Origin: Bacteroidota bacterium | GTDB taxonomy: Bacteria > Bacteroidota > Bacteroidia > UBA4408 | NCBI GenBank assembly: GCA_963169745.1 | Contig: CAUJCU010000005.1 | Span: forward strand, 1-64,000 | Length of the DNA stretch: 64,000 nt | Direction of reading: 5' to 3' | Shown: positions 1 to 64,000 of the stretch, piece after piece | Layout of the letters: each line of letters starts with the position of its first letter | Numbering within the stretch: the first letter of the stretch is position 1 | Translations under genes and position numbers: made by a program | The notes under the pieces: generated by a model | Seen by the model: only the letters and a program-made list of their open reading frames with translations | What the model was told of the DNA's origin: nothing | Databases searched by the model: none

Positions 1-89
1 TTCAGGAAAAATCACAGAAAACCCTTTCAACACTTCGTTATAGAACATTTGCAATAGGGGCTTATTTTAAAAGACTAGCAATAATCTAA
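1..89 (+). CDS. C-terminal end of a DDE transposase (partial, cut by window edge)
   Basis: Frame 3 is open from the left edge to the TAA at 87-89 and reads about 28 residues, including LSTLRYRTFAIGAYF. This resembles the C-terminal tail of IS4/IS1380-type transposases (a Leu-Arg-x-x-x-Phe-Ala-x-Gly pattern), but the catalytic residues lie outside the window. The family call therefore rests on a short stretch seen by eye. It points right, towards the 3' ends of the leftward copper cluster. Confidence 0.4.
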   Translation, partial: QEKSQKTLSTLRYRTFAIGAYFKRLAII

Positions 90-190
90 AACGCAAAATC
101 GCACTCCCTTAGAAACGCAGAAAATGGTTTGCCGGTCTATGTGATTACCCTATTGATTTAAACCCAAAAATCCCTATTGCATAATATGAG
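90..190. mobile_element. Probable right-end tail of the insertion sequence
   Basis: Non-coding stretch between the transposase stop and the metal-binding lipoprotein. The octamer ccctattg occurs twice, at 148-155 and 172-179. The sequence cataatatgag next to ttaa near 180-193 could be the element end with a TTAA-like target. The other end is outside the window, so the boundary is a guess. Confidence 0.25.
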
Positions 191-197
191 TTAAAAT

Positions 198-476
198 TTA
201 ATAGCTTATTTCCGTGCTGTCGTGCTGGTGTTGTTCGGTGTTCGCTTCTACTTTCTCCAAATCCATTTTGCAAACCGGGCATGATCCGGTTGTTGTATAA
301 GCAGTATCGCCTTGGCACTTCATGGGACATTGAAACTTTTCAACAGCGTCTGCTGAAGCAACAACCAAAGTTATTTCACTTTTCTCTGGTTCGCTGGTTT
401 TATCAGAGCTACTGCTGTTGCAAGCAATTAGTACAGTAGTCGCAAGAAGTAATGTAAATGATAGCGTTCTTTTCAT
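198..476 (-). CDS. Small lipoprotein with heavy-metal-binding domain
   Basis: A 92-residue protein with a lipoprotein signal peptide: LIAC lipobox, lipidated Cys at residue 19, then a Ser-rich linker. Residues about 46-76 carry two cysteine pairs, CPMKC (Cys50, Cys54) and CPVC (Cys66, Cys69), followed by KMDL. This is the pattern of the small YHS-like heavy-metal-binding domain found in copper efflux proteins (CPMHP...CPxCGMxL). One usual His is replaced, since the protein reads CPMKC rather than CPMHP. It is the last gene of a leftward cluster, 6 bp after the multicopper oxidase, so periplasmic copper binding is a reasonable inference. A silver or mercury role is possible. Confidence 0.75.
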   Translation of the reverse strand: MKRTLSFTLLLATTVLIACNSSSSDKTSEPEKSEITLVVASADAVEKFQCPMKCQGDTAYTTTGSCPVCKMDLEKVEANTEQHQHDSTEISY

Positions 477-482
477 ATAATT

Positions 483-2192
483 TTATTGTTTGATAAATTT
501 TTGAGTATAAATTTTATTATTGGTTTTCATCTGAATAAAAAATAGTCCATTACTCCAATTGGCAATTGGCAATTTGAAATTTGCTGCTGCAGTAGCCGAA
601 AAAACTTTTTCTCCTAATGAGTTAAAAATAGCCAGTTCATAGTCTATGTTTTCGGGTGATGCAATATACAACTCATTCGTTGCCGGATTGGGATAAACAG
701 AAAAATAGTTATCGGAATGGGCTTCAGAAATACCGGATGAGGTGGTATCAATAACTACAAAACTTCCCATCATTCCCTCGTCTTCATGATGCAACATGTG
801 GCAGTGATACATGTATGGAGTGCTCTCGCTCGCATAGGTTTCAAACTTAGTAATAAACTCTACATATTGTTGTGGCATTATCAATACTACATCTTTTTTT
901 CCTTGCATATAATTGGGTACCGGATTCCCATTTATATTCAGTACATAAAAGTACATATCATGAATGTGCATAGGATGTGCAATTCCGGTATTGTTAGTAA
1001 AACGCCATTTTTCTACTGTGTTTAGGTGAATGGTATCGTTAATTACATTCATATCAAATAATGACCCGTTAATGTTAAATGTTCCTTCAACTTGACATTC
1101 TGCACACGTTAAAGAATCGGGACTTAATTCAAAATTTCTGGAAACGGTATAATTGGTCCATGGGGTGTTTGTTATGAGCGAAGTAGGCATTGTGGTAACA
1201 GGGTTTCCTGTTTGAGCAACAACATTTATACGAAGAATGTCAAAATCAGCACCATTTAATGGATTGAGATCGTAGTCAGGAATGGTTCCACCCAACAATC
1301 CAACTACTGAATCAGCTCCATAAATTCCATTAGGCAATTCGCTGCTAAAGCTTTTCAGGTTAAGTGTTTGACCGATCATTCCCTGCAAGTCTAAAAGTAT
1401 TTCGGCACGTTCACCCGGAGCCAGTCTAATGCGAGTAAGTGTAATGGCGCTATCGAGTAAGCCCGAATCTGTGGCAATCATTTTGAAAGTAGTATTTGTA
1501 GCAAATCCAAAATTAAAAGTTCTCATACTGCTTCCGTTCAACAATCGCAAACGTATTACCTGTGCAGGTGCGTCAAGATAAGGCTTCACAGTTCCGTTTA
1601 CCATAACAGCGGTATCTTCCTGAGTAGAAATGGCAATTTGGTTCAGCACATCAAAAGCTTTGGTTTGTACTGCCAGCGGAAAATCATCAACGCCATAAGT
1701 ACGTGGTAAAGTAAGCGTATTTTCGATACTGTCTTTTACAATAAAAAATCCGGCAATCCCCTTACTTACGTGTAAATCGGTTTTATTAAGACCATGTGGA
1801 TGATACCAGCATGTTCCAGCAGAATTCAATATTTGAAACTGGGGGCTCCATGTTGCTCCTTGTGCAATTACCTGATGGGGTCCGCCATCATATATTGCCG
1901 GCACATGCATACCGTGCCAGTGCATGGTGGTTGAGTTTCCGGAACCTGTAAGTGAGTTGGTAACATTTATGGTTACCATATCTCCTTTATTAACTACTAA
2001 TGTAGGGCCAAGTATATTGCCGTTTACCCCATAGGTTGGCGTGTTAATACCAGGGTAAAACTGTGTTACTCCATTTTGAACATTCAAATTAAAGGTAGTA
2101 CCTGTAAGCATTGGTGGTATGGCAACCGGGTTTTGTGCAACAATAAATTTATGGAATAAAAAGAGAGGAAGAATAAAGAGTAATTTTCTCAT
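483..2192 (-). CDS. Multicopper oxidase with T9SS type A sorting domain
   Basis: A 569-residue secreted oxidase. The signal peptide (1-20) ends FIVAQ. Three cupredoxin domains carry all four copper motifs: HWHG (91-94), WYHPHG (129-134), HPMHIH (406-411) and HCHMLHHEDEGMM (463-475). Cys464 is the type 1 copper ligand, with a Met in the axial position. Copper-efflux oxidases (CueO/CopA type) and laccases share this pattern. Residues about 497-569 form a T9SS sorting domain starting VYPNPATNELYI, so the protein should cross the outer membrane and be anchored or released. The gene sits in a tight leftward run with a metal-binding lipoprotein 6 bp downstream and two T9SS proteins upstream. The exact substrate (cuprous ion or a phenolic) cannot be read from sequence. 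Confidence 0.9.
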   Translation of the reverse strand: MRKLLFILPLFLFHKFIVAQNPVAIPPMLTGTTFNLNVQNGVTQFYPGINTPTYGVNGNILGPTLVVNKGDMVTINVTNSLTGSGNSTTMHWHGMHVPAIYDGGPHQVIAQGATWSPQFQILNSAGTCWYHPHGLNKTDLHVSKGIAGFFIVKDSIENTLTLPRTYGVDDFPLAVQTKAFDVLNQIAISTQEDTAVMVNGTVKPYLDAPAQVIRLRLLNGSSMRTFNFGFATNTTFKMIATDSGLLDSAITLTRIRLAPGERAEILLDLQGMIGQTLNLKSFSSELPNGIYGADSVVGLLGGTIPDYDLNPLNGADFDILRINVVAQTGNPVTTMPTSLITNTPWTNYTVSRNFELSPDSLTCAECQVEGTFNINGSLFDMNVINDTIHLNTVEKWRFTNNTGIAHPMHIHDMYFYVLNINGNPVPNYMQGKKDVVLIMPQQYVEFITKFETYASESTPYMYHCHMLHHEDEGMMGSFVVIDTTSSGISEAHSDNYFSVYPNPATNELYIASPENIDYELAIFNSLGEKVFSATAAANFKLPIANWSNGLFFIQMKTNNKIYTQKFIKQ

Positions 2193-2193
2193 G

Positions 2194-2886
2194 CTATTTT
2201 TGAATTAAAAGTTGTTTTGTTTGATAGATTCTGTTGTTCACAACAATGGAAATACTGTAAACTCCTGCATCCCAATTAGCAATTGGCAATGCACAAGTGG
2301 AATTGCAATTTTCAGTATAAACAAATTTGCCCAAAGCATTGAATATTTCAATGGAATACTTTTCAGAAAATGTTGAATTAATATTGATGAAATCTTTAGC
2401 TGGATTAGGGAAAATATGGAAAACATTGGGGTTTTCTAAATCGGCAATACTTGAAGTGTTATTTACAGTATGAACGAAAGTAAGCGTATCTTTCACTAAA
2501 GCATTTGCTGTATCCCATACTGCATATTGTACAACCGCTGTTCCGTAATTGGTGTGCGGTGTAATATGTAATAATATAAAACCATAATCACCGGGCACAA
2601 CTGGATTCATCATGCCGCTATCCAATAAAGAGGTATAGCAATTTTGGTTGTCGCAAACAATGGCTTCCCAAAATAACGGAACGCTTTCGTACACTTTTTT
2701 CCATTTCAATTGAAGGGTATCCGTAGAAATATTTACCTGCTGAATTGAAAGTGTTTGTAAGTCTTCTAATGTTCCTATAAGGTTAATACTATCATTCGGG
2801 ACAATTGAATATGATTGAGAAAAAGCCATATCGGTAGCCGTTATTAATACGACTAAACATACAACTATTTTCTTCGTGAGTTTCAT
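2194..2886 (-). CDS. Small secreted T9SS protein of unknown function
   Basis: A 230-residue protein with a signal peptide (1-23, ending AFSQ). A beta-rich domain at about 25-140 contains the pair CDNQNCY near residue 98. A T9SS type A sorting domain runs from about residue 155 (HIFPNPAKDFINI) to the end. I do not recognise the central domain. The two close Cys could form a disulfide or bind metal. The gene lies one base from the multicopper oxidase and 2 bp from the thioredoxin-fold gene, so it is almost certainly co-transcribed. An accessory role to the oxidase is inference from position only. Confidence 0.7.
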   Translation of the reverse strand: MKLTKKIVVCLVVLITATDMAFSQSYSIVPNDSINLIGTLEDLQTLSIQQVNISTDTLQLKWKKVYESVPLFWEAIVCDNQNCYTSLLDSGMMNPVVPGDYGFILLHITPHTNYGTAVVQYAVWDTANALVKDTLTFVHTVNNTSSIADLENPNVFHIFPNPAKDFININSTFSEKYSIEIFNALGKFVYTENCNSTCALPIANWDAGVYSISIVVNNRIYQTKQLLIQK

Positions 2887-2888
2887 TT

Positions 2889-3671
2889 TTAATGTGTTAC
2901 TGTTAGCCTCTGTACCGAGGGCTTTCCGTTTGTAAAAACCCTTATCAAGTAAAATCCATTAGGTAATTGTGCTGTATTGAATTGTTTATTGACGATGCCA
3001 CTTTGTTTTTCATCTGAAATCAACGCAACCTGTTTCCCATTTATATCTGCTACATCAATAAGTAAATTTGTTGTTTCTTTCAAACTAACTTTAATTGAAA
3101 CCTTATCGCTTGTGGGGTTGGGAAATATATTAAAAGCTGAAACATGGTCTGGCAGATCATTGATTCCTGCAGGGTTCAATAAAGCTAAAATAGAATCTCT
3201 CATAATGGTTGTGTCGCTTGCTGCAAAGCTTAAGGTTGAGAACATCACACGTCTATTCGGGTATGCTCCCCCAAGTAATACCACTGTTGGCATTCCAAAG
3301 CCTCCGTAGTTGGCAACTTGAACGGCACCACTGTCATAAGGGGCGTAGAGCGAAAGGCCATTGTTACTTACCCAGTTAGCTGTTGTTGTGCAACTGTATG
3401 AATTTGTAAAACCTAAGGCATAGCCTGTTATCATTCCCGGATAGGTTGCAAGAATATTATTTGCCATTGCCTGTATTTTTTGTGCTGGTGGCGGGCATGA
3501 TGCACATGTCATAAAAAAGTGAAGTAATACGGCTTTCCCCGCATCAAGGTCAGCATAAAGGTCATGTGGCACTCCATTGCAATCATCGCCCGAAATTTGC
3601 ATAACGGTTTGAGCTTTAGAAGTTGTAATAACAAGCATTAGAGCAATTGACAGTAGAATTGTTTTTTTCAT
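2889..3671 (-). CDS. Secreted thioredoxin-fold protein with T9SS sorting domain
   Basis: A 260-residue protein. The signal peptide (1-20) is followed by a redoxin-like domain at about 22-165. A CxxC motif sits at Cys56-Cys59 (CASCPP) after the hydrophobic strand AVLLHFFM, as in TlpA/SCO-like proteins. The segment GFGMPTVVLL has the cis-Pro loop expected for a thioredoxin fold. The sorting domain starts near residue 181 (NIFPNPTSDKVSI). SCO proteins deliver copper and TlpA proteins reduce disulfides, and either fits a copper cluster. This is the first gene of the cluster, with a candidate promoter about 40 bp upstream. Confidence 0.75.
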   Translation of the reverse strand: MKKTILLSIALMLVITTSKAQTVMQISGDDCNGVPHDLYADLDAGKAVLLHFFMTCASCPPPAQKIQAMANNILATYPGMITGYALGFTNSYSCTTTANWVSNNGLSLYAPYDSGAVQVANYGGFGMPTVVLLGGAYPNRRVMFSTLSFAASDTTIMRDSILALLNPAGINDLPDHVSAFNIFPNPTSDKVSIKVSLKETTNLLIDVADINGKQVALISDEKQSGIVNKQFNTAQLPNGFYLIRVFTNGKPSVQRLTVTH

Positions 3672-4029
3672 TTTGGATATTAATAATTTAAAGATTATGA
3701 GTTTATTTTAACAAAGATATTATATGTTGGGCAAGTAAACTATTCTTATATAACTGATGTTTCACTAGTACGCATCAAAATGATTCTGTTCAACAAAGCA
3801 CACAAAAGTAAAATAATGAAATCCCAGCGTCATTTCCCAAGGTGTAATACCTAAATTTTTCTTTTTGTTATTTGTCCCTTTTTCTTCGAAAAGTAAGATA
3901 TAAAGTTAACAAAATTATTTATAATTTATTTTCCTTTTGTTTAATATCAAAAACGAGAAACCCCCAAAAAAGCTGTTGGCAATAGCAATTTACCTTGCTT
4001 TTTTTTAACTATCTAAGCTAAATTTTAAT
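3672..4029. other. Gene-free stretch between ruvC and the copper cluster
   Basis: About 358 bases, very AT-rich in its ruvC-proximal half. Apart from the two candidate -7 boxes I see no open frame of note. A short imperfect hairpin (agcaa...ttgct) near 3985-4000 is followed by a T run on the plus strand only, which is the wrong strand to terminate ruvC. Confidence 0.5.
3712..3719 (-). promoter_or_regulatory. Candidate -7 box for the copper cluster
   Basis: On the minus strand the sequence reads TATCTTTG, matching the Bacteroidota -7 consensus TAnnTTTG, about 41 bp before the start of the thioredoxin-fold gene. The -33 match is poor. A second match, TACTTTTG, lies at 3803-3810. I saw no obvious operator palindrome. 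Confidence 0.35.
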
Positions 4030-4611
4030 TTATTTCAAACGATTCGGATTGTCATTAATAAAGGCCTGCCAGCCTGAATAGCTTTTTTTCCCACCCTTTT
4101 GGTTATTTTGAAAATAATGGCACAAAGCAGCCGCAAGGGCATCAGTAGCATCAAGGGTTTCGCCTTCTAATTCGTTTTTTAGATTTAATATGCTTTTAAG
4201 CATAGCTGCAACCTGCTCTTTTGATGCATTCCCATTTCCGGTTACCGATTGTTTTATTTTACGGGGTTGGTACTCTGATACCGGAATATTTTTATGAACT
4301 GCAGCCGCAATAGCCACGCCCTGTGCGCGCCCTAATTTAAGCATTGACTGTACATTTTTCCCAAAAAAGGGGGCTTCTACAGATAGTTCATCGGGTAAGT
4401 ATTGCTCAATCAGGCCCAAAACACATTCAAAAATTTTTTTAAGCTTGAGCGCGTGATCCTCATACTTGCTTAATTGAAGCACACCAAGGGCAATAAGGCA
4501 GGGTTTATTGTTTTTAACCAACAACAGTCCATAACCCATAATATTGGTTCCGGGGTCAATCCCTAAAATAATTCGCTCTTTATTAACTTCTTTAGATACC
4601 TTAGCTAACAT
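4030..4611 (-). CDS. ruvC: Holliday junction resolvase RuvC
   Basis: A 193-residue endonuclease that cuts Holliday junctions during recombination together with RuvAB. It has the RNase H-like fold with the acidic catalytic residues in place: Asp19 in LGIDPGTNIMGYG, Glu79 in SVEAPFFG, and Asp154/Asp157 in DATDALAAALCH. The tail after residue 167 (YSGWQAFINDNPNRLK) is a C-terminal extension of a type I associate with RuvC in this phylum. The start gives 12 residues before the first beta strand, with no better internal Met. The gene is divergent from the flippase-like gene, with fewer than 50 bp between starts. Confidence 0.95.
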   Translation of the reverse strand: MLAKVSKEVNKERIILGIDPGTNIMGYGLLLVKNNKPCLIALGVLQLSKYEDHALKLKKIFECVLGLIEQYLPDELSVEAPFFGKNVQSMLKLGRAQGVAIAAAVHKNIPVSEYQPRKIKQSVTGNGNASKEQVAAMLKSILNLKNELEGETLDATDALAAALCHYFQNNQKGGKKSYSGWQAFINDNPNRLK

Positions 4612-4658
4612 AAACTTTATGAAAACTGCGTAAAATTAATATAATTGTATTGTCCCTA

Positions 4659-5636
4659 ATGCAAAAGGTTGTTTCTGTTTTAAAATCAAAATATTTTAGT
4701 TGGGCTATTCTAGCAGCAGCTTTTATTTTTTTAATTTTTAAATTTAATACTTATCGGGATAAAAATTTTGGTCAGCTTTTTACATCTCTTCTTTCTGAAG
4801 GGAATAAGGGGTATTTTTTAACTGCCTTTTTTCTTACTTTTTTAAATTACTCTATTGAGTCCTTGAAATGGCAAAAATTACTTAGCTGCTTACAAAAAAC
4901 ATCTTGGTTATCCGCCTTTCAATCGGTACTTACAGGGATATGCACCAGTATATTTACCCCTAACCGATCGGGTGAGGTAGTAGGTAAAGTTTTGTATCTT
5001 GACACGAATGAGAAAATGAAAGCTGCATTATTAAACTTTAGTGGCGGAATGGCACAAATGATTTGCACCTTTATTGCTGGTATTTGGGGTTTACTGCTTT
5101 ATACACAATACTTATCGAACGGGAGTATGGTATTGCCCTATCCTGAAATAATATTTGCATTTGCAATTATTGGTACGGTGTTGGCTTTTGTTGTTTATTT
5201 TAACCAACACCTCTTTTTTAACTGGCTTAGTCAAAAAAGGTGGGCACAAAAATTGGAATTAAGGTTTACTAAAGCTCAAGAAGTAACACGTATTACCCTG
5301 CTTCAGGTTCTCTTGTTGTCCATGAGTCGTTATCTTGTTTTTTCAGGGCAGTTGGTATTGTTGCTCCTGTTTTGCCAAATTGATGCCGGCATAGGTATTC
5401 TCTTTTTATTAAGCTGTATCTTTTTTTTACTGGTATGGTTTCTGCCCTCGTTTGCTTTACTTGAGTTAGGAATAAGGGGTTCTGTTGCCTATTTTGTATT
5501 TCAAGCTGTAAGTGCCGATCTGGAAAAGGCTTTATTATCAGTAGTTCTATTATGGATTATTAATGTTGCTTTTCCTGCTTTGGTAGGATGCTATTTTGTT
5601 TTTGTATCAACACAAAAAAAGAAAAATAAGTCATGA
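4659..5636 (+). CDS. Flippase-like integral membrane protein (UPF0104 / AglD-MprF N-terminal family)
   Basis: About 325 residues with seven to eight predicted membrane segments. Conserved family features include NRSGEVVGKVLYL near residue 110 and the Gly/Leu-rich C-terminal segment SFALLELGIRGSVAYF. The family includes the flippase domain of MprF and proteins that move lipid-linked substrates. I chose the ATG at 4659 over an in-frame TTG at 4650. The stop overlaps the start of the following glycosyltransferase (ATGA), so the two are translationally coupled. A joint role in making or flipping a glycolipid is inferred from that. Confidence 0.75.
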   Translation: MQKVVSVLKSKYFSWAILAAAFIFLIFKFNTYRDKNFGQLFTSLLSEGNKGYFLTAFFLTFLNYSIESLKWQKLLSCLQKTSWLSAFQSVLTGICTSIFTPNRSGEVVGKVLYLDTNEKMKAALLNFSGGMAQMICTFIAGIWGLLLYTQYLSNGSMVLPYPEIIFAFAIIGTVLAFVVYFNQHLFFNWLSQKRWAQKLELRFTKAQEVTRITLLQVLLLSMSRYLVFSGQLVLLLLFCQIDAGIGILFLLSCIFFLLVWFLPSFALLELGIRGSVAYFVFQAVSADLEKALLSVVLLWIINVAFPALVGCYFVFVSTQKKKNKS

Positions 5637-6778
5637 TTCTTTTTATTACTATCTATAGTTTTCTTTCAGTAATGCTTTATAGCCTTTTGCTCCTTTACTA
5701 TTGTAAGGGTATAAAAAACACGGCTCTTGTATTAAACGACAACTCTATTAAGCCTTTGTTTATAAGTATAGTGGTTTGTTTTAGGAATGAAGAAAAGCAT
5801 TTACCCGAGTTACTGGATGCCCTATTAAATCAAGATTATCCTTCTGATAAATATGAAATCATTTTGTATAATGATGCGTCTGATGATGGGTCTGTAGCCA
5901 TCGTAAAAAACTATACCGCAAAATACCCTCAACATCGAATTATACTGCGTAATGTTGTTTTGAAGAATGGGCAATATTCGGCAAAAAAAGTAGCCATAAG
6001 CGATGCCGTTGCATTAAGTACTGCCGATTGGATATTAGTTACCGATGCAGATTGTTCTCCTGCCCCATCTTGGGTTTCGGTTATTAATCAAGCTATTGCC
6101 AACTCTCGAGCACAACTTATTGCCGGGCCTGTTTTTATTCGCCCTGAGCGTCATAGGCTTAATAAAATTCAATACACCGAACTGCTTACCCTTAATGCTG
6201 TTAGTGCCGGCTCCATGGGCTTACAGGTACCCCTAATGTGCAATGGGGCTAATTTAGCTTTTAGCCGAGACATGTTTATTGCCTTGCAACCCTACTCAAA
6301 CAACTATCATATACCTAGTGGAGATGATATGTTTTTACTGCTTGCCGTACTTCAACACCAAAACTACAAAACAACTTATTTAGCTCATGAACATGCCCTT
6401 GTTTACACTCATGCACAACGCAGCTTGGCCGACTATATGAATCAAAAAACTCGTTGGGCCTCCAAGTCAAAATACTATGCGGCAGCTTCTATAAAAAGAA
6501 CTGCACTTATTGTTTTTAATGCCAACTTAGCCCTATTATGTAGTTTATTATTATTGCTGAATGTAAACTTATTTTTTGCGGTAGCTGCCATTCTTATTAT
6601 TAAAAGTTATGCTGACTGGGTATGTGCTAAAACTTTAGCCGATAAAACACAAACTCCAGTACTCTCTTTTGTTGATATGGCAACGATGCAATATGCCGAA
6701 GCTTTACTAACTATTGTTGTTGCTGCTAAGTCTGTTTTTGGCAGTTATATATGGAAAGGTCGTAAACAACAAATTTAA
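5633..6778 (+). CDS. Membrane-bound family 2 glycosyltransferase
   Basis: A 381-residue GT-A fold glycosyltransferase with an N-terminal membrane segment (about 1-24) and two hydrophobic segments near 295-335. Visible motifs are VVCFRNEEKHL (start of the GT2 domain), NDASDDGS, the metal-binding VTDADCSPAP, SGDD in place of the catalytic-base ED pair, and QKTRWASK (the Q/RxxRW motif of processive-type enzymes). It probably transfers a sugar to a lipid carrier at the inner membrane. It overlaps the upstream flippase-like gene by four bases and its last four bases overlap the end of the convergent EnvC-like gene. Confidence 0.85.
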   Translation: MILFITIYSFLSVMLYSLLLLYYCKGIKNTALVLNDNSIKPLFISIVVCFRNEEKHLPELLDALLNQDYPSDKYEIILYNDASDDGSVAIVKNYTAKYPQHRIILRNVVLKNGQYSAKKVAISDAVALSTADWILVTDADCSPAPSWVSVINQAIANSRAQLIAGPVFIRPERHRLNKIQYTELLTLNAVSAGSMGLQVPLMCNGANLAFSRDMFIALQPYSNNYHIPSGDDMFLLLAVLQHQNYKTTYLAHEHALVYTHAQRSLADYMNQKTRWASKSKYYAAASIKRTALIVFNANLALLCSLLLLLNVNLFFAVAAILIIKSYADWVCAKTLADKTQTPVLSFVDMATMQYAEALLTIVVAAKSVFGSYIWKGRKQQI

Positions 6779-8079
6779 TTATAAATCCACTGTGCCGGAT
6801 TTAACAATACCGATCCTTTCCAAATTTCAAAATGCAGCTCACTTCGCTCCTCATCACTTTCGGCCACACTGCCTATAACTTGTTTGGTCTTTACTTTATC
6901 TCCTTTGTTAATATTTACATTTCCCAAATTTGAGTAAACGGTAAGGTATTCGCCATGTCGAATAATAACTGCTTTTCCTGCCCCCGGTATGCTGATAACA
7001 CCTGTTACCTCCCCATCAAAAACAGCACGGGTTTGAGCCCTATTTCGAGTGCTGATATCAATGCCATTGTTTTTTACCTTTATCCCTTTAAGCACCGGGT
7101 GGTCATGCTCACCAAAACTACTGCTAATTACACCCTCCGTTACCGGCCATGGAAGTTTTGCTTTGTTCGCAGCAAAGTTATTTGAAAGTTGCTGTGCTTC
7201 TGGTGTTAATTTCAGTTGGGTATCTTCTTCATCTTTAACCTCAGTAACTGTATTTTTAGTACTTGTATTTTTGGCCCCCTTTTTTAAAGCAGCTTCCTCA
7301 TTTTCTTTCTTCTTTTTGGCCCTTGCAGCTTCGCGTGCTGCCTCTCTGGCCTTCCGAATTTCTTCGTCAATTATTTTCTTTATAGCAGCATTTAATTTAT
7401 TTGCGTCTGATTGCTTTTTGGCAAGCTGTTGCTTTAATTGCTTTTCTTTGCTCTGAAGTTGGGTTAACACCTTTTCTTTTTCCTGCTTTTCTTTCGTTAG
7501 GGTTTGTTTTTCATCTTCTTCGGTTATAAGCAGCGTGTTTTTTTCTTTCTTTTTGTCCTGTAATTTTAAATTTTGTTCTTGTATTTTCTTTTTAGTACTA
7601 TCAATAAGAGCCGCCTGGTTTTTACGATAATCACTATATTGCTGAAAGTATTTTATTCGTTTAAAGGCCTGATTAAAATTTTCTGAAGCAAAAATAAACA
7701 TAAGCTTACTATAACTACTTTGGTTTTTATAAGCCGAATAAATCATGGCTGCATACTCTTTTTTTAACTTATCCAGTTCGGCTTGCAAATAGGTAATGCG
7801 CTCTTCATTGTCACTAATTTGAGTGCCCAATAAATTAATTTCTGAACCAATTGTATTAATTAGCTCTTCTCGTATTGTAATCTTCTTATTTAGCGCAACT
7901 AAAGCATTTAATGAAAGTCTTTTGTTTTTCTTAGTTTCAGTAAGTAGTTTGTTGGTTACTTTTATTTCATTTTGCAACTTTGACTTCTTGCTCTCAAGCT
8001 CTTTTTTATTTTGAGCCTTAGAAGGCCAAGCCAGCAAAAGCAAAATTCCAACTAATATAACTTTATCGAATACGTTCAT
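6775..8079 (-). CDS. EnvC-like murein hydrolase activator with degenerate M23 (LytM) domain
   Basis: A 434-residue periplasmic protein. It has a signal peptide (1-22, ending AWPSKAQ), a long Lys/Glu-rich coiled coil (about 25-260) and a C-terminal LytM domain (about 305-434). The zinc site is incomplete. The usual first His is Asn337 (KNNGID), the Tyr-x-His pair is YSN (Asn384), and the HxH pair is ELH (Glu415). Asp341 and His417 remain. Loss of these residues is typical of EnvC/NlpD proteins that activate cell-wall amidases instead of cutting peptidoglycan. The coding end overlaps the DUF4292 lipoprotein start by 17 bases, so the genes are coupled. Confidence 0.85.
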   Translation of the reverse strand: MNVFDKVILVGILLLLAWPSKAQNKKELESKKSKLQNEIKVTNKLLTETKKNKRLSLNALVALNKKITIREELINTIGSEINLLGTQISDNEERITYLQAELDKLKKEYAAMIYSAYKNQSSYSKLMFIFASENFNQAFKRIKYFQQYSDYRKNQAALIDSTKKKIQEQNLKLQDKKKEKNTLLITEEDEKQTLTKEKQEKEKVLTQLQSKEKQLKQQLAKKQSDANKLNAAIKKIIDEEIRKAREAAREAARAKKKKENEEAALKKGAKNTSTKNTVTEVKDEEDTQLKLTPEAQQLSNNFAANKAKLPWPVTEGVISSSFGEHDHPVLKGIKVKNNGIDISTRNRAQTRAVFDGEVTGVISIPGAGKAVIIRHGEYLTVYSNLGNVNINKGDKVKTKQVIGSVAESDEERSELHFEIWKGSVLLNPAQWIYN

Positions 8080-8929
8080 ACTTAGTAGGAATATTAAAGG
8101 GCATAGATTGTGGTTTGTCGAGAACTACTTTGCTATAATTTAACTCAACCGAGGTTTGTTTTTGTGCTTCAATTAAAAACTCAATTTTGTATGGAAAATA
8201 ACTCGAGTCAACGGCTTGGAAATTACTGTAATTTGCTGTAAAAGTTCGTTTGTTGAGCAGGTCGTTAAGTACGATTTTATTAATTTTAAAGGTTAGCGGA
8301 TTTAACCAAATTCGTTGCACTAATTCTTTTGAAGAATTACTTTCAATTTGTTCTTTTAGTATTTTTTTAAGTTTCCTTTTTTTAATGGTGCTTAACAAAT
8401 AATAGATACTGTCTTTACTAGCCTTAAGCTTATCGTCTTCATCATAAAAAGACATACTATTTCCGGTTAAAACCGACTGTATTGTTTCAAAATCTATGTC
8501 TAAGTTCAACAAGCTACTAAGATACCGGTAATCACCAACAAAAAATTTATTGTTTATTTTATCCATAAACCGAACAGAGTCTTGTGTAATAAGCATTCGC
8601 GCACCTTCAATTCCTAAAAGAGAGGCCGAAATCCAAATGGCACTATCTTTTTTAGCTCGTAAAGAAACATTAAAAGATTGCTTATTTGATTCTGTAGTTA
8701 TTTCTGCATTAAATTTTCCGGTTATCCAATCAAAATGAAATTCATTTTGACTTAAGTAATTCGACAACACTCTAGGGCTTTTATAATCTAGGTGTTTTAC
8801 CGCTGACTCATCAGGAATTACAGGAGGTTTAACTGGTTTTAGGGTACGGCATGAACTCAATAAAAACACGAGTATTAAGCTTCCTATAATAACGTTATTC
8901 AGATGTTGTGAATTTGCATTTACGATCAT
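8063..8929 (-). CDS. DUF4292 lipoprotein
   Basis: A 288-residue lipoprotein with the lipobox LLSSC near residue 27. The mature part is beta-rich (FNVSLRAKKDSAIWISASLLGIEGARMLIT) and resembles LolA/LolB-like lipoprotein carriers. DUF4292 is widespread in this phylum and regularly found between a TPR lipoprotein and EnvC, as here. Spacing to the TPR gene is 10 bp and it overlaps EnvC. A part in outer-membrane biogenesis is likely but unproven. Confidence 0.8.
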   Translation of the reverse strand: MIVNANSQHLNNVIIGSLILVFLLSSCRTLKPVKPPVIPDESAVKHLDYKSPRVLSNYLSQNEFHFDWITGKFNAEITTESNKQSFNVSLRAKKDSAIWISASLLGIEGARMLITQDSVRFMDKINNKFFVGDYRYLSSLLNLDIDFETIQSVLTGNSMSFYDEDDKLKASKDSIYYLLSTIKKRKLKKILKEQIESNSSKELVQRIWLNPLTFKINKIVLNDLLNKRTFTANYSNFQAVDSSYFPYKIEFLIEAQKQTSVELNYSKVVLDKPQSMPFNIPTKYERIR

Positions 8930-8939
8930 CTCCTAAAAG

Positions 8940-10685
8940 TTATTCAATCAGTTTTTTTTCTGTAATTTTTCTTTCTAAAAAATCACTCCCTTTCCCGGCA
9001 TTCTTTGCTTTTATCCAATAATCAAGGGCCTTACTGTTATTGTTAAGTTTATAAAAAACATCGCCTAAGTGCTCTAAAATTACAGCATTCCCCGATGCGC
9101 CATTTTCAATAGCTTTTTCAAGCCATTTTTGTGCTTCTTCATATTTCCCTTGTGCATATAAAATCCAGCCGTAAGTATCGTTATACGAAGCATTATCCCG
9201 TTCTATTTCATTTGACTTTCTTGACATCTCTTCGGCTCTATCTAGATTTACGTTGCGTAATGATAAATAATAGGCATAATTGTTTAACACATACGTATCG
9301 TTGGGGTTAATTTTTAAGGCTTCTTCATACGACTGGTCTGATAAATCCATTTGTTTGGTGCGGTAATAAGCATCTCCCAAATTGGCATAAAATTGCCCCA
9401 ATAAAGCCTTGTTGTCAATAACCAAGTTTTTCCCCTGATTTAGTACTGTTACTGCTTCTTTTGGCTTCTTTTCCTGTAAATAAGCTATTCCCGCTAGTAA
9501 ATAAAGTGATGGTTCATTAGGAAATAATTCTAACGCTTCTTGAGCCGTTTTTTCCATTTCCTGAAACTGCTGCATTTCGCTCTGTAAAATTAACAGCTGA
9601 TTCCAAATAACAAATTTACTTTTATCAAACTCTAGAGCTTTTGAAAAGTATTCTTTCGCTTTTTCCAGTTTCTTTTCACGATAATAAAAATCTCCGGCAA
9701 TACTGTATGCCTTAGCATCATTAGGATATAGCTTTATTAATTTATCGCAAAGAGCCAAACTATACGATTTCAGTTCTTCTGACTTTTCGCTGATGACATA
9801 ATAGCTTAATAAAATTTTTACCTTGGTATCAATATCTAAGCTTTCCGATTCAAAAGCTTTCCCTAAATAAATAAAGGCTTTGGGATAATCTCTTTGGTGG
9901 CGGTAGTATTCAGAAAAAGACAAATTAATAGTTGCGTTTTCGGAGTCAATTTTTAGGGCTTTTTGATATGTTTCAACTGCTTCGGTATCCATATTATTAG
10001 CTGCATATAGCTCTGCTAATACCGCATAATACTTGGCTTCTTGAGGAATTGCGGCAATCAGATTTTTTATTTCTTCAACCGCTTTGTCAAGTTTCCCCAT
10101 TCGGATATAAACCTTTTCTTTTTGTATAGAGAGCTCTTCATTTATTCCCTGTTTTTTCTCTAAATTGTTATATACCTTTATAGCTTCAAGTGGCTTATTC
10201 ATCCGTAAATAACAATCAGCATAATCATAATAATACTCCTGTCTGTTCGGGAAGTTCTCTATTAATTTCTGATATATCGAAATGGCCTCTGAAAACTTTT
10301 TGTTACGCTGCAAGGCTTCAACGTATAACAAGGCATACCATTGATTAGAAGCATTTAAATTATAGGCTTTTTTGCCAAACACCTCAGCACTCTGAAAATC
10401 ATTTACACTCAGGGCAATTTTACCAAGTTCATAAGCTGCTGCTGCATTTGTTGGATCAACTTGCAAACTCTTTTTGAACAACCTAATAGCATCTTCTGTA
10501 TTGCCTAAAAGTTTTTCTTTATTGGCATTTACAAAAAAGTAATTTTCTTCTAAATCTTGTTTACTGAAAAGCTTTTTTTCTGTCTTTTCTGTAGCAGAAG
10601 TTATTTGGGTCTTTTTGCTTGTTTTACAACCAAGCAATGTAAAAGCCAAAACAAAAGCCAAAATACTGAAAAAACCTTTTTTCAA
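8940..10685 (-). CDS. TPR-repeat lipoprotein
   Basis: A 581-residue lipoprotein (lipobox LLGC, Cys20) made almost wholly of tetratricopeptide repeats, about twelve to fourteen, for example AAAYELGKIALSVNDFQSAE and YVLNNYAYYLSLRNVNLDRA. TPR arrays are protein-protein scaffolds. Its place directly upstream of the DUF4292 lipoprotein and EnvC points to an envelope-assembly role. Partners cannot be read from the sequence. Confidence 0.85.
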   Translation of the reverse strand: MKKGFFSILAFVLAFTLLGCKTSKKTQITSATEKTEKKLFSKQDLEENYFFVNANKEKLLGNTEDAIRLFKKSLQVDPTNAAAAYELGKIALSVNDFQSAEVFGKKAYNLNASNQWYALLYVEALQRNKKFSEAISIYQKLIENFPNRQEYYYDYADCYLRMNKPLEAIKVYNNLEKKQGINEELSIQKEKVYIRMGKLDKAVEEIKNLIAAIPQEAKYYAVLAELYAANNMDTEAVETYQKALKIDSENATINLSFSEYYRHQRDYPKAFIYLGKAFESESLDIDTKVKILLSYYVISEKSEELKSYSLALCDKLIKLYPNDAKAYSIAGDFYYREKKLEKAKEYFSKALEFDKSKFVIWNQLLILQSEMQQFQEMEKTAQEALELFPNEPSLYLLAGIAYLQEKKPKEAVTVLNQGKNLVIDNKALLGQFYANLGDAYYRTKQMDLSDQSYEEALKINPNDTYVLNNYAYYLSLRNVNLDRAEEMSRKSNEIERDNASYNDTYGWILYAQGKYEEAQKWLEKAIENGASGNAVILEHLGDVFYKLNNNSKALDYWIKAKNAGKGSDFLERKITEKKLIE

Positions 10686-10744
10686 TCTTACAAGTAATTT
10701 TAATATTCGTGCTAAGTTAGGTAAATAAAACTATTGTGATGGTG

Positions 10745-11752
10745 TTAAACTTTGTAAACAGAGTAGTCGCTTATACTTAAATCAATTGCGCTTTGTTTTA
10801 CTTCTGAAAAAGCTCCCAACATACTATTTTCTGCTATCGTATTTTCAATAACCACATTTTGCTGTACAATGCTGTTGCGAATATTAGAGTTCGTTATTTG
10901 AGTATTATCCCCAATTGAGGCATAAGGGCCAATTATTGAGTTTTCTAGAACTACATTTTTACCTATATAGCAGGGCTCAATAACCAAAGAGTTACGGCTA
11001 ACCAGCAAGGCCTTATTGTTTGACTCGGTATGGTCAAATGATAAAATGCGAGCGTTTGTATATACGGTAGCATCTTTGTTTCCACAATCAAGCCATTCTG
11101 TAATCTTTCCGGGCGAAAAATTAGCTCCTTTTTGCTTCATATTTTCTAAAGCATTAGTGAGCTGAAACTCTCCTTTTTCTTTAATATTATGGTCTAACAA
11201 ATACTGTAATTCATTTTTAAGCGTATCTCCGTCTTTAAAGTAATAAATACCTATTATGGCTAAATCGGAAACAAAAGTTTGCGGCTTTTCAACAAAGTCG
11301 GTAATGATATTTTGTTCATTCACTTTTACGACACCAAACATGCGAGGGTCATCAATTTTTTGCACCCAAATAATTCCATCGTGCTGTGCCGTTTCAATTT
11401 TAAAATCGGCTTTAAATAGGGTATCGGCAAAGGCCACAATAACCTTACCGGTTAATGCACTTTGAGCACACATAATAGCATGTGCTGTTCCTAGGGCTTC
11501 TTTCTGATAATGAATGGTTCCTTTGGCGCCAAGGCTTTCAGCAATAGTAATTAGTTTTTGTTCGGTCTCCTTGCCAAAATCTCCAATAACAAAGGCTATT
11601 TCATCTATTTTTTCGTCAATAACTTTAGCAATATCTTCAACTAAGCGTTGTACAATTGGTTTTCCGGCTACTTGAATTAATGGTTTTGGAACTGTTAAGG
11701 TATGTGGGCGCATTCTTTTGCCCATTCCGGCCATTGGAACTATTATTTTCAT
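10745..11752 (-). CDS. Sugar-phosphate nucleotidyltransferase (RmlA/GlmU-type)
   Basis: A 335-residue enzyme that should transfer a nucleotide to a sugar 1-phosphate. The N-terminal signature is PMAGMGKRMRPHTLTVPKPL, with the GxGxRxxP loop and the sugar-binding Lys-Pro. Further marks are FADTLF (metal-binding Asp region), FVEKP and GEFQLTNALE. The C-terminal 90 residues show hexapeptide-like repeats (left-handed helix) such as NSIIGPYASIGDN. There is no complete acetyltransferase domain as in GlmU. It lies between dut and the TPR gene in a same-strand run. The sugar is not determined. Confidence 0.85.
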   Translation of the reverse strand: MKIIVPMAGMGKRMRPHTLTVPKPLIQVAGKPIVQRLVEDIAKVIDEKIDEIAFVIGDFGKETEQKLITIAESLGAKGTIHYQKEALGTAHAIMCAQSALTGKVIVAFADTLFKADFKIETAQHDGIIWVQKIDDPRMFGVVKVNEQNIITDFVEKPQTFVSDLAIIGIYYFKDGDTLKNELQYLLDHNIKEKGEFQLTNALENMKQKGANFSPGKITEWLDCGNKDATVYTNARILSFDHTESNNKALLVSRNSLVIEPCYIGKNVVLENSIIGPYASIGDNTQITNSNIRNSIVQQNVVIENTIAENSMLGAFSEVKQSAIDLSISDYSVYKV

Positions 11753-11766
11753 AGGTTGTTGTTTTT

Positions 11767-12201
11767 CTATTTAGAACCAGTATGACCAAAGCCACCTGCT
11801 CCTCTTTCTGTTTGTGATAGCTGCTCAATAGCTGTCCATGTTATTTTCTCAAAACGGCTAATAACCATTTGAGCAATACGGTCGCCATTATTAATTTCAA
11901 AATTTGTGTCTGATAAATTTACAAGCAATACTTTAATTTCTCCCCGATAGTCGGCATCAATAGTGCCCGGGCTGTTAAGCACAGTAACTCCATGTTTAAA
12001 AGCTATGCCGCTTCGGGGTCTAACTTGCGCCTCTAACCCTTCTGTCAATTCCATAAATAGCCCTGTAGAAACAAGCACTCTTTGCATAGGTTTTAACGTT
12101 AGTGGCTCCGATAGATAAGCCCTTAAGTCCATTCCTGCTGAAAGGAGTGTTTCATAAGCCGGCAAAGGATTAGATGACTTATTTGTTATCTTAATATTCA
12201 T
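11767..12201 (-). CDS. dut: dUTP diphosphatase
   Basis: A 144-residue trimeric dUTPase, which removes dUTP and supplies dUMP for thymidylate. All five family motifs are visible: [39 protein letters not shown] and the C-terminal [10 protein letters not shown] that closes over the active site. An upstream in-frame ATG would add seven residues (MHANFIA). I prefer the start at MNIKI because dUTPases begin there and a good promoter lies just upstream. Confidence 0.95.
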
Positions 12202-12219
12202 CGCTATAAAATTAGCGTG

Positions 12220-12251
12220 CAAAGGTAAAAAAATTACTTTAATCTTACAAT
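12220..12251 (-). promoter_or_regulatory. Candidate promoter of the dut-led envelope operon
   Basis: The minus strand has TACCTTTG at 12227-12220 (perfect TAnnTTTG) with ATTG, one base off TTTG, exactly 20 bases upstream at 12251-12248. The -7 box ends 18 bp before the dut ATG. This is the best promoter match I found in the window. Confidence 0.5.
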
Positions 12252-12285
12252 TTACCTGAATATCAAGAAAAAAATCAACCTTTTA

Positions 12286-15200
12286 TTAGCGTACTAAGGT
12301 AATATTCCCTTTAATTTCGTCAAATGAGCCATCATACTTTTCGTACTTTAAGTAAAAAGTATAAACGCCCGGCACCACAGGTTTGTCGTTAAAAGTACCG
12401 TTCCAACCAACTTTTTGGTCAGATGTAGTAAATACGATTAAGCCCCAACGATCATATACGTTTAAAGTAAATTCTTTAATACCCACTCCTCTTACAAATA
12501 AATCATCGTTAACCCCGTCAAAATTAGGAGAAAAGGCTGTTGGAATAAATATACTAAACTCGTTGCTCACATATATTTTTAGCGTATCATATCCTACACA
12601 GCCCGTTTTTAAATCTGTAACCGTTAAATAATAATCTATTGATTCGTTAGGACTGGCATCTGTACTTTCACAAATATCACATACCAAAGCGGTAGCAGGT
12701 TCCCATAAAAACTGTGGGTTAATTGCATTTGTAACACCGGTAAGAACAGTACTCTGTCCGTTAATTATAGTATCTGTTGCAGCTGTAGCATTTACTGTAG
12801 GGGGCAAAGCAACATGTATGGGTAACCCGCTCGAGGTAACGGTATTGCTTCCGTTAATACACGGATAATTTGAGCTCATAATGACCGTAACAATATCACC
12901 ATCAAAAAATAAACCATCGGTATAAACAGGATTAGCTCCTGATTGCACTGCTACTCCATTAACCTGGAAACTAAACTGAGGGTTTGTACCTCCAAAAACA
13001 GGATTGGCTGTAATGCTTATTGGTTTACCAATACAAGCTGTGGCAGGTTCAGCAGATAAGGTTACTGCAGGTGTAGCATTGTTCATAACATTAACAGTAA
13101 TTGTATTAGACGTAACCACGGTAGGGTTAGCGCAAGCTACTGTTGATGTTACCTGAAAAGAAATTACGGCATTTCCGGTTAGTGTATTCGAGCTGTAGTT
13201 CAATGAAGTTTCTCCTGCAATAGGTGCTCCATTCATCATCCACTGCATGCCCGGATTGGTACCGGCATCATTAACAATTGCTGAAAAAGAAATTAATGTT
13301 CCCTGACACACATTAACGTCTGTAGAAGTAATTGTTGCAACCGGTGATACTGATGGGTTAACAATAACTACAATTTCGGTACGTGGGCTTTCGCAGCCAT
13401 TTACAGACTGACTAACGTAATAGCTGGTGGTACCATCAATAGCTGTTGAAGGAGTAAGGGTTGGAACCCCGGTGCCTCCCGTTGGGCTTGTGTACCAAAC
13501 TAAACCTGTTCCACTTGCTGTAAGTGGGCTTGCAACAGCTCCTTGGCAGTATGAAACGGGGCTTACCACTGATGGAGCATTCGGCTGTGCACTCACAATA
13601 ACGTCAATTTGTGCGGTTAAACTTTCACAGCCGCCTTGCGTTTGAGTAACATAATAAGACGTTGTTCCGGCTACTGATGTTGTTGGAATAGGTGCAGTGG
13701 CACTTCCAGAGCCTCCCAAAACGGTGTACCAAAGAAGCCCGGTTCCGGTTGCTGTTAATGCCACTGCAGTTGATCCTATGCAGTAAGTTACAGGCGATAC
13801 AACAGTTGGAGCAGGCGGTGCAGAAGTATTTGTAATTTGAATTGGAGCAGAAGATGCAGTACAGCCTTGCCCATCAGTAATCGTAAGGGTATAAGTTCCA
13901 GCTCCCTGATTACTTAAATTAGCTGTACTTGTGCTGGTGCTTACAACTGTTCCTAAGGCATCTGTCCAGGTATAGGTTAATGTGCCTGTACCGGTAGCAC
14001 TTAAGCCACCAATAGCCCCGTTGGTTTGTCCGCAACTATTTGGTGAAACGTTTGGTGTTCCTGAAATTACCGGAATGGCATTAATTTGAATCGTGATTTG
14101 TGCCCGTGTGCTCTCGCAGCTTCCAGTTGATTGTGAAACATAGTAGCTTGTATTTCCTGCAATGGCTGTTGATGGAACTGGTGCAGTAGCACTTCCGGTA
14201 CCTCCTGTAGGAGTGGTGTACCACAATAAATTATTGCCCGTAGCGGTTAAGGCTGTTGCTGTTGCTCCTTGACAATAGTTAATGGGCGATACAACAGAAG
14301 GAGCTGCCGGTGTAGCCGTTACAATAACATCTATTTGCGAAGCAGGACTTTCGCAACCACTTGCTGTTTGAGTAACATAGTAACTTGTTGTACCTGCAAC
14401 AGCAGTTGTAGGAGTAGGAGCTGTGGCACTTCCTGTGCCTCCGGGAACTAAGTACCAAAGTAAACTTACACCGGTAGCAGATAATTGAGTTGCAACATCG
14501 CCCTCACAATAATTTACAGGCGACACAACGGTTGGTGCTGAAGGTCCTGTATTGTTGGTAATTTGTGCCACACTTGAGGTAACACTACAGCCTTGTGCAT
14601 CGGTAACTGTTAGTGTATAAGACCCGGCAGGCTGGTTGCTTAAATCAGCATTTAATGTACTGGTGCTAACTACCACCATGGCCGCATTTGTCCAGGTATA
14701 GGTTAAAGTCCCGGTTCCTGTAGCGCTATAACCTGTAACCCCACCTGTGTTAACGCCACAATTACTCGGAGTAATAGTAGGAGTGCCGGAAATAACCGGA
14801 TTAGGATTTACCTGAACTGTAATTTGTGCTCGAGAGCTTTCACAGCCTCCAATTGTTTGCGAAACATAATAACTTGTGCTTCCAGTTGTAGCTGTTGATG
14901 GGGTTGGGGCAGTAGCACTCCCTGTGCCTCCCGTTGGGACAGTGTACCACAATAAACTGCTTCCTGTAGCAGTTAGCGCATTAGGCGTTGATCCTTGACA
15001 TAAATTTACCGGTGTACTAACTGTTGGAGGCGATGGAGCTGCTGTAACAATAACATCAATTTGTGCCCTTACACTTTCGCAACCACTAACTGTTTGTGAA
15101 ACATAGTAACTTGTGGTGCCGGGTGCTCCTGTTGATGGAACGGGAGCCGTGGCACTTCCTGTGCCTCCCGAAGGGGTGGTGTACCAAAGTAAATTGCTCC

Positions 15201-17502
15201 CTACTGCTGTGAGCGCAACCGCTGTAGCACCTTGACAATAATTAACCGGAGAGCTTACTACTGGTGCAGCAGGAGGTGCCGCTGAATTAATAACTACAGG
15301 TCCATAACTGTTCGTGCATCCGTTAGCATCTGTAACAGTTAACGTGTAACTGCCAGCCGGTTGATTGTTAAGATCGGCATTTAAATTGCTCGTGCTAACC
15401 ACGGCCGGAACTGAATTATACCAAGTAAAGGTAAAAGGTAATGAACCACTCGCAGTTAACCCACTAATTGACCCATCTGATCCTCCGCATGAAGCCGGGG
15501 TGGCACTTGCTCCACCACCAAAAGTAGGATAAGCGTTAACAATAACATCAATTTGTGCTCTTGGGCTTTCGCATCCACCAATTGTTTGAGACACGTAATA
15601 ACTTACTGTGCCCGGGGTGCCCGTTGATGGTGTAGGAGCTCCCGTAGGTGTACCTCCTACCGGAACGGTGTACCACTGTAAGCTTGAACCTATAGCCGTT
15701 AATACACTTGCTGTGGCATTTTGACAATAACTAACAGGGCTGGTAACAGTAGGTGGAGCAGGTGGTGGCGTTATAGTTACGGCTTTCGAGGCTGTAGCTG
15801 TTTGTCCACAGGCATCGGTAACTATACAGTATATGGTGTAAGGACCGGCCGTAGGGAAATTGATATTTGCTGTGTTTCCGGTACCTACCGATGGAGTTCC
15901 TGATGGTGATAAACTCCAGTTTACGGAGTAAGGAGGAACACCATACTGAGTGCCTAACAAGGTAGTTGAGATATTGCCTCCTTGACATATCGTTGTTGTT
16001 GAAACATTAAATTGATTGGGGGCAGGGTTCGTAAAAGAAACGGTTTGACCCTGAATGGTAATCGTCCATGGGCTGGCTGCTCCAATACAGTTTCCATTAC
16101 ATCCGGTAACTCCCCAGCAGGACCGGTAAAATTTGAGCCCGAAAGTTAATGATTGTGGTGAACAAGAGGGTAACGGTAAACAGGTGTTTAGTTCATTATA
16201 AACAGAAATTCCGGTTCCATAGCAAGTTCCCGAAAAGAAAGGATCATTACAAAACCAGTAATACCCTGTTTGGTTAGGGCTTATACAGCTTCCTAAAGTT
16301 ATACGCATAGCGCCATCGGCCATCACGCAAATACCCTGCGCTATGTAATCAAAATCAAATAATATATCGGTAAAAGTAGCAGCAGTTGGTGTGTTTACAT
16401 TTAAGGAGTAATCACAAGAGTTCGTAAAATCACATGTTGCATTATAACGCGAACCGGTTATTGCTCCTTGTGCTAATGTGTTAGAGCTGCTTACTAAAGG
16501 ATCAATAATTACCGTTCCTTGACTTAATGCATGGCGCAACCAGTTTTGTGTTATTACAATTCCTATTTTATTTTGGTGAATCTGATATTCAGGCAAATAA
16601 AAAGTTTCCTTAACCTTATTTTCAACATAAGCAATGGCCTCACCAACTTCAACTATAGGTTTATTGTTTGTAGATTTAAAAATAACTTTTCCGGCTCCTG
16701 TTGATTGATCAGAAAAATCTTTAAACTGCATAAAGGCATCAGAAGTATTAAGTTCAAAAGCATCTTTTAAAATAAACCCCTTATAAGAGCCCTGAGGCAT
16801 TGAGTGCACAATAAAACTAGTTTTAATTGAACCTCGTAAAACCATCATCGTTGCATCTATTCCCGTAAATATGTCTTTTACATACACCCCGTCATCTCCT
16901 ACAGTAAACTGATTCCATGAAGCTACAGCAATACGTGTTTCGCTGTTATCATCGTTTATCCCATAAAGCTCCCAGCGGTTAAAAGTTACCTTTCCATCTG
17001 GAGTATTGATATATGTAAATCCATCTTGAGTACTTATTCCAACTGGTTCCGGTTGTCTTTCAGCTTCGTAAACACCCTTACCAAGACTTTGCAAATGAGG
17101 GTTAATCGTTAGCCACTGATTCCCTTTTTTAAAATGCAAATCGCCCACCGACTTTTGAATAAAAAACTCACTTGGCTTTTGTGGATTAATATAATATCGC
17201 GAATCAACTTCACGTTTATTTAAAACTTCAACCAAATCTCCTTTGGGTGCATTATAAGCATGTACACCGTATTCTGGATGTTGTTTGAATTCGGGATTGA
17301 ATAATGCCCAGCTATCTTGAAACTGACTAACTTGAACTTTTGAAAGCGAAGTAAAATTTTGCTTATGCGAAGTCATTTGTTGATTTTGAACATTAACAAA
17401 AGCCGCTTTTTGTGCCCATGTTGAAGTATTCAAAAAGCTCAAAAAAATTAAATATAGGAGCGATTTGAGTCCTGTTTTTTTATACGAGAAAGATAGATTC
17501 AT
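12286..17502 (-). CDS. Giant secreted repeat protein with T9SS type B (gliding-motility) C-terminal domain
   Basis: A 1738-residue cell-surface protein. The signal peptide (about 1-30, ending NTSTWAQ) is followed by a beta-rich head (about 35-500) rich in Cys near 380-475. The middle is a regular array of seven Ig-like units (pattern SPVxYCQG...LLWYT...SYYVSQ...GCES) and three SprB-like units (ending TLTVTDxxGC). Further Ig-like domains follow. The last 90 residues are the type B sorting domain (IPTAFSPNFDGVNDDLFV ... YDRWG ... WNGTFNDKPV). Such proteins are exported by T9SS and serve as adhesins or gliding surface proteins. A weak -7 box (TAGATTTG) lies 24 bp before the start. Confidence 0.9.
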   Translation of the reverse strand: MNLSFSYKKTGLKSLLYLIFLSFLNTSTWAQKAAFVNVQNQQMTSHKQNFTSLSKVQVSQFQDSWALFNPEFKQHPEYGVHAYNAPKGDLVEVLNKREVDSRYYINPQKPSEFFIQKSVGDLHFKKGNQWLTINPHLQSLGKGVYEAERQPEPVGISTQDGFTYINTPDGKVTFNRWELYGINDDNSETRIAVASWNQFTVGDDGVYVKDIFTGIDATMMVLRGSIKTSFIVHSMPQGSYKGFILKDAFELNTSDAFMQFKDFSDQSTGAGKVIFKSTNNKPIVEVGEAIAYVENKVKETFYLPEYQIHQNKIGIVITQNWLRHALSQGTVIIDPLVSSSNTLAQGAITGSRYNATCDFTNSCDYSLNVNTPTAATFTDILFDFDYIAQGICVMADGAMRITLGSCISPNQTGYYWFCNDPFFSGTCYGTGISVYNELNTCLPLPSCSPQSLTFGLKFYRSCWGVTGCNGNCIGAASPWTITIQGQTVSFTNPAPNQFNVSTTTICQGGNISTTLLGTQYGVPPYSVNWSLSPSGTPSVGTGNTANINFPTAGPYTIYCIVTDACGQTATASKAVTITPPPAPPTVTSPVSYCQNATASVLTAIGSSLQWYTVPVGGTPTGAPTPSTGTPGTVSYYVSQTIGGCESPRAQIDVIVNAYPTFGGGASATPASCGGSDGSISGLTASGSLPFTFTWYNSVPAVVSTSNLNADLNNQPAGSYTLTVTDANGCTNSYGPVVINSAAPPAAPVVSSPVNYCQGATAVALTAVGSNLLWYTTPSGGTGSATAPVPSTGAPGTTSYYVSQTVSGCESVRAQIDVIVTAAPSPPTVSTPVNLCQGSTPNALTATGSSLLWYTVPTGGTGSATAPTPSTATTGSTSYYVSQTIGGCESSRAQITVQVNPNPVISGTPTITPSNCGVNTGGVTGYSATGTGTLTYTWTNAAMVVVSTSTLNADLSNQPAGSYTLTVTDAQGCSVTSSVAQITNNTGPSAPTVVSPVNYCEGDVATQLSATGVSLLWYLVPGGTGSATAPTPTTAVAGTTSYYVTQTASGCESPASQIDVIVTATPAAPSVVSPINYCQGATATALTATGNNLLWYTTPTGGTGSATAPVPSTAIAGNTSYYVSQSTGSCESTRAQITIQINAIPVISGTPNVSPNSCGQTNGAIGGLSATGTGTLTYTWTDALGTVVSTSTSTANLSNQGAGTYTLTITDGQGCTASSAPIQITNTSAPPAPTVVSPVTYCIGSTAVALTATGTGLLWYTVLGGSGSATAPIPTTSVAGTTSYYVTQTQGGCESLTAQIDVIVSAQPNAPSVVSPVSYCQGAVASPLTASGTGLVWYTSPTGGTGVPTLTPSTAIDGTTSYYVSQSVNGCESPRTEIVVIVNPSVSPVATITSTDVNVCQGTLISFSAIVNDAGTNPGMQWMMNGAPIAGETSLNYSSNTLTGNAVISFQVTSTVACANPTVVTSNTITVNVMNNATPAVTLSAEPATACIGKPISITANPVFGGTNPQFSFQVNGVAVQSGANPVYTDGLFFDGDIVTVIMSSNYPCINGSNTVTSSGLPIHVALPPTVNATAATDTIINGQSTVLTGVTNAINPQFLWEPATALVCDICESTDASPNESIDYYLTVTDLKTGCVGYDTLKIYVSNEFSIFIPTAFSPNFDGVNDDLFVRGVGIKEFTLNVYDRWGLIVFTTSDQKVGWNGTFNDKPVVPGVYTFYLKYEKYDGSFDEIKGNITLVR
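13363..15756 (-). repeat. Coding tandem array of Ig-like and SprB-like units
   Basis: DNA-level repeats inside the giant type B protein gene. Protein units run in the order Ig, SprB, Ig, Ig, SprB, Ig, Ig, SprB, Ig, Ig, giving an Ig-Ig-SprB super-unit. Each Ig unit is about 80 residues and nearly identical segments recur (for example TGGTGSATAP). Confidence 0.75.
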
Positions 17503-17525
17503 GTTTTTTTAGATAAAAAAGCTAT

Positions 17526-17533
17526 CAAATCTA
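17526..17533 (-). promoter_or_regulatory. Candidate -7 box for the giant type B protein
   Basis: The minus strand reads TAGATTTG, a full match to TAnnTTTG, 24 bp before the ATG. No convincing -33 box is seen. Confidence 0.3.
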
Positions 17534-17567
17534 TTAAAAATATTGTTAAATATTCTTGTTTTTAGAA

Positions 17568-19307
17568 TTATTTTAGCATAGCCTCCGAAATATATTTTAC
17601 CGGGGCGCTTCCAAAACCTAAAAATTTTTCATGAAATTTTTTCAATTCAAATTTGTCTCCCTCTTTATTTTTCAAGGCTTCGCGCAAAGTATAAATTTCT
17701 GTAAATCCGGTAAAATAGCTGCATAACTGTACCTGTGTTAAACTGGCTCTTTTGTACTTTCCTTTCGCTTCAGCCTCTTGTTGAAAAGCTTCATCTATCA
17801 AGAGATGCATAGCCTCTTGATAACTCATGTTATTTATATGCAAACTATAATCCAAGATGGTGTTACAAACAGAGCGCAAATGCCACTTATAGTACATCAA
17901 CCACATTTCGGGAGCATTATTTCCATATCCGTTTTCAAGCATCATTTTTTCGGTATAAACAGCCCAACCCTCAATCATAGCGCCATTGCCCAATATAGCC
18001 TTAATTAGGCTTGGAGCCTTATTGCTGTAAACCAATTGTGTGTAGTGACCGGGTATAGCCTCATGTATATTTAGTATTTGTAATATATAATTATTGTATT
18101 CGCGCAAATAACTCTCAGCCTCTGCTGCGCTATATGAGGCAAGGCTGCCTACGTTGTAATAGGTATTGCCATTTTTGTCGTAGGGGCCGGGCGATGAAAT
18201 AGATGCTCCGGCTACTCCCTGCATATATGCGGGTTCCTTACGAACAACAAGCGGTTTTGAAGGATCAATATAGAGTAAGTCTTTGTTTTTTACAAAGGTG
18301 ACTAATTCCGGTATTTGTTTTTCAATTTCTGTTTGAAAAGAATCACGACTAACATGCTGTAACGAAAGTTTATCAATCATTTTACGAATAGTCCCTAAAG
18401 TATCTCCCGGCATTTTCTCTTGTTTAAAATACAAAGGCCACAACTGCGTACTTAGTGCATACATTTCTTGATGCAATTCTTTTTTGCGCTGTAAGGCTTT
18501 TTCATAAATTTCTGATGCCGAATATTGGGATTGAATATCGAGTTCAAATTTTTTGCTAAACCACTCTTTACCTATGCTAAACGGACGAGGATGCTCATTT
18601 TTTAGATTTTTTAAAAAATCAACAAAAGCAGTAATGCTACCTATTGCCGTTTTGCATTTTTGCTCCATATCTTCTTTTTCTGTGGCACTTAATGAACTTT
18701 GTTTTATGGCCTTAAGAATGTCGGTGTCGAATACACTAATAGATCCCGTTATTTGATCAATAGCCAAAGCCGTATGTTCACGAGTAGGATTATTTATGTT
18801 TTTTGATGCGGCTTCGTAATAGGCCGGTATCTTTTGTATTTTAAGGGCTATATTTTTTAACCGCTCTTCGAGCGTTAGCTGAGAAGAATTTAATATTTCT
18901 GAAAAAGCTCCGCCTAAATTATATACCGATGGATCCCAAGTATCACTCCTAAATACTTGAGCATACCAAAGTGTGCTTTCTAAAACATTTTTAATCAAAT
19001 AATAATCTGTTTTATTATTTATTGTAAGGGCACTTAGATTAAATTTTGAGAGCGAGTCGGTGTAAGCTCGGCAAAACTGTATAGAAGCGTCTCTTTCTGC
19101 TTCATTAGGAATAGTCAGCACACTATCATACTTATGAAATCCCACACTGCTGGCCCATCCCGGATACTTTGCCCAAAGTGCTTCAATAAAGTGTTCTTTA
19201 AAAGCCTCAAAACGCACCTCTTCATTTTGAGTCCGACTTTCATTTTTGGGACTATTACATGCGCCTACTAATACTATGAGGCATAAAATAGGAGTAATTT
19301 TTCTCAT
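17568..19307 (-). CDS. DUF885 family lipoprotein (putative zinc peptidase)
   Basis: A 579-residue lipoprotein with the lipobox LVGAC (Cys17). The DUF885 signature HEAIPGH is present (in ILNIHEAIPGHYTQLVY, about residue 425), followed by GWAVYTEKMMLE. These His/Glu residues form an M3/M32-like metal site, so a periplasmic or surface peptidase is likely. Substrate unknown. It starts 21 bp after yidD and is probably co-transcribed with it. Confidence 0.85.
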   Translation of the reverse strand: MRKITPILCLIVLVGACNSPKNESRTQNEEVRFEAFKEHFIEALWAKYPGWASSVGFHKYDSVLTIPNEAERDASIQFCRAYTDSLSKFNLSALTINNKTDYYLIKNVLESTLWYAQVFRSDTWDPSVYNLGGAFSEILNSSQLTLEERLKNIALKIQKIPAYYEAASKNINNPTREHTALAIDQITGSISVFDTDILKAIKQSSLSATEKEDMEQKCKTAIGSITAFVDFLKNLKNEHPRPFSIGKEWFSKKFELDIQSQYSASEIYEKALQRKKELHQEMYALSTQLWPLYFKQEKMPGDTLGTIRKMIDKLSLQHVSRDSFQTEIEKQIPELVTFVKNKDLLYIDPSKPLVVRKEPAYMQGVAGASISSPGPYDKNGNTYYNVGSLASYSAAEAESYLREYNNYILQILNIHEAIPGHYTQLVYSNKAPSLIKAILGNGAMIEGWAVYTEKMMLENGYGNNAPEMWLMYYKWHLRSVCNTILDYSLHINNMSYQEAMHLLIDEAFQQEAEAKGKYKRASLTQVQLCSYFTGFTEIYTLREALKNKEGDKFELKKFHEKFLGFGSAPVKYISEAMLK

Positions 19308-19328
19308 GATTTTTATAGATTTTAAATT

Positions 19329-19571
19329 TTAAGGTATGGGGTCATGACCGTGACCGCCCCAGGGATGGCATCGCAATATGCGTTTAAGACCTAAAAAGCC
19401 TCCTTTAAATAAACCATATTTTTGTAATGCCTCAAGCATATATTGAGAGCAAGTGGGTGTGTACCGACAAGCATTGGGTAATAAAGGCGATAGTACCAAC
19501 TGATACACTTTTACCAAAAAAACAAAAGGCAAAATAATTATTTTTTTAAAGCTGTTTGCCTGTTGATTCAT
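19329..19571 (-). CDS. yidD: Membrane protein insertion efficiency factor YidD
   Basis: An 80-residue protein of the YidD family that helps YidC insert inner-membrane proteins. Family hallmarks are [30 protein letters not shown] and [17 protein letters not shown], with the three conserved Cys. The N-terminus is hydrophobic with a basic start. A -7-like TACCTTTA lies just before the ATG. Here it is not next to rpmH, rnpA or yidC, where many bacteria keep it. Confidence 0.93.
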
Positions 19572-19626
19572 GGCATAAAGGTAAATATTTTAGCCATATT
19601 TGTATTTTGATTTCAACTGGGTTTAC

Positions 19627-20028
19627 ATGATTCATTTGGTTTTATTAAGAGGCTTACCGGGAGCAGGAAAGAGTGATTTTGCAAAGCTTATTTCTGAGCA
19701 AGGGAAATACCCTTTTTTTTCTGTTGATGATTACTTTACGGATAGTGCAGGACAGTATTTTTTTGAGTTTTCTGAAAACCATAAAGCCTACAAATACTGT
19801 TTGCTAAAAACCGAAGAAGCCTTATCAATGGGCTTTGAAAAAGTTATTGTTCATAATACTTTTACCATGATGTGGGAAATGGAACCCTACTTTAAACTAG
19901 CAGAACAGTATCGGTGCAAAATTTATGTTCTTACTGTTGAACATTATCATAACCAACAGAACACACACCAAATAAGTGAAGAACAGATTAGAAAAATGGC
20001 TGACAAATACCCGATAAAACTATTTTAA
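19627..20028 (+). CDS. Small P-loop ATPase / kinase-like protein
   Basis: About 133 residues. Walker A is LRGLPGAGKSDFA (residues 6-18), followed by VDDYF and, near residue 80, VHNTFTM. The arrangement matches small AAA_33/NEDD4BP2-like P-loop kinases (a relative of zeta toxin and polynucleotide kinase). I start at the ATG at 19627 (MIHLVLLRGLPG). A TTG nine codons upstream is in frame but less likely. No antitoxin-like partner is adjacent, and trpS follows 50 bp later. The substrate is unknown. Confidence 0.75.
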   Translation: MIHLVLLRGLPGAGKSDFAKLISEQGKYPFFSVDDYFTDSAGQYFFEFSENHKAYKYCLLKTEEALSMGFEKVIVHNTFTMMWEMEPYFKLAEQYRCKIYVLTVEHYHNQQNTHQISEEQIRKMADKYPIKLF

Positions 20029-20050
20029 TGATTAAAGCAGCCTCTTTTAC

Positions 20051-20058
20051 TACCTTTG
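20051..20058 (+). promoter_or_regulatory. Candidate -7 box for trpS
   Basis: TACCTTTG, a perfect TAnnTTTG, lies 20 bp before the trpS start. No good TTTG is found at the expected -33 distance. Confidence 0.35.
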
Positions 20059-20078
20059 TACTAAAACTTAATTAAATT

Positions 20079-21047
20079 ATGGCACGAATTTTAACAGGTA
20101 TTCAAAGCAGTGGGGTTCCACATTTGGGAAATATTTTAGGGGCAATTTTACCGGCTATTCAAATGAGTAAAGACCCTGCCAATGAGTCGTTTTTCTTCAT
20201 AGCCGATTTACATTCGCTCACTACCATAAAAAATGCCGATGATCGTAAGCATAACATTAACGCTGTAGCTGCCGCATGGATTGCCTTTGGGTTTGATACC
20301 AATAAAAATTTGTTGTATCGGCAAAGTATGATTCCTGAAGTGTGTGAACTTACCTGGTATTTAAATTGTTTAACGCCCTACCCCATGCTGGCCAATGCCC
20401 ATTCCTTTAAAGATAAATCAGAAAAGCTTTTTGATGTAAATGCCGGATTATTTACATATCCTGTGTTAATGGCAGCTGATATTTTATTGTATCAAGCCAA
20501 CCGTGTACCCGTTGGTAAAGATCAAATACAGCATATTGAAATTACCCGCGATATTGCTCAAAAATTTAACACCCAATATGGCCCAATATTTACTTTACCT
20601 GAAGCCGAAACCAATAATGATGTTATGATTGTTCCGGGTATTGACGGTCAAAAAATGAGCAAATCATATCAAAATTTTATTGATATTTTTCAAACGGATA
20701 AAGAATTGCTAAAAACCATAAAATCTATTGTTACTGATAGCTTGCCTCTTGAAGCCTCAAAAGACCCCTACACATGTAATGTGTTTAACATATATAAACT
20801 TATTGCCAGCCCTGCTGAAACAGAAACCATGCGTCAAAATTATATTAACGGGGGTTATGGTTATGGACACGCCAAACAAGAATTATATGAAGCTATAATT
20901 AGGAAATTTAGCTCGGCACGAGAAGAATATCTTTTTTTAATGAATAACTTAGGGGCCTTACATCATATACTTGAAAAAGGAGAAGAACGGGCTCGTATAT
21001 ACGCCCAAGACACACTTCGTAAGGTTAGAGAAAGGCTGGGTTATTAG
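20079..21047 (+). CDS. trpS: Tryptophan--tRNA ligase
   Basis: A 322-residue class I aminoacyl-tRNA synthetase that charges tRNA-Trp. The HIGH-like motif is PHLGNI at residues 14-19 after TGIQSSGV. The KMSKS motif is intact in IDGQKMSKSYQN. YPVLMAADILLYQ and VGKDQIQHIE are TrpS-specific stretches. Length is usual for the bacterial enzyme. Confidence 0.96.
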   Translation: MARILTGIQSSGVPHLGNILGAILPAIQMSKDPANESFFFIADLHSLTTIKNADDRKHNINAVAAAWIAFGFDTNKNLLYRQSMIPEVCELTWYLNCLTPYPMLANAHSFKDKSEKLFDVNAGLFTYPVLMAADILLYQANRVPVGKDQIQHIEITRDIAQKFNTQYGPIFTLPEAETNNDVMIVPGIDGQKMSKSYQNFIDIFQTDKELLKTIKSIVTDSLPLEASKDPYTCNVFNIYKLIASPAETETMRQNYINGGYGYGHAKQELYEAIIRKFSSAREEYLFLMNNLGALHHILEKGEERARIYAQDTLRKVRERLGY

Positions 21048-21224
21048 TACCCATTTTGTGCTAAATACTCATTACAAAAATTGATTTTACAAATTAAAAT
21101 TAAGTTCAAAAAAGATACTGCATCCCTTACATCAAGTTTTTAAAAAATTAGGTCTAATTGTTCAAGAAAAACATCTCCTAAAAAAATTGTTTCGCGTGTA
21201 TTTAAACTGCTTAAAAGAAGAAAA

Positions 21225-22799
21225 TCATTGCATAATGATACGTTTGGTTTGAGTATCGTTTTCGGTTGACACTTGTATGAAATAGACTCCCGGAGTAAGT
21301 TCATTTTTAAAAAGTGTTGCCGAATTGAAAATATTACTTTCGCTTTTTAGTAAGCGACCCGAAACATCAAACAAAAAGAAACTAAATTTTTGTCCCGGTG
21401 CAGCAATAGTTGTGCTTTCCCTAACTGGATTTGGGAAAACCGAAAATAGATTTTTATTTGCGGTTTCGTAAATTCCGGTAGTACAAGTATAGCCGTTGTT
21501 TTCAAGGCTTTGGCTTACAAACTGCCTGCGTGCTGTAACAAATGGTTTTAAACCTAGTATTGTAAAGCCGGGTTGTTGATTCATGTTTTGCGTTAAACTG
21601 TTATCAAAATCAGCGTTGGTAAAAAACTTTTTGGTATCGGTATATACTATGCTTTGAATGGCACTGTGAAGACTGTCCATTTTTGGAAACAGATAATATT
21701 CATTAAAAACAAATTCAGCTAAGTAACACAAATACTCCTGATAGTGACTTTTGTAAATGGTGTTATTGAGCATTTTTCCAATTAGTGGTTTCGGATTCGA
21801 AGGCATCGAATAAATATCTAATTGCTCTAATTGTGTTGGATTCATTCCTGAACTAAAATTACCGAATGATTCATTTACATCCCAATTTATCCATTCAAAT
21901 ACATGACTCACACTGTCATGGTAAATATAGTAATTGTGCCCGGTTCCAAGGTATGAGTCAAGGTTTACAAACATCATATAATTGGCCCAGCTTTTAATAA
22001 AACTTTCGGTATTCAAAACTTCTTCAAGTGCATTGTAAAAATTATTTACAGGAGTGTTGTTGATTATATCTATCAGGTTAATTAAGTCGCTCCAATCATT
22101 TACTGTTTCATTTGTTTTTAGCTCGTAATCATCTTCATAAGAAGCTTGTAAATTCCCCTGCCAATTCAAAGTCCCATGCGGGTCACCTTTAAATAAATTT
22201 CCTGTATTTTCATCGAAATGCTGTTCCAGAAATTTTTTATTTACTTCTTCAACAAGCATATACAAGCCCCAAAATGTTCCATTAATAAACAATTTTGCAT
22301 AGGTGCATCGTGGGGCTGGAATTCCTTGAGCATTCAAAGCATCAAGAGTCAGTTTTTCACGCAAAAATGAAGGGTCTTTAAACCCATTGTTGAGATTCAG
22401 TCTTTTAAGTCCATCGTATTCCTGCCCTGAAACAAATTCATTGAAATCTATTTTAAATGATTTTTTATCACTGGGGTTGTTGTATGAAGAATTGCCCTTA
22501 AATTTTATACCCACACCCGGAACTAAGGTTCCGTTTATTTTTACTTCTCCAGGCATATATACATCATCAATATAGTTTTGCTCTAGAGTATCCCAATAAT
22601 TTTGCTGCAAAAAGGTAAATTCAAAAGTGTGTATTTGCGAAGAGTTGAAAAGCGATGCACCTGCCGTTTGTGCTTTTGCTGTAATACTAATAATAAAAAA
22701 TACGGCTAACACAAAATGTTGAATCGCCCGAAATTTCTTTATTATACGCTTTCGGCTATCTTGTCTGTTTGTTGTATTATAAGTAGTTGCTGGTATCAT
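21225..22799 (-). CDS. Secreted CotH kinase-like protein with T9SS type A sorting domain
   Basis: A 524-residue protein. A long basic N-region precedes a signal peptide core (about 30-43, ending SITAKAQ). The CotH domain spans about 55-400, with GIKFKGNSSYNNPSDKKSFK, LNNGFKDPSFLREKL, WGLYMLVEEVNKKFL and EWINWDVNESFG. CotH proteins are atypical kinases of surface and spore-coat proteins. The C-terminal sorting domain begins SVFPNPVRESTTI. What it modifies on this cell is unknown. It lies directly downstream of the defence operon but has its own spacing, with 140 bp between. Confidence 0.87.
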   Translation of the reverse strand: MIPATTYNTTNRQDSRKRIIKKFRAIQHFVLAVFFIISITAKAQTAGASLFNSSQIHTFEFTFLQQNYWDTLEQNYIDDVYMPGEVKINGTLVPGVGIKFKGNSSYNNPSDKKSFKIDFNEFVSGQEYDGLKRLNLNNGFKDPSFLREKLTLDALNAQGIPAPRCTYAKLFINGTFWGLYMLVEEVNKKFLEQHFDENTGNLFKGDPHGTLNWQGNLQASYEDDYELKTNETVNDWSDLINLIDIINNTPVNNFYNALEEVLNTESFIKSWANYMMFVNLDSYLGTGHNYYIYHDSVSHVFEWINWDVNESFGNFSSGMNPTQLEQLDIYSMPSNPKPLIGKMLNNTIYKSHYQEYLCYLAEFVFNEYYLFPKMDSLHSAIQSIVYTDTKKFFTNADFDNSLTQNMNQQPGFTILGLKPFVTARRQFVSQSLENNGYTCTTGIYETANKNLFSVFPNPVRESTTIAAPGQKFSFFLFDVSGRLLKSESNIFNSATLFKNELTPGVYFIQVSTENDTQTKRIIMQ

Positions 22800-22874
22800 T
22801 ATATATTCTTTTATTTGACAGGCAACATTAAAAAAGGTTTAAACAAATGCTGAAATCCGTATATAAAAAACATT

Positions 22875-22915
22875 TGCTTGGGTTCTGTTTGCCCCAAAAA
22901 AAGGTTTTGGTTTTT
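22875..22915 (+). repeat. Left copy of a direct repeat flanking the defence region
   Basis: A 41-bp stretch starting TGCTTGGGTTCTGTTTGCC and ending GGTTTTGGTTTTT. It matches 31768-31806 in the same orientation with three transitions and one 2-base gap. In the right copy it is the distal half of a terminator hairpin. Here the matching other arm is missing. Confidence 0.65.
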
Positions 22916-22939
22916 AATTGTGCTTGCAAATTGCGTGGG

Positions 22940-25801
22940 CTACTCCAGTTTTATGGCTTCATATTCTTTTTTGCTTAAACTAAATTCAGGGTCTATTACT
23001 TTTACTTCGTCATAAGTGAGTTCGTAAAGTTTGTAAACTAAGTTGTCGATTTCCTGCTCTAAGGAAGTTGTGTCTTTTCCTTCAGCTCTTCGCTGTTGAA
23101 TGTTTTTTGAAAGTTTAGATATTTTTCCTTTTGATAATTTTATTGGAACTTCTTTTAGGTATTTTATCGGAATTTTAGGAAACAACTCCTTTGCATTTTT
23201 GAAAAAATTACTGAAAAAATAGTTTACCCCTTTAGAATTGATAATTCCAAGTATCTCGTATAAGTCAATTTTATTTGATTTAGGCAACAAGTTATATACA
23301 TCACAAACATTGTAGTAATTTTCTGTGTCAAGATATGCAATGATTTCTTTTCCAATTCGTCTTACAAATATTTTGGGGTTTTCATAAATGGCTTTAGTTT
23401 TAAAATTAGATGTGTCACTAAAATCTACTTCTACAAATTTATTGTCAAATTGTAATTCATAACGATTAAAACATCTTCCAGCAATCAAAGGTTTTCTATT
23501 TCTTCCTTTGCTATCATATACATAATCAGAACTATAACCAAACTCTATTCCCCTTGCGAAATCAATAAAATCAGAAAGTTTATTAGATGCCTTTGACTGG
23601 ATTTTTTCAATTAAGTCTGATGTTTCTGTATTAATGTAAAAGTTGAAAATGTTTTGAGGAGTTGTCAAGAAATACTTTTGTTCAAATAAATTTAACTCGC
23701 TCTCAGCTAAGTCTCGGCTTGAGATTTTACCACATCTTAATTTTGATGAATCAATCTTCTGATTTTTAAAAGCGAAAATACACGAATCAACAGATGCACT
23801 TTCAAAAATATTTGAACCTAAGTCAATTATCATTTTAAGTGAAAAGTTTTCTAATGTGTGCTTACGTATATTGTTATAGCTAGGGTTTGTAGAAATGTTA
23901 CTTGGAATTATATACCACAATGCACCTTTATTGCTCTGCAACCTACCGCCTAATTCAATAAACAAAATATAGCTTTCAGTTTCAGAGTCTTTATTCTTGA
24001 ATCTATTCTTAAAAAACTGTTTGTCAATTTCTGTAAATCTTGCACCGTAGGGAGGATTTCCTATAACGATATCGAATCCATATTTATCGGTTATAGCAGA
24101 ATTTAGCACTTCGGGAAAGTCCAATTTCCAGTCAAAGAAATGAAGTGGTAGTTCGGGTTTGTTTTTAAGTTTCTGCAAGTCTTTTATGGAATTCTTCCAA
24201 CCAATAGTTTGCAAGTAAATTTCTGTTTGCTTTGCAATTGTTGCACCTGAACCTGTTGGCTGCTTCTCAATTCCTTTGGTGCTAATCATTAACTCCAATT
24301 GCGTTATTAGCAAATCAATTTTCAGTTTGCGTATGTTGGCTGCTAATTTTTTCTTGTGGCTGTCGGGGTTAAAAAACTCCTTTTGCTCTTTGCTTATCTT
24401 TTTAAGCAAGTCGCCTTTTTGTTTTGCCAAGTCTGCACCAAAAAGCCCGTGGCTGGTTTCGTTTAGTGTCCAGTCAATATCAATAATAGCATCGCCTAAT
24501 TTGCTTACCAGACTATTACCAACTACAATTTTATAATCGAGGTTCGGCAATGCCTTTGGTTTTTCTTCGTCAACAATCAAGCTTAACCAAAAACGCAATC
24601 GGGCAATGTCCACCGCACCTTTTTCAATGTCCACTCCGTAAATGCTGTTTTGTATGATGTTGAGCTTTACAGCACTGGCATCAAAGGTTTTGGTATTGCC
24701 GTGTTCAAAGGTGTGTAGGGTTTGTTTAGCTGTAAATATTTCGTGCAGCAAACCCATAGGGAAAGCACCCGAACCAATGGCAGGGTCGCAAATTTTTACA
24801 CTGTCTAAAGCATTGTGAAATTCGGCAGAATGTTTTTTGATGAGTTTTTTATCATCATCGTCCAATTTCTTTTTTAGTAGTTTTTCAATCAGTATGCGGT
24901 CTATCTGTTTGCCTGTGGTTTTATTATCGGCTTCCATAACCAATTGTCCTTTTCTGCCTTCGTTTGCTGAAAACAGTTTGGGTTGGTCGGGTTTATCAAA
25001 ACCAATATAGCCAACTACTTCGTAGCCTTTGTTTTCAAACCAAGTAGTGAGGTATTCAATCAAACTCTCCTGGCACATATAATGCACAATTTCCTTTGGT
25101 GTGTAGTATGCACCTTTGTCTTTGTTGTCTTCGAGTAAGTTTTCAAAAATATGCCCCAACATTTCAGGGTCAACTGCTACGGTGTGGTCGTTAGGGTCGT
25201 CTTCATAAATGGTAAAGTTGTATTGATTAAAGAAATCAAACAGGCTTTTGAACAAATTGGCAGGAAAAATAAGGTTGCGGTGTTTCTTGTCGTCTTCTTC
25301 AAATAAGCCACCGTTTAAATACGGAATACGGCAAGGTTCGCCTTTTACCAGTTCAATTATGTCGTCTTTGCGTTTGGTGTTGAGTGTGTCAAAAAACAGT
25401 TTTGATAATAATTCAGAATAAAACAGGTCGGGGTTTTTTGTATTCTTAAACAGGTTGGATAAAAAATCAAAATCTCCTTTGCCCCAATCGCTTTTTTCAG
25501 GCACACCTAACCAACCTTTTTTCTGAATGAAATACAGGAACACAATACGTCCCATTAATTTTTTGTTGAAATCACGAATGCCTTTTTCGTCACCGTTAAA
25601 TATGGTTTGCCGAATGTTTGGTTTTGAAACCATAAAGTCGCAAAAAATATCATAGTGCTTTTTGTATTCGTCAAAAAATGCTTTTGAAAGTTTCTCTACC
25701 GAGAAGGCTTCTTTTACATCATCTAAAGTAGCTTTGCTGCCTTTGTTGGCAATAGCTGTAAATCGTTCGGCTGCTGTTCGTGTGCTTTCACCTTCGCCCA
25801 A
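22940..25801 (-). CDS. Eco57I-like adenine-specific DNA methylase / restriction protein, main part (interrupted gene)
   Basis: A 953-codon open frame holding most of a class I SAM-dependent DNA methylase. An N-terminal helical region is followed by ENLLEDNKDKGAYYTPKEIV (about 220-240). The SAM motif DPAIGSGAF is at 339-347. The catalytic NPPY is at 582-585, marking N6-adenine methylation. The C-terminal part (about 690-880) looks like a TaqI/Eco57I target-recognition domain. The open frame begins at a TTG, not a natural start. Reading back in frame through PKRYTYVL reaches a TAA and then the 135-codon frame upstream. The two form one reading frame of 1097 codons with a single internal stop. 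Expression of this part would need reinitiation or readthrough. Confidence 0.85.
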   Translation of the reverse strand: MGEGESTRTAAERFTAIANKGSKATLDDVKEAFSVEKLSKAFFDEYKKHYDIFCDFMVSKPNIRQTIFNGDEKGIRDFNKKLMGRIVFLYFIQKKGWLGVPEKSDWGKGDFDFLSNLFKNTKNPDLFYSELLSKLFFDTLNTKRKDDIIELVKGEPCRIPYLNGGLFEEDDKKHRNLIFPANLFKSLFDFFNQYNFTIYEDDPNDHTVAVDPEMLGHIFENLLEDNKDKGAYYTPKEIVHYMCQESLIEYLTTWFENKGYEVVGYIGFDKPDQPKLFSANEGRKGQLVMEADNKTTGKQIDRILIEKLLKKKLDDDDKKLIKKHSAEFHNALDSVKICDPAIGSGAFPMGLLHEIFTAKQTLHTFEHGNTKTFDASAVKLNIIQNSIYGVDIEKGAVDIARLRFWLSLIVDEEKPKALPNLDYKIVVGNSLVSKLGDAIIDIDWTLNETSHGLFGADLAKQKGDLLKKISKEQKEFFNPDSHKKKLAANIRKLKIDLLITQLELMISTKGIEKQPTGSGATIAKQTEIYLQTIGWKNSIKDLQKLKNKPELPLHFFDWKLDFPEVLNSAITDKYGFDIVIGNPPYGARFTEIDKQFFKNRFKNKDSETESYILFIELGGRLQSNKGALWYIIPSNISTNPSYNNIRKHTLENFSLKMIIDLGSNIFESASVDSCIFAFKNQKIDSSKLRCGKISSRDLAESELNLFEQKYFLTTPQNIFNFYINTETSDLIEKIQSKASNKLSDFIDFARGIEFGYSSDYVYDSKGRNRKPLIAGRCFNRYELQFDNKFVEVDFSDTSNFKTKAIYENPKIFVRRIGKEIIAYLDTENYYNVCDVYNLLPKSNKIDLYEILGIINSKGVNYFFSNFFKNAKELFPKIPIKYLKEVPIKLSKGKISKLSKNIQQRRAEGKDTTSLEQEIDNLVYKLYELTYDEVKVIDPEFSLSKKEYEAIKLE

Positions 25802-25822
25802 TACATAGGTGTAGCGTTTGGG

Positions 25823-26230
25823 TTAGGTTTTAATTTTTACAAATTCTCCGTCAGCATCATAACCTGTTAATTCTGAAACATAAGTAAAACGCCAATTGCC
25901 TTTTTCGGAATTGTGATAAGTAATAAAAGCAGCATCAATATCTTTCCAGTATTTGCGAAGCAAATTTCGTAAGCCTACACGGTTGCGTTCCAAAATAATA
26001 CCTTGTGCCAAGGTAACTTCAAACACGGCAATTTGGCGTTCAATACCGTTTTCGTTGAGTGTAATGTAACCCAACTTTTGCACCTGTAAAGCTACACTGG
26101 TATCAATACCTGTGAGTATTTCAGGTGTTGCCAACAAACGAGATTGGGTAAATGCTTCGCCCAAAAATTGTTTCCAATTGTTTTGGTTATAGCGTTGCTT
26201 GAATAAGTTATGAATTTGTTCGTATGTCAT
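25823..26230 (-). CDS. N-terminal part of the interrupted DNA methylase
   Basis: A 135-residue frame beginning MTYEQIHNLFKQRYNQNNW and ending VKIKT before a TAA at 25825-25823. It carries the conserved N-terminal domain of these helicase-linked methylases (for example FEVTLAQGIILERNRVGLRN and DAAFITYHNSEKGNWRFTYV), possibly nuclease-related. The next codons are in the same frame and continue the protein, so this is the front of the gene at 22940, cut off by a nonsense codon. A second, diverged copy of its first 18 codons lies at 26750-26810. Confidence 0.8.
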   Translation of the reverse strand: MTYEQIHNLFKQRYNQNNWKQFLGEAFTQSRLLATPEILTGIDTSVALQVQKLGYITLNENGIERQIAVFEVTLAQGIILERNRVGLRNLLRKYWKDIDAAFITYHNSEKGNWRFTYVSELTGYDADGEFVKIKT

Positions 26231-26244
26231 TATTCCTTTTTTTT

Positions 26245-26335
26245 GCCACGAATGCTTTTTAATTAGTGCATTAGTGGCTATTTTTTTATTTTATGCCATG
26301 AATACACGAATGTATTTTATTAGTGCATTAGTGGC
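26245..26335. repeat. Two tandem imperfect hairpins beside the GxxExxY gene
   Basis: Hairpin 1 (26245-26278) pairs gccacgaatgc with gcattagtggc. Hairpin 2 (26295-26335) begins gccatgaat and ends with the same tagtgcattagtggc. A further half copy (attcgtgtattagtggc) lies on the other side of the GxxExxY gene at 26726-26742. The shared right arms are separated by 57 bp. Confidence 0.6.
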
Positions 26336-26341
26336 TATTTT

Positions 26342-26716
26342 TTACAATATTATTCTTTTATAATTCATTTTTAATTCTCCAAAGTTTACTATTAAAGCAA
26401 GTTTATTTTGTGATACTTTTAAATAGTTTAAACCTTGTGCAATATGCTCATCTGCAATTCCTGCAATTCCCTTTACTTCTAAAATTATTTTATCAAAAAT
26501 CACAAAATCAGCATAAAATTTATGAGGCAAAATCACACCCTTGTAATTCACTGAGTATTCTTTTTCTCTTTCAAATTGTATTCCTGAGTTTTTAAACTCC
26601 CACTCCAAAGCATCTTTATACACTATTTCTAAAAAACCAGCTCCAAGGTTATTATGCACTTCCATACATATTCCAATTATTCTGTAGCTTTCTTCTTTGT
26701 AAATTATATTGTCCAT
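26342..26716 (-). CDS. GxxExxY protein
   Basis: A 124-residue protein with the family's defining motif in NNLGAGFLEIVYKDAL (G-x-x-E-x-x-Y, residues about 28-34). It continues with KYKG-like NYKGVILPHKFYADFVIFDKIILEVK and the C-terminal half IADEHIAQGLNYLKVS. The strands containing Asp (YADFV) and Glu-x-Lys (ILEVKG) resemble a PD-(D/E)xK nuclease core. Molecular function is not established. It lies as an insert between two copies of the methylase start and is flanked by hairpin repeats, which suggests a mobile cassette. Confidence 0.85.
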   Translation of the reverse strand: MDNIIYKEESYRIIGICMEVHNNLGAGFLEIVYKDALEWEFKNSGIQFEREKEYSVNYKGVILPHKFYADFVIFDKIILEVKGIAGIADEHIAQGLNYLKVSQNKLALIVNFGELKMNYKRIIL

Positions 26717-26749
26717 ACTAATTTTATTCGTGTATTAGTGGCTTCTTTT

Positions 26750-26810
26750 AATATTATCGTTTTGGGTTGTATCGTTGCTTGAATAGGTTATGTATTTGCT
26801 TGTATGTCAT
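26750..26810 (-). pseudogene. Remnant of a second methylase start
   Basis: The minus strand reads MTYKQIHNLFKQRYNPKR then stop, against MTYEQIHNLFKQRYNQNN in the intact copy at 26230. DNA identity over about 50 bases is roughly 85 per cent. One extra C shifts the frame, after which similarity fades. Its ATG overlaps the stop of the DUF1016 gene (TAATG), the same coupling used between helicase and DUF1016. This looks like the original start of the methylase gene. Confidence 0.65.
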
Positions 26811-27820
26811 TACTGGTTGAAATATTTATTAATTTTATCACTAATTTCTTTGCTGCTTGGTAGTAAATTTTGATAATTTTTAGGAAGTTTTTCGGATGTT
26901 GTATAAGTGGCCACACCAATAGGCATTGCACTTGTTTTTAAAGAATATTCTACAATGGTTCTGTCTTTGTTTTTGCAAATTATAATTCCTATAGCTTCAT
27001 TTTCATGTGGAAGTTTGATGGTGTTATTTAACACCGAAAGATAAAACTCCATTTTACCTTTGTATTCAGGTAAAAACTCGCCAATTTTCAACTCAATTGC
27101 AATAAGACATTGCAGTTGGCGATGATAAAGTAATAAATCAATAAAATATTCTTTATTACTTACTTCAATTTTATATTGATTTCCAATAAAAGTGTAATTA
27201 TGACCCAATTCAGTTAAAAAACTACGAATATTGTTGATTAAGGTTTGTTCCAATTCACTTTCAGAATGTTCATCGGCAAGGTTTAAAAAATCAAAAGTAT
27301 ATTCGTCTTTTACAGCTAAATAGGCTTGATTCTTAATATTATGTGGTAGAGTATTTTCAAAGTTGGTTTGGTTTAAAAGATATTTTTCAAATGTTTTATT
27401 TTCAATTTGATGGATTAAAACATTCTTTGTCCAACCAAATTTTTTGGTTGAGAGTATGTAAAACTGTCGTTCTTGATTGTTTTTGCATTTATTTAAAATG
27501 GCGATATGTTTTGTCCAACTGATTTCTCCAACCAGTGGTTGGAGAAATTCAACACCTTGATATTCATTGTAAAATTGTGCCATTAACCAAAGGTTTGTAG
27601 ATGAAAACCCTCCAATATTTGGAAACTCCAATTGAAGTTCTTTTGATAAAGTAGGAACAATGGCTTTCCCCCAACTTTCAGATTGTTTTTCTGAAATTGA
27701 TTTACCAATTTCCCAGTACAAATTGATGAGTTGTGTATTTACAACTTTAAGAGCTTCGTATTGGGCTTGCCTAACTTTTTGCTTTATTTCGGATATAAAA
27801 TTGGCTTGAGTTAGTTCCAT
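26810..27820 (-). CDS. DUF1016 (YhcG-type) PD-(D/E)xK nuclease domain protein
   Basis: A 336-residue protein of the YhcG family. The N-terminal part (about 1-165) has the conserved NLYWEIGKSIS, GFSSTNLWLMAQFY and SWTKHIAILNKCKN. The C-terminal nuclease domain shows FIDLLLYHRQLQCLIAIELK, placing Asp, Glu and Lys of the PD-(D/E)xK core, then YKGKMEFYLSVLN. The stop of the helicase gene overlaps its ATG (TAATG), and its own stop overlaps the methylase-start remnant in the same way, so it belongs to the operon. It could be the DNA-cutting part of the system or an accessory passenger. DUF1016 genes are frequent guests of restriction operons. Confidence 0.85.
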   Translation of the reverse strand: MELTQANFISEIKQKVRQAQYEALKVVNTQLINLYWEIGKSISEKQSESWGKAIVPTLSKELQLEFPNIGGFSSTNLWLMAQFYNEYQGVEFLQPLVGEISWTKHIAILNKCKNNQERQFYILSTKKFGWTKNVLIHQIENKTFEKYLLNQTNFENTLPHNIKNQAYLAVKDEYTFDFLNLADEHSESELEQTLINNIRSFLTELGHNYTFIGNQYKIEVSNKEYFIDLLLYHRQLQCLIAIELKIGEFLPEYKGKMEFYLSVLNNTIKLPHENEAIGIIICKNKDRTIVEYSLKTSAMPIGVATYTTSEKLPKNYQNLLPSSKEISDKINKYFNQ

Positions 27821-30800
27821 TATTCAAAGGATTCTGAAATGATTAAAACCGGTTTTTCTACTTTGCCTTTTTTGCCTTTTTGAGCAGTACTCAAATCAAC
27901 ATTGTATTGTACTGCAATTTTATCTATTTCGGCTAAAGCAATATTCTGGTTTGCTTTCTTCTTTTGTAAACGGTCAATATCGGTTGGCAAATTGGTGTAT
28001 CTACCAATATCAATCAGCACCACAATTTTTTGAATATTCTCTTTTTGCTGCTCGCTTACTTGCGGGTATTTCACCAAGTCGGACAAAAACTTTTTAGCTC
28101 GTTGAGCCACACCGCCCAATGCTTCGGGGTCGGTTTGCGATTGTGCAATTTTATGTTCGAGCGTTTCAAAATGCTCTAATGCTTTGTTAACGTGTTCGTG
28201 GTGTGTTGCAATTAACGGAGCATTTTTTTCTTTTTCGTCTGCCGAAAATATTTTGAACGCTTCAATAGGTGTAATTTCTTTGGGTTGGTTGTTGCTGCTC
28301 ACCCAATAGAATTCAAATTTTTTGTCGGTCTTTAAAAATGCGGCTGTTCCGTTTTGCAGTTCTGGTTTCTTAATATCGGTTGCACTTCTTCCTGTTCTTG
28401 ATTTTAAAGGCAGCTTTTTAATATTATCGAACCAAGCACGGTTTGCTTTTTTGAAATGGCGTAAGAAGTATAAAAACTTCAAGCGTTCGTCTTCTTCTTC
28501 CTTATATGTTCCGCTAAAAAGTTTTACTTCATCCAAAATTTCTTCGGTTGAAAAAACCTGATTGTCTTCGCCAAATGCAGTATGGAAAGCCTGAATTTTC
28601 ATAAAGGCGGTTTTGTTCAATCGTATTTGCGAATCGCCTTGTGCCGAAGGATAAAACACATAGTTGTAAATGGCACTTGCTTTTGTTCCGATACGATTTA
28701 CACGCCCTATCCTTTGCATCAGTTTAGTAGAGTTCCAAGGCGTGTCGTAGTGAATAATTACATTAGAACGGTGCAAGTTCACACCTTCTGCCAATACTTC
28801 GGTGGTGATGATGATGTTGTATTCATTCACTTGTTTGTCGGCAGCCCAGTTTGCATCAAAGTTGGTTACAATGGTATCATACATTAGTTTACGGTTGGCA
28901 GCCGAAATAACCAATACATCTTTTCTTCCAGCATTTTCAAGAGCTTTTGCCAAGTATTCAACAGTGTCTTTTGATTCCGAGAAAATCACAAGTTTACCTT
29001 CTACATTGGTTTTCTTATTCAAAAATTGTTTAGTGAGTTGAGCAATAAAAACATCCATTTTCGGGTCATTCTCAATAGCGTTCCAACCTTTTACTAATTC
29101 CTCTATATGTTTAGAATCCTGTTTTAAACTTTCAATAAATCCGTCTTTGAAATCTGAACTTTTAAAAGTTTGGTTCTTTGGATTTTCTTCGCTTAATCGT
29201 TCAATTTCTTTTTCAATATCTTCTTCACTCCAACCTTTGTCCAATAGCTTGTTTACATTAGTGTCGGGAGCAATAAATACCTTATCGTTCTCAAACATTT
29301 CAATCATTCGGTCGGTTGCTGTTTGAAAATTAACTAATGATTTTTTGAATGCATAAAAACTACTTTCCAGTCGTTTTATCAATTGGGTTTTCATTATAAA
29401 TGCCAACGATTTAGAAACCGTTTCCGCATTCTCGTAATACTTGTCTTGTATTTTCTGTTTTAGTCCTGCAATGGCTTGGTAACGGCTATATTTTAGTTTA
29501 TCTTCATCAGTGAGGTAGAAAACGGTTTTGTGAAAAAGTTCATTCAGCCTTTCATCCATTAGGTATTCTACCTTTTTAGGTGGGTCAACTTTTGGAAATT
29601 TAATACCTTGTTCGTCTAAGTCTAATTTGTATTCGGGAATATTTTCAAGGTCGGTTCGTGTTCTTCGAATGGTAATAGGTTCAATTACATTTCTGCGGAT
29701 TTGTCCGTAAATGGCTCTTAGCTTGTTTACATCTAATTCGTCAAAACGCTTTAACGTTTTGTATTGCTCCATTAATGGAGCAAAGAATGATGTGAGGTTG
29801 GTATTGGGCAATGTGGATTGTCTTGCATCCTGAAACATTTGAATTTGATAAAAAATGTCATCAGGTCTGTTGTTCAAAGGCGTTGCCGAAACTAAAATTA
29901 CTTTTTTCTGTAAGCCATCAATCAGTCCTTTGTTTGCTCTTGGGCTTTTGCAAATCAGTTGTAAGTTTTGAAATGCCCCTGTTTGGTAATTACGGAATTT
30001 GTGGGCTTCGTCCACAATTATCAAGTCGTAATCTTCTTTACTCCAATAGTCTTGATGTCCTTCAAGAATTTTTTCAAGACTTCCGTTGGTAATGAACTTG
30101 GTGTATTTATCAAGTTGAAAATCTTTGAACGTGTTTTTCCAGTTTTTCTCAACTGCTGGCGGATAAACAATTAAAATTTTGGTATTGTCTCTTCCGTTTT
30201 GCATTAAAAACTTTTTTGCCACCATTGCAGCAATTACGGTTTTTCCTAAACCCACAACGTCAGCCAATAAAAAGCCGTTGTGTTTTAAAAGCATATTGAA
30301 GCCTTCGTTTACTGCATCAACTTGATAAGAAAGTTTTTTGAAGTTTTGGGGCAAGTCGCCCATTGAGTCGGGGTCGTAGTCAATGTTTTTGCCGAAGTAT
30401 TCAGTCAATAGTTTGATGTAAAGTTCAAATGGAGTTATTTCTTCATTCAGATACGTTTCCTTTTTGATGTTCTGAATGTCAACTGGCAAAATGTCCACCG
30501 ATTCAGCCCACAATTTTTCAAATTCATCTGTTGCAAATTTTACATCAGGATATTCCGTTAGCTGAACATTGAATTCGTAATTGTAAAAACTACCACCACC
30601 AAGTCCAGCATCTGTCAAGTTTGATGAACCTGTAATTGCTGTTGCAGGAGTATGTTGGTTAAATGGCTCAGGTCGTAAAATGTAAACTTTGGCGTGTATT
30701 TTCTTTTCGGGATGGGCTTTGATTTGAATTTTCTTTTCAATCAAGTCGTCAATGAACTGCAAAATTCCTTTCTCTGTGTCTTTGTCGTAATTGGCTTTTT

Positions 30801-31092
30801 CAATGTCTTCTTGAATTTTCTTGATAAAATCTTCTTTGGTCTTTTCGTGATTTTTGAAAAATTCAAGTCCTTCTCTTTGAGCATCTGCAAGCATCTTGTC
30901 AATGTTGATGCCTACCAAAATTCTGATGTGTGGCACTTTGTCTAAAAACGGTCTAATGCGGAAATAGCCTGATGCCCGAAAGTAACCTACTAAAGCGTCA
31001 AAGTATTTTATGTTGGGGTTGTATGTAAAAACCCCTTCAAACTTGCTGATTAAGGTGTTCTCTTCGCTATTAGTAAAAAACTTTGTTAGCAT
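27820..31092 (-). CDS. PLD-domain SNF2-family helicase, defence operon
   Basis: A 1090-residue fusion. Residues about 1-200 are a phospholipase D-like nuclease domain with HAKVYIL (His133, Lys135) and GSSNLTDAGL (155-164). The usual Asp after HxK is Arg. An SNF2-type superfamily 2 helicase follows, with Walker A ADVVGLGKT (277-285), DEAHKFRN (361-368) and, in the second RecA lobe, QRIGRVNRIG. Such proteins pair with Eco57I-like methylases in restriction-like systems. It starts the leftward operon with DUF1016 and the methylase. The layout recalls parts of DISARM (SNF2, PLD, adenine methylase), but DrmA and DrmB are absent here. Confidence 0.88.
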   Translation of the reverse strand: MLTKFFTNSEENTLISKFEGVFTYNPNIKYFDALVGYFRASGYFRIRPFLDKVPHIRILVGINIDKMLADAQREGLEFFKNHEKTKEDFIKKIQEDIEKANYDKDTEKGILQFIDDLIEKKIQIKAHPEKKIHAKVYILRPEPFNQHTPATAITGSSNLTDAGLGGGSFYNYEFNVQLTEYPDVKFATDEFEKLWAESVDILPVDIQNIKKETYLNEEITPFELYIKLLTEYFGKNIDYDPDSMGDLPQNFKKLSYQVDAVNEGFNMLLKHNGFLLADVVGLGKTVIAAMVAKKFLMQNGRDNTKILIVYPPAVEKNWKNTFKDFQLDKYTKFITNGSLEKILEGHQDYWSKEDYDLIIVDEAHKFRNYQTGAFQNLQLICKSPRANKGLIDGLQKKVILVSATPLNNRPDDIFYQIQMFQDARQSTLPNTNLTSFFAPLMEQYKTLKRFDELDVNKLRAIYGQIRRNVIEPITIRRTRTDLENIPEYKLDLDEQGIKFPKVDPPKKVEYLMDERLNELFHKTVFYLTDEDKLKYSRYQAIAGLKQKIQDKYYENAETVSKSLAFIMKTQLIKRLESSFYAFKKSLVNFQTATDRMIEMFENDKVFIAPDTNVNKLLDKGWSEEDIEKEIERLSEENPKNQTFKSSDFKDGFIESLKQDSKHIEELVKGWNAIENDPKMDVFIAQLTKQFLNKKTNVEGKLVIFSESKDTVEYLAKALENAGRKDVLVISAANRKLMYDTIVTNFDANWAADKQVNEYNIIITTEVLAEGVNLHRSNVIIHYDTPWNSTKLMQRIGRVNRIGTKASAIYNYVFYPSAQGDSQIRLNKTAFMKIQAFHTAFGEDNQVFSTEEILDEVKLFSGTYKEEEDERLKFLYFLRHFKKANRAWFDNIKKLPLKSRTGRSATDIKKPELQNGTAAFLKTDKKFEFYWVSSNNQPKEITPIEAFKIFSADEKEKNAPLIATHHEHVNKALEHFETLEHKIAQSQTDPEALGGVAQRAKKFLSDLVKYPQVSEQQKENIQKIVVLIDIGRYTNLPTDIDRLQKKKANQNIALAEIDKIAVQYNVDLSTAQKGKKGKVEKPVLIISESFE

Positions 31093-31180
31093 ATAGGTTT
31101 AAATTCTCAGGTCGTTAAATTACTTATTATTCTCGGTATGATGACAAGAAGTAGCTCTTTTGTTTTTACTCACGGCATAC

Positions 31181-31748
31181 TGACTCGTCCTAAAAAAGTT
31201 TCCCGTTTAATTGATGAATCCTGAAATAAGTTTACAATTCATTTTCAGTCCTTCAATTGGTTTACAATAGTAGGACTTTTTCGATAATAATTTTTGAGTT
31301 TTGATTTTAGTTTTTGAATGATGAATACTGTTGGGCGTAAAATTGCTGATGTTCCTGTGAGATCTTTGCTGTTGTGGAATTTAACTACCGCTTTTAGTTG
31401 CTTTTAAATTCAGCTATTCGCTTTTTTGGTTGTAGGTTTTCAAATGATTCATCATCATTATTAACCCGCTTTTTCGTCTTGATTTTTTTTAGTGCCTTTG
31501 GATATAAATTTGACACCATGTTAGGCATTCTGGTTTTAATTCCGGTATTGTAGCCTAATTGCCGCATCTGCCTCAATAGCTGCCCATGCTCTTCTTCTCC
31601 CATATCTGCACCTTAGTACACCTGGTTGAAGTCAATTCTTGAATGATTATGTGTTTCTTCTCAACGGTAAAATATTTACCCGCTTTTTGAATGATTTTTA
31701 TGTCTATACTTTACACTTTTTAGTTTAAACCTATTTCAGTACGAGACA
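31181..31748. mobile_element. Decayed IS3-like insertion sequence
   Basis: The left end begins TGACTCGTCCTAAAAAAGTT (31181). The right end read on the minus strand begins TGTCTCGTACTGAAATAGGT (31748), with 16 of 22 positions matching, as for imperfect terminal inverted repeats starting with TG. Inside is a broken transposase orfA. At 568 bp it is far shorter than a complete IS3 element, and no orfB is left. I see no clear target duplication. Confidence 0.5.
31394..31710 (-). pseudogene. Frameshifted transposase OrfA remnant
   Basis: Two minus-strand frames join into a transposase-like helix-turn-helix protein. The first (from 31710) reads KYFTVEKKHIIIQELTS ... TKVQIWEKK. The second (31603-31394, 69 codons) reads GEEEHGQLLRQMRQLGYN and ends LQPKKRIAEFKSN before a stop. 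The pattern (IW-E-K followed by EEHGQLLRxMRxLGY, then KKRIAEL-like) resembles IS3-type OrfA proteins seen in this phylum. The break lies near 31590-31605. Confidence 0.5.
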
Positions 31749-31767
31749 ATCTGTGTAGATCAGTGCA

Positions 31768-31806
31768 TGCTTGGATTCTATTTGCCAAAAAAAAGTTTTG
31801 GTTTTT
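31768..31806 (+). repeat. Right copy of the direct repeat flanking the defence region
   Basis: A 39-bp stretch starting TGCTTGGATTCTATTTGCC and ending GTTTTGGTTTTT, paired with 22875-22915 in the same orientation. It includes one arm and the poly-T tract of the terminator of the neighbouring gene. Confidence 0.65.
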
Positions 31807-31826
31807 GAAAATTCAAAAACCAAAAC
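31787..31826 (-). terminator. Rho-independent terminator of the 2566-residue Ig-repeat protein
   Basis: Perfect 15-bp stem (gttttggtttttgaa with ttcaaaaaccaaaac) at 31795-31826 and a 2-base loop, followed on the minus strand by eight T at 31794-31787. It starts about 20 bp after the stop codon. Confidence 0.8.
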
Positions 31827-31846
31827 CTTAAAGTATAATTCAACTC

Positions 31847-34800
31847 TTAATTATTTGACTTAACTAGTCGTAAACTCATACTCTGACCTTGACTGTTTGT
31901 TGCCTGAATGGTGTAAATACCTGGTGCCCATTGAGCACTTTCAATCTTATAATATTCATTACTTGTAGCAGTACTACTCCACACTATTTGTCCCAGTGCA
32001 TCAATGATGCGAACATATACAGATGCATTTTCGTCTGATTGAATTACAAATCTATACGCTTCGTTAAACGGATTCGGATAGGCCTGTAAACTCATTTGTT
32101 GTTCGTTAATGTTTTGCTCTACAAGTTGTTGTTCCCCGTCTGCATGGGTTTCAACGGTATATTCACGTGCAAAAGCTCCTGAATTGGCAATACCAATGGT
32201 GCATGAGCTTCCCCAATTACTCCATGTGTTGTAAACAAATGCCCGCACCCGTACAGAGTAGCTATGTCCCTGCTGCAACGCTGGAACAAGGCTGTTAAGC
32301 GGCAAATAAACCAGAGCAGATTGCTTTAGTTGAATTTGCTGTGTGTTTATATCGGTAAATTCAAATTCATATACCGTAGCCATCGAAACAGGAGCACAAG
32401 CCACAACAGAGTTTATGCTTAAATTAAGTACATCACAAAACTGAGGACGCAGTTGTGTAGGCAATACTCCGGTAATAGCCGGGTTTTCTCTTAGCCCTAT
32501 GCGGCAACTAGTAGAGAAATTACCCCACAAGCCCCCAACTTTTGCACGTACTCTACAGTTATATTGGGTATTCCATTGTAATCCAGGGCTTACCTGCTGT
32601 GTGGTAACAATGTACCAGTTTGTGATAGCGATGCCCTGAACAATATTGTTCAAAGTATCACTAAACTCCCACTCATAGTGTGTAGCACCGGCTACGGGAT
32701 TACAGGCTATTTGTGCAATTGGAGTTAGGTTCGTTTTTCCACAATCAATAGTACGAAGCGTGGTTGGTGGCACATTATTTACACAAGGAGATACAAGTGC
32801 ATTAGCACTTACAGTACAACCCTCGGCATTGCTTACAGTTACCGTATAGGTTCCTGATTGATAAATGGTAATGGCAGGTGTTTGTTCGCCTGTATTCCAC
32901 ATATATGATGTATAACCATTTCCGGCATCAAGTACCGTTTGATTATTAGGGCAAAAGTTATTGGCACCACTAATAATTGGGGTATTCGGTAAACTGTTTA
33001 CAATTACTGTAAGGGTATTTGATGTTACCGAACAACCCGCAGGTGAAGAAATTACACAATAATAGCTACCTGAACTTGCCGCATTATAAGATGCTGCGTT
33101 AGCTCCTGTTATGCTGTTATTATTTTGATACCATTGATATTGATAAACACCCGAGGCCAATGCCGAAAGCGTTACTGTTGAGTTTTCGCAAATTGTTGTA
33201 TTCCCAATAGCGCTAATCGTTGAATCAATAGAGTCAATAACCGTAAGTTCGTAGTTTGCTGAATAAGCCAAACATCCTGTAACGGTGTTTGTTGCTGAAA
33301 CCATATAAACACCCGATTCATACATTTCATATTCATGACTATCGGCTCCGCTAATAGGGTTGCCGTTAAAATACCACTGATATGAAACAAGATTGTTTTG
33401 CGGTACACTAACCTCCACAAAACTACCATAACAAATAGAAGTGTTGTTTCCGTTATTTGAACTTAAAGTAACATCGGGTAGTGAATTGATTAAAATATAC
33501 AAGCTATTTGAAACGGCTGTACAATTTTGATCTAATATTACCTGACAATTATAGTATCCGCTTTGTAATGGTGCATAAACAGAGTCTGTTGCCCCTAAAA
33601 TTGGATCACCATTTAAAAACCACTGATGTGTTAAGCCTGTTCCATGTGTGGCAATGAGTTTTATTTCTTCTTGAGCACAAATAGTATCATTTCCAGTCAA
33701 AATCGAAACTTGGGCAGATGAACCATCGTTTACATATACTTGTATGGCTCCGGTAACAACCTGACATCCGGCATTATTAATAACTACACAACTATAATTT
33801 CCGGCAGTAGAAGCTTCGTATGTACTATCAATAGCATTATTTATTAAAGTGCTGTCTTGATACCATTGGTATGTAAAAGGCGGTAATCCATGAGCATGTG
33901 CTGTTAAGCTTACTAATTGGCCCGGACAAATATTCGTATTTCCTGAAGTAGATGTAAACACCGTAGGATTAGAGTATTCGTGCGTTGAAAATACAGGTGT
34001 TGTTACAGAACAATTTCCGTTTTGAATAACCGCATAATAATATCCGGAACCCGAAATCAGAAGGCTATCGTTATTTGCGTTTGGAATTAAGAAATATTGG
34101 TAATTTCCTCCTTGATAATACCACGAGTATTGGTTTCCAACTCGGTTTTCAAGTATTGCCCAAACATTCTCTCCTGAACAATAAGATGTAGATCCACTAA
34201 AGGTTATATTGTTTGAAGGGGCTACATTTAACACAACCTCTAAAGGATCTGATAGGGCACTACACCCATTTCCATTATTAACACTTACCGTATATAAGCC
34301 ATCTGTTACGGCTAAACACAAACTACTGTCGGCACCAGCAATTGGGCTGCCATTCAAAAACCACTGATACGTATAGTTAATTCCGGTGTTGGTGTATAAC
34401 TGAATGCTATCACCTGTACAATTAACTGGTGAAACATCATAAAATATGGTAGCTAGTGCACCACCACTGGCATCTACAGCAATAAACTGCGACACAGATG
34501 TGCAACTTTGATCTAAAACTAAACTCACATTATATGAACCACTCTGTGATGCCGTATAAACACTGTCTTGAGCACCTTGAATTGGGTCACCATTTAAATA
34601 CCATTGATAGGTAATACCATTACCCCCAATGGTATATAAATTTACAGTTCCTCCCGGGCAAAACTCTGTAGCTCCATCAGCATAAATTGGGGCATTACTG
34701 CCACCATTAACATAAACAAAAACAGATGAAGAAGTCGCAGAACAGTTATATGTATTGGTAATCATTACACTATAATGGCCTGTTGCGTCTGCCATAAATT

Positions 34801-37800
34801 CATTATTCGTTGCAAAAGGAATCAATAAACTATCATTATACCATTGATAAGTATAATTGGGTACATTGCCTGCACTTAAAACAACTGTATTACCCGGACA
34901 AATATTTGTATTTCCGGATGCTGTTACTTGAGCAGTAGGTGATGGATTAACAGTAATGTTAACGCTGTTACTAAATGAATAACAAGCATTGCTGTTTGTA
35001 ACCTTAACTTGGTAATTACCACTAGTTACAGCATTGTATGTTTCTGTATAATACCCTAAAGGAAAACCATTCAAATACCATTCATACGTTAACCCCACTC
35101 CTGTATTGGCATTTAACGTTAAAGAGTTGCCGCTACAGAAGGTAGTATTCCCGCTATAGTTAATAATTGCAACAGGAGCTTCATATACGGTAATATTCAT
35201 AACATTACTGGTATCAGCACAATTCCCATTTAAGGTAACGATACAAGAATATAATCCGCTTTGATTTACGTTTAAAAAGGCATCTGTAGCATCATTTAAC
35301 GGTAAATTATTATGAAGCCACTGATAGGTTAATCCCGCTCCTGTATTGGCATTAAGTTGAACAGTGCCTCCCATGCAAAAAGCCGTATCACCAAAAGTAG
35401 TAATTGCCGCTTGTGGGGCATTACTAACCTGTACCCATATACCTGAAGAAAGACTCGAACAATTAGCATTTGAGCTTACCAATACCGTATAAGTTCCTTC
35501 TTGATTAGCTAAATAATTGGGATCTGTTGCTCCGTTAATATCCTGACCGTTTAACATCCATTGGAAGGAATAGCCCGGATTATTTACAGCTTGAAGTAAT
35601 ACTTGTTGATTACTGCAAATATTCGTATTTCCTAATGGGGTAATGGTGGCAACTGGTAAAGGATCAAGGCTAATGCTGATGGAGCTTGAACCCTGACAAC
35701 CGGTTTGTAGGTCGGTTAAAACGAGAGCATAGCTTCCAACTTGTGATGCATTTATATTAGAAGCATAGCTTATAGGTCCAATTCCATTGAGATACCAACT
35801 ATAGCTATAATTTCCATTGTTTCCGTATAAATTAACTGATGATCCGTTACAGAATTGGGTAGGCCCATCAGGTGTAATTTCAGCAAGCGGGCTAGGGTTT
35901 ACTTGTATCAAAACACTATCAGAAACAAGAGAACAATTGCCGTTTAAAGTAACAATAACTGAAAAATATCCGCTCGAATCGGCAGTATAAGTTTGTCCTG
36001 TTGCATTGTTTATAAGTTGTCCGTTTTGATACCATTGGTAACTTAGTCCTGTGCCACTATTAGCATAAAGTGCAACCTGACCACCTTGGCAAAATGTAAG
36101 TGGTGTATAATAACTTATTTCGGCAAGCAGGCCTGTTATTTGGGTTACTGCAGAAGTGCTGGAACAGCCATTGTTGTTGGTAATTGTAACTGAATAGGAG
36201 CCTAACTGTGCGGTAGTTAAAGTGCTGTCGGTTTGATTAGGCAAAGGTATTCCGTCTTTATTCCACTGATAAGTGCTGTTATTATTACCTCCACCAGCAA
36301 TTAGCGTAGTTTGCTCTCCAGTACAAATGGCCGTGTTACCATCAACAGAAATGGTTGCTGTTGGGCTTGAATAGTATGTTATTTGTACCTGATTGCTGCT
36401 ATTGGAACAATTATTACTGTCTGTAATTGCTACAGAATAAAGCCCTTGCAAAGTAGCCTCATAAGTTGCAGTAGTAACCCCCGTAAAGATATTATTAAAA
36501 TACCAATAATACTGTAATCCGGTTTCGGGATTTGCTTGTAAGTACAAGGAACTTCCGGAACAAATATTTTGATTTCCTGAAGGGGTAATTGAAATTGAAG
36601 GAGTTGGATTAACCGTTACATAAATACTGTTTGATATAGAAAAACAATTATTATTTAGTGTAACCTTACACGTATAATTACCTTGGGTATTAGCCGTATA
36701 AACTGCATTTATAGCCCCGTTAATATCATTTCCATTGAGTTGCCATTGATAGGTTAATCCGGCACCTGTGTTAGCTGATAATTGTGTATTGCCGCCCTCA
36801 CAAAAAGTAATTGGTAAAAGATTTGTAATTTCTGCTGTTGGATTGGCCATAATATCAACATAAAGCACATCTGAACTTGCACTACAATTGTTACTATCTA
36901 CAACTTCTACAAAATAATCTCCCGAATTTGTTACCGAATAAGTTGCATTGGTTTCATTATTTAGTAATAAGGCTCCATTATACCATTGATAACTCCAACC
37001 CAAAACGTTATTTGCCGTTATGGTTAATGGTTGGCCGCTGCATAAATTCATGTTTCCTGATGGAGTAATACTTACCGAAGGAGATGTAAAATTACTTATG
37101 CTAATTGTTGCTGTATTCGTACATCCTTGACCGCTGGTAACTATAACCGTATAATTTCCTGGATTAGATACTGTTAAGCTTGGTGCTCCATAGTATAAAT
37201 TAATATTGTTATGAAACCAGTTATACGAATAATTAACTCCGGAACTGGCAGTTAAACTTACACTAGAGCCCGGACAAAAAGTTAAAGGGCCATCGGCTGA
37301 GATTTCAGCAACAGGAATGGTATTAATAATTACCTGTACCGGGCTAGATGTAGTCGTGCACAAATTATTTAGCGTTACATCTACCGTATATGAACCTGCT
37401 TGGTTGGCTACATAAACTTGATTGGTATCGTAAGTTAATGGTATTCCGTTTCGATACCACTGGTATCTCAGGTTGGCACCCGATGTGGCTACTAAAGATA
37501 CAGAATCGCCCGCACAAAAGGTAGTTGGCCCCGCAGGTGAAATAACCGCATTAGCTGCTGATGCTCCTTGAATGGTTATTGTGTTCGTAGAAGTATGGGT
37601 ACAATTTTGAGCATTATTAACAAGTACACTATACACCCCGGCAACTGTAGCTCCATAAGTGCTATTTGTGGCATTAAAAATATCTACACCATTTAGTTGC
37701 CATTGGTAGCCTACTCCTTGTTGGGCTCCATCAGCTACAAGCTGAATAGTACCTCCCGGACATAATACAGAAGAATTTCCATCAATTAAAACGGTAGCCG

Positions 37801-39547
37801 GATTGGGTAAAGGATTCACTGTGATATACTCTATAATTGTATCGGCACAACCCACACCAGAATTATAACCTATTAATATATAGTTTATGTTGCCGGCTGG
37901 TTGAGTAATTATATTATTCCCATTTTGACCTGTAGATGGATTCCAGGCATAGTTAGCAGCTCCTGAGGGCTGAAGCGTAACACTTTCGCCCAAACAAACT
38001 GTACTTCCGCTAGAATTAATACTAAGCTGTGGCACCGTTCCCATAGTGATAGTCGTGTTTGCGGTGTTGATACAGCCCAAAGCATCTGTTCCTTGAACCG
38101 TATAAGTAGTGTTTACTGTTGGGCTTGCTGTTACCTGATTTCCTACGTTACTACTTAAAGTAGCTGCCGGTGACCATACATAAGTATCTGCGCCATAGGC
38201 ATTCAAAACAGTTGAATAACCTGCACACACCGTAGCAGAAGAGGGATTAACATACACATTAGGTAAAGGATTTACCGTAACTAAAGTACCGGAAGAGGCA
38301 TAACATCCATTAACTCCAAGCCCCGTAGCAGTATAATAAGTAGTTGTTTGTGGACTGGCAATTACCTGCGCACCATTTGCGGTGTTTAGACCCAATGAAG
38401 GGCTCCACACATAGCTGTCTGCCCCCGAAACGGTAAGCGTTGAAGAGCCTCCTACACAAAACTCAGGGTCACTAGACTGCACCACCAGTACTGGTGCCGG
38501 TTTAATCACAATAAATACGGTATCAGAGGCCGAGCATCCGTTTGAATTGGTACCGGTTACAATATAGGCTGTAGAACTAGTAGGACTGGCCGTAACTACT
38601 GAGCCATAGCTTTGGTCTAATCCTGTTACCGGACTCCAGCTATAACTTTGCGCTCCACTAGCCATTAAATTGGTAGAGCCCCCTTCACAAAACTCATCAT
38701 TTACAGCACTGGCAGATACATTCGGCAAATTACTTACAGCAACTTGAGCCGATTTTAAGACCACACAACCATAAACCGTATCAGTAGCCGTAATATTATA
38801 TGTTTGATTGCTTTGCGGAAAAGCCGAAACCTGTGATCCGGCTGTAGTATCCAATCCGATAGCCGGACTCCATAAATAAGACATTGTATTGCTGGAACTA
38901 CTTAAATTAATTGTTCCGCTATCGCCCAAACATATTGTTTGAGTAGCTGGAGTAACTGTAACAATAGGATTACCGACAACTTTGATATAGGCTGTTTTAA
39001 TTAAAGTATCAGTTCCCAATGCATTCGTTGCAATTAAAGTTACCGTGTAATTTCCAGGAGTATTATAGCATATATTAGTTGGATTTTGAAGATTTGAGCC
39101 GGTAATATTTGCTCCTACAAAAGTCCATTGCCAGGAATATGGAGTATATAAACTTAAATCGGTAAAGTTAATACATGTTCCAACACAAATAGTGGAATCA
39201 CTAGCTGTAAATTGAACTACCGGCTTAAGAGGATTGGGTTGTGCGTAACACTCTTTGGCATAGCCGTCAGCAATTCCACCGGCATATATGTTTTGTGAAC
39301 TTTGATCAAAACATGACTTATGGCTGCCATCGGCAGAACCCCCAGCGTAGATATTTAGGACGCTTTGTGAAAAGCAGTTTTTCCCATAGCCTTGGCCTAT
39401 TCCTCCTTGATAAATATTTAATGACGATTGTATAAAACTACCTCTGTCAAACCCATCGGCTGCACCTCCACGATACTGTCCGTAGCTTTTAACATGAATA
39501 CATATAAACGTCAGTATAATTAAGTAAATAGATATACGATATTTCAT
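31847..39547 (-). CDS. Giant Ig-repeat surface protein with T9SS type A sorting domain
   Basis: A 2566-residue protein. After the signal peptide (1-23, ending KSYGQ) come four 20-residue repeats of the form Y-x-GG-xADG-xxxxCFxQS-xxNI (about 25-105). A PKD domain follows (about 110-190). Next are six units with the pattern W-SPxxGL ... V-ASP ... Y-xVTGT. About two dozen Ig-like units follow, with the pattern YQWYxNGxxIxGA ... Y ... GxYxVxVT ... C. Two fibronectin-like segments near the end share the pattern V-x-Y-EFE and R-VRAxV. The sorting domain (LQAYPNPFNEAYRF) is last. Each Ig unit has a conserved Cys pair. Likely an adhesin or surface fibre. Confidence 0.88.
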   Translation of the reverse strand: MKYRISIYLIILTFICIHVKSYGQYRGGAADGFDRGSFIQSSLNIYQGGIGQGYGKNCFSQSVLNIYAGGSADGSHKSCFDQSSQNIYAGGIADGYAKECYAQPNPLKPVVQFTASDSTICVGTCINFTDLSLYTPYSWQWTFVGANITGSNLQNPTNICYNTPGNYTVTLIATNALGTDTLIKTAYIKVVGNPIVTVTPATQTICLGDSGTINLSSSSNTMSYLWSPAIGLDTTAGSQVSAFPQSNQTYNITATDTVYGCVVLKSAQVAVSNLPNVSASAVNDEFCEGGSTNLMASGAQSYSWSPVTGLDQSYGSVVTASPTSSTAYIVTGTNSNGCSASDTVFIVIKPAPVLVVQSSDPEFCVGGSSTLTVSGADSYVWSPSLGLNTANGAQVIASPQTTTYYTATGLGVNGCYASSGTLVTVNPLPNVYVNPSSATVCAGYSTVLNAYGADTYVWSPAATLSSNVGNQVTASPTVNTTYTVQGTDALGCINTANTTITMGTVPQLSINSSGSTVCLGESVTLQPSGAANYAWNPSTGQNGNNIITQPAGNINYILIGYNSGVGCADTIIEYITVNPLPNPATVLIDGNSSVLCPGGTIQLVADGAQQGVGYQWQLNGVDIFNATNSTYGATVAGVYSVLVNNAQNCTHTSTNTITIQGASAANAVISPAGPTTFCAGDSVSLVATSGANLRYQWYRNGIPLTYDTNQVYVANQAGSYTVDVTLNNLCTTTSSPVQVIINTIPVAEISADGPLTFCPGSSVSLTASSGVNYSYNWFHNNINLYYGAPSLTVSNPGNYTVIVTSGQGCTNTATISISNFTSPSVSITPSGNMNLCSGQPLTITANNVLGWSYQWYNGALLLNNETNATYSVTNSGDYFVEVVDSNNCSASSDVLYVDIMANPTAEITNLLPITFCEGGNTQLSANTGAGLTYQWQLNGNDINGAINAVYTANTQGNYTCKVTLNNNCFSISNSIYVTVNPTPSISITPSGNQNICSGSSLYLQANPETGLQYYWYFNNIFTGVTTATYEATLQGLYSVAITDSNNCSNSSNQVQITYYSSPTATISVDGNTAICTGEQTTLIAGGGNNNSTYQWNKDGIPLPNQTDSTLTTAQLGSYSVTITNNNGCSSTSAVTQITGLLAEISYYTPLTFCQGGQVALYANSGTGLSYQWYQNGQLINNATGQTYTADSSGYFSVIVTLNGNCSLVSDSVLIQVNPSPLAEITPDGPTQFCNGSSVNLYGNNGNYSYSWYLNGIGPISYASNINASQVGSYALVLTDLQTGCQGSSSISISLDPLPVATITPLGNTNICSNQQVLLQAVNNPGYSFQWMLNGQDINGATDPNYLANQEGTYTVLVSSNANCSSLSSGIWVQVSNAPQAAITTFGDTAFCMGGTVQLNANTGAGLTYQWLHNNLPLNDATDAFLNVNQSGLYSCIVTLNGNCADTSNVMNITVYEAPVAIINYSGNTTFCSGNSLTLNANTGVGLTYEWYLNGFPLGYYTETYNAVTSGNYQVKVTNSNACYSFSNSVNITVNPSPTAQVTASGNTNICPGNTVVLSAGNVPNYTYQWYNDSLLIPFATNNEFMADATGHYSVMITNTYNCSATSSSVFVYVNGGSNAPIYADGATEFCPGGTVNLYTIGGNGITYQWYLNGDPIQGAQDSVYTASQSGSYNVSLVLDQSCTSVSQFIAVDASGGALATIFYDVSPVNCTGDSIQLYTNTGINYTYQWFLNGSPIAGADSSLCLAVTDGLYTVSVNNGNGCSALSDPLEVVLNVAPSNNITFSGSTSYCSGENVWAILENRVGNQYSWYYQGGNYQYFLIPNANNDSLLISGSGYYYAVIQNGNCSVTTPVFSTHEYSNPTVFTSTSGNTNICPGQLVSLTAHAHGLPPFTYQWYQDSTLINNAIDSTYEASTAGNYSCVVINNAGCQVVTGAIQVYVNDGSSAQVSILTGNDTICAQEEIKLIATHGTGLTHQWFLNGDPILGATDSVYAPLQSGYYNCQVILDQNCTAVSNSLYILINSLPDVTLSSNNGNNTSICYGSFVEVSVPQNNLVSYQWYFNGNPISGADSHEYEMYESGVYMVSATNTVTGCLAYSANYELTVIDSIDSTISAIGNTTICENSTVTLSALASGVYQYQWYQNNNSITGANAASYNAASSGSYYCVISSPAGCSVTSNTLTVIVNSLPNTPIISGANNFCPNNQTVLDAGNGYTSYMWNTGEQTPAITIYQSGTYTVTVSNAEGCTVSANALVSPCVNNVPPTTLRTIDCGKTNLTPIAQIACNPVAGATHYEWEFSDTLNNIVQGIAITNWYIVTTQQVSPGLQWNTQYNCRVRAKVGGLWGNFSTSCRIGLRENPAITGVLPTQLRPQFCDVLNLSINSVVACAPVSMATVYEFEFTDINTQQIQLKQSALVYLPLNSLVPALQQGHSYSVRVRAFVYNTWSNWGSSCTIGIANSGAFAREYTVETHADGEQQLVEQNINEQQMSLQAYPNPFNEAYRFVIQSDENASVYVRIIDALGQIVWSSTATSNEYYKIESAQWAPGIYTIQATNSQGQSMSLRLVKSNN

Positions 39548-39629
39548 AATATTAATTTTAGCTCTGTGTAAATACTTTTTTTTGCAAGAATTTTTTTCAC
39601 TTGCTCCTTTTTAACAAAACAGCTAAAAA

Positions 39630-41090
39630 TTAATTATTAGCGCTTCTTACCGCTCTAAATCCTGTATAATAAGTTCTTGCAGTATTACCACGTACATTAT
39701 ACCACCTGTCACTTACTGTACAGTACTGTAAGTTATCTGCAATAGACCCTCCTCGGTAACCGGTTCCATAATACATATCGACTGGCCATTGACTAACGTT
39801 ACTAGTTCCGGTAGCACTTAAATAACCATCCCCATTAGTATTGGAAAAGTTGCTTCGTCCTTGATTATAAGTTGCCATAATACAAGATTCTAATACATTT
39901 CCACTCATTTCCATAATGCCGTAATATGAGGCTCCTGATTGTTGTCTATTCGTTCCGGTATTTGCAAAAGCACCGCAACGAACTAATAATTGAATGCCAC
40001 TATTGTAGTTTGAAATGTTAGATCCTGCATTTCCGCTTTCAGTATCTGTTCCATCATTCTGAACAGCAGTAAGTGAGTTTGCATTATTGCTTCCAAAAGA
40101 ATACTCAGCAGGAACAGGTAATTGGTTGGCCCCACGACAAGCTTTTTCAAACTCAAGTTCAGACATTGGGCGCATTCCGCTCCAATCAGCATACGCCATT
40201 CCATCAACAATATCAATATAATTACACGCTCTATTTGGAGCACTTGCAGTGTAGTTAGGGTGCGTTCCTGAAATGGTATGACGATAATTACCATTTGAGT
40301 TAGGATATCTGTTGCTTGCCTGAGATGCTGCAATATAATTTAAAAACTCTGCGTATTGCCCTTGGCTTATTTCGTATTTCATACAATAAAAAGCATTATA
40401 TCCCTTGGGAAAAGCGGCCGGAATAGTTCCGCCTGAAATTCCACCACCATTACAATAAAGATTGTTTGCAGCTGACCCAACAGTAATAGCAGCTTCAGAT
40501 GTTACTAAATACGGATTGGCTACATTGGGGTAGTTGTAAAAATTATAATATTCATTAGCACCAGAACCTAAATAAAATTGACCTTGAGGTACATAAACCA
40601 TTTCAACAGCAAAAACGCAGACACTTACACTATCACCATCCTGAACACCATCAACACCATAATTCCAGCGTACGCTGTTTTGTTGAAAGTTAACATTTCC
40701 TACGCCATCAGCAGCACGGTAAACATAAGCCCCTTTTCCATCGCTGCCGGCATTAATAGTAGCACCCGAAGCAGGTGTATGACCATCGGTGGCTGGTGTT
40801 CCATCTATGTAATTTAATGTGGCGTGTTGCCAGTTTTGTGAGCCATTTTTACGAAATTTTATAAAAACCCATGCTGCATCCCAGTTATTCTGATTGTTTG
40901 AAACACGCCACGAGTTCTCCCAACTTATGTCAAAACGTACCATTTGGTAGTGACTGGATACATTTTTTCCATGTATCTTAATATTGCTAACGGCAATGTT
41001 ATTAGCTAGAACAACATTTGTACAAGCAAACATTGATAAAATCAACAATGAAATAATTTGTAATTTTTTTAACGATTTCATAAAATTCAA
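39630..41090 (-). CDS. Secreted SUMF1/FGE-fold protein
   Basis: A 486-residue protein with a signal peptide (about 1-29, ending NVVLAN). A beta-sandwich domain (about 30-165) is followed by a formylglycine-generating-enzyme-like domain (about 170-486). FGE features include VYVPQGQFYLGSG, MKYEISQGQYAEFLN, MSELEFEKACRGA, MEMSGNVLES and the end YRGGS ... TGFRAVRS. In the active-site region (RGGSIADNLQYCTVSDRW) only one Cys is seen where true FGE has two, so sulfatase activation is unlikely. It has no T9SS domain. It lies 82 bp upstream of the giant Ig protein on the same strand. An alternative Met at codon 4 is possible. Confidence 0.8.
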   Translation of the reverse strand: MNFMKSLKKLQIISLLILSMFACTNVVLANNIAVSNIKIHGKNVSSHYQMVRFDISWENSWRVSNNQNNWDAAWVFIKFRKNGSQNWQHATLNYIDGTPATDGHTPASGATINAGSDGKGAYVYRAADGVGNVNFQQNSVRWNYGVDGVQDGDSVSVCVFAVEMVYVPQGQFYLGSGANEYYNFYNYPNVANPYLVTSEAAITVGSAANNLYCNGGGISGGTIPAAFPKGYNAFYCMKYEISQGQYAEFLNYIAASQASNRYPNSNGNYRHTISGTHPNYTASAPNRACNYIDIVDGMAYADWSGMRPMSELEFEKACRGANQLPVPAEYSFGSNNANSLTAVQNDGTDTESGNAGSNISNYNSGIQLLVRCGAFANTGTNRQQSGASYYGIMEMSGNVLESCIMATYNQGRSNFSNTNGDGYLSATGTSNVSQWPVDMYYGTGYRGGSIADNLQYCTVSDRWYNVRGNTARTYYTGFRAVRSANN

Positions 41091-41116
41091 TATTATAAGG
41101 GTTTAATAATTTTTAA

Positions 41117-41124
41117 CAAAATTA
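41117..41124 (-). promoter_or_regulatory. Candidate -7 box for the SUMF1-fold gene
   Basis: The minus strand reads TAATTTTG, matching TAnnTTTG, 26 bp before the ATG at 41090. No -33 partner is clear. The rest of 41091-41340 holds only the short repeat ttgaatagcttgaatagctt near 41200-41222. Confidence 0.3.
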
Positions 41125-41340
41125 GGCTAAATAAACTTTACCCATTATCCGTACTAGTACTGATTTTTCAAATTCTTTTGTTGAATTTGACGTTAATAAT
41201 TATTTGAATAGCTTGAATAGCTTATGTGGTGTGGCACACAGAGCAAGGCTTCATAAATAAGCTATATTGGCTTATCTCAAAACAAGGGGGCGTAATACTT
41301 CATAATAGCCTCTCGCTCCTTTAAATCGAAGAAAAACCGA

Positions 41341-42219
41341 CTAATTGTGTTTTAGTATGTAAATTTGGCTGCTGTATGTATGTTTTTTAGAGGCGGCTCT
41401 AATATTAGAAAGTAGTCCATAGAAAACTCCGCTAATAAAACTGCCTTTTTTATACTTTTCACTCAATATAGAAACATAAAAAGCATCAAGTTTCATGGGA
41501 AGGATCGTTTCTAATTGAAAATCAAAGTTTTGGAATAAATTTTGTATATCTTTCGGTGTAAAATGGTATAAATGGCGAGGCACGTCATAGGCAGCCCAAT
41601 ATTGTTTGTAATGTTGGGCATCTCCTGATGAGCAATTTGGAACAGCTACTATTAAACGTCCGCTTGGTTTAAGTAATTTTTTTATTTGCTTAATTCTTAA
41701 CTCTAATTCATGAATATGCTCTAAAACATGCCATAGGGTTATAACTTCAAATTGAGTATTTGTTTCGTTTTGGAAAAACGATTCATCAAAAATCACATTT
41801 CCACAATGTTTTAAAGCTAATTCTCTCGCCATTGTATCGGGTTCAACTCCATTAACTTTCCATCCATTTTTTTGAGCTATGTTCAAAAAGCTTCCGGTAC
41901 CACATCCTATATCCAGGAGAGCTCCTTTTTGCGATAGCTTATTAATGAGATTTAATTTATTCTTTAATGTAAACTTACGCGCTATATGGTAAATTTGATT
42001 TACTAATCCACTCTTGGTTTCGGTATGCGAAATGTAATTTTCTGCTTTATAATAGGCCCCAATTTCGTCTTTGTTAGGTCTTGGATTTGTAAAAACAAAA
42101 GAGCAAGATTTGCATTTGCTTAATGAAAAAGATTGATTACTTACAGTATAATCAACACAAGAGATATAGGGAGAAAATTGGTTGTTTTGGCAAACCGGGC
42201 ATTGATTTATTTGTTCCAT
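41341..42219 (-). CDS. SAM-dependent methyltransferase with N-terminal zinc ribbon
   Basis: A 292-residue class I methyltransferase. The N-terminal CPVC (residues 8-11) and CKSC (36-39) pairs form a zinc ribbon. The SAM motif LLDIGCGTGSFL (about 96-107) and post-motif ITLWHVLEHIHE follow, then VPNCSSGDAQHYKQYW. This layout is common in methyltransferases acting on sugars, quinones or lipids. The target is not determined. It lies downstream of mnmG on the same strand, separated by two parS-like sites. Confidence 0.8.
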   Translation of the reverse strand: MEQINQCPVCQNNQFSPYISCVDYTVSNQSFSLSKCKSCSFVFTNPRPNKDEIGAYYKAENYISHTETKSGLVNQIYHIARKFTLKNKLNLINKLSQKGALLDIGCGTGSFLNIAQKNGWKVNGVEPDTMARELALKHCGNVIFDESFFQNETNTQFEVITLWHVLEHIHELELRIKQIKKLLKPSGRLIVAVPNCSSGDAQHYKQYWAAYDVPRHLYHFTPKDIQNLFQNFDFQLETILPMKLDAFYVSILSEKYKKGSFISGVFYGLLSNIRAASKKHTYSSQIYILKHN

Positions 42220-42227
42220 ATTATTAT

Positions 42228-42243
42228 TGTTCCACGTGAAACA
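42228..42243. promoter_or_regulatory. parS-like ParB-binding site 1
   Basis: TGTTCCACGTGAAACA differs from the classic parS palindrome TGTTTCACGTGAAACA at one base. It lies between the methyltransferase start and the mnmG end. ParB loads at such sites close to the origin. Confidence 0.75.
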
Positions 42244-42284
42244 ATTCTGATTAAAATTTGTTTTATGTTTAAAATCTTAGTCTA

Positions 42285-42300
42285 TGTTCCATGTGGAACA
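42285..42300. promoter_or_regulatory. parS-like ParB-binding site 2
   Basis: TGTTCCATGTGGAACA is a near-perfect palindrome 41 bp from site 1. It differs from the GTTCCACGTGGAAC form of parS at one central base. Confidence 0.65.
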
Positions 42301-42305
42301 TTCGT

Positions 42306-44171
42306 TTATCTTCCTAAATACACCATCAAAATGGACACATCAGAGGGTGAAATTCCGGAAATTCGAGAGGCTTGGCCAATTGTTTTGGGTCTAATTTTAT
42401 GAAGTTTTTGGCGTGCTTCATTGCTTAGAGAGGTTAGTTGTAAATAATCAAAATCATCGTGCAAAACTAAAGATTCTAATCTTTGTTGCTTTTGGACCAT
42501 TTCTTTTTCTTTTAAAATATAGCCTTCATACTTAACCAAAATTTCAACCTGTTCTTGTACTTCGTTAGTAAAAAAGGTTAGTTTTTCATCTATACGTTTT
42601 ACCGAACTTTTAAAGAAATTCAAGTCAATGTTTGGACGCGATAATATGCCAAACATTTTTACCTGTTGCGTTAAAGGAGCACTGTCTATTTGTGATAAAG
42701 CATCATTTATCTCAGCAGGCTGAATTCCTTCGGCTTTAATGAACGACATGAGTTTCGTTATGTTTTGGGTTTTCTCTTCAACAGCTTTAATTCGGTCGGT
42801 TGAAGCTAAACCAATATGATAAGAAATTGGTGTTAGACGAATATCGGCATTGTCTTGTCTCAGTAATATTCTGTATTCTGCTCTTGAAGTAAACATGCGG
42901 TAAGGCTCATCGGTTCCTTTGGTAATCAAATCATCAATTAACACGCCAATATAAGCTTGTGAGCGATCTAAGATAAGGGGTTCTTTCTCATTAATTTTTA
43001 AATGTGCGTTAATTCCTGCCATTAAACCTTGGCAAGCAGCTTCCTCATATCCTGTTGTACCGTTAATTTGTCCGGCAAAGTATAAACCTTCAATTGTTTT
43101 TGTTTCAAGAGTAAGTTTAAGTTGTGTTGGTGGAAAATAATCGTACTCTATGGCATAACCCGGTCTAAACATTTTTACTTTTTCAAATCCTGGAATGTGT
43201 TCAAGTGCTTTTTGTTGTACTTGCTCAGGTAAGGAACTGCTAAAACCATTAACATAAATCTCTACCGTTCTCCAGCCTTCAGGTTCTACAAATAATTGAT
43301 GTCTTTCACGATCAGCAAAGCGCGATACCTTATCTTCAATTGAAGGGCAATAGCGTGGCCCAACACCCGAAATACGGCCTTGGTACATGGGTGATTTGTC
43401 AAAACCTGTTTTTAAAATTTCGTGTACCGTTGGGTTGGTATATGTTATATGGCAGGGTAGTTGATTTTGTAAGGGTTTTGTTTTTGAGGAAAAAGAGAAT
43501 TTAGACGGGTTTTTATCTCCTTCCTGTAGTTCCATTTTTGAATAATTCAGTGAGCGTCCATCAATTCGTGCCGGTGTTCCTGTTTTCATGCGTCCGGCTT
43601 CAAAACCAAGGTTCACCAATTGTTCTGTAATTCCGATGGAGGCTTTTTCGCCCGATCGTCCGCCACCAAATTGTTTTTCACCAATATGAATTACTCCGTT
43701 TAAGAATGTACCACTTGTAATAATAACAGCAGGAGCATAAAATTTAATTCCCATACCTGTTATTACACCCTTTGTCAAGTTATTTTCAACAATTATTGAA
43801 TTAACGTGTTCTTGCCAAAAATCAATATTTGGTGTTTGTTCCAGCATCCAACGCCATTCTTCGGCAAAACGCATTCGGTCGTTTTGTGTACGGGGGCTCC
43901 ACATTGCAGCTCCTTTTGAGCGATTTAGCATTCGAAACTGAATTGCAGAATTATCAGAGACAATACCACTATATCCTCCCAAAGCATCAATTTCGCGTAC
44001 AATTTGACCTTTTGCAATACCACCCATAGCCGGATTACAGCTCATTTGTGCAATCGTTTGCATATTCATAGTAATAAGCAAAACACGAGAGCCCATATTG
44101 GCGGCAGCGGCTGCAGCTTCGCATCCGGCATGGCCAGCGCCTACCACAATTACATCATATTTATTAAACAT
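42306..44171 (-). CDS. mnmG: tRNA uridine-5-carboxymethylaminomethyl modification enzyme MnmG (GidA)
   Basis: About 621 residues. With MnmE it makes the cmnm5 modification at wobble U34 of tRNAs. The FAD-binding motif is VVGAGHAGCEAA. The family signatures GGIAKGQIVREIDALGG, TGTFLNGVIHIGEKQ and GTTGYEEAACQGLMAG are present, as is the C-terminal helical domain ending GISPSDVSILMVYL. An in-frame ATG six codons upstream exists, but MFNKYDVIVVGAG is the usual start. mnmG is often near the replication origin, which fits the parS-like sites beside it. Confidence 0.95.
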   Translation of the reverse strand: MFNKYDVIVVGAGHAGCEAAAAAANMGSRVLLITMNMQTIAQMSCNPAMGGIAKGQIVREIDALGGYSGIVSDNSAIQFRMLNRSKGAAMWSPRTQNDRMRFAEEWRWMLEQTPNIDFWQEHVNSIIVENNLTKGVITGMGIKFYAPAVIITSGTFLNGVIHIGEKQFGGGRSGEKASIGITEQLVNLGFEAGRMKTGTPARIDGRSLNYSKMELQEGDKNPSKFSFSSKTKPLQNQLPCHITYTNPTVHEILKTGFDKSPMYQGRISGVGPRYCPSIEDKVSRFADRERHQLFVEPEGWRTVEIYVNGFSSSLPEQVQQKALEHIPGFEKVKMFRPGYAIEYDYFPPTQLKLTLETKTIEGLYFAGQINGTTGYEEAACQGLMAGINAHLKINEKEPLILDRSQAYIGVLIDDLITKGTDEPYRMFTSRAEYRILLRQDNADIRLTPISYHIGLASTDRIKAVEEKTQNITKLMSFIKAEGIQPAEINDALSQIDSAPLTQQVKMFGILSRPNIDLNFFKSSVKRIDEKLTFFTNEVQEQVEILVKYEGYILKEKEMVQKQQRLESLVLHDDFDYLQLTSLSNEARQKLHKIRPKTIGQASRISGISPSDVSILMVYLGR

Positions 44172-44175
44172 GCAG

Positions 44176-44183
44176 CAAAGGTA
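44176..44183 (-). promoter_or_regulatory. Candidate -7 box for mnmG
   Basis: The minus strand reads TACCTTTG, 4 bp before the ATG at 44171. If used, the transcript would be nearly leaderless, so it may instead be chance. Confidence 0.3.
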
Positions 44184-44216
44184 ATACAAATTGAAAAAAG
44201 GAATAAATACAATCGT

Positions 44217-45578
44217 TTAGGGTTCAAGTGAGATGTTTTCATCTCCTGTTTGATAATCTAAAAGGGTAATAATAAACTGGAACATTTCGTCAGATGCCCT
44301 CATACTTCCTGCACGTTCTGAAACTTCTCTTGGGGGATGGAATGGGTTCATTTTATTATTTATAGTGTTATCAAAAACACCTTCTACCATAATGATACTT
44401 CCGGCAGGAATTTTAACCATTTTTTTAAAGGTATAAAAGTATTGCCAGTTAAAATCCCAGTCTCGTATTTTAATAAGAGGAATAGTATCTCCATTGGGTT
44501 TAAGCGCATAAGCCCAAAATGACTTACCGAGTTTGTGCATATGTGGGTTTATGGTTAAAATACTAATGTCTTTATTAATTTTAGCCTGAGTGGTAAACTT
44601 TTTTACGGTATTTGGTGGTATTACTAATGGAGGTACAATATCGGTGATTCCTAATGTTCCCATTTGCAGCTCGCGTGCAATACGCTTGGGTTTTTTAGCG
44701 GTAAAGAAAATGTTTACTCGACTTAAATCAAAGGTGTCGCGCCCTGAAGGGCCATAATGTATATCTTTAAATAAAACGGCCCCTTGTTTTTTGATTCGGG
44801 TACCGACTAAACCCTCAGGATACAAGGTTGGTAATACCCCGGGTAAATAATTAATGGCACTTTGTGTTAATACCGGATAAGTACCGTCATCATTAGCAAC
44901 ATGAAGCTGCTTATATAACTCTTCTGCTTCAATACTTTCAGAGCTGACAATGTGTTTTCCATCGTATATATTGGTCTTTTTTCCTGTTTCATACTGAATA
45001 ATATGACCATTTACATGATGTACCACTTTGGTATTACCAGGAACAAACTCAATGGCTTTAACAAAAGTATCACGATCTAATTCAAAGGGAAACTTCATGA
45101 TATAAAATTTATCTAATCGGTTGCCCTGAATAAATAATGTATCCTTAAAATCAAGAACTAAATCAGGTTTACCCAAAAAAGATTTATAATGAAACTCGGG
45201 AGTCTTAGGAGCTTTACTTAAATTGCCCGGTAAACAGCCTGTTTGCAGCCATTTTTGGAACAGTTCAATTTGGTTCTGTGTTAAAATATTTTCGCCTACA
45301 AAACTAGAGTAATGAGGGTCGGCAGGCCATGGAGGCATGTTTCTATTTTTGGTAACAAAGGCAATAGTTTTTGCTCTTTTTTTTACCTGCTCGTAGGTAA
45401 GTAACGAAAAAGGAGCAATTCCGTTAGGGTTATGGCAATTAGAGCAGTGTTGATAAACAATAGGGGCAATATCTTTCTCAAAAGTTGGATTCGCTTTAGG
45501 TTTACAATAAAGCAAAATTCCACAGCATATACATAGAAATAGAACTGTTGTTTTACGCCATAGCTTCATGAATTTCAA
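44217..45578 (-). CDS. Cytochrome c / copper ascorbate-dependent monooxygenase-like protein
   Basis: A 453-residue exported protein with a hydrophobic N-terminus (about 8-25). A cytochrome c-like haem site CSNCH (Cys45, Cys48, His49) follows FEKDIAPIVYQH. The rest resembles the two-domain copper monooxygenase fold (PHM/DBM type): VVHHVNGHI supplies His ligands and INPHMHKLGKSFWAYA gives the HxH with Met. It may oxidise an organic substrate with electrons passed through the haem. It overlaps nothing and lies 45 bp upstream of mnmG. Confidence 0.75.
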   Translation of the reverse strand: MKFMKLWRKTTVLFLCICCGILLYCKPKANPTFEKDIAPIVYQHCSNCHNPNGIAPFSLLTYEQVKKRAKTIAFVTKNRNMPPWPADPHYSSFVGENILTQNQIELFQKWLQTGCLPGNLSKAPKTPEFHYKSFLGKPDLVLDFKDTLFIQGNRLDKFYIMKFPFELDRDTFVKAIEFVPGNTKVVHHVNGHIIQYETGKKTNIYDGKHIVSSESIEAEELYKQLHVANDDGTYPVLTQSAINYLPGVLPTLYPEGLVGTRIKKQGAVLFKDIHYGPSGRDTFDLSRVNIFFTAKKPKRIARELQMGTLGITDIVPPLVIPPNTVKKFTTQAKINKDISILTINPHMHKLGKSFWAYALKPNGDTIPLIKIRDWDFNWQYFYTFKKMVKIPAGSIIMVEGVFDNTINNKMNPFHPPREVSERAGSMRASDEMFQFIITLLDYQTGDENISLEP

Positions 45579-45611
45579 AAGTATTCAAATTTATATCATC
45601 GTTTATATGGT

Positions 45612-45652
45612 ACAAATAAAATATCCCTGTTGTGTTTTAACAACAGGGATAT
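45612..45652 (-). terminator. Terminator of the hydrolase / TonB receptor operon
   Basis: Perfect 12-bp stem (atatccctgttg with caacagggatat, 45621-45652) with an 8-base loop, then a T-rich tract (ttttattt) on the minus strand. It starts 20 bp after the alpha/beta-hydrolase stop. Confidence 0.75.
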
Positions 45653-45672
45653 GAATACGGTTTAATCCGGTT

Positions 45673-47307
45673 TTATTGTATCAGTAATTTAGTGGTTTGA
45701 ATATGCTTATCGGTTTGAACCTTGACAACATACATTCCTCTTAAAAATTCACCTGTATTCAAATTGAATTTATTGCCATGGGTTTGTGTACTGAAAATAA
45801 CTTTTCCACTTATATCATAAACTTCAATCAAAGCGATATTATCTAATGAACTAATGGTTACCAAACCATTTGCCGGGTTTGGATATACTGACATTTGTTG
45901 TGCAGTAGAGTTGTTTTGAAGACCTAATGATTCCCAGTTTCCTACTTGCAACTGGCGCATGATGCGCGGGCAGAAATAATTGATAATTGTGTCCACAAAG
46001 GTTTTTCCTTTAGCGGCCGACATATCGGGGTTGCTTAACATATTACTACTGTTAATGGTGTTGGCATCATAATTTCCTCCGGTAGCATTATTTACTGCGG
46101 CTACGGTAGCTGTAAGTACGTTAATATCCCACCAGTCCCATGGGGAACCTTGGTTAGCAAAACGATTAATAGAGGTTCGGCTTGGTAAATCTATAGGAAA
46201 AAGACCATCAGGATAATCAACAACTACTTGACCACCTGCGTTTATTAAATCATAGCTATATGTATGATTATATAAAGATCTGGCACGAGCTGTATAAGGG
46301 TCTCCTAAAAACATCACATTGTAAAAAGCATTATTTAATCCTTTTAAAGTGGCATTTGGTATAAATACATTAGCTCCTTGTACTTCTACCACATCACCTT
46401 GAGTAGTTGGTACCACTACAATACCTGAGTGAAATGGAGCAAAAGGATCGCGAATACACTGTACAGATGCAACAGCTGGTTCACCTGGATTTATCCAAGC
46501 TGTGTCTGCTAAAGCACCACCCACATTCATAACCATATTTATTGTATTTGAATAGCCACTGTGCTCGTAGTTATTAAAAGTAACATTTCCACCAGTTCCA
46601 TCAATATTTCCCAAAAGAGCTGGAATAACGTATGACTGTCCTTGAACAAACAAAGGTGGGGCGTCTATTTGGCTTACAAATTTAGGTAATTCCATTTCGG
46701 ACTGTTGATTAAGATAGGCCGTGGCTAGGGCTACATACCCCCCGGTACCATGTCCATAAACAGCAATTTTATTGTTATCAATTTTATACGGATTGTTATT
46801 TGTTGCTTCTTCTTTACGCATAAATCGAACTGCCGTTTTTACGTCTAAAATAGCTCTGTAAACTGCTTGTAGCAGGGTGCCCCGTCTTACTTCTTCTTCG
46901 GTAGAGGCTGGATTCCACCCTAAACGATAAGAAACCGCTGCGGCCACATATCCTCTTTTAGCAAACTCCATACATGCCTGTACTACTGCAGAGTCTTTTC
47001 GTGATCCAACAGGAGAACCATTAATAATTGGAGGTAAGAAGTTACCGGTATGTAAAACTAAAATAAGAGGTCGGTTTGTAACATTATCAATAATTTGATT
47101 GGGCTGATAAATATCCATTTTTAAAGCCAGAGGAACAGGCGGACCTCCGGTAAGCGAAATAGCTTGATTGGTGCCATAGGTTACATCAGGGGTAATAGTA
47201 ATTTGTGCGTTGGTGAAAACAGGATCGTGATAGCGGTCTTGTGCCACAGCAGAAGTTATCACACCCATTGACAACAAAACTAAAGCAAGTTGTAGTTGTT
47301 TTTTCAT
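45673..47307 (-). CDS. Secreted alpha/beta-hydrolase-fold protein with T9SS sorting domain, nucleophile replaced
   Basis: A 544-residue protein. It has a signal peptide (1-22, ending AVAQ), a carboxylesterase-type alpha/beta-hydrolase domain (about 45-440) and a type A sorting domain (SVYPNPANGLVTI to the end). The fold is marked by RPLILVLHTGNF, RGYVAAAVSYRLGW and DVKTAVRFMRKEE. The nucleophile elbow reads IAVYGHGTGGYVAL (Gly185-Gly190). The family's Ser in G-x-S-x-G is Gly187. Either the domain is a non-catalytic binder or another residue acts. It lies 32 bp after the TonB-dependent receptor gene in the same operon. Confidence 0.82.
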   Translation of the reverse strand: MKKQLQLALVLLSMGVITSAVAQDRYHDPVFTNAQITITPDVTYGTNQAISLTGGPPVPLALKMDIYQPNQIIDNVTNRPLILVLHTGNFLPPIINGSPVGSRKDSAVVQACMEFAKRGYVAAAVSYRLGWNPASTEEEVRRGTLLQAVYRAILDVKTAVRFMRKEEATNNNPYKIDNNKIAVYGHGTGGYVALATAYLNQQSEMELPKFVSQIDAPPLFVQGQSYVIPALLGNIDGTGGNVTFNNYEHSGYSNTINMVMNVGGALADTAWINPGEPAVASVQCIRDPFAPFHSGIVVVPTTQGDVVEVQGANVFIPNATLKGLNNAFYNVMFLGDPYTARARSLYNHTYSYDLINAGGQVVVDYPDGLFPIDLPSRTSINRFANQGSPWDWWDINVLTATVAAVNNATGGNYDANTINSSNMLSNPDMSAAKGKTFVDTIINYFCPRIMRQLQVGNWESLGLQNNSTAQQMSVYPNPANGLVTISSLDNIALIEVYDISGKVIFSTQTHGNKFNLNTGEFLRGMYVVKVQTDKHIQTTKLLIQ

Positions 47308-47339
47308 AGTAGATGGTGTTGGTTTATAATTATGTAAAG

Positions 47340-50267
47340 TTAACTTTTATTTTTATTCCACTCATACAGAATTGAAAAATAAGCTAAACGGCCAATGGCT
47401 GGGCCTCCAAAAACCTGAAAAGGTTTATTGTGAAAGGCATTAAACATACGCTTTGAAAAAGCGGGTGTGTTTGTATCAAAAAAAGCTTGTAAACCCATTA
47501 TATTGGATGCTCCTAATTTAAATGTAGTATTTATTTTAGGTAGCCTTATATTAATTTGTGCATCAACCATATCATAGCTTGGCAAGGTGCCTGTAAATTG
47601 TGGCGACCCTGTAAATACGTAACTTTGCACCCATTTGTAGTTCATATTAAAGCCCCAATTTTTAATACTAAAATTAGGGATTGAAGGAATGAGTTTTCCA
47701 ATTGCAATATGCGTTACCATATCACGACCACTGATGCCTATATTAAATTTATGAGCCGGAGTATTAAAGGCCGGAATAATTTGATCATCGGTTCCTGATA
47801 AATTAAGAACATTCCATGAATAATTTCCATTTAAGGACATTTTGTTTGTGAAATAATAATTAATTCCGGCATTTAATCCCTGTGAGGTAATCAGTCCGTT
47901 AGCATTAGCTGCAACGCGATAAACCTGAGTACCCGGGCCAACTCTAACAAATGGAGCTATTTTAAGATCAACCCCAATTTTGTATCCAATAAAGTCTTGA
48001 TAAAAGCTATAATAATAACCGGCATCAACAAAAATTTTATTCCATAAAGTAGCTCGGTAGCCCAATTCAATTGTTTTTACTCTTTCTGGTCTTATGGCTT
48101 GTACATCAAATCTTTTTAGCAATGTTGTGTCAAATTGTGGTTTGTCTATAAACTCACGTATTGAATTAACCGTAACTAAATTATTTATACCGTTAAGGTT
48201 ACCCAATAAAATGGCTCGCCCAACATTATAATACAAGTACTGGTCGGCCAAGGTAGGATTACGTAAAGCAGATGAAAAAGAAAGGCGTATGGTTTGATTT
48301 TTTAGCGGATTGTAAACTGCTGAAAATGCCGGAGAGAAAATATAATTAAAGTTTTCATTTTTATCGGCTCTAAAGGTAATTGTTGTTCGTAATTTTTCAT
48401 CTAGCATTTTTTTCTCAAGGCCTAAGTAAGCACCATATTCAGTATTAGAAATAACACGAAATGCAGCCATATCGTTAATTTTTTTTCCGGGCAGGGTGTC
48501 GTAACGATTAATAAGTGTATCTCTAAATATGGTGCCTTTGGAGAGGGGCATAAATTTCCGAAAATTTCCTCCTATAGTAATATCCAACCATTTTGGAGTA
48601 AACTTGTACTCAGCAGCCACATGAATTAATTTAGATTTATCATAAAATTTAGATCCACCTTCATTAAATCTTCTGGAGGTTATGTCTTTATATATGGAGT
48701 CGAAAGTTGGATTCCCCGGTTCAAACTCGGCATAAGGATAAGTTATAGTAGAACCATTCGCATAATTTCGGGCAGCAAAATGAAACGCATCGAGCAAGTC
48801 GGAGTATTGACCAAGCAAGGTATTAGCAAAAGCGGTGTCATAAACTACACCTACTCCCGGAAGTTTAGGAAATCCTGGTATTCCACGAATATTATTACGC
48901 ACGTTGCTGGCCCAATACTGCTGGTAACGTTTAAACCAGTCGATATCCGGTTTACTTGCTGTACTTATTTTAAATGCTGTTTGCACAATATCATAGCTGT
49001 TTCCGGCATCTTCACCGGTAAGATAAGCTCTTACAAAAAATTTATTTTCTTGTTTTATCTCTGCTCTTGTCTGATAAAATTGAATATCGCGCAATGCATA
49101 GCGATTATCGCCTTGATAAATAGTATTTCCTTTGCTAAAATTACCTGCCGTAATAACTTCTATTTTATCGGTAAGCATATAATGCAATGAGGCTTGTGTT
49201 TTAATATTGTTGGTTTGATAATTAACTAATTGATCTTCTTTATATCCACTGCGGTATATTACCCCTAAACCCGGATAATTAATTTGATTTCCATAACTGG
49301 TGTAATCATTACTTCCTGACAAAGCTTCATCGCCATAAATATTTACTGCATCATAGCCTCCAAAATTATTTTTTCCGGTTTTTGAATCAATGGTAGGATC
49401 ATAGTTAGTAGCTTCCCAATCATTGGCTTGCAATGAGTATATGTTTAATTTATAAGCAAATTTCTCTTTTCCTGCTTTGTTTGTAATAACATCAGCCCAA
49501 CGAATAGCATACTCATTCAAATTACGTTCTCCAATTTTTGCTGATACACTTAAACCCGGAAACTGCCAAGGGCTTTTAGTAGTCATATTAATTACTCCGT
49601 TAAAGGCATTGGGGCCATAAAAAGCACTGCTTGCCCCGGCAATTATATCAACCCTTAAAACATCTAAATCTGAACTTCCTAAAAAGTTACCCAACGAAAA
49701 GTTTAATCCAGGTGATTGATTATCAACCCCATCAATAAGTTGCAGTGTTCTAACAGGCGAAGTGCTATTGAAACCGCGGGTATTAATTACTTTAAAACCC
49801 AAGCTGGCTGCATTAATATCAACACCTTTCATATTGGCCAAACCTTCGTAAAAATTACCTCCTGCTACTTCTTTTATCGCAATCAAATCCATTGATTCAA
49901 CCGTTAAAGCGGCTTGTTTTTGCTTTTCACTAATTCGTATATCTGTAACTTCTACGGCTTTAAGAGTCACATCACTAGAGCTCAGTTTAATTTTAATTTT
50001 TTCGGTTGGTTGTTTTATTTCAATTTCACGAGTGTTATATCCTAAAAACGAAATTGCTAAAGTGAGTGGTAATGAATGTGTGGTTTCTATTTTAAAATTT
50101 CCGTCTATATCAGCAACAGCTGCTTGCCCCGTTTCTTTAATAAGAATTGTAGCTCCAATAAGGGGTTCATTATTTACTTCGTCTGCAATGTTTCCTTTTA
50201 TAGTTGTTTGTGCCCAAAGCTGTATAGAAACGATATGAAACAATAAAAGGGTAAAAAAATATTTCAT
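47340..50267 (-). CDS. TonB-dependent outer-membrane receptor
   Basis: A 975-residue receptor. The signal peptide (1-19) is followed by a carboxypeptidase-regulatory-like domain (about 20-105; GNIADEVNNEPLIGATILI). A plug domain (about 115-235) contains INTRGFNSTSPVRTLQLIDG and ASSAFYGPNAFNGVINMTTK. The C-terminal beta-barrel ends FSILYEWN. It imports a ligand, often a metal chelate or glycan, driven by TonB. The ligand is unknown. A SusD partner is absent. The only companion is the hydrolase-fold protein, which could bind or present the ligand. Confidence 0.9.
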   Translation of the reverse strand: MKYFFTLLLFHIVSIQLWAQTTIKGNIADEVNNEPLIGATILIKETGQAAVADIDGNFKIETTHSLPLTLAISFLGYNTREIEIKQPTEKIKIKLSSSDVTLKAVEVTDIRISEKQKQAALTVESMDLIAIKEVAGGNFYEGLANMKGVDINAASLGFKVINTRGFNSTSPVRTLQLIDGVDNQSPGLNFSLGNFLGSSDLDVLRVDIIAGASSAFYGPNAFNGVINMTTKSPWQFPGLSVSAKIGERNLNEYAIRWADVITNKAGKEKFAYKLNIYSLQANDWEATNYDPTIDSKTGKNNFGGYDAVNIYGDEALSGSNDYTSYGNQINYPGLGVIYRSGYKEDQLVNYQTNNIKTQASLHYMLTDKIEVITAGNFSKGNTIYQGDNRYALRDIQFYQTRAEIKQENKFFVRAYLTGEDAGNSYDIVQTAFKISTASKPDIDWFKRYQQYWASNVRNNIRGIPGFPKLPGVGVVYDTAFANTLLGQYSDLLDAFHFAARNYANGSTITYPYAEFEPGNPTFDSIYKDITSRRFNEGGSKFYDKSKLIHVAAEYKFTPKWLDITIGGNFRKFMPLSKGTIFRDTLINRYDTLPGKKINDMAAFRVISNTEYGAYLGLEKKMLDEKLRTTITFRADKNENFNYIFSPAFSAVYNPLKNQTIRLSFSSALRNPTLADQYLYYNVGRAILLGNLNGINNLVTVNSIREFIDKPQFDTTLLKRFDVQAIRPERVKTIELGYRATLWNKIFVDAGYYYSFYQDFIGYKIGVDLKIAPFVRVGPGTQVYRVAANANGLITSQGLNAGINYYFTNKMSLNGNYSWNVLNLSGTDDQIIPAFNTPAHKFNIGISGRDMVTHIAIGKLIPSIPNFSIKNWGFNMNYKWVQSYVFTGSPQFTGTLPSYDMVDAQINIRLPKINTTFKLGASNIMGLQAFFDTNTPAFSKRMFNAFHNKPFQVFGGPAIGRLAYFSILYEWNKNKS

Positions 50268-50318
50268 ATAAATAGTTTGGTTGTTTAGTAAAAAGAGAGC
50301 AATATGAGTAATTAAGAT

Positions 50319-51518
50319 TTATAGCTTAGGTTCTTTTCGTTCGCGCCAAATTTGATTAAATGATTTTGTACTAAAAATAGGCATTTCACGCTTATCTCCC
50401 CAGTTTTTTCGGAATATTTGTTTTAGCAAAAACGATTTTATTTTTGCGTTCCCTTTATCCATATTGCTTCTTTTCATAACTGCATTTTTCCAAAGGTAAA
50501 TAGTCATATTTTCTGCTTTAGAAAGGAGCTTGTTTTTAACTGCATTTCTACGGCTGTAATTTATAAAAGCCGTAAGGTTAATACGCATAGGGCAAACTTC
50601 GTTAATTTTAGCATCGAGGGTCGATGCAAAAACTAAATGAGTGTATTCTTTATTATTTTCAATAGCATTGCTCACTAATGAACCATACGGTCCGGTATAT
50701 ACGGTTCCATAGGCTTCAATACCGGCATGTAATGCTACTGGACAGGCTCTGGTACAGGAGTCACAATGAATGCAATTAAGTACTTCACGTTGTTCTGAGT
50801 CGGCCAATAATTGCGAACGTCCATTATCCAGTAAAATAACATACAAATCTTCCTCTAAAACATCATTATCGTTAATTTTATTCCCATTATAAATGTTTAT
50901 ATTGGAATGTATGGGTTCACCATATTTATTTGTGCTTTGTAATGCAGCAATTAATTCAATTTCATTAAAACTTTGCAGAACTGAATCAATACCACAAACA
51001 AAAATTTGTACTTGAGCTAGAGCTTGTATTTTTTTAGTTTGATTGTCTTGATTTAGACAAATTATGCTACTGCTGTCAGCACATATAAAATCGGCTTTGG
51101 TTAGGGCAATAAATGATGAATTAAGATTATTTGTTTTTTCAAATACTTGTACATCATTAGAAAAATGGGGTATTAATTCCTTTACAATATCACTATTATC
51201 AAAGCATACAGGGATTTGATGTTGTTTTGCAATTTGATATATTTCCTTTATGGCATCAAGTGAATCTGTTGCCCAACTAACTTTTACTTTTGTGTTATTT
51301 AAGTCATATTCAAAATTAGTCAGCAATTTATCACTATTTTCAAGTGCTTTATATTTTAAATAAGATGCTCGTAAAGTTGCTAATTCATAATTTTCAAAAT
51401 ATGTTTTTGCTAAGGCCATACGTTTATCAATTTGAACTTTTTTAGCATCCGTATTTTTAATATTTTCGGGATTATGTATATGGGATGTAGCCTTTTGAAT
51501 AAATTCTTGTTTTTTCAT
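50319..51518 (-). CDS. LutB/LldF-like iron-sulfur protein (LUD family), reduced cluster set
   Basis: About 399 residues from the ATG at 51518 (MKKQEFIQK). An upstream ATG would add 11 unlikely residues. It aligns in outline with LutB/LldF of the lactate-oxidation complex. A LUD domain (about 80-235) is followed by the ferredoxin motif CIHCDSCTRACP and EAYGTVYTGPYGSL. The second ferredoxin motif normally seen near the C-terminus (CGACTEVCP in relatives) reads LDAKINEVCP here, so only one of its four Cys remains. It follows rpiB by 23 bp. No LutA or LutC is in the window. Confidence 0.75.
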   Translation of the reverse strand: MKKQEFIQKATSHIHNPENIKNTDAKKVQIDKRMALAKTYFENYELATLRASYLKYKALENSDKLLTNFEYDLNNTKVKVSWATDSLDAIKEIYQIAKQHQIPVCFDNSDIVKELIPHFSNDVQVFEKTNNLNSSFIALTKADFICADSSSIICLNQDNQTKKIQALAQVQIFVCGIDSVLQSFNEIELIAALQSTNKYGEPIHSNINIYNGNKINDNDVLEEDLYVILLDNGRSQLLADSEQREVLNCIHCDSCTRACPVALHAGIEAYGTVYTGPYGSLVSNAIENNKEYTHLVFASTLDAKINEVCPMRINLTAFINYSRRNAVKNKLLSKAENMTIYLWKNAVMKRSNMDKGNAKIKSFLLKQIFRKNWGDKREMPIFSTKSFNQIWRERKEPKL

Positions 51519-51541
51519 ATTCTGTAAATTAACATTAATAA

Positions 51542-51973
51542 TTAAGAACAAGGTATTTTGGCCGTTCTTATTTGGTGTCTTCCACCTTCAAAGGGAGAAT
51601 TTAAAAAAGCTTCAGCAATAGTCATTATTTCTTGTTCGGTTAAAAATCTAGCCGGAAGAGCTAAAATATTAGCATCATTATGTTGTCTGCTAAGTACTGC
51701 TATTTCTTTTGTCCAACACAATGCAGAACGAATACCCTGATGTTTATTAGCTGTTATATTTACCCCTTGTCCGCTGCCACAAAATAAAATACCGAATGTA
51801 TATTCTTTATTTTCTACTGCTTGTGCAACAAGATGGGCAATATCTGGGTAATCAACACTATCGGTAGAATGAGTTCCGAAATCTTTATATTCTATTTGTT
51901 TATTTTTTAAAAACTCGATAAGTTTTAATTTTGCCAAATATCCGGCATGATCGGCTCCAATTGCTATTGTCAT
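51542..51973 (-). CDS. rpiB: Ribose 5-phosphate isomerase B
   Basis: A 143-residue enzyme converting ribose 5-phosphate and ribulose 5-phosphate. Motifs are IAIGADHAGYLAK (start), GTHSTDSVDYPD, FGILFCGSGQGVNITANKH (with the catalytic Cys) and SRQHNDANILALPARF. It is the first gene to the left of the AT-rich origin candidate, with a promoter match just upstream, and is followed by the LutB-like gene. Confidence 0.94.
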   Translation of the reverse strand: MTIAIGADHAGYLAKLKLIEFLKNKQIEYKDFGTHSTDSVDYPDIAHLVAQAVENKEYTFGILFCGSGQGVNITANKHQGIRSALCWTKEIAVLSRQHNDANILALPARFLTEQEIMTIAEAFLNSPFEGGRHQIRTAKIPCS

Positions 51974-51999
51974 AGGGCTTTGCTTTATTTTTTATAGTA

Positions 52000-52007
52000 C
52001 AAAGTTA
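52000..52007 (-). promoter_or_regulatory. Candidate -7 box for rpiB
   Basis: The minus strand reads TAACTTTG (full TAnnTTTG match), 26 bp before the rpiB ATG. TTTCG about 21 bases upstream is a weak -33. Confidence 0.4.
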
Positions 52008-52013
52008 TAAGTA

Positions 52014-52665
52014 ATCTATAATATTTAACGAAAAGCATTTAAACCTTAAATATAAATTATAGAAAGTACTGCTTCACTAAAATAATTGGTATGCTTAAAT
52101 ACTCTTTATTATTTTATACTAATTAGCATCATTTTTGTTATATATTGATATTCAATTTATTGTATTTATTTATGATTTATACACAGTTTTACTGTTAATA
52201 GCTGTTGATAAAATAAGATTGAATGTAATAATTAGAGTTGCAAAAAAGGAATAAGTGTTTGTATGAAAAATGGAATAAATAAAACAATAAAAAAAGTGGC
52301 TTATTTACCTAAAAAAATAAACAGCATAATTCACAAAAATTATTCAATAATATAACAACAACTATCATTATAAATTAAAATAAACAACTTGTTAATAAAA
52401 GGCTTCAAAAGCTGATTTAAAATATTTTAGCTTATTTTTAAGCGTTTATAAAGTGTTATAATTTTTTTAAAAGTTACATTTACACACCAAAATCAAAATA
52501 CTAATCAACACAATTAACAAGCTAATAACAATAATATATATTTTTTAAAAAGAATATTTATTTATATTAATTTAATATACTGTTTGCAAGTGCAAAAAAA
52601 TGAAATTGACCAAGTGCAAATTTTGACTGATATTTGAAATCAGTATTAATCAAAGGTAAAGAATT
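52014..52665. other. Candidate replication origin (AT-rich gene-free stretch)
   Basis: About 650 bases with no gene, extremely AT-rich, most strongly at 52525-52580, a candidate unwinding element. It has one perfect DnaA box (TTATACACA, 52177-52185) and three one-mismatch boxes (52203-52211 and 52390-52398 reversed, 52327-52335 forward). It sits exactly where gene direction flips from leftward to rightward. The direct repeat caagtgcaaa lies at 52587-52596 and 52611-52620, before nadA. Confidence 0.6.
52177..52185 (+). promoter_or_regulatory. DnaA box
   Basis: TTATACACA, a full match to TTATNCACA, inside the AT-rich stretch between the divergent rpiB and nadA genes. Confidence 0.55.
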
Positions 52666-53613
52666 ATGGAACAAGCAACAACTGATATTTTTGAAGAAAT
52701 AGAACGACTGAAAAAGGAAAAAAATGCAATTATTTTAGCCCATTACTATCAAGAAGGTGATATACAAGATGTGGCTGATTATATAGGAGATAGTTTAGGA
52801 TTATCACAACAAGCTGCCAAAACAGAAGCAGATATGATTGTTTTTGCCGGGGTTCACTTCATGGCTGAAACAGCCAAAATTTTATGTCCAGAGAAAAAAG
52901 TAGTTTTACCCGATTTAGAAGCCGGATGCTCCTTAGCAGACAGCTGTTCACCAGTAGAGTTTAAGAAGTTTAAAGAAGCACATCCTGATCATTTGGTAAT
53001 TAGTTATATTAACTGTTCGGCCGAAATAAAAGCTCTTACAGATATTGTGTGTACGAGCAGTAATGCTGTTCAAATTGTAAATAGTTTACCACCCGAGCAA
53101 GCTATTATTTTTGCACCCGATAAAAATTTGGGAAAATATATAAACAAATTAACCGGGCGAGATATGCTTTTGTGGAATGGAAGCTGTATTGTTCATGAAA
53201 TATTTTCATCAAAAAAAATAACACAACTGCAGCATGAACATCCTGATGCTGTACTTATTGCACATCCGGAATGTGAAGAAGTTGTTTTAGATATGGCTGA
53301 TTTTATAGGAAGTACATCGGCACTGCTTAATTATGTGGTAAAAAGCGATAAAAAAGAATTTATAGTTTCAACCGAACCGGGTATTTTACACGAAATGTCA
53401 AAACGTGCACCTAATAAAATTTTAATTCCTGCACCTCCCGACAATAGTTGTGCTTGCAATAATTGCCCTTATATGAAATTAAATACATTAGAGAAATTAC
53501 TCTCATGTATGAAAAACGAAACTCCAGAAATTACTATGGAAGAATCACTCCGAAAACAAGCAGAAAAGTCAATTTTGCGTATGTTAGACCTATCAAAACA
53601 ACTTGGGTTATAA
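52666..53613 (+). CDS. nadA: Quinolinate synthase NadA
   Basis: A 315-residue [4Fe-4S] enzyme that condenses iminoaspartate with dihydroxyacetone phosphate to quinolinate, the NAD precursor. Signatures are [34 protein letters not shown] (first cluster Cys, residue 88), AHPECEE (second) and [15 protein letters not shown] (third). No nadB or nadC is in the window. It is the first rightward gene after the origin candidate. Confidence 0.96.
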
Positions 53614-53626
53614 GTCCGTATTTTTT

Positions 53627-55177
53627 ATGTTAAAAAAATTCATTTTTATTAAAAACACTTTAGTCCTGCTATTGATTTTTAGTGTGCTTACTTTAAGAGC
53701 ACAAGAAGACAAGAGTCAAGATGGTTTTATGCAATATAAATATCCCAGCGGAAGAGTGAGCAGTGAAGGGTATATTAAAAATGGAAAACCTGATGGATAC
53801 TGGAAAACTTTTTATGAAAATGGTATTATTAAATCGGAAGGAAATAGAAAAAATGCACAGTTAGATAGCCTTTGGAAATTTTATAATGAAGAGGGAAAAC
53901 TGAGTTTAAGTTATGAATATATAGATGGAAAAAAGAATGGTATAAAAACAGTTTATGACACCGAAACAGGTTTTATTATTTCTGAAGATACATTTAAAGA
54001 TGATGTTAGAAACGGAATAACTTATTTTAGAAAAGAAAACATACGCTATAAGGAAATTCCATTTGTAAACGGCAAAGAAAATGGTATAGGTAAAGAATAT
54101 TTACCCGATGGTTTAATACAAAGCATAACACAATACAAAAATGGCTTTATTGCCCGCGATGAAAAAATAAACCGAAAAGACAAACTAAACCGAAAACAAG
54201 GATTATGGAAAGAATTTTACCCTAACGGTGTTGTTAAAAAAGAAATGCGCTATAGAGATGATAAATTAGATGGTTATTTAAAAATTTTTGAGCCCGATGG
54301 TAATTTGGTTAAAGCAGAAAAATATATAGATGGTGTATTACAGGAAAATGTGGACGAATTGGTTAAATTAGATGTTGTAAATACATATTATGAATCGGGC
54401 AAAAAGAAAAGTTCGGGTACTTATAAAGAAGGATACCCAGAAGGATTTACAAGAAGATTTAGCGAAGAAGGTGTAATTATAGGAAGTGAATTATATAAGG
54501 ACGGCTACAAAATAGGTGAAGGAATTTATGATGAAAAAGGATATAAACAAGGTTTATGGAAAGAGTATTATATTACAGGAGAGCTAAAAGCACAAGGGGA
54601 ATATAGTAATGATAAAAAAATTGGAGAATGGGTTTATTACTATTCAAACGGAAAAGTTGAACAACGCGGCAAATATGGAAAAGACAATAAACCTACAGGA
54701 GATTGGAAATGGTTTTATGAAAGCGGAAATTTATTAAGATCTGAAAGCTTTATTAAAGGCTTGCCAGAAGGAGAAATGATTGAATATACTGACAGTAGTG
54801 AAATTGTTACCAAAGGTGTTTTTAGTGATGGTGAAAAGGAAGGATTTTGGGTAAGCAATGATGGAGATATGCGATATGAAGGCGAATACAAAGGAGGTAA
54901 TCGTTATGGAAAATGGAAAACCTTTTACAATGGAAATGGGAAACAAGCTGAAGAAGGAACTTATATTGACGGGCTCGAAAATGGGAAGTTTGTTTATTAT
55001 TATTATAATGGCAAACCCAAAGAAGAAGGCGAATACCTGATGGGCAACAAAGAAGGTAATTGGCGCAAATATGATACCGAAGGATTACTTTATACCACAA
55101 TACTTTATCGTGATAACAAAGAAATAAAAATTGACGGAATTAAAGTTAAAGAAGAAAGCTCTATTGATGAGAAGTAG
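53627..55177 (+). CDS. Secreted YwqK/MORN-type repeat protein
   Basis: About 516 residues with a signal peptide (MLKKFIFIKN ... LTLRAQ). At least fifteen repeats of about 23 residues follow the pattern Y-x-NGK-x-G-x-W-x-x-YY-x-NG, for example KPDGYWKTFYENGIIKSEG. Proteins of this repeat class are often labelled YwqK family antitoxin, but in this phylum most are exported and the function is unknown. I start at 53627. An upstream ATG at 53603 overlaps nadA and would bury the signal peptide. Confidence 0.8.
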   Translation: MLKKFIFIKNTLVLLLIFSVLTLRAQEDKSQDGFMQYKYPSGRVSSEGYIKNGKPDGYWKTFYENGIIKSEGNRKNAQLDSLWKFYNEEGKLSLSYEYIDGKKNGIKTVYDTETGFIISEDTFKDDVRNGITYFRKENIRYKEIPFVNGKENGIGKEYLPDGLIQSITQYKNGFIARDEKINRKDKLNRKQGLWKEFYPNGVVKKEMRYRDDKLDGYLKIFEPDGNLVKAEKYIDGVLQENVDELVKLDVVNTYYESGKKKSSGTYKEGYPEGFTRRFSEEGVIIGSELYKDGYKIGEGIYDEKGYKQGLWKEYYITGELKAQGEYSNDKKIGEWVYYYSNGKVEQRGKYGKDNKPTGDWKWFYESGNLLRSESFIKGLPEGEMIEYTDSSEIVTKGVFSDGEKEGFWVSNDGDMRYEGEYKGGNRYGKWKTFYNGNGKQAEEGTYIDGLENGKFVYYYYNGKPKEEGEYLMGNKEGNWRKYDTEGLLYTTILYRDNKEIKIDGIKVKEESSIDEK

Positions 55178-55232
55178 CCGTTTTATTTTGAAAACGTAAT
55201 GTTTTTTTTATTTTTGCTGAAAGAGCAGTTTA

Positions 55233-56204
55233 ATGCGAAAACAGCTAAAAGACTTTTTTACATTTGAAAAGCGAGGGCAAAAAGGCATTTTTTTGTTGAT
55301 TCTTATTTTAATGCTGCAACTTATTATTTTGTACAGCTTAAATTTTTACAATCCCTTTTCTCACAAACATACCGAACCGATAGCAATAAATCCCCATTTA
55401 TTAGACTCTGTAACTTCAGATAACTTTCTTGAATATAAGGAAAAAATACAAGATTTAGTTAACGATGATATTAGAACTGCACAAAACAAAAATGCACCTA
55501 AAAGATTTATGTTCAATCCAAACACACTGGATGATGCGGGTTGGCGTGATTTAGGATTAAATAAGAACCAAATTAAATCATTACGTAAATATTTTGAAAA
55601 CGGTGGTTATATAGACTACCCTGAAGAAGTACTAAAAATAAGAGCCGTAAATCAAACATTATGGAGTGAGCTTATTCCCTACATTGAACTACCCCAAGCT
55701 AATAAAATTGACGTACCAAATAATACTTTTTCGAAAGAAGAGAACGCTGAAACTACCCCTGAAAAATTATTGATTAAAAAACAAAAATTTATTCAATCAC
55801 TAAGTTTTGAAATAAATACCATTAACAAAAAGAATTTAAAGCAATTAGAGCTCATAGACTCTCTTACTATTGAAAAACTAATGCGATATAAAAAAGCTTT
55901 GGGTGGTTTTGTTTATCTAAATCAGATATATGAAATAGAAAATATTGATACCGCTAATTTTCATAAACTTAAAAGCCATTTAACCATTGACACGCTGTCA
56001 ATTAAAACAATTAATATTAATACTTGTACCGTATATGATTTAAGCAAACACCCCTATATTACCTATAATGTAGCTACTGCCATAATAAATTATAGAAACA
56101 CGCATGGTAAATACAAACAACTGTCTGATTTAAAAAAATGTATGGCAGTTACCGATGTTTTCCTGCTTAAAATGAAACCATATTTTAGATTTAGCGATGA
56201 GTAA
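55233..56204 (+). CDS. Helix-hairpin-helix (ComEA-like) membrane-anchored protein
   Basis: A 323-residue protein with one N-terminal membrane segment (about 18-40). The ComEA-type HhH motif occurs near the end (INTCTVYDLSKHPYITYNVA ... YRNTHGKYKQLSDLKK). Earlier degenerate copies are seen around residues 95-145 and 195-245 (LEKLMRYKKALGGFVYLNQIY). Such proteins bind DNA non-specifically. A role in uptake is possible but no com genes are nearby. Confidence 0.8.
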   Translation: MRKQLKDFFTFEKRGQKGIFLLILILMLQLIILYSLNFYNPFSHKHTEPIAINPHLLDSVTSDNFLEYKEKIQDLVNDDIRTAQNKNAPKRFMFNPNTLDDAGWRDLGLNKNQIKSLRKYFENGGYIDYPEEVLKIRAVNQTLWSELIPYIELPQANKIDVPNNTFSKEENAETTPEKLLIKKQKFIQSLSFEINTINKKNLKQLELIDSLTIEKLMRYKKALGGFVYLNQIYEIENIDTANFHKLKSHLTIDTLSIKTININTCTVYDLSKHPYITYNVATAIINYRNTHGKYKQLSDLKKCMAVTDVFLLKMKPYFRFSDE

Positions 56205-56232
56205 AATAATATTTACATAAAAACAGAATTTT

Positions 56233-56275
56233 CATCAAAAAAGGCTGTCTTGAAAAGACAGCCTTTTTTGATGAA
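56233..56275. terminator. Bidirectional terminator between convergent genes
   Basis: A 20-bp perfect stem (core ggctgtctt with aagacagcc, flanked by A and T tracts) with a 3-base loop between the HhH gene and the lysyl oxidase gene. Both strands give a stem followed by six T. Confidence 0.9.
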
Positions 56276-56295
56276 AGAGAATATAATATTTAGAC

Positions 56296-58644
56296 CTATT
56301 GTTTTATTAATTTTTCAATTCGATAAAAGCTATCGTTTCCAATTCTAACAAAATAAATCCCTTGACTTAAATCGGCAATTGAAAAATTTTGTTTGGTTTG
56401 GTGAGCATCTATTTGAAACTCTTTAATAACACGACCCGAATAATCAAACAAAGAAGCCATCAAATTTTTTCCAGCTAAGTTTTGAATTAAAATATTTACA
56501 TCATCTTTAGCCGGATTAGGCACTAAGTGAAAATAAAATACATTATCAGCATCAATGGTTTCAGTAATAGTTGCCGGAAAGCACGAACCAGCAATACTGG
56601 TTACTGTTCTTTCTCCATTTGAATTTACAATATCTACAATTTGGCTAATACAAATCCAATTTTGGTTAACCCCCGAAAAATATACCCGAACCAATCCATG
56701 TGGTGTAATGGTTCTTTCTATTGAGGAGTCTTGAAGTGAAATACCAAAAATAGAGTTGGTGGCCGGATTAAACCCTAATTCAACCGGAAAGGCTATTGGA
56801 TCCACCAGGCTAACAACGCTTTGAATATAAATTCCACTTATGCTAAACTGAAATGCAGTTACATCAGAGTTAGAGTGCCCAATATTAATATCTAAATAAC
56901 CACCGGCTAAATTTACATTTACAATTTCTAAAGAAGTTGGCTCATTGGGGTTAATAATATTACGAGGGAAATTGCAATTATACTGCGGACTGGCTCCCGG
57001 GTATAAAATATAGGAGTTCCTACTGCACCATTTTGCTAAAGCAGCATCATATATAGACTCTTCACCGTTTCCACTAATATCAACACAAGGCGAAGTAATA
57101 TTAATGCCGTTTCCGAAATCATTCAAATAAACCTGAATATCGGCATTGGTTAATAAAGTATCATTTTGACGATCACCACCTAAGGCCAATCCACCACAAA
57201 TACCATTACAATCTACTACCGCCTCACCACCCGGAACACCATTACAATCTAAAAAAGGAGTACAGCTAGGTAATAGGTTAAAACTAGGACCATTAATAGA
57301 ATCTTGTTCAATATGAATACATACCTGCATAGCATTATTTACATAGTTTGTTTCCTGATGACCAAAAGCATCAGGCAAATGCAGGGCATTAATAATTATG
57401 GCAAGCCTGTAATCGCCTGTAGGTACATCAGTAATATCTACCCATTGGCATTGAGTGCCAGCCCCATAAACATCATAACAACCTGCTGTTATCCCCATAT
57501 TTCCACAATTGTATTGACCAAATCCGCATAAATCCATAACACAATACCCATTTTTATGACCTACCGGATAAATATTGTCATTAACATCATACAAACGATA
57601 ATCTCCATAGCCTTCATAGTGGGCATGACCATGACAGTTATTGGTATTAAACATACCGGGTTGTGTAGATACATTTCCTAAATAATAATCTAAAGTTCCC
57701 AAATTATTTATTTTTGAAGTAAAGCGAATAACTTTACGAGTTCCATAGGCTACTAAGCAACCTTCTTGTACATCACAAGGTTGCGCTTCTACTGTTTGTA
57801 ACATTAATGAATTAACAAATGAAACGGAATCAAGGGCTAAATCAGGTCCTTGACAAAGCGGATTGGGGTAATAAATACAACTACCATCATCTACAGTAGC
57901 GTTGGGGTTAAAATTACATGATGCCGGATCGGTACAGCCGGTAATTGGTCCCATATAAGAGAAGGTAAAATTAATAGCTGCATTGCAGTCGTTTTGAATA
58001 TCGCCAATGCGAACTTTATAAGTATGCCCGGCAATTAAAGGAGTTAACACACGCGATTGTTGTAAGCAATAATCATCATTATAGGCATAGGTTCCGGTAG
58101 CATCTTCGGGGTAATTACCTATACAGCTAGAATACAACCAAATTCCGGTATTACAAATGTTTGAATCACACGTGCTAAACTCATAAAGACCGGTTAATGT
58201 ACAGGTGTATGTGTACCAAGTTTCATCAAAATCAGCATTATATGTACCCAAGGCAAGGGGTAAGGTGTTTGTACAATGGCTTCCTGGAGGACAAGACAAG
58301 GGAATGCTTGTACTAAAACCAAAAGAGGATCCGGTTGAAACCAATGCTCCATCTAGGTAAAGCCAATATCCACCAGGAGTATAAATACCATCACCATAAG
58401 AGTCTAATATGGTAAAAATTGCACAACTGCCAGATGGAATACAAATCGTATCGTTGTTATAAGTTCCAGAGGCTATAATGGTACCATCTGTTAATTTTAA
58501 ATTCCAAGATGTTTCGGTAGGCCAGTTATCGGGTACAATGTTTATTATTATTTCTGATTGTCCGGTTCCACAAGCAGCTTTAGTTATGTTTGCTACTCCG
58601 GCACCGAGCAATATAACTATAAAAGTAAATAGAATTTTTTTCAT
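56296..58644 (-). CDS. Lysyl oxidase-like copper enzyme with T9SS sorting domain
   Basis: A 782-residue secreted protein. It has a signal peptide (1-24), beta-rich N-terminal domains with DSYGDGIYTPGGYW, a GCTDPASCNFNP/DDGSC repeat (237-257), a lysyl oxidase domain (about 265-448) and a T9SS type A domain (HLVPNPAKDDVNI). The copper triad is His338, His340 and His342 in CHGHAHYEGY. Both residues that build the lysine tyrosylquinone cofactor are kept: Lys364 in GHKNGYC and Tyr393 in CYDVYGAG, before CQWVDITDVPTGDY. It should oxidise lysine side chains or amines outside the cell. It is the only leftward gene right of the origin candidate. Confidence 0.88.
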   Translation of the reverse strand: MKKILFTFIVILLGAGVANITKAACGTGQSEIIINIVPDNWPTETSWNLKLTDGTIIASGTYNNDTICIPSGSCAIFTILDSYGDGIYTPGGYWLYLDGALVSTGSSFGFSTSIPLSCPPGSHCTNTLPLALGTYNADFDETWYTYTCTLTGLYEFSTCDSNICNTGIWLYSSCIGNYPEDATGTYAYNDDYCLQQSRVLTPLIAGHTYKVRIGDIQNDCNAAINFTFSYMGPITGCTDPASCNFNPNATVDDGSCIYYPNPLCQGPDLALDSVSFVNSLMLQTVEAQPCDVQEGCLVAYGTRKVIRFTSKINNLGTLDYYLGNVSTQPGMFNTNNCHGHAHYEGYGDYRLYDVNDNIYPVGHKNGYCVMDLCGFGQYNCGNMGITAGCYDVYGAGTQCQWVDITDVPTGDYRLAIIINALHLPDAFGHQETNYVNNAMQVCIHIEQDSINGPSFNLLPSCTPFLDCNGVPGGEAVVDCNGICGGLALGGDRQNDTLLTNADIQVYLNDFGNGINITSPCVDISGNGEESIYDAALAKWCSRNSYILYPGASPQYNCNFPRNIINPNEPTSLEIVNVNLAGGYLDINIGHSNSDVTAFQFSISGIYIQSVVSLVDPIAFPVELGFNPATNSIFGISLQDSSIERTITPHGLVRVYFSGVNQNWICISQIVDIVNSNGERTVTSIAGSCFPATITETIDADNVFYFHLVPNPAKDDVNILIQNLAGKNLMASLFDYSGRVIKEFQIDAHQTKQNFSIADLSQGIYFVRIGNDSFYRIEKLIKQ

Positions 58645-58778
58645 TTTTTTTTTGTTTAGTTATACAATATTATAAAAATAGTTTTTATTAACCAACAGAT
58701 TATTAATAAATACACTAGGGATCCACAAGTGTTTTTTATAAATAAAAAATGTACCTTTACTCAAACTACAATGTTTTT

Positions 58779-59492
58779 ATGTCCGAAGTTATATCATTAC
58801 ATAATATTATACGTTCTTTTAGCCTTGGATCTGAAGAAATACAAGCACTACGGGGTATTAATTTACAAATAAAAAAAAACGAATACGTGGCACTTATGGG
58901 GCCTAGTGGCTCTGGAAAATCAACATTAATGAACATTTTAGGCTGCTTAGACACACCCAGCTCCGGACAATATATATTAAACAATACAGATGTAAGTTTG
59001 TTGAACGATGATAATTTAGCAGCGATACGGAACAAAGAAATAGGCTTTATTTTTCAAACATTTAATTTATTGCCTAAATCAACAGCATTAGAAAATGTTA
59101 TTTTACCATTGATTTATGCTGGACTTGGGAAAGAGGAAAGGGAGCAAAAAGCGTTTGCAGCACTTGAAAATGTGGGATTGGCCAATCGGGTTAAACACCG
59201 CCCTAATGAGCTTTCAGGAGGGCAACGCCAACGTGTAGCCGTAGCTAGGGCCTTGGTTAATAATCCTGCCATTATATTGGCCGATGAACCAACGGGAAAC
59301 CTTGATTCCAAAACATCAATAGAAATTATGGCATTATTTGAAGAAATTCATCAAAAGGGAAATACCATCATTGTGGTTACTCATGAAGAAGATATTGCTC
59401 GTCATGCTCATCGTATTATCCGACTAAAAGATGGCATGATAGAATCTGATATGCCCAATGATGCTATTATTCATGTAAACCAAAGAGTATAA
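58779..59492 (+). CDS. ABC transporter ATPase (LolD/MacB type)
   Basis: About 237 residues. Walker A is [10 protein letters not shown]-loop FQTFNLLP, signature LSGGQRQR and Walker [12 protein letters not shown], then HEEDIA. The PTGNLDS stretch is typical of the LolD/FtsE/MacB group, which drives lipoprotein release or peptide and macrolide export. No permease gene is adjacent. I prefer the ATG at 58779 ([10 protein letters not shown]) over one ten codons upstream. Confidence 0.87.
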
Positions 59493-59534
59493 AATATATG
59501 CTTAATTTATTCATAAAAAGTTAATGATCTTGTT

Positions 59535-60710
59535 ATGAAAGCAATTTCTAAATTTATTAAATGGTTTTTAATACTACTGCTAGTACTCAATGCAGCTATT
59601 TTGATAACCGGTAATACCTATTTGTACAAAGGCCTTCAAAATACCTATTTTAAAGGCCGAAGTGGCCCTTCGCCTACAGAATACGCTATTTTTGAAAATC
59701 GTGAAATTAAGGCAGGAAAAGAAATTGCCTGGCCTCTATCTAAAAATTATAACAAACTTACTTTAAGTCCAGAGTCTCGTCAGGAACTAGAGCATTATAA
59801 GGCCCTATCTTTTTTGGTAATTAAAAATGATTCGTTGCTTTATGAAGAATATTGGAATGAAGGAGGAACAGCCTCAATTACCAACTCCTTCAGCATGGCT
59901 AAAACCTTTGTTAGCATACTTACGGGTATAGCTATTTATGAAAAGAAAATTAAAAGTGTTGACCAACCGGTAGGTGATTTTTTGCCAGAGTTTACAACAG
60001 GAAATAATGCAAAACTTACGGTACGACACTTACTAACTATGAGTTCGGGAATAAACTTTGATGAAGATTATGTTAATCCCTTTGCCTATCCTGCTAAAGC
60101 TTATTATGGTTCAGACATACGGAAATTAACCATGAACTATAAATTAAACGAAGAACCCGGAAAGGTTTTTAAATATTTAAGTGGGAACACCGAGTTGCTT
60201 TGCTTTGTTTTGGAAAAGGCTACAGGAATGAATATCAGTGAGTATGCTTCAGAAAAATTGTGGAAACCTTTGGGCGCCTCTAAAAGTGCCTATTGGAGCT
60301 TAGATCATAAAGGAGGAGTTGAAAAAGCATATTGTTGTTTTAACAGTAATGCTCGTGATTTTGCCCGATTAGGCTCGCTTTACATGCACCATGGAAATTG
60401 GTATGGTCAACAAATTGTGCCTGAAAGCTATGTACAGGAATCTATTATCCCCGCACCTATACTTGATGAAGATAATAAGCCCAATAAACGTTATGGTTAT
60501 AGTTGGTGGTTATTGAATTATAAAGGAATGGATATGTATTATGCAAGAGGAATTTTAGGCCAGTATATAGTGGCCATACCCGACAACAATCTTTTATTAG
60601 TTAGATTGGGATATAAGCGCAGCAACGAAAAAATTGATGATCATCCTAAAGATTTATATTCGTACATTGATGCAGCTCTAGATTTGAATAACAAAAATGA
60701 GAAACACTAA
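59535..60710 (+). CDS. Membrane-anchored serine hydrolase (beta-lactamase class C fold)
   Basis: A 391-residue protein with an N-terminal membrane segment (about 8-28). Catalytic SxxK is SMAK (Ser120, Lys123). The second motif region reads FKYLSGNTELL, and later RDFARLGSLYMHHGNWYG and YARGILGQYIVAIP mark the 6-aminohexanoate-dimer hydrolase/EstB branch. It probably cleaves an ester or amide in the periplasm. The next gene starts 2 bp after its stop. Confidence 0.85.
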   Translation: MKAISKFIKWFLILLLVLNAAILITGNTYLYKGLQNTYFKGRSGPSPTEYAIFENREIKAGKEIAWPLSKNYNKLTLSPESRQELEHYKALSFLVIKNDSLLYEEYWNEGGTASITNSFSMAKTFVSILTGIAIYEKKIKSVDQPVGDFLPEFTTGNNAKLTVRHLLTMSSGINFDEDYVNPFAYPAKAYYGSDIRKLTMNYKLNEEPGKVFKYLSGNTELLCFVLEKATGMNISEYASEKLWKPLGASKSAYWSLDHKGGVEKAYCCFNSNARDFARLGSLYMHHGNWYGQQIVPESYVQESIIPAPILDEDNKPNKRYGYSWWLLNYKGMDMYYARGILGQYIVAIPDNNLLLVRLGYKRSNEKIDDHPKDLYSYIDAALDLNNKNEKH

Positions 60711-60712
60711 TT

Positions 60713-61117
60713 ATGATAAAAGATATACCGGAATTAAAAGTCGAGAATATTGCTATAGCTATTGTACGTGAAAAAAATGAACTTGATAAAGACGTTTGGA
60801 ACAGTTATTTAATCAATTTAAAAGAGGAAGCCATTGAGGGTGTTTTAGTAACTTCAACAGGATATGGGATAATTGATGACGAAAAAGTAAAAACATCAAC
60901 TTTAAGGCACTTTTTAGATGTGGTAGAGCCACAATCTTTTATCAAAATTGAGCCTATTATTGAAGCTGTTTTTGGGGTTAATAACGAATATTGGCTTAGT
61001 TTTTATCTAAATCATAAAATGTATGATAAGCGCTATGTTTTTTTAGCCGAAAGTATTACCGAAAATAATTTTACAACAATTCCAATTTTAAATAAAAAAG
61101 GCGTAATGATACTTTAA
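60713..61117 (+). CDS. Small conserved protein of unknown function
   Basis: 134 residues, no signal peptide or membrane segment, mixed alpha/beta. Notable stretches are WNSYLINLKEE, EGVLVTSTGYG, KTSTLRHFLD and NNEYWLSFYLNHKMYDKRYVFL. To my memory, similar short proteins occur widely in this phylum and have sometimes been mislabelled as phenylalanyl-tRNA synthetase alpha subunits, but nothing of that enzyme is visible here. It is packed between the serine hydrolase and the exonuclease (10 bp gap). Confidence 0.7.
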   Translation: MIKDIPELKVENIAIAIVREKNELDKDVWNSYLINLKEEAIEGVLVTSTGYGIIDDEKVKTSTLRHFLDVVEPQSFIKIEPIIEAVFGVNNEYWLSFYLNHKMYDKRYVFLAESITENNFTTIPILNKKGVMIL

Positions 61118-61127
61118 AAACTACGGT

Positions 61128-61844
61128 ATGGAGATAATAAAACCCAATCAAATTTGCTTTTTGGACATTGAAACGGTGCCACAGTATAAAAATTATAACC
61201 AAGCTCCGGAATATGATAGATACTTATGGGATAAAAAAGCTCGGTTTATAGTTCCTGCCGGAGAAACAGCTGAAAGTGTGTACTCAAGAGCTGGAATTTA
61301 TGCCGAATTTGGTAAGATAATTTGTATTTCAACGGGCTTTATTACGCTTCAAAATAACCAATATCAGTTTCATGTAAAATCGTTCTACAGAGACAATGAA
61401 AAGGAGTTATTGCAAGAGTTTATTCAACATTTAAAGAAACAAACACAAGAAAAAAAACAACTTACATTATGTGCCCATAATGGAAAAGAATTTGACTTCC
61501 CTTATCTCATTCGGAGAATGTTGGTAAATTCACTTCCTGTTCCCGATATCCTTAATTTATCAGGCAAAAAACCATGGGAAGTAAACCACATTGATACACT
61601 TGAAATGTGGAAGTTTGGCGATTATAAGAACTTTACATCATTGGAACTGCTTGCGCATATTTTTGGAATAAAATCACCTAAAGATGATATTGACGGAAGC
61701 AAAGTTGCTGAGGTTTACTATACCGAAAAAAATGTGAAAAGAATTGTTGATTATTGTCAACGAGATGTAATAACACTAGCCTTACTTTATTTAAAAATGA
61801 AAGGCGATTTAACCTTTGATGAACATAGTATAGATTATTTGTAA
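61128..61844 (+). CDS. 3'-5' exonuclease of the PolB-like DnaQ superfamily
   Basis: A 238-residue RNase H-fold exonuclease. ExoI is FLDIETVPQ (Asp and Glu), ExoII is CAHNGKEFDFPYLIRRML, and ExoIII is YCQRDVITLALLYL with the final Asp. The middle DTLEMWKFGDYKNFTSLELLA is characteristic of the predicted PolB-like exonuclease family. It likely trims DNA 3' ends. 14 bp separate it from the following ABC gene. Confidence 0.88.
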   Translation: MEIIKPNQICFLDIETVPQYKNYNQAPEYDRYLWDKKARFIVPAGETAESVYSRAGIYAEFGKIICISTGFITLQNNQYQFHVKSFYRDNEKELLQEFIQHLKKQTQEKKQLTLCAHNGKEFDFPYLIRRMLVNSLPVPDILNLSGKKPWEVNHIDTLEMWKFGDYKNFTSLELLAHIFGIKSPKDDIDGSKVAEVYYTEKNVKRIVDYCQRDVITLALLYLKMKGDLTFDEHSIDYL

Positions 61845-61858
61845 GTTATTTACTGTAA

Positions 61859-63574
61859 ATGGATTCATCGCTGCTGCTTGAAATTAACAACCTGAATATT
61901 AGCTTTAGTACAGGAAGCAATAAAGTACATGCTGTTCAGGATTTAAGCATGAAAATTAAAAAAGGCGAAACACTGGGTATAGTTGGCGAAAGCGGCTCTG
62001 GAAAATCTGTTACCTCACTAGCTGTTATGGGTTTACTGCCACCACAAGGTAATATGAACTGTGGCGCTTTGCACTACAGAAATAAAAAAAACCAAATTCT
62101 CTCCTTAGACAAACTCACTGAAAAAGATTTCCAAAAAGTTAGGGGAAACGAAATAAGCATGATTTTTCAGGAGCCTATGACATCATTAAACCCGGTACTT
62201 ACCTGTGGTCGGCAAGTTTCTGAAGTGTTACAGCTACATGAAAATTTAGATACCTTAGAGTCTAAAAAAAGAACCATACAACTATTTAATCAAGTACTAC
62301 TTCCTCGTGCCGAACAAATATATGGGGCATATCCGCATCAACTTTCAGGCGGGCAAAAGCAACGAGTTATGATTGCCATGGCTATTGCCTGTAAACCGCA
62401 ATTACTGATTGCTGATGAGCCAACAACAGCGCTTGATGTAACGGTTCAAAAATCAATACTGCACCTACTCCACGAATTACAAAAAGAGTTTCAAATGGGA
62501 ATGATATTTATATCGCACGATTTGGGAGTAATTTCACAAGTTGCACAACATATTATGGTAATGTACCGGGGTGCTGTTGTGGAGCAGGGGAGTGCTCATA
62601 ATGTACTGCATCAGCCGCAACATTCCTATACCAGAGGTTTACTGGCCAGCAAACCTCCAACACATAATCGTCCAGAAAAATTATGGACTGTTTCAGATTT
62701 TTTAAATAACGAAAATAGCCCTAAAAAGCAGATTTTAATTGACCAACATCAACGAATTGAGAAGCACCGGAAGCTATATGAATCTGAACCTTTACTACAA
62801 GTACAAAACCTTGCTGTTTATTTTACTTCAAAAAAGGGCTTCCTAAAACCAGAGGTTAAAACAGTTAAGGCGGTTGATGGGGTTAGTTTTAATGTTTATA
62901 AAGGAGAAACATTAGGCCTTGTTGGCGAATCGGGGTGTGGAAAATCTACATTGGGTCGCAGTATATTGCGGTTAATTGAGCCTCATTCAGGAAAAATTAT
63001 TTATAATAATCATAACTTACTTGAGCTTACAAAAGATGAAATGCGGGCTTTACGACAAAAAATGCAACTCATTTTTCAAGACCCTTATTCTTCTTTAAAT
63101 CCGCGTTTAACTATTGGTCAAACGATTACCGAGCCTATGTTGGTTCATGGTATTGTTAATAATAAAGTAGAGGCCCGTGAAAAAGCAATGCAGTTATTAT
63201 ATCGAGTTGGACTTAATGAACAATGCTTTAATAGATATCCACATGAGTTTTCAGGCGGGCAAAGACAAAGAATAGGTATTGCCCGAACTTTAGCAGTAGA
63301 ACCCCAATTTGTAGTTTGTGATGAATCTGTTTCGGCACTTGATGTTTCGGTACAAGCACAGGTGCTTAATTTGCTTAACGAACTAAAAAATGAGTTTCAG
63401 CTTACATACATTTTTATTTCGCACGATTTATCAGTAGTAAAGTATATGTGTGATAAAATTATGGTTATGAAACAAGGTAAAATAGAAGAAATGAACGAAG
63501 CTGATTTATTGTACTTTCATCCCCAATCAAGCTATACACAAAAGCTTATTGAGGCCATCCCCGAAATTAAATAA
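61859..63574 (+). CDS. Fused double ABC ATPase, oligopeptide/dipeptide type
   Basis: 571 residues carrying two ATPase domains of the DppD/DppF type in one chain. Domain 1 (about 5-265) has [22 protein letters not shown] and [14 protein letters not shown]. Domain 2 (about 310-570) has [22 protein letters not shown] and [13 protein letters not shown]. The two-in-one layout is that of YejF/GsiA. The matching permeases and binding protein are not in the window, so the transported peptide or nickel-like ligand is open. Confidence 0.9.
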
Positions 63575-63660
63575 ACAGCCGGTATTTAATAAACGATAAC
63601 TAAGGTGTTTTTTAGTTATTGGGTTGAAAGCAAAACGAAAAAACGTGCTTATATCGGGTT

Positions 63661-63775
63661 CGGTGTAGGCGCTGAGCGAGGTTTGCGGAGTATTTAACTT
63701 TCGACCTACAGCAAACTTACTAAAGAAATATGAACTACAAAATTTGCAATGAACACCCGCTTAGTGCCTACACCG
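63661..63775. repeat. Long-stem inverted-repeat element
   Basis: Arms cggtgtaggcgctgagcg (63661-63678) and cgcttagtgcctacaccg (63758-63775) pair over 18 positions with two G-U type differences. An inner stem joins ggtttgc (near 63680) to gcaaact (near 63711). GC content is above the surroundings. Sequences ending acaccgtgttataagc recall dispersed elements in related genomes, but that is from memory. Confidence 0.55.
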
Positions 63776-63829
63776 TGTTATAAGCTACCAATTAGCCACA
63801 AGGCTTAAAATAAAAGGCACTTGCAATTA

Positions 63830-64000
63830 AGGGCGGTATGTTTTATTCTAACTTTTAATTATGATACCACTTTAATTCTCTAAGGTCGTCTGGATCTTTT
63901 AGTTTTTGATATTGTCATTTTAGAATTCGGTTTAGATATTTTAGATACCAATTTCGAGCTTTCAGATATTGTCTTGGAGATTTTAGATATTAATTTGGAG
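63830..64000. repeat. Degenerate 21-bp tandem repeats at the window edge
   Basis: At least three 21-bp units built on t(t/c)agatat(t/n) ... ttggag (starting near 63938, 63959 and 63980), with looser copies before them. One plus-strand frame and one minus-strand frame stay open to the edge. The minus frame reads Ser/Lys heptads (SKLISKI SKTISES SKLVSKI). I cannot tell whether either is a gene. The rest of 63575-63660 holds only a short AT-rich hairpin. Confidence 0.4.

Follow-up and report, generated by a model that had tools for sequence, protein, structure and literature searches.

A GxxExxY nuclease cassette between two copies of a methylase start: a putative mini-element that spares its neighbour gene in Bacteroidota

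The operon and its doubled methylase start

The window, that is, the whole stretch of 64,000 nucleotides analysed here, carries on its minus strand a phage-defence operon in the order helicase, DUF1016/YhcG nuclease gene, GxxExxY gene and methylase, the last opening at position 26230 (Table 1). Codon 136 of the methylase is an in-frame TAA (25823-25825), where the orthologues have GAA (KIKTEPKRYTYV) and read on. The methylase is therefore split or broken, unless the stop results from a sequencing error. On the same strand, positions 31847-39547 hold an ORF of 2566 aa in which many PKD-like repeats and a sorting-like C-terminal tail were recognized by eye.

Table 1. Genes, repeats and hairpins at the doubled methylase start, in window coordinates.
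Feature	Position	Strand	Basis
Helicase, PLD + SNF2	27820..31092	-	family searches
DUF1016/YhcG nuclease gene (DUF1016_N + YhcG_C)	26810..27820	-	family searches
Copy A, methylase-start relic (MTYKQIHNLFKQRYN followed by a frameshift)	26756..26812	-	direct repeat
Left terminal repeat GCCACTAATACACGAAT	26726..26742	-	repeat search
GxxExxY gene, 124 aa, PD-(D/E)XK	26342..26716	-	TIGR04256 / PDDEXK_3 profiles
Right hairpin 1, GCCACTAATGCACTAAT...ATTCGTGTATTCATGGC	26295..26335	-	repeat search and folding
Right hairpin 2, GCCACTAATGCACTAATTAAAAAGCATTCGTGGC	26245..26278	-	repeat search and folding
Copy B, opening stretch of the current methylase ORF	26177..26232	-	direct repeat
N-terminal methylase ORF, 135 codons, to in-frame TAA	25823..26230	-	orthologues: GAA
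Remaining methylase, Eco57I / TaqI_C, type IIG-like	22940..25801	-	family searches

The beginning of the methylase gene is present twice. The upstream copy (copy A) opens within the stop of the DUF1016 gene (CAGTAATG; a TAATG overlap) and the downstream copy (copy B) opens the methylase ORF, with the GxxExxY gene and its hairpins between them. The ungapped direct repeat spans 52 nt (26181-26232 and 26761-26812) at 87% identity, and an alignment with one gap extends to 57 nt at 86% identity (E about 1e-13 to 1e-14). The repeat score was 71, while the maximum among mismatched locus pairs was 28. The original prediction had described a doubling at about 85% identity, an upstream copy overlapping the DUF1016 stop, and a GxxExxY gene with hairpin repeats in between, and all of these were recovered. 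Two of its details were corrected. The abandoned copy, said to comprise 18 codons, is indeed a duplicate, but it runs for about 15-18 codons until a one-base insertion throws it out of frame. The copy called working does open the methylase ORF, but this ORF stops at the TAA after 135 codons.

The product of the GxxExxY gene matched TIGR04256 with an E value of 5e-39 (133 bits, cut-off 35) and the Pfam family PDDEXK_3 with an E value of 3e-35 (121 bits, cut-off 22). Among 40 aligned GxxExxY proteins, residues G27, E30, Y33, D70, E80 and K82 are invariant, and D70, E80 and K82 are present in the window copy. A single-sequence structure model of the protein reached a pLDDT of 33, too low to be informative, and the sole matches in a PDB search were to T7 endonuclease I, at non-significant E values (0.6-0.8). 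ORF and family searches revealed no transposase in the window cassette. Both right hairpins were more stable in folding than their shuffles, one with a z score of -4.6 (as RNA) and the other with -4.4 (as DNA); folding of the left hairpin was weak. The inverted-repeat score of the window cassette was 24, the 95% null threshold being 25. Dispersal of the REPIN kind was rejected, since in the genome of the window the repeat words are confined to the cassette, and in two other genomes they cluster solely near cassettes. Carriage by viruses was likewise rejected: no relative turned up in two scans of viral contigs or in phage records, against eight plasmid records.

Operons without the cassette and the origin of the two copies

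Scanning the contigs of 84,980 species yielded eleven related operon loci. At L044, L045, L046, L050 and L052 the methylase start overlaps the helicase stop (TAATG; GAATAATGA and following), and helicase and methylase lie side by side at L047 and L048. The methylase directly follows the DUF1016 gene at L051 and L053. A different gene (4330-5186, BRO-like by eye) separates helicase from methylase at L049, and L054 gave only a partial methylase match with a helicase upstream. L004, from the window's own family, has a single methylase start after an intergenic stretch. At every orthologous locus inspected at the junction, both a second methylase start and a GxxExxY match were absent. Cassette-free operons thus show the uninterrupted single start that the original prediction expected, with the methylase joined either to the helicase by TAATG or straight to the DUF1016 gene, and none of them keeps two copies. 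Depending on the genome, the helicase/methylase junction holds a DUF1016 gene, a BRO-like gene (by eye), a GxxExxY gene or none, and is therefore a site of gene addition. The DUF1016 gene of L053 has AATCCTTTGAATAAT at either end; addition of DUF1016 may also have preserved the junction.

As a measure of the operon backbone, 1500 nt at the helicase end and 1500 nt at the methylase start were compared with the other loci. Identity to the window came to about 92% for L044, L045 and L050 and to about 85% for L051 and L053, which bear DUF1016; by sequence comparison, the nearest orthologous operons of the window are without the DUF1016/YhcG gene. The DUF1016 gene of the window is 77% identical to those of L051 and L053. 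Copy B is 98% identical to L045 over 45 nt and has two private changes, both synonymous; in copy A the 45 nt contain four private changes, besides the inserted base that shifts its frame. Because copy B fits the operon backbone while copy A carries private changes, copy B is by this comparison the native, conserved start and copy A the outlier, decaying or foreign.

This assignment reverses the part of the original prediction in which the cassette took copy B from a related allele to replace the 5′ end and copy A was the original start. In favour of such an import, the two copies show 6 differences over 45 sites, most of them synonymous; but copy B agrees with the downstream body and with the nearest orthologue, copy A is the odd one, and at another locus (L110) the two copies of a doubled gene end are 98% identical. 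We consider import of copy B improbable. A mosaic of alleles deserves more weight, although we hold it to be rather doubtful. It supposes that DUF1016 and the first 18 methylase codons (copy A), perhaps together with the cassette, came from a diverged operon, copy B being native and the doubling a recombination scar. The closeness of the backbone to operons lacking DUF1016, and its distance from those bearing it, are what a mosaic would leave, the divergence between A and B is of the order seen between alleles, and the codon 9 TTA and the GAATAATG prefix are common to B and L045 and missing from A. Yet the TTC at codon 10 of copy A is found elsewhere only in B and L045, its frameshift and private changes are typical of decay, and other cassettes freshly duplicate whatever gene adjoins them. 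The single synonymous site at codon 9 would have A branch off ahead of B and L045. If the duplication arose on insertion and the copies then drifted, one reversal is needed; if A was acquired from a nearby allele, none is; about 50 nt are too short to settle the choice between the two.

GxxExxY cassettes and doubled gene ends at other loci

GxxExxY genes were found in 57 of the 118 Bacteroidota genomes searched. The set assembled from Bacteroidota comprises about 130 loci, counted without regard to kinship among them. Inverted repeats around the gene exceeded the 95% level of a null made of mismatched locus pairs at 70 of 108 loci, and the 99% level at 43. They are composed of two to four short words, of the types CACGAAT, CACGGAT, CGCAAAG and CACAGAG. 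When inverted-repeat sequence was masked, direct repeats with a score of at least 36 flanked 16 of 135 loci versus none of 233 control windows drawn from those loci (Fisher p 6e-8). This fraction overstates the doubling of gene ends, because the high-scoring repeats at L129, L183 and L023 are hairpin arrays or larger tandem duplications; L110 and L168, both among the 16, are one locus. Only about 5-7 of the roughly 130 loci show clear doubling of a gene end, and at most GxxExxY loci no duplication was visible. Some cassettes sit exactly between a stop codon and a start codon, and at L017, L034, L042 and L119 the cassette abuts the start codon with no visible duplication.

Filled and empty sites were also compared at the miaB-sigma54 junction of Flavobacterium (L061-L090), among species whose adjacent gene is at least 85% identical. 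This junction holds at least three types of GxxExxY cassette, an unrelated gene, or nothing, and a search for a doubled gene start at the miaB locus found none. Two arrangements of another kind were observed in the set. L129 has an exact 172-bp direct repeat around its GxxExxY gene, with a second GxxExxY gene adjoining. At L096, L097 and L098 (G061, G033, G045), and also on G170:C17, the GxxExxY domain lies within an open frame of 883-896 aa, perhaps a fusion.

The clearest doubling was seen at L110, where the terminal 42 bp of hsdS (LYGSLSQKAFRGEL) are found again beyond the element at 98% identity, both copies directly abutting the element ends TGTCTGAA and TTCAGACA. The related hsdS locus L198 is empty: its positions 1448-1592 align to the end of the L110 hsdS up to and including the left copy, its positions 1552-1686 align to the right copy and the downstream DNA, and the overlap of 41 bp between the two alignments corresponds to a single copy of the stretch doubled in L110. 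L110 and L198 together thus give a target duplication with a related empty site; the window is consistent with the same arrangement but diverged. These fresh doublings (98% identity at L110, a single copy at L198) point to duplication at insertion. Another hsdS end, at L194, is doubled over 89 bp at 90% identity, the copies again abutting the element ends. At L101 a C-terminus (DDYEKIL..) is repeated on both sides of the cassette and likewise on both sides of a gene-less repeat unit, and the end of a convergent gene is doubled around the cassette of L133. At L026 and L022 the repeats are probable relics of a DUF6090 start, and are called no more than probable because arrays of paralogous DUF6090 genes (L022, L024, L029) blur them. 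As the original prediction had anticipated, a neighbouring gene is doubled in a similar manner at further GxxExxY loci (L110, L194, L101, L133). Since cassette-free orthologues have a single start and gene ends are doubled elsewhere, its proposal that the insertion leaves the neighbour readable is upheld.

Doubling and insertion might also have been separate, a small tandem duplication of the junction having come first and the cassette having later landed between the copies. Gene ends can be tandemly doubled near a cassette that does not separate them: at L037 the 3′ end of carB is doubled upstream, on one side of the cassette, and the coding parts of the two copies clearly differ while the non-coding parts after them are nearly identical. 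However, the excess of direct repeats flanking GxxExxY genes over control windows and the direct contact of the repeats with the element ends in L110 and L194 make such a chance order very improbable.

The pattern is not confined to a single protein family, because it recurs with another gene or with none. In L205 (reverse strand, 1501-2109) a four-helix-bundle gene (TIGR02436, E 1e-30) lies between doubled hsdS 3′ ends, in a cassette that has inverted repeats of its own. Four-helix-bundle genes were detected in 152 of the 198 Bacteroidota genomes searched, and inverted repeats exceeded the 95% null at 15 of 31 TIGR02436 cassettes in this phylum. At L200 and L201 the hsdS 3′ end is doubled with no gene between the copies; L200 retains a small palindrome and L201 a remnant ending in TTCAGACA.

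A putative gene-sparing mini-element

We favour, with a probability of roughly 55%, the reading that the cassette is a transposon-like mini-element that makes long target duplications. The doubling, the inverted repeats, the empty sites, the recurrence at other loci and the intact catalytic residues are features of the sequences themselves; that a single event brought both duplication and insertion at the window locus, and that the GxxExxY nuclease takes part in mobility, we infer from them. An element of about 0.5 kb, with hairpin or inverted-repeat ends and the GxxExxY gene, would have entered the DUF1016/methylase junction. Insertion of such elements could duplicate tens of base pairs of target, about 40-90 bp where the case is clear. 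Where the duplicated stretch crosses a gene boundary, each side would be left with a complete gene end, so the neighbour gene would survive, and selection would retain the duplications that span such a boundary. The spare copy, copy A in the window, would then decay, from 98% identity to about 80% or less. Attack on the hairpin ends by a junction-resolving nuclease would be an attractive mechanism, the sole hint of it being the T7 endonuclease I match, which was non-significant.

Among known systems, the cassette most resembles the intervening sequence (IVS) of 23S rRNA genes. In Coxiella it measures 428 nt, with a 28-bp stem around one ORF, and it has been described as selfish; RNase III cuts the stem-bounded element out of the RNA (PMC4990558). 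The cassette resembles it in size and in terminal inverted repeats that form a stem around one ORF, but the IVS carries an S23/four-helix-bundle ORF (TIGR02436) and lies in an rRNA gene, whereas the ORF of the window belongs to TIGR04256 and its cassette lies at a junction of protein genes. By analogy, processing of the cassette hairpins in RNA is possible as a second trait. Long direct repeats of variable length are also produced on insertion by IS1549 and IS1634 (8-514 bp), for which there was no mechanistic model as of 2008 (PMC2266710). The cassette shares this property with them, but they are elements of about 1.5-2 kb with a DDE transposase, and the cassette has about 0.5 kb and a PD-(D/E)XK protein. 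REP/REPIN sequences with RAYT likewise place a small gene between palindromes; RAYT is, however, a tyrosine HUH transposase and the palindromes are dispersed, whereas the cassette has neither property and bears direct repeats at its ends. The gene-less inverted-repeat units beside some cassettes (L026, L101) are similar to MITEs, from which the window copy differs in carrying a gene and in that multicopy spread was not seen. As far as passages and titles of the open-licence literature tell, which is a weak indication of absence, none that names GxxExxY deals with this subject.

More tentatively, the GxxExxY and four-helix-bundle (S23) cassettes might form one unrecognized class of mini-elements of about 0.5 kb. 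Its members would share inverted repeats made of short words, insertion at gene ends, often those of restriction or defence genes, and target duplications of unusual length that restore the host gene, with the GxxExxY cassettes moved by or with their own PD-(D/E)XK nuclease. GxxExxY and four-helix-bundle genes are widespread, small and unexplained in Bacteroidota. If they belong to gene-sparing mini-elements, a single explanation would cover both their odd distribution and the hairpins that surround them, and an element of half a kilobase would offer a simple system for tracing the origin of target duplications that are long and variable.
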